Assembly (NCBI GenBank): GCA_030147905.1
Contig: JASBUM010000287.1
Span: 1-6,630, forward strand
Source: Acidimangrovimonas sp.
Lineage (GTDB): Bacteria; Pseudomonadota; Alphaproteobacteria; Rhodobacterales; Rhodobacteraceae
Direction of reading: 5' to 3'
Length of the DNA stretch: 6,630 nucleotides
Shown in pieces: positions 1 through 6,630 of this stretch. Position numbers and translations under genes: made by a program. The notes under the pieces are model-generated. The model did no database searches. It had not been told where the DNA came from and saw only the letters and a list, made by a program, of their open reading frames with translations. Each line of letters starts with the position of its first letter. Position 1 is the first letter of the stretch.

Positions 1-1
1 G

Positions 2-220
2 CGGATCGCGGGTTTCGCGGTGCCGCCGGCGCTGCCGCCGGACTGCATCGCTCTGCTGGCCGGACTTGATTGCGACCTCGTCGACGAGGAGGATCGGCAG
101 GACCACTGGTTCACGAGCCTGCTGGATCCAAGAAACGACGGCGCCGTCAGGCGGCGGTTCCGCGAGATCGCGCAGGCGGTTCTGTCCCCGGATACCAAGG
201 TGGATCTGGGCGTGATGTGA
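2..220 (+). CDS. C-terminal fragment of an unidentified protein (5' end outside window)
   Basis: The frame is open from the left edge to a TGA at 218-220, giving about 72 residues. A methionine-like GTG at 20 is probably internal, because the frame is open upstream of it with no stop and no ribosome binding site is visible. The visible part has a Pro/Ala segment (VPPALPPD), a short hydrophobic stretch (CIALLAGLDCDL), a run of acidic residues (DEEDRQDHW), then a helical, Arg-rich end (RRRFREIAQAVL). I do not recognise the family and assign no function. It lies 71 bp upstream of the lipoate operon on the same strand, so it could be co-transcribed with it, and a role in the same process is possible but unproven. 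GC-rich composition and codon use match the genes that follow. That it is coding is fairly sure; its identity is open. Confidence 0.6.
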   Translation, partial: RIAGFAVPPALPPDCIALLAGLDCDLVDEEDRQDHWFTSLLDPRNDGAVRRRFREIAQAVLSPDTKVDLGVM

Positions 221-275
221 AACGGACGAAGGGGCGTCGACGCAAACCGTGGAGGCGGGGCGTGTCGGACAACGC

Positions 276-284
276 GGGAGGAAG
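276..284 (+). promoter_or_regulatory. Ribosome binding site that sets the start of the first radical SAM gene
   Basis: GGGAGGAAG contains a full GGAGG core (277-281) ten bases before the ATG at 292. The reading frame stays open upstream as far as position 70, but nothing there has a comparable site and the upstream part overlaps the preceding gene. This decides for the ATG at 292. Confidence 0.7.
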
Positions 285-291
285 ACGAACC

Positions 292-1341
292 ATGGCCGAC
301 TGGCTGAGCGCGCTCGGCGCGATCGAGGAACTCGAGGACGGCAAATTCGACGCCGCGCTGGTGGCCGAGATGGAGGCCGCCGCCGTCCGGCGTGCGTTGC
401 CGCCCGTACGTTTCTCGACGCCGACGTTCAAGGAATACAACACCTCTGACGTGAAGGGCTGCGGCAAGAATTCCTTCCCCGCCTTCTCGATCACCGCGGG
501 CGGCTGCGCGTTGGATTGCGACCATTGCCAGGCCAAGATCCTCGAGCCGATGATCCCGGCGACGAAGCCCGAGATGCTCGACCAGAAGGTCCGCGACCTG
601 ATCGTGCTGCAAGGATTGCAGGGGTTCCTTCTGTCGGGCGGGTCGAACCGACGCAACGAGATCCGCTATGAACGTTTCTATCCGGTGATCGAGGGGCTCA
701 AGCGCGACTTTCCCCATCTCAAGATCGCGATCCACACCGCCCTGACCGACGAAGCCGGCGCCCGGCGGATGGAGGCGGCCGGCGTCGATACAGCGATGAT
801 GGATGTGATCGGCGCGCGGGAAACCATCGAACAGGTCTATCACCTCGATCGTCCGGTCGAGGATTTCGAGGCCACGCTGGCGGCCCTGACCGCGACCAAG
901 ATGGAGGTGACGCCGCATATCGTCGTCGGGCTGCATTACGGCCGGATTCTGGGCGAGGCCAATGCGCTCGACATCGTGTCGCGTCACGGCGTCCACGCGC
1001 TGGTTCTGGTGGTGATCATGCCGTTCTACGCCCGCCCCGGCACGTTCGTCACGCCCGAGACCGCCGATGTCGGCCGGATCTTCCTTGAGGCGCGGCGGCG
1101 TCTGCCCGACAAACAGGTCCTGCTGGGCTGCGCCCGGCCGGCGGGGATGCACAAGCGCGTGACCGACGCCTATGCGGTGATGGCGGGGCTCGACGGGATC
1201 GCCTTTCCAGCCGATGGCGCGGTGGCGGTCGCGCGGGCGACCGGTCGCGACTGGCATCAGGAACATGCCTGCTGCTCGATCAAGATCGGCGGCGATCTGG
1301 GGCGCGCGACGGGTGGCCAGCGCGCCACTTGCGCGGCATGA
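292..1341 (+). CDS. Radical SAM lipoyl synthase subunit of the LipS1/LipS2 pair (shorter member; tentatively LipS1 by gene order)
   Basis: This 349-residue radical SAM protein has similarity to biotin synthase-like proteins. The cluster motif is CX3CX2C at Cys72, Cys76 and Cys79 (GGCALDCDHC), preceded by the FSITAGG strand, and the SAM-binding LLSGGSN follows at 113-119. Further cysteines are Cys57 (KGCGKN), Cys280 (LLGCARP), Cys327-Cys328 (HACCS) and Cys347; some are candidates for an auxiliary Fe-S cluster. In the non-classical pathway LipS1 and LipS2 act together in the cytoplasm as lipoyl synthase, each supplying sulfur to the octanoyl chain on a carrier protein. The assignment rests on the motif pattern and above all on the neighbours: a LipT-like flavoprotein, a second radical SAM protein and an LplA/LplB-type ligase. 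The start is the ATG after a strong GGAGG; the stop overlaps the next start as ATGA. Which LipS number it carries is uncertain. A biotin-synthase-like enzyme on another substrate is the main alternative. Confidence 0.82.
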   Translation: MADWLSALGAIEELEDGKFDAALVAEMEAAAVRRALPPVRFSTPTFKEYNTSDVKGCGKNSFPAFSITAGGCALDCDHCQAKILEPMIPATKPEMLDQKVRDLIVLQGLQGFLLSGGSNRRNEIRYERFYPVIEGLKRDFPHLKIAIHTALTDEAGARRMEAAGVDTAMMDVIGARETIEQVYHLDRPVEDFEATLAALTATKMEVTPHIVVGLHYGRILGEANALDIVSRHGVHALVLVVIMPFYARPGTFVTPETADVGRIFLEARRRLPDKQVLLGCARPAGMHKRVTDAYAVMAGLDGIAFPADGAVAVARATGRDWHQEHACCSIKIGGDLGRATGGQRATCAA

Positions 1342-2486
1342 GCGCGCCCCGCGATATCGACGTGCTGGTGGTCGGGCTCGGCCCGGCCGGCGCGGCGGCG
1401 GCCGAAGCGGCGGCGCGCGCCGGTCTGCGCGTGATCGCGGCCGAGCGCAACGCCGAGCCCGGCTTGCCGGTCCAATGCGCCGAATTCGTGCCGATGATGA
1501 TCGGCGGCGACGTGCCGGAACTGGCTGCCAGCAGCGTGCAGACCATCGAGGCGATGGAAACCTATGTCGGCGCCGACCCGGCCGATCCGACCCCCGATTT
1601 TCGCGGTCATATGATCGACCGCGCGCGTTTCGACCAGGCGCTGATCGCCCGCGCGCAAGGGGCGGGTGCCGATTGCCGCTTCGGCCTGCCGCTGCGCACG
1701 GTTGATGCCGACGGAGGCGCGATTCTGGGCGCCGGCGGCACGCCCGAATTGCACATCAGGCCGCGGCTGATCATCGGCGCCGACGGGCCGCGCTCGGTCG
1801 TGGCGCGGGCCGCCGGCTGCCCCAATCGCGCGATGGTCGAGACCCGGCAGATCACCGTCGATCTCCTGCGCCCGCATCGCGCCACCGATATCTTCCTGCG
1901 GCCCGAGATCGCCGGCGGCTACGCCTGGCTGTTCCCGCGCGGGGCCATGGCCAATCTCGGCCTCGGTCTGGTGCCGGAGCTGAAAAGCCGGCTCAAGCCC
2001 CTGCTCGACGCCCTGCATGGCGAATTGCAGACGGCCGGACGGCTTGGCGCGCGGATCCATCGCACCACCGGCGGGTTGATCCCGGTCGGCGGGATCACGC
2101 GGCTGGCCACCCGCATCGGCGCGCTGCCGGTGCTTCTGGCGGGCGATGCCGCTGGGCTCACCAATCCGATCACCGGCGCCGGGATCAGTGCCGCCGTGGT
2201 CTCGGGACGCGAGGCCGGCGCGGCGGCGGGCGAGATCCTCGCCGGGCGGGCCGCGGCGGCCGAAGATTACGCCGAGGAGATCGCCGATGTCTTCGGCCCC
2301 TCGATCACGCTGGCCCTGCGCCGGCGCGCGGCATTGATGGCCGGATATCACGGCGAATCCCGCCCCGACGCGCAGACCCTGCGCAGCGGCTGGATCGCCT
2401 ACGCCGAATATTGGAACAGGACCGAAGCCGACGGGGCGATCACGCCACGCGGCGCGAAGACAGCGGAGGCGAAGGAAACGGCATGA
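1338..2486 (+). CDS. lipT: LipT-like FAD-dependent oxidoreductase (geranylgeranyl reductase family)
   Basis: This 382-residue flavoprotein has the layout of the geranylgeranyl reductase/aromatic monooxygenase fold. It has an N-terminal Rossmann motif GLGPAGAAAA (13-22) with the ribose-binding Glu36 ending the second strand, a GADGPRS motif (147-153), and the FAD-closing LLAGDAAGLTNPITGAG (266-282). No signal peptide or membrane segment is visible, so it should be cytoplasmic. Proteins of this kind, called LipT, are encoded with lipS1, lipS2 and slpl(AB) in non-classical lipoate clusters; their reaction is not established to my knowledge. Delivering electrons to the radical SAM partners, or redox work on the thiolated product, would fit but is inference. 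It overlaps the upstream gene by 4 bases (ATGA) and the downstream gene in the same way, which implies translational coupling and a tight functional link. A TTG at 1329 in frame is a less likely start. On sequence alone it could be called simply a geranylgeranyl-reductase-like protein; the name depends on context. Confidence 0.8.
   Translation: MSAPRDIDVLVVGLGPAGAAAAEAAARAGLRVIAAERNAEPGLPVQCAEFVPMMIGGDVPELAASSVQTIEAMETYVGADPADPTPDFRGHMIDRARFDQALIARAQGAGADCRFGLPLRTVDADGGAILGAGGTPELHIRPRLIIGADGPRSVVARAAGCPNRAMVETRQITVDLLRPHRATDIFLRPEIAGGYAWLFPRGAMANLGLGLVPELKSRLKPLLDALHGELQTAGRLGARIHRTTGGLIPVGGITRLATRIGALPVLLAGDAAGLTNPITGAGISAAVVSGREAGAAAGEILAGRAAAAEDYAEEIADVFGPSITLALRRRAALMAGYHGESRPDAQTLRSGWIAYAEYWNRTEADGAITPRGAKTAEAKETA
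2465..2476 (+). promoter_or_regulatory. Ribosome binding site for the second radical SAM gene, inside the 3' end of lipT
   Basis: GGAGG at 2465-2469 and AAGGA at 2472-2476 precede the ATG at 2483; the second lies six bases away. The frame is open further upstream, but this site and the ATGA overlap (2483-2486) favour the ATG at 2483. Confidence 0.6.
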
Positions 2487-3775
2487 CCTGCTTGAAGCCG
2501 GAAAACGCGATGCCGGGTGCAAAGGGCGCCGGCGGGCTCGATTACAACCCGTTCGAGATCATGGCGCCGCGCGCACCCGGCCAGGTCCCGCGCGAGATGA
2601 AGAACGGCCGCCCGGTCAAGGAGGCCAATCTGACGCCCGAGGGCCTTTACCGCCCCGATTACCGGGTGATGACGCCGCATATGCGCTCGCCCGAATATGT
2701 GCAGATGTCGACCGCCGCGGCGATCACGCTGGGCCTGGTCGAGGGGCAGATGCACCGCTGTTCCTGCACCCGCTGCCTGAACCTGCTGCTGACCTATCCC
2801 GAAGGCTGCCGCGCCAATTGCGCCTATTGCGGCCTGGCCCGCCACCGCGAAGCGGAACGCAATTACGCCGATCGCAATTTCATCCGCGTCGATTGGCCGG
2901 CGGTGTCCATGGATGAAATCGTCGCGCGGATCGCGGCGGATGTCGAGAACACGCCGTTCCATCGCATGTGCATCTCGATGATCACCCATCCGAATTCGGA
3001 CGAGGATACGGTGACGGTGCTGAAGAAATGGGTAGACAAGATCGACCCCGACGCGATCCCGATCTCGATCCTGTCCAACCCGACGACGATGACCCGCCAG
3101 GACGTCCAGGTGCTGCACGAACTGGGTTCCGACATCTTCACCGTCGCGCTCGACGCCGCGACGCCCGAATTGTTCGACCGCACCCGCGGCAAGGGCGTGC
3201 AATCGCCCCATACATGGAAGAAATACTGGGAGATCATGCTTGAGGCGCGGGACATTTTCGGACCGCAAAAATTCGGCGCTCATATCATCGTCGGCATGGG
3301 CGAGACCGAATACGAGGTGATGAAAGTGGTCCAGGATCTCGTCGATCTGGGCGGCCACAGCCATATGTTCTGCTTCTTCCCGGAGAAGGGCAGCTTGATG
3401 GACCATCTCCCCGCCACCCCGCGCGACCAGTGGCGTCGGGTGCAATTGGCGCGCTATCTGGTCGATTACTGCGGCGTGCGGATCGATCAGATGGCATTCG
3501 ACGACAAGGGCCGGATTTCCGATTTCGGCCTGCCCGAATCCGAGCTTTCGGCGATCATCGACGCGGGCATCGCCTTTCGCACCTCGGGCTGCCCGGGCAA
3601 GTTCGCCGAGGATATCTCGGCCTGCGACCGGCCCTATGGCGACAGCCCGCCCTCGAATATCGCCAGCTACCCTTTCGCGCTGAAGGACGTGGATATCCGC
3701 AAGGTTCGCAGCCAGCTTGGCATGGACCGCCCCGGCGAAAGCTATACGCCGGGCGAGGAATTCGAGGATTTGTAG
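2483..3775 (+). CDS. Radical SAM lipoyl synthase subunit of the LipS1/LipS2 pair (longer member; tentatively LipS2 by gene order)
   Basis: This 430-residue radical SAM protein resembles biotin synthase-related proteins. The radical SAM motif is CX3CX2C at Cys109, Cys113 and Cys116 (EGCRANCAYCGLARHRE). Just before it is a second group, CSCTRC, with Cys93, Cys95 and Cys98. Near the C-terminus are Cys370 (TSGCPG) and Cys381 in CDRPYGDSPPSN. The extra cysteines could hold an auxiliary Fe-S cluster that is consumed as sulfur donor, as is known for LipA, but the spacing is not the CX4CX5C of LipA and no RSSY serine motif is present. With the 349-residue protein encoded two genes upstream it should form the two-part lipoyl synthase that puts sulfur on C6 and C8 of protein-bound octanoate; I do not assign which carbon. 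The start overlaps the lipT stop as ATGA and has a good ribosome binding site. It ends at TAG, 42 bp before the ligase gene. The family call is strong; the LipS number is uncertain. Confidence 0.84.
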   Translation: MTCLKPENAMPGAKGAGGLDYNPFEIMAPRAPGQVPREMKNGRPVKEANLTPEGLYRPDYRVMTPHMRSPEYVQMSTAAAITLGLVEGQMHRCSCTRCLNLLLTYPEGCRANCAYCGLARHREAERNYADRNFIRVDWPAVSMDEIVARIAADVENTPFHRMCISMITHPNSDEDTVTVLKKWVDKIDPDAIPISILSNPTTMTRQDVQVLHELGSDIFTVALDAATPELFDRTRGKGVQSPHTWKKYWEIMLEARDIFGPQKFGAHIIVGMGETEYEVMKVVQDLVDLGGHSHMFCFFPEKGSLMDHLPATPRDQWRRVQLARYLVDYCGVRIDQMAFDDKGRISDFGLPESELSAIIDAGIAFRTSGCPGKFAEDISACDRPYGDSPPSNIASYPFALKDVDIRKVRSQLGMDRPGESYTPGEEFEDL

Positions 3776-3800
3776 ACCAGCCGTGCGTGTAACGAGTCCC

Positions 3801-3812
3801 AGGGAGAAAGGA
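3801..3812 (+). promoter_or_regulatory. Ribosome binding site for the lipoate ligase gene
   Basis: AGGGAG (3801-3806) followed by AAAGGA (3807-3812) lies five bases before the ATG at 3818. It fills much of the only real gap in the operon (42 bp), where no hairpin terminator is visible, so read-through transcription from the upstream genes is likely. Confidence 0.6.
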
Positions 3813-3817
3813 CGAAG

Positions 3818-4927
3818 ATGGCCAAACCCTTCCGCGTGATCGACACCGGGCTGCGTCCCTGTCGCGAACAGATCGCCTTCGACCAGGCGTTGATCGATTG
3901 CCACAAGGCCGGGCATATCCCCGACACATTGCGGTTCCTGACCTTTCCGCCCTCGGTGCTGGTCGGCCGGCATCAGGCGATCGGGCAGGAATTGAACCTG
4001 CCCGCCTGCCGCACGGCCGGCGTCGGCATCGGCCGGCGCGTCACCGGTGGCGGCGCGCTTTATCTCGATCAGGGGCAATTCGGCTGGGAGCTGGTTTTTC
4101 ACCGCGATACTTTGGGGCTCGGCAACCTGGGCGAGGTCGCCCGCGCCTTGTGCGAGGCCGCCGCGGCCGGGCTGTCGCGGCTGGGTGTGGCGGTGAAATA
4201 CCGCCCGCGCAACGATCTTGAAGTCGAGGGACGCAAGATCGGCGGCACCGGCGGTTTCTTCGACGGCGACACGATCTTCTATCAGGGCACCACCCTGGTG
4301 GCGATGGATGGGGCGAAGATGGCCTCGCTACTGAATATCCCGGCGGCGAAACTGGCCAAGCGCGGCCAGACCAGCGGCGCCCAGCGCATCGTCACCCTGA
4401 CCGAATTGTTCGACGGCAAGCCGCCGCCCGAGGCCGAGGTGAAACAGGCGCTGATCGAAGGCTTCGCCGAACGTCTCGGCATCGCGCCGGCCTGGGGCGA
4501 AATCACCGCCGCCGAGGAAAGTGCCGCGCGGCTGATCCATGACGACGAGATCGGCCAGGACGCTTTCGTCTACGAGATCGACGACCCGACCGGCGCCGAT
4601 GTCCATTCGGGCAGCCATACCGGTCACGGCGGCACCATCGCCGCGCATCTGCGTCTTGAGGGCCCGCGGCAAAACCGCATCCGCGAAATCCTGATCACCG
4701 GCGATTTCTTCGTCACCCCGCCAGCGACGATCATGAATCTCGAAGCGGCCCTGCGCGGGGTGGAAATCGAGGCGCTGCAAGCCGCCGTCACCGAATTTTT
4801 CGAAACCGCCCGGGTCGGGCTTCTGACCGCCGCGCCGGCGGATTTCGTCCAGGCCATCGAAAATGCGATCAAGTCCGGGCCCGGGGTCTCGGCCAGTCCG
4901 GAGCAGCAGGCGGCGCCCGCCGATTGA
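3818..4927 (+). CDS. slpl(AB): sLpl(AB)-type lipoate/octanoate:protein ligase with fused LplA-like and LplB-like domains
   Basis: This 369-residue cytoplasmic ligase activates lipoate or octanoate with ATP and transfers it to a lysine on a carrier protein. The LplA-like catalytic domain fills about residues 1-225. RRVTGGGALY (73-82) is the lipoate-binding loop, RNDLEV (131-136) leads to the substrate-binding Lys140 in GRKIGGTGG, and the early RPCREQIAFDQAL region is typical of the fold. From about 240 to 345 comes an LplB-like accessory domain, marked by HLRLEGPRQNRI and ITGDFFVTPP (294-302). The last 19 or so residues form a Gly/Ala/Pro-rich tail that looks disordered. In the classical pathway this step is split between LplA or LipB and LipA; here the ligase would supply the octanoylated protein to the two radical SAM subunits encoded upstream. 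The length fits an LplA plus LplB fusion. A general salvage LplA is the alternative, but the gene neighbours make the sLpl(AB) reading preferable. Confidence 0.87.
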   Translation: MAKPFRVIDTGLRPCREQIAFDQALIDCHKAGHIPDTLRFLTFPPSVLVGRHQAIGQELNLPACRTAGVGIGRRVTGGGALYLDQGQFGWELVFHRDTLGLGNLGEVARALCEAAAAGLSRLGVAVKYRPRNDLEVEGRKIGGTGGFFDGDTIFYQGTTLVAMDGAKMASLLNIPAAKLAKRGQTSGAQRIVTLTELFDGKPPPEAEVKQALIEGFAERLGIAPAWGEITAAEESAARLIHDDEIGQDAFVYEIDDPTGADVHSGSHTGHGGTIAAHLRLEGPRQNRIREILITGDFFVTPPATIMNLEAALRGVEIEALQAAVTEFFETARVGLLTAAPADFVQAIENAIKSGPGVSASPEQQAAPAD

Positions 4928-4930
4928 ACG

Positions 4931-4958
4931 CGGGCCCGGCCGGAGATTGACGGGCCCG
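4931..4958. terminator. Possible hairpin between the convergent genes (weak terminator candidate)
   Basis: CGGGCCCG occurs at 4931-4938 and again at 4951-4958. The motif is its own reverse complement, so the two copies can pair as an 8-bp GC stem with a 12-base loop on either strand. It starts four bases after the ligase stop and sits 54 bases beyond the lolD stop, where a shared terminator for convergent genes would be expected. There is no T-run on either side, so this is not a standard intrinsic terminator. Confidence 0.3.
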
Positions 4959-4960
4959 GA

Positions 4961-5018
4961 CCCGGCGGGTTCCGTCCCGGCTGGTTCCGTCAGCGTCCCC
5001 GGCTGGTTCCGTCAGCGT
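4961..5018. repeat. Short tandem repeat spanning the 3' end of lolD
   Basis: A 21-base unit beginning CCCGGCTGGTTCC and ending GTCAGCGT is present at 4976-4996 and, identical, at 4998-5018, a period of 22. A shortened relative (CCCGGCGGGTTCCGT, 4961-4975) stands directly before the first copy. The last copy overlaps the lolD gene: its end encodes the final residue and the TGA stop on the - strand, so each full copy carries the same in-line stop. It looks like slippage duplication at a gene end. Confidence 0.75.
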
Positions 5019-5728
5019 GTGCTCACCATCGCCGCCGTCAAGCGGCCGTCGACCAGCTGCACCGCACGGTCCATCCGCGCCGCAAGCGCCAGGTTGTGGG
5101 TCGCGATCAGGGCCGCCAGCCCGGTTTCGCGCACCAGATCGACCAGCGTCGCGAAGACCTGATCCGACGTGCCGGGATCGAGATTGCCGGTGGGCTCATC
5201 CGCCAACAGCAATTTCGGCCGGTTGGCCATCGCCCGGCAGAAGGCCACCCGCTGCTGCTCGCCGCCCGACAGCGCGCCGGGGCGATGATCGGCCCGCGCG
5301 CGAAGTCCCACGCGTTCGAGCAGCCCGCGGGCACGCGTCTCGGCCTCGGCCCGTGTCGCACCGTCGGCAAGCTGCGGCAGCACGATGTTCTCAAGTGCCG
5401 TGAATTCCGGCAGCAGATGATGGAACTGATAGATGAAGCCCACGTCACCGCGCCGCGCCGCGGTGCGTCGCCGATCGGGCAGCCGCGTCATCTCGGCGCC
5501 GCCGATGGTAACCTTGCCCTCATCGGGCGTGTCCAGCAGCCCGGCGATGTGCAGCAGCGTCGATTTTCCCGCCCCCGAAGGCGCGACCAGCGCCACCATT
5601 TCGCCGCGTCCGACATCGAGATCGACACCGCGCAGCACCGAAACCTCGCCGGGCTTCCCGCGCAGATAGGCTTTCTCGATCCCGCTCAGCCGCAGAACCG
5701 GCGCCGCCACGCCCTCCGCCTCACTCAT
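5012..5728 (-). CDS. lolD: LolD, ATP-binding subunit of the lipoprotein-releasing ABC transporter
   Basis: This 238-residue ABC ATPase energises release of outer-membrane lipoproteins from the inner membrane to the LolA chaperone. All nucleotide-binding motifs are present: Walker [10 protein letters not shown] (49-57, with Ala where most ABC proteins have Gly), the Q-loop Gln101 in [10 protein letters not shown], the signature LSGGEQQR (153-160), Walker [13 protein letters not shown] (173-184, catalytic Glu178) and the H-loop His211 in ATHN. The [11 protein letters not shown] region after the Q-loop is typical of LolD among related MacB/FtsE-type ATPases. The start ATG overlaps the end of lolC by 8 bases (ATGAGTGA), with GGAGG at 5738-5742 nine bases ahead, so the two are translated as a pair. 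The length is normal for the family. The gene is convergent with the lipoate operon and ends within a short tandem repeat. Confidence 0.95.
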
Positions 5729-6630
5729 AGCGCAGTGCCTCCACCGGATTCATCCGTGCGGCGCGGCGCGCGGGAAAGATGGTGACCACGAACGAAAGCC
5801 CGAGGCTGAGCAGAACCGCCTTGATCACGTCGGCCGGCACCAGTTTCGCGGGCAGCGTATAGATGCCGCGTATGGCCGGGTCCCAGACCCCGCCCCCGGC
5901 CCAGTAATTCACGAAAGAGAAGATCGGGTCGATATAGATCGCGAACAGCGACCCCAGGATCACGCCCAGCAGGGTGCCGGCGATGCCGATAGAGGCGCCA
6001 CAGATGAAGAAGATGCGCAGGATCGACCCCTCGGTCAGCCCCATGGTGCGCAGGATGCCGATGTCGCGGCCCTTGTTCTTGACCAGCATGATCAGCCCCG
6101 AGACGATGTTCATCGAGGCGATCAGGACCAGGATCGAAAGGATCACGAACATCACGTTGTCCTCGACCGTCAGCGCCCGCAGAAAGCTGCCGGCGCTGTC
6201 CTTCCAGCTCCACAGCACGGCGTTGGGGCCGGACGCCTTCTGGATCGCAGGTTCGATCCGCGCGACACGCTCGGGATCGCGCGTCATCACCTCGATCTGG
6301 TCGGCGCGCCCCTCGAGGTTGAAATAGCTCTGCGCCTCCTTGAACGGCATGTAGATCCGCGTCTGGTCGATGTCGTAGCGCCCGGCGCTGAAGATGTAGA
6401 CAACCTTGTATTCCTTCACCCTCGGACTGGTGCCGAATGCGGTCTTCACCCCGTCGGGCGAGATCAGGCGGATGTAGTCCCCCACCGCAAGGCCAAGCGT
6501 CCGCGCAACCCCGGTGCCGATCGCCACCCCCTGGTCGTAATTGTCGATGTTGCCCAGCGCCTTGTCCGAATGCGCGACCCGCGGCACGTTCTTCAGATCG
6601 GCCAGCGCCAGTCCGAAGATCTGCACCCCG
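5721..6630 (-). CDS. lolC: LolC, permease subunit of the lipoprotein-releasing transporter (C-terminal part; N-terminus outside window)
   Basis: About 302 residues of an FtsX/MacB-fold permease are visible; the frame continues through the right edge, and full LolC-type proteins have roughly 400-430 residues, so the first membrane helix and part of the periplasmic domain are missing. Counting from the codon at 6626, residues 1-155 belong to the periplasmic domain. Membrane segments follow at about 157-182 ([20 protein letters not shown]), 202-232 and 265-285. Between the first two lies the cytoplasmic coupling stretch [18 protein letters not shown], which should contact LolD, and the protein ends with the family's [17 protein letters not shown] motif. 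The GTG at 6626 is internal, not a start. The stop TGA lies inside the lolD start region. Only one permease gene directly adjoins lolD, as in many alphaproteobacteria; whether it acts as LolC with a separate LolE or as a single LolF-like homodimer cannot be decided here. Confidence 0.92.

Follow-up and report, generated by a model that had tools for sequence, protein, structure and literature searches.

Which job does a nonclassical operon for lipoate assembly do in a bacterium of the Rhodobacterales type, and which genes belong to it? These questions are raised by a 6,630-base contig from a Rhodobacteraceae-like bacterium, which we analyzed in its entirety (the window). An earlier note on this DNA had described a complete operon of four genes and had proposed that the organism can make lipoate without LipA or LipB. 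We read the operon instead as dedicated to LbpA, an acceptor protein of sulfur oxidation, and as functionally linked to a fifth gene from the AcuC family. We give this reading a probability of roughly 0.8, an estimate that leaves the reaction of the fifth protein aside.

A four-gene core of a published kind

The core consists of four adjacent open reading frames on the forward strand. lipS1 (positions 292-1341, 349 amino acids) and lipS2 (2483-3775, 430 amino acids) encode radical SAM sulfur-insertion enzymes. Between them lies lipT (1338-2486, 382 amino acids), which encodes an FAD oxidoreductase of the geranylgeranyl-reductase superfamily, and they are followed by slpl(AB) (3818-4927, 369 amino acids), which encodes a lipoate or octanoate:protein ligase in which an LplA and an LplB part are fused. 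There are 4-base overlaps at both the lipS1/lipT and the lipT/lipS2 junctions, and a gap of 42 bases separates lipS2 from slpl(AB). The list of open reading frames and our alignments confirmed the coordinates and motifs that the earlier note had given for these genes, and profile matches and motifs bore out the identities of all four proteins.

The four proteins are identical in kind and order to those of the lipS1-lipT-lipS2-slpl(AB)-lipX cluster of Hyphomicrobium denitrificans, and because the gene order matches, the core is of an already published kind (PMC10332631). Taken alone, it is just another example of that system. The surroundings differ: in H. denitrificans, shdrR lies directly before lipS1 (Hden_0682 and Hden_0683), whereas the operon in the window begins with an AcuC-family gene; and slpl(AB) of H. 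denitrificans is followed by lipX, whereas there is no lipX 3' of slpl(AB) within the window, where a lolDC-like pair on the opposite strand follows instead. We also considered a plasmid origin and rejected it: among 72,556 plasmid records, we found a lone weak match to LipS2 (22.5% identity).

The best NCBIfam match of the first protein is LipS1 (NF053742, E = 2e-54, 184.9 bits), and the best profile match of the third protein is LipS2 (NF053743, E = 5e-56, 190.4 bits). Both scores are below the curated cutoffs (230 and 270 bits, respectively). All 10 comparator proteins that we scored (five LipS1 and five LipS2, from five other loci) also missed these cutoffs, and four of the five loci have lbpA in the stretch that we fetched; therefore, the curated cutoffs miss the present branch. 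The earlier note had named biotin-synthase-like families as the matches that would tell against it. We ruled out that identity on profile scores, as BioB reached just 27.6 bits, and LipA 19.4 bits, against the 190.4 bits of LipS2.

The CX3CX2C motif of LipS1 (C72, C76, and C79; positions 505-528, forward strand) is invariant in 45 of 45 aligned rows, as are the auxiliary-cluster residues C280, C327, and C328 along with H209 and H215. We equated these with C230, C276, C277, and H159 of Thermococcus kodakarensis by pattern, with that sequence standing outside the alignment. In LipS2, the CX3CX2C motif (C109, C113, and C116; 2807-2830, forward strand) is invariant in 49 of 49 rows, and so are C163, C370, and C381; two further cysteines, C95 and C98, are also conserved. 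In T. kodakarensis, LipS1 and LipS2 serve as the lipoyl synthase, and a classical one is lacking (PMC9585515). The radical SAM motifs are common to both systems, and LipS1 shares the auxiliary pattern of one cysteine plus a CC pair. In contrast, the spacing in LipS2 is unlike that of C85, C276, and C279 of T. kodakarensis: the window's LipS2 has the extra C95 and C98 and has CX10C rather than CX2C near its C terminus. Also, the window's ligase is a single fused chain, unlike that of T. kodakarensis. Neither LipS1 nor LipS2 matched a solved structure at E = 0.001, and the predicted model of LipS2 (mean pLDDT of 62, with the majority of cysteine-bearing stretches below 50) is too poor to place the cysteines.

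The ligase contains an RRVTGGGA motif (residues 73-80, positions 4034-4057, forward strand) and a lysine, Lys140 (4235-4237, forward strand), which all 48 aligned ligases share. In Pfam, the protein matches LplA-B_cat (PF21948, E = 1e-40). Its LplB part, at residues 271-351, matches NF053749 (E = 4e-13) with 49.4 bits, below the curated cutoff of 65, and residues 271-347 match the sequence of a solved small ligase subunit (3r07_C). The second protein matches GG-red-SF (TIGR02032, E = 6e-50, above its cutoff), and no LipT-specific profile was among the matches listed for it. It was assigned as LipT from its family and from the location of its gene, which is flanked by lipS1 and lipS2 just as in H. 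denitrificans.

A probable route to LbpA beside LipA and LipB

The proposal that lipoate is made without LipA and LipB was not supported. Among 14 operon-bearing relatives, LipA was above its cutoff in 12 and LipB in 13, and none of the 14 lacked both. Although LipS1 and LipS2 do the work of the classical synthase in T. kodakarensis, we consider it highly improbable that this operon is the sole route to lipoate. The window's organism most likely also has LipA and LipB for its ordinary lipoyl proteins.

The relatives also point to the acceptor. LbpA was found in all 21 of the relatives that we searched for it, and sHdrB2 was found in 7 of 7; in having both LbpA and sHdr, these relatives resemble the sHdr-type sulfur oxidizers (PMC10332631), and we expect lbpA and shdr in the window's organism as well. 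The published pathway modifies LbpA, while the lipoylation machineries of E. coli and B. subtilis do not (PMC10332631). In our best reading, the operon provides a second lipoate route that is dedicated to LbpA, with the acceptor assigned from the relatives. In such a route, sLpl(AB) would load a lysine of LbpA with free octanoate or lipoate; sulfur would then be inserted by LipS2 at C8, followed by LipS1 at C6, with LipT probably supplying the electrons. This chemistry of the ligase and of LipS1 and LipS2 is taken from papers, while the gene identities, gene order, co-occurrence, AcuC clade, and zinc site of the relatives come from our analysis. When the published proteins were coexpressed in E. 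coli, the product was the mercaptooctanoyl form and not complete lipoyl (PMC10332631).

An AcuC-family gene at the head of the operon

All four core genes are present, but calling the operon complete overlooked a conserved fifth gene upstream. At positions 2-220 of the forward strand, 71 bases before lipS1, lies the 3' end of an AcuC/HDAC-family gene (72 codons plus the stop codon), which is truncated by the start of the contig. The piece includes none of the catalytic residues, and neither Pfam nor NCBIfam gave a match to its 72 amino acids. Homologs of the piece are directly upstream of lipS1 at five other loci (L002-L006), and it is nearest to the lipS1-linked clade (59% identity to L097 and to L094). 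Full-length relatives match PF00850 in four of four cases (E = 1e-68 to 1e-70), and three lip-linked HDACs had no match in NCBIfam. This histone-deacetylase-family gene belongs to the operon unit.

Across 24 genomes with the operon arrangement, an AcuC-family gene is upstream of lipS1 on the same strand in 20, and immediately adjacent in 17; these genomes were picked by similarity to the window's proteins, and 20 of 24 should therefore not be taken as the rate in a random sample. The remaining four lack an AcuC gene next to lipS1; in G381 and G218, which are among them, there is no match at 1e-60 at all. Of the gamma-type clusters, lipS1 is visible in 22, and in none of these does an AcuC gene lie upstream of it. 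Given these absences, and that at the H. denitrificans site, the AcuC partner is not essential to the pathway. In a sample of 394 genomes from the family, the best seven AcuC matches among those listed are exactly the seven LipS2-positive genomes (from its size and genome handles, we took the AcuC sample to be the one searched for LipS2). At least four of these seven also contain a housekeeping-type AcuC. The literature that we searched for a lip-linked AcuC/HDAC partner contained no mention of one.

The 20 linked AcuC proteins form a single clade (support of 100/99, and present in 200 of 200 bootstrap trees); L140, represented by just 6 residues after trimming, was left out of the tree and of the residue counts. 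The zinc ligands, the His pair, and the catalytic Tyr are intact in all 20, and the aligned set has 13 clade-specific positions. The predicted model is a confident HDAC fold (TM score of 0.94 to A. aeolicus HDLP). The linked enzymes share the fold, the zinc site, and the GGxHH and GGGY motifs with the classical zinc deacylases AcuC and HDLP (PMC11532494; PDB 1c3r), but they adjoin lipS1 and form a separate clade with those clade-specific positions. We also tried to read the substrate from the active-site motifs. This was rejected: the motifs are similar in the housekeeping copies, so cleavage of octanoyl or lipoyl groups is permitted but unproven.

Possible roles of the AcuC partner

What does the partner do? 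Among the peptides tested with AcuC from B. subtilis, octanoyl-lysine was hydrolyzed best, and the enzyme was inefficient overall (PMC11532494). As octanoyl-lysine is the product of the neighboring ligase, this preference counts in favor of an eraser. We tentatively propose, at somewhat less than even odds, that the lip-linked AcuC is a de-octanoylase or delipoylase of LbpA. The enzyme would hydrolyze acyl-lysine on LbpA: it might clear octanoyl-LbpA that was left unsulfurated, as a form of proofreading, or it might strip lipoyl groups and so switch the LbpA carrier off.

Alternatively, the partner could be a lysine deacetylase of the ordinary kind, inactive on octanoyl and lipoyl groups, that keeps acetyl groups off LbpA's acceptor lysine or off some protein of sulfur oxidation. 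AcuC of B. subtilis deacetylates and activates the acetyl-CoA synthetase AcsA (PMC8556138; PMC11532494), and the linked and housekeeping copies have active-site motifs in common. However, the linked clade is distinct, and the housekeeping-type copies in four of the seven LipS2-positive genomes imply that a general deacetylase is already there, so we consider this role rather unlikely. It is improbable that the enzyme feeds the ligase by splitting an acylated compound to yield octanoate or lipoate. The ligase of Thioalkalivibrio does take free precursors only (PMC10332631), but no result of our analysis indicated a donor compound, and the enzyme is absent from 4 of the 24 clusters and from the gamma-type clusters, which have the same type of ligase.

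The gene might also be a passenger that was linked to the operon in a single old event and was inherited with it, without any functional link. Every linked copy is in one clade, and the AcuC distances run parallel to the distances among the operon proteins (compared in 17 of the 20 linked genomes, with G001, G002, and G092 left out), as joint inheritance predicts. Yet the pair persists at a mean HDAC identity of 56% while its surroundings vary: many loci have sHdr downstream, L094 and L095 have it upstream in divergent orientation, and L100 has it upstream and co-oriented, and the pair is kept even in L083-L085, where a YeeE/SoxT-like gene is interposed. Together with the retention of the catalytic residues in every linked copy, this makes a mere passenger quite improbable.

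If the eraser proposal is correct, then sulfur-oxidizing proteobacteria with this operon may have a dedicated, zinc-dependent eraser for LbpA, from an AcuC/HDAC clade encoded at the head of the operon, although we would still put this at a little below an even chance. Protein deacylation would then be linked to how dissimilatory sulfur oxidation is controlled, and the eraser would bear on the fate of octanoylated, unfinished LbpA. This candidate eraser for the pathway can be tested in the LbpA systems already established in H. denitrificans and E. coli (PMC10332631). In fold, it would belong to the classical zinc deacylases, and as a lipoamidase it would undo the reaction of the neighboring ligase. 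In removing lipoyl groups from lysine, it would resemble the lipoamidases CobB, SrtN, and Lpa of E. faecalis; but these are NAD-dependent sirtuins or a Ser-Ser-Lys amidohydrolase rather than zinc hydrolases, and they are described as acting on dehydrogenase and glycine-cleavage proteins rather than on LbpA (PMC5596343).

The lipoate assembly genes

The window is an entire 6630-base contig. Its plus strand carries lipS1 (292-1341), lipT (1338-2486), lipS2 (2483-3775), and slpl(AB), encoding the ligase (3818-4927); these genes, their motifs, and their coordinates agree with the four-gene operon described in the earlier note. They are preceded on the same strand by the 3' end of an HDAC-family gene (2-220), whose homologs lie directly upstream of lipS1 in the related loci L002-L006. 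The opposite strand encodes a LolD-like ATPase (5012-5728) and, at 5721-6629, the final part of a LolC/E-like permease. In a protein search, the ligase had its nearest named relatives in Acidimangrovimonas pyrenivorans and in Mesobacterium sp. TK19101, each at 80% identity, which points to a Rhodobacteraceae-like source. The record of L006 is titled Exiguobacterium profundum, its LipS1, LipS2, and ligase are 74-80% identical to the window's, and its AcuC is Rhodobacterales-like; this operon and AcuC suggest that the assembly is mislabelled.

Profile searches bore out the naming of the two radical SAM proteins: their best NCBIfam matches were LipS1 and LipS2, with BioB and LipA far lower. The scores were below the curated cut-offs, as they were for all 10 LipS1/LipS2 comparators, which came from five other loci. 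The aligned rows (45 LipS1, 49 LipS2, and 48 ligase) show no variation in the radical SAM cysteines, the LipS1 auxiliary pattern, or the ligase lysine (Lys140). The gene order is that of Hyphomicrobium denitrificans, whose lipS1-lipT-lipS2-slpl(AB) system has been demonstrated to modify LbpA, the lipoyl carrier of sHdr-type sulfur oxidation (PMC10332631). The four-gene core is thus an already known pathway, found in one more organism.

The core varies among relatives. Our sequence searches returned 24 genomes in all with lipS1-(lipT)-lipS2-slpl (7+1+9+6+1), and in three of them (G260, G961, and G253) we found no lipT between lipS1 and lipS2. The lipS1-lipS2 interval had no lipT match in loci L086, L091, and L102 (tblastn, E 1e-8), where another protein may stand in for the LipT electron donor or none may be needed. 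Downstream of the lip genes, some loci carry another ligase-like gene with 30-33% identity to sLpl: L001 (3528-4466, matching both LplA and LplB profiles), L111, and L119 (the last two near 13.8 kb on the locus map). LipS2 also has a C-x2-C pair just ahead of the radical SAM motif (C95 and C98; 2765-2776 in the window), which is invariant in 49/49 aligned proteobacterial rows. For Thermococcus kodakarensis LipS2, PMC9585515 reports only C85, C276, and C279 outside the motif; cluster ligation may differ in the proteobacterial proteins.

The earlier note also proposed that lipoate can be made without LipA/LipB, and this fails as stated. In the operon-bearing genomes, LipA scored over the cut-off in 6/7 and again in 6/7, and LipB in 13/14; G002 and G793 fell short for LipA and have LipB, and G003 fell short for LipB and has LipA, which may reflect assembly gaps. 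A close relative of LbpA was present in all 21 genomes searched (best matches 54-76% identity, with 100% for the query's own genome). The next-ranked matches, at 29-42% identity, were taken to include ordinary glycine-cleavage H proteins. The sHdr component sHdrB2 was present in 7/7 genomes searched. Given LipA/LipB in most relatives along with LbpA and sHdrB2, the operon is best read as an LbpA route running beside canonical lipoylation.

A deacetylase-family gene at the head of the operon

What is new is a conserved AcuC-family gene heading the operon, catalytically intact in relatives. Full-length homologs of the 2-220 piece contain the histone-deacetylase domain (PF00850 in 4/4 scanned). 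In 20 of the 24 genomes, lipS1 is preceded by a co-oriented AcuC/HDAC gene; in three of these (G379, G207, and G301), one gene that reads as YeeE/SoxT-like separates the two. It is absent beside lipS1 in the other four. In G023 and G253 an AcuC is encoded at another site and falls outside the clade of linked proteins, and no match was found at 1e-60 in G381 or G218. Among 25 loci with the gamma-type order lipS1-slpl-lipT-lipS2, AcuC was never upstream of lipS1 (visible in 22). AcuC lies 10-14 kb downstream in L105, L109, and L120 and near lipS2 in L123, whose lipS1 is not visible; all four fall outside the linked clade in the tree.

The sequences indicate that the linked HDAC is a distinct ortholog. 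In a 394-genome sample of one family, the HDAC of L005 had matches in 181 genomes at 1e-60 and LipS2 was present in seven; the best seven HDAC matches (52-61% identity, 421-490 bits) were exactly those seven genomes, and the eighth was at 50% identity and 388 bits. At least four of the seven have a second AcuC copy (46-49% identity) among the matches listed. In a 45-row tree, a single branch separates the 20 linked proteins from the rest (support 100/99; 200/200 bootstrap trees), and 13 positions set them apart from the other aligned rows. The window's piece is nearest to this clade (59% identity to L097 and L094): 19 of the 20 outscore the best unlinked protein (L150, 38%), and L086 scores lower than L150. 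Across 17 genomes, HDAC distances correlate with those of the ligase (r = 0.76), LipS1 (0.71), and LipS2 (0.70), with 0/2000 permutations as high for each, which species kinship alone could explain.

Predicted activity and a candidate substrate

All 20 linked proteins retain H132 and H133 (the His pair), D169, H171, and D252 (zinc ligands), and Y291, a region outside the window's piece; these roles follow the HDLP and HDAC8 assignments and the alignment. The model of the L005 protein has a mean pLDDT of 94 and a TM score of 0.94 to Aquifex aeolicus HDLP. With catalytic residues intact, the relatives' proteins look active.

As for the substrate, PMC11532494 ties the foot pocket to acyl chain length and describes AcuC-type motifs, XGGLHH and (G/A)GGY, said to fit various acyl chains. 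For Bacillus subtilis AcuC, an octanoyl-lysine peptide was the best substrate among those tested, yet its hydrolysis was inefficient; that paper does not mention lipoyl-lysine. In the linked clade the motifs read GGTHH and GGGY. This motif evidence is permissive only, since the unlinked AcuC rows often share the threonine (17/25) and all have GGGY (25/25). Octanoyl-lysine is the intermediate produced by the ligase encoded next door. Together with the octanoyl-lysine cleavage by AcuC and the clade's motifs, this favors a putative LbpA de-octanoylase or delipoylase, to which we give a probability of about 0.4. Among the matches listed, which cover open-access main texts, we found no publication that joins a deacetylase or AcuC with the sulfur or lipoate pathway in this sense. 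Deacetyl/deacetylase wording is absent from the main texts of PMC12423496, PMC11582611, PMC10451225, PMC9585515, PMC6067878, and PMC10332631.

In L100, lbpA and the HDAC-lip operon are separated by a molybdopterin oxidoreductase and ferredoxin-type pair, and a pair of the same type is upstream on the other strand in L086; these read as SoeAB-like and may oxidize sulfite formed by sHdr. In L094 and L095, lipX-dsrE3C-shdr is divergent from the HDAC-lip operon, so in the source organism shdr may sit past the left end of the window.
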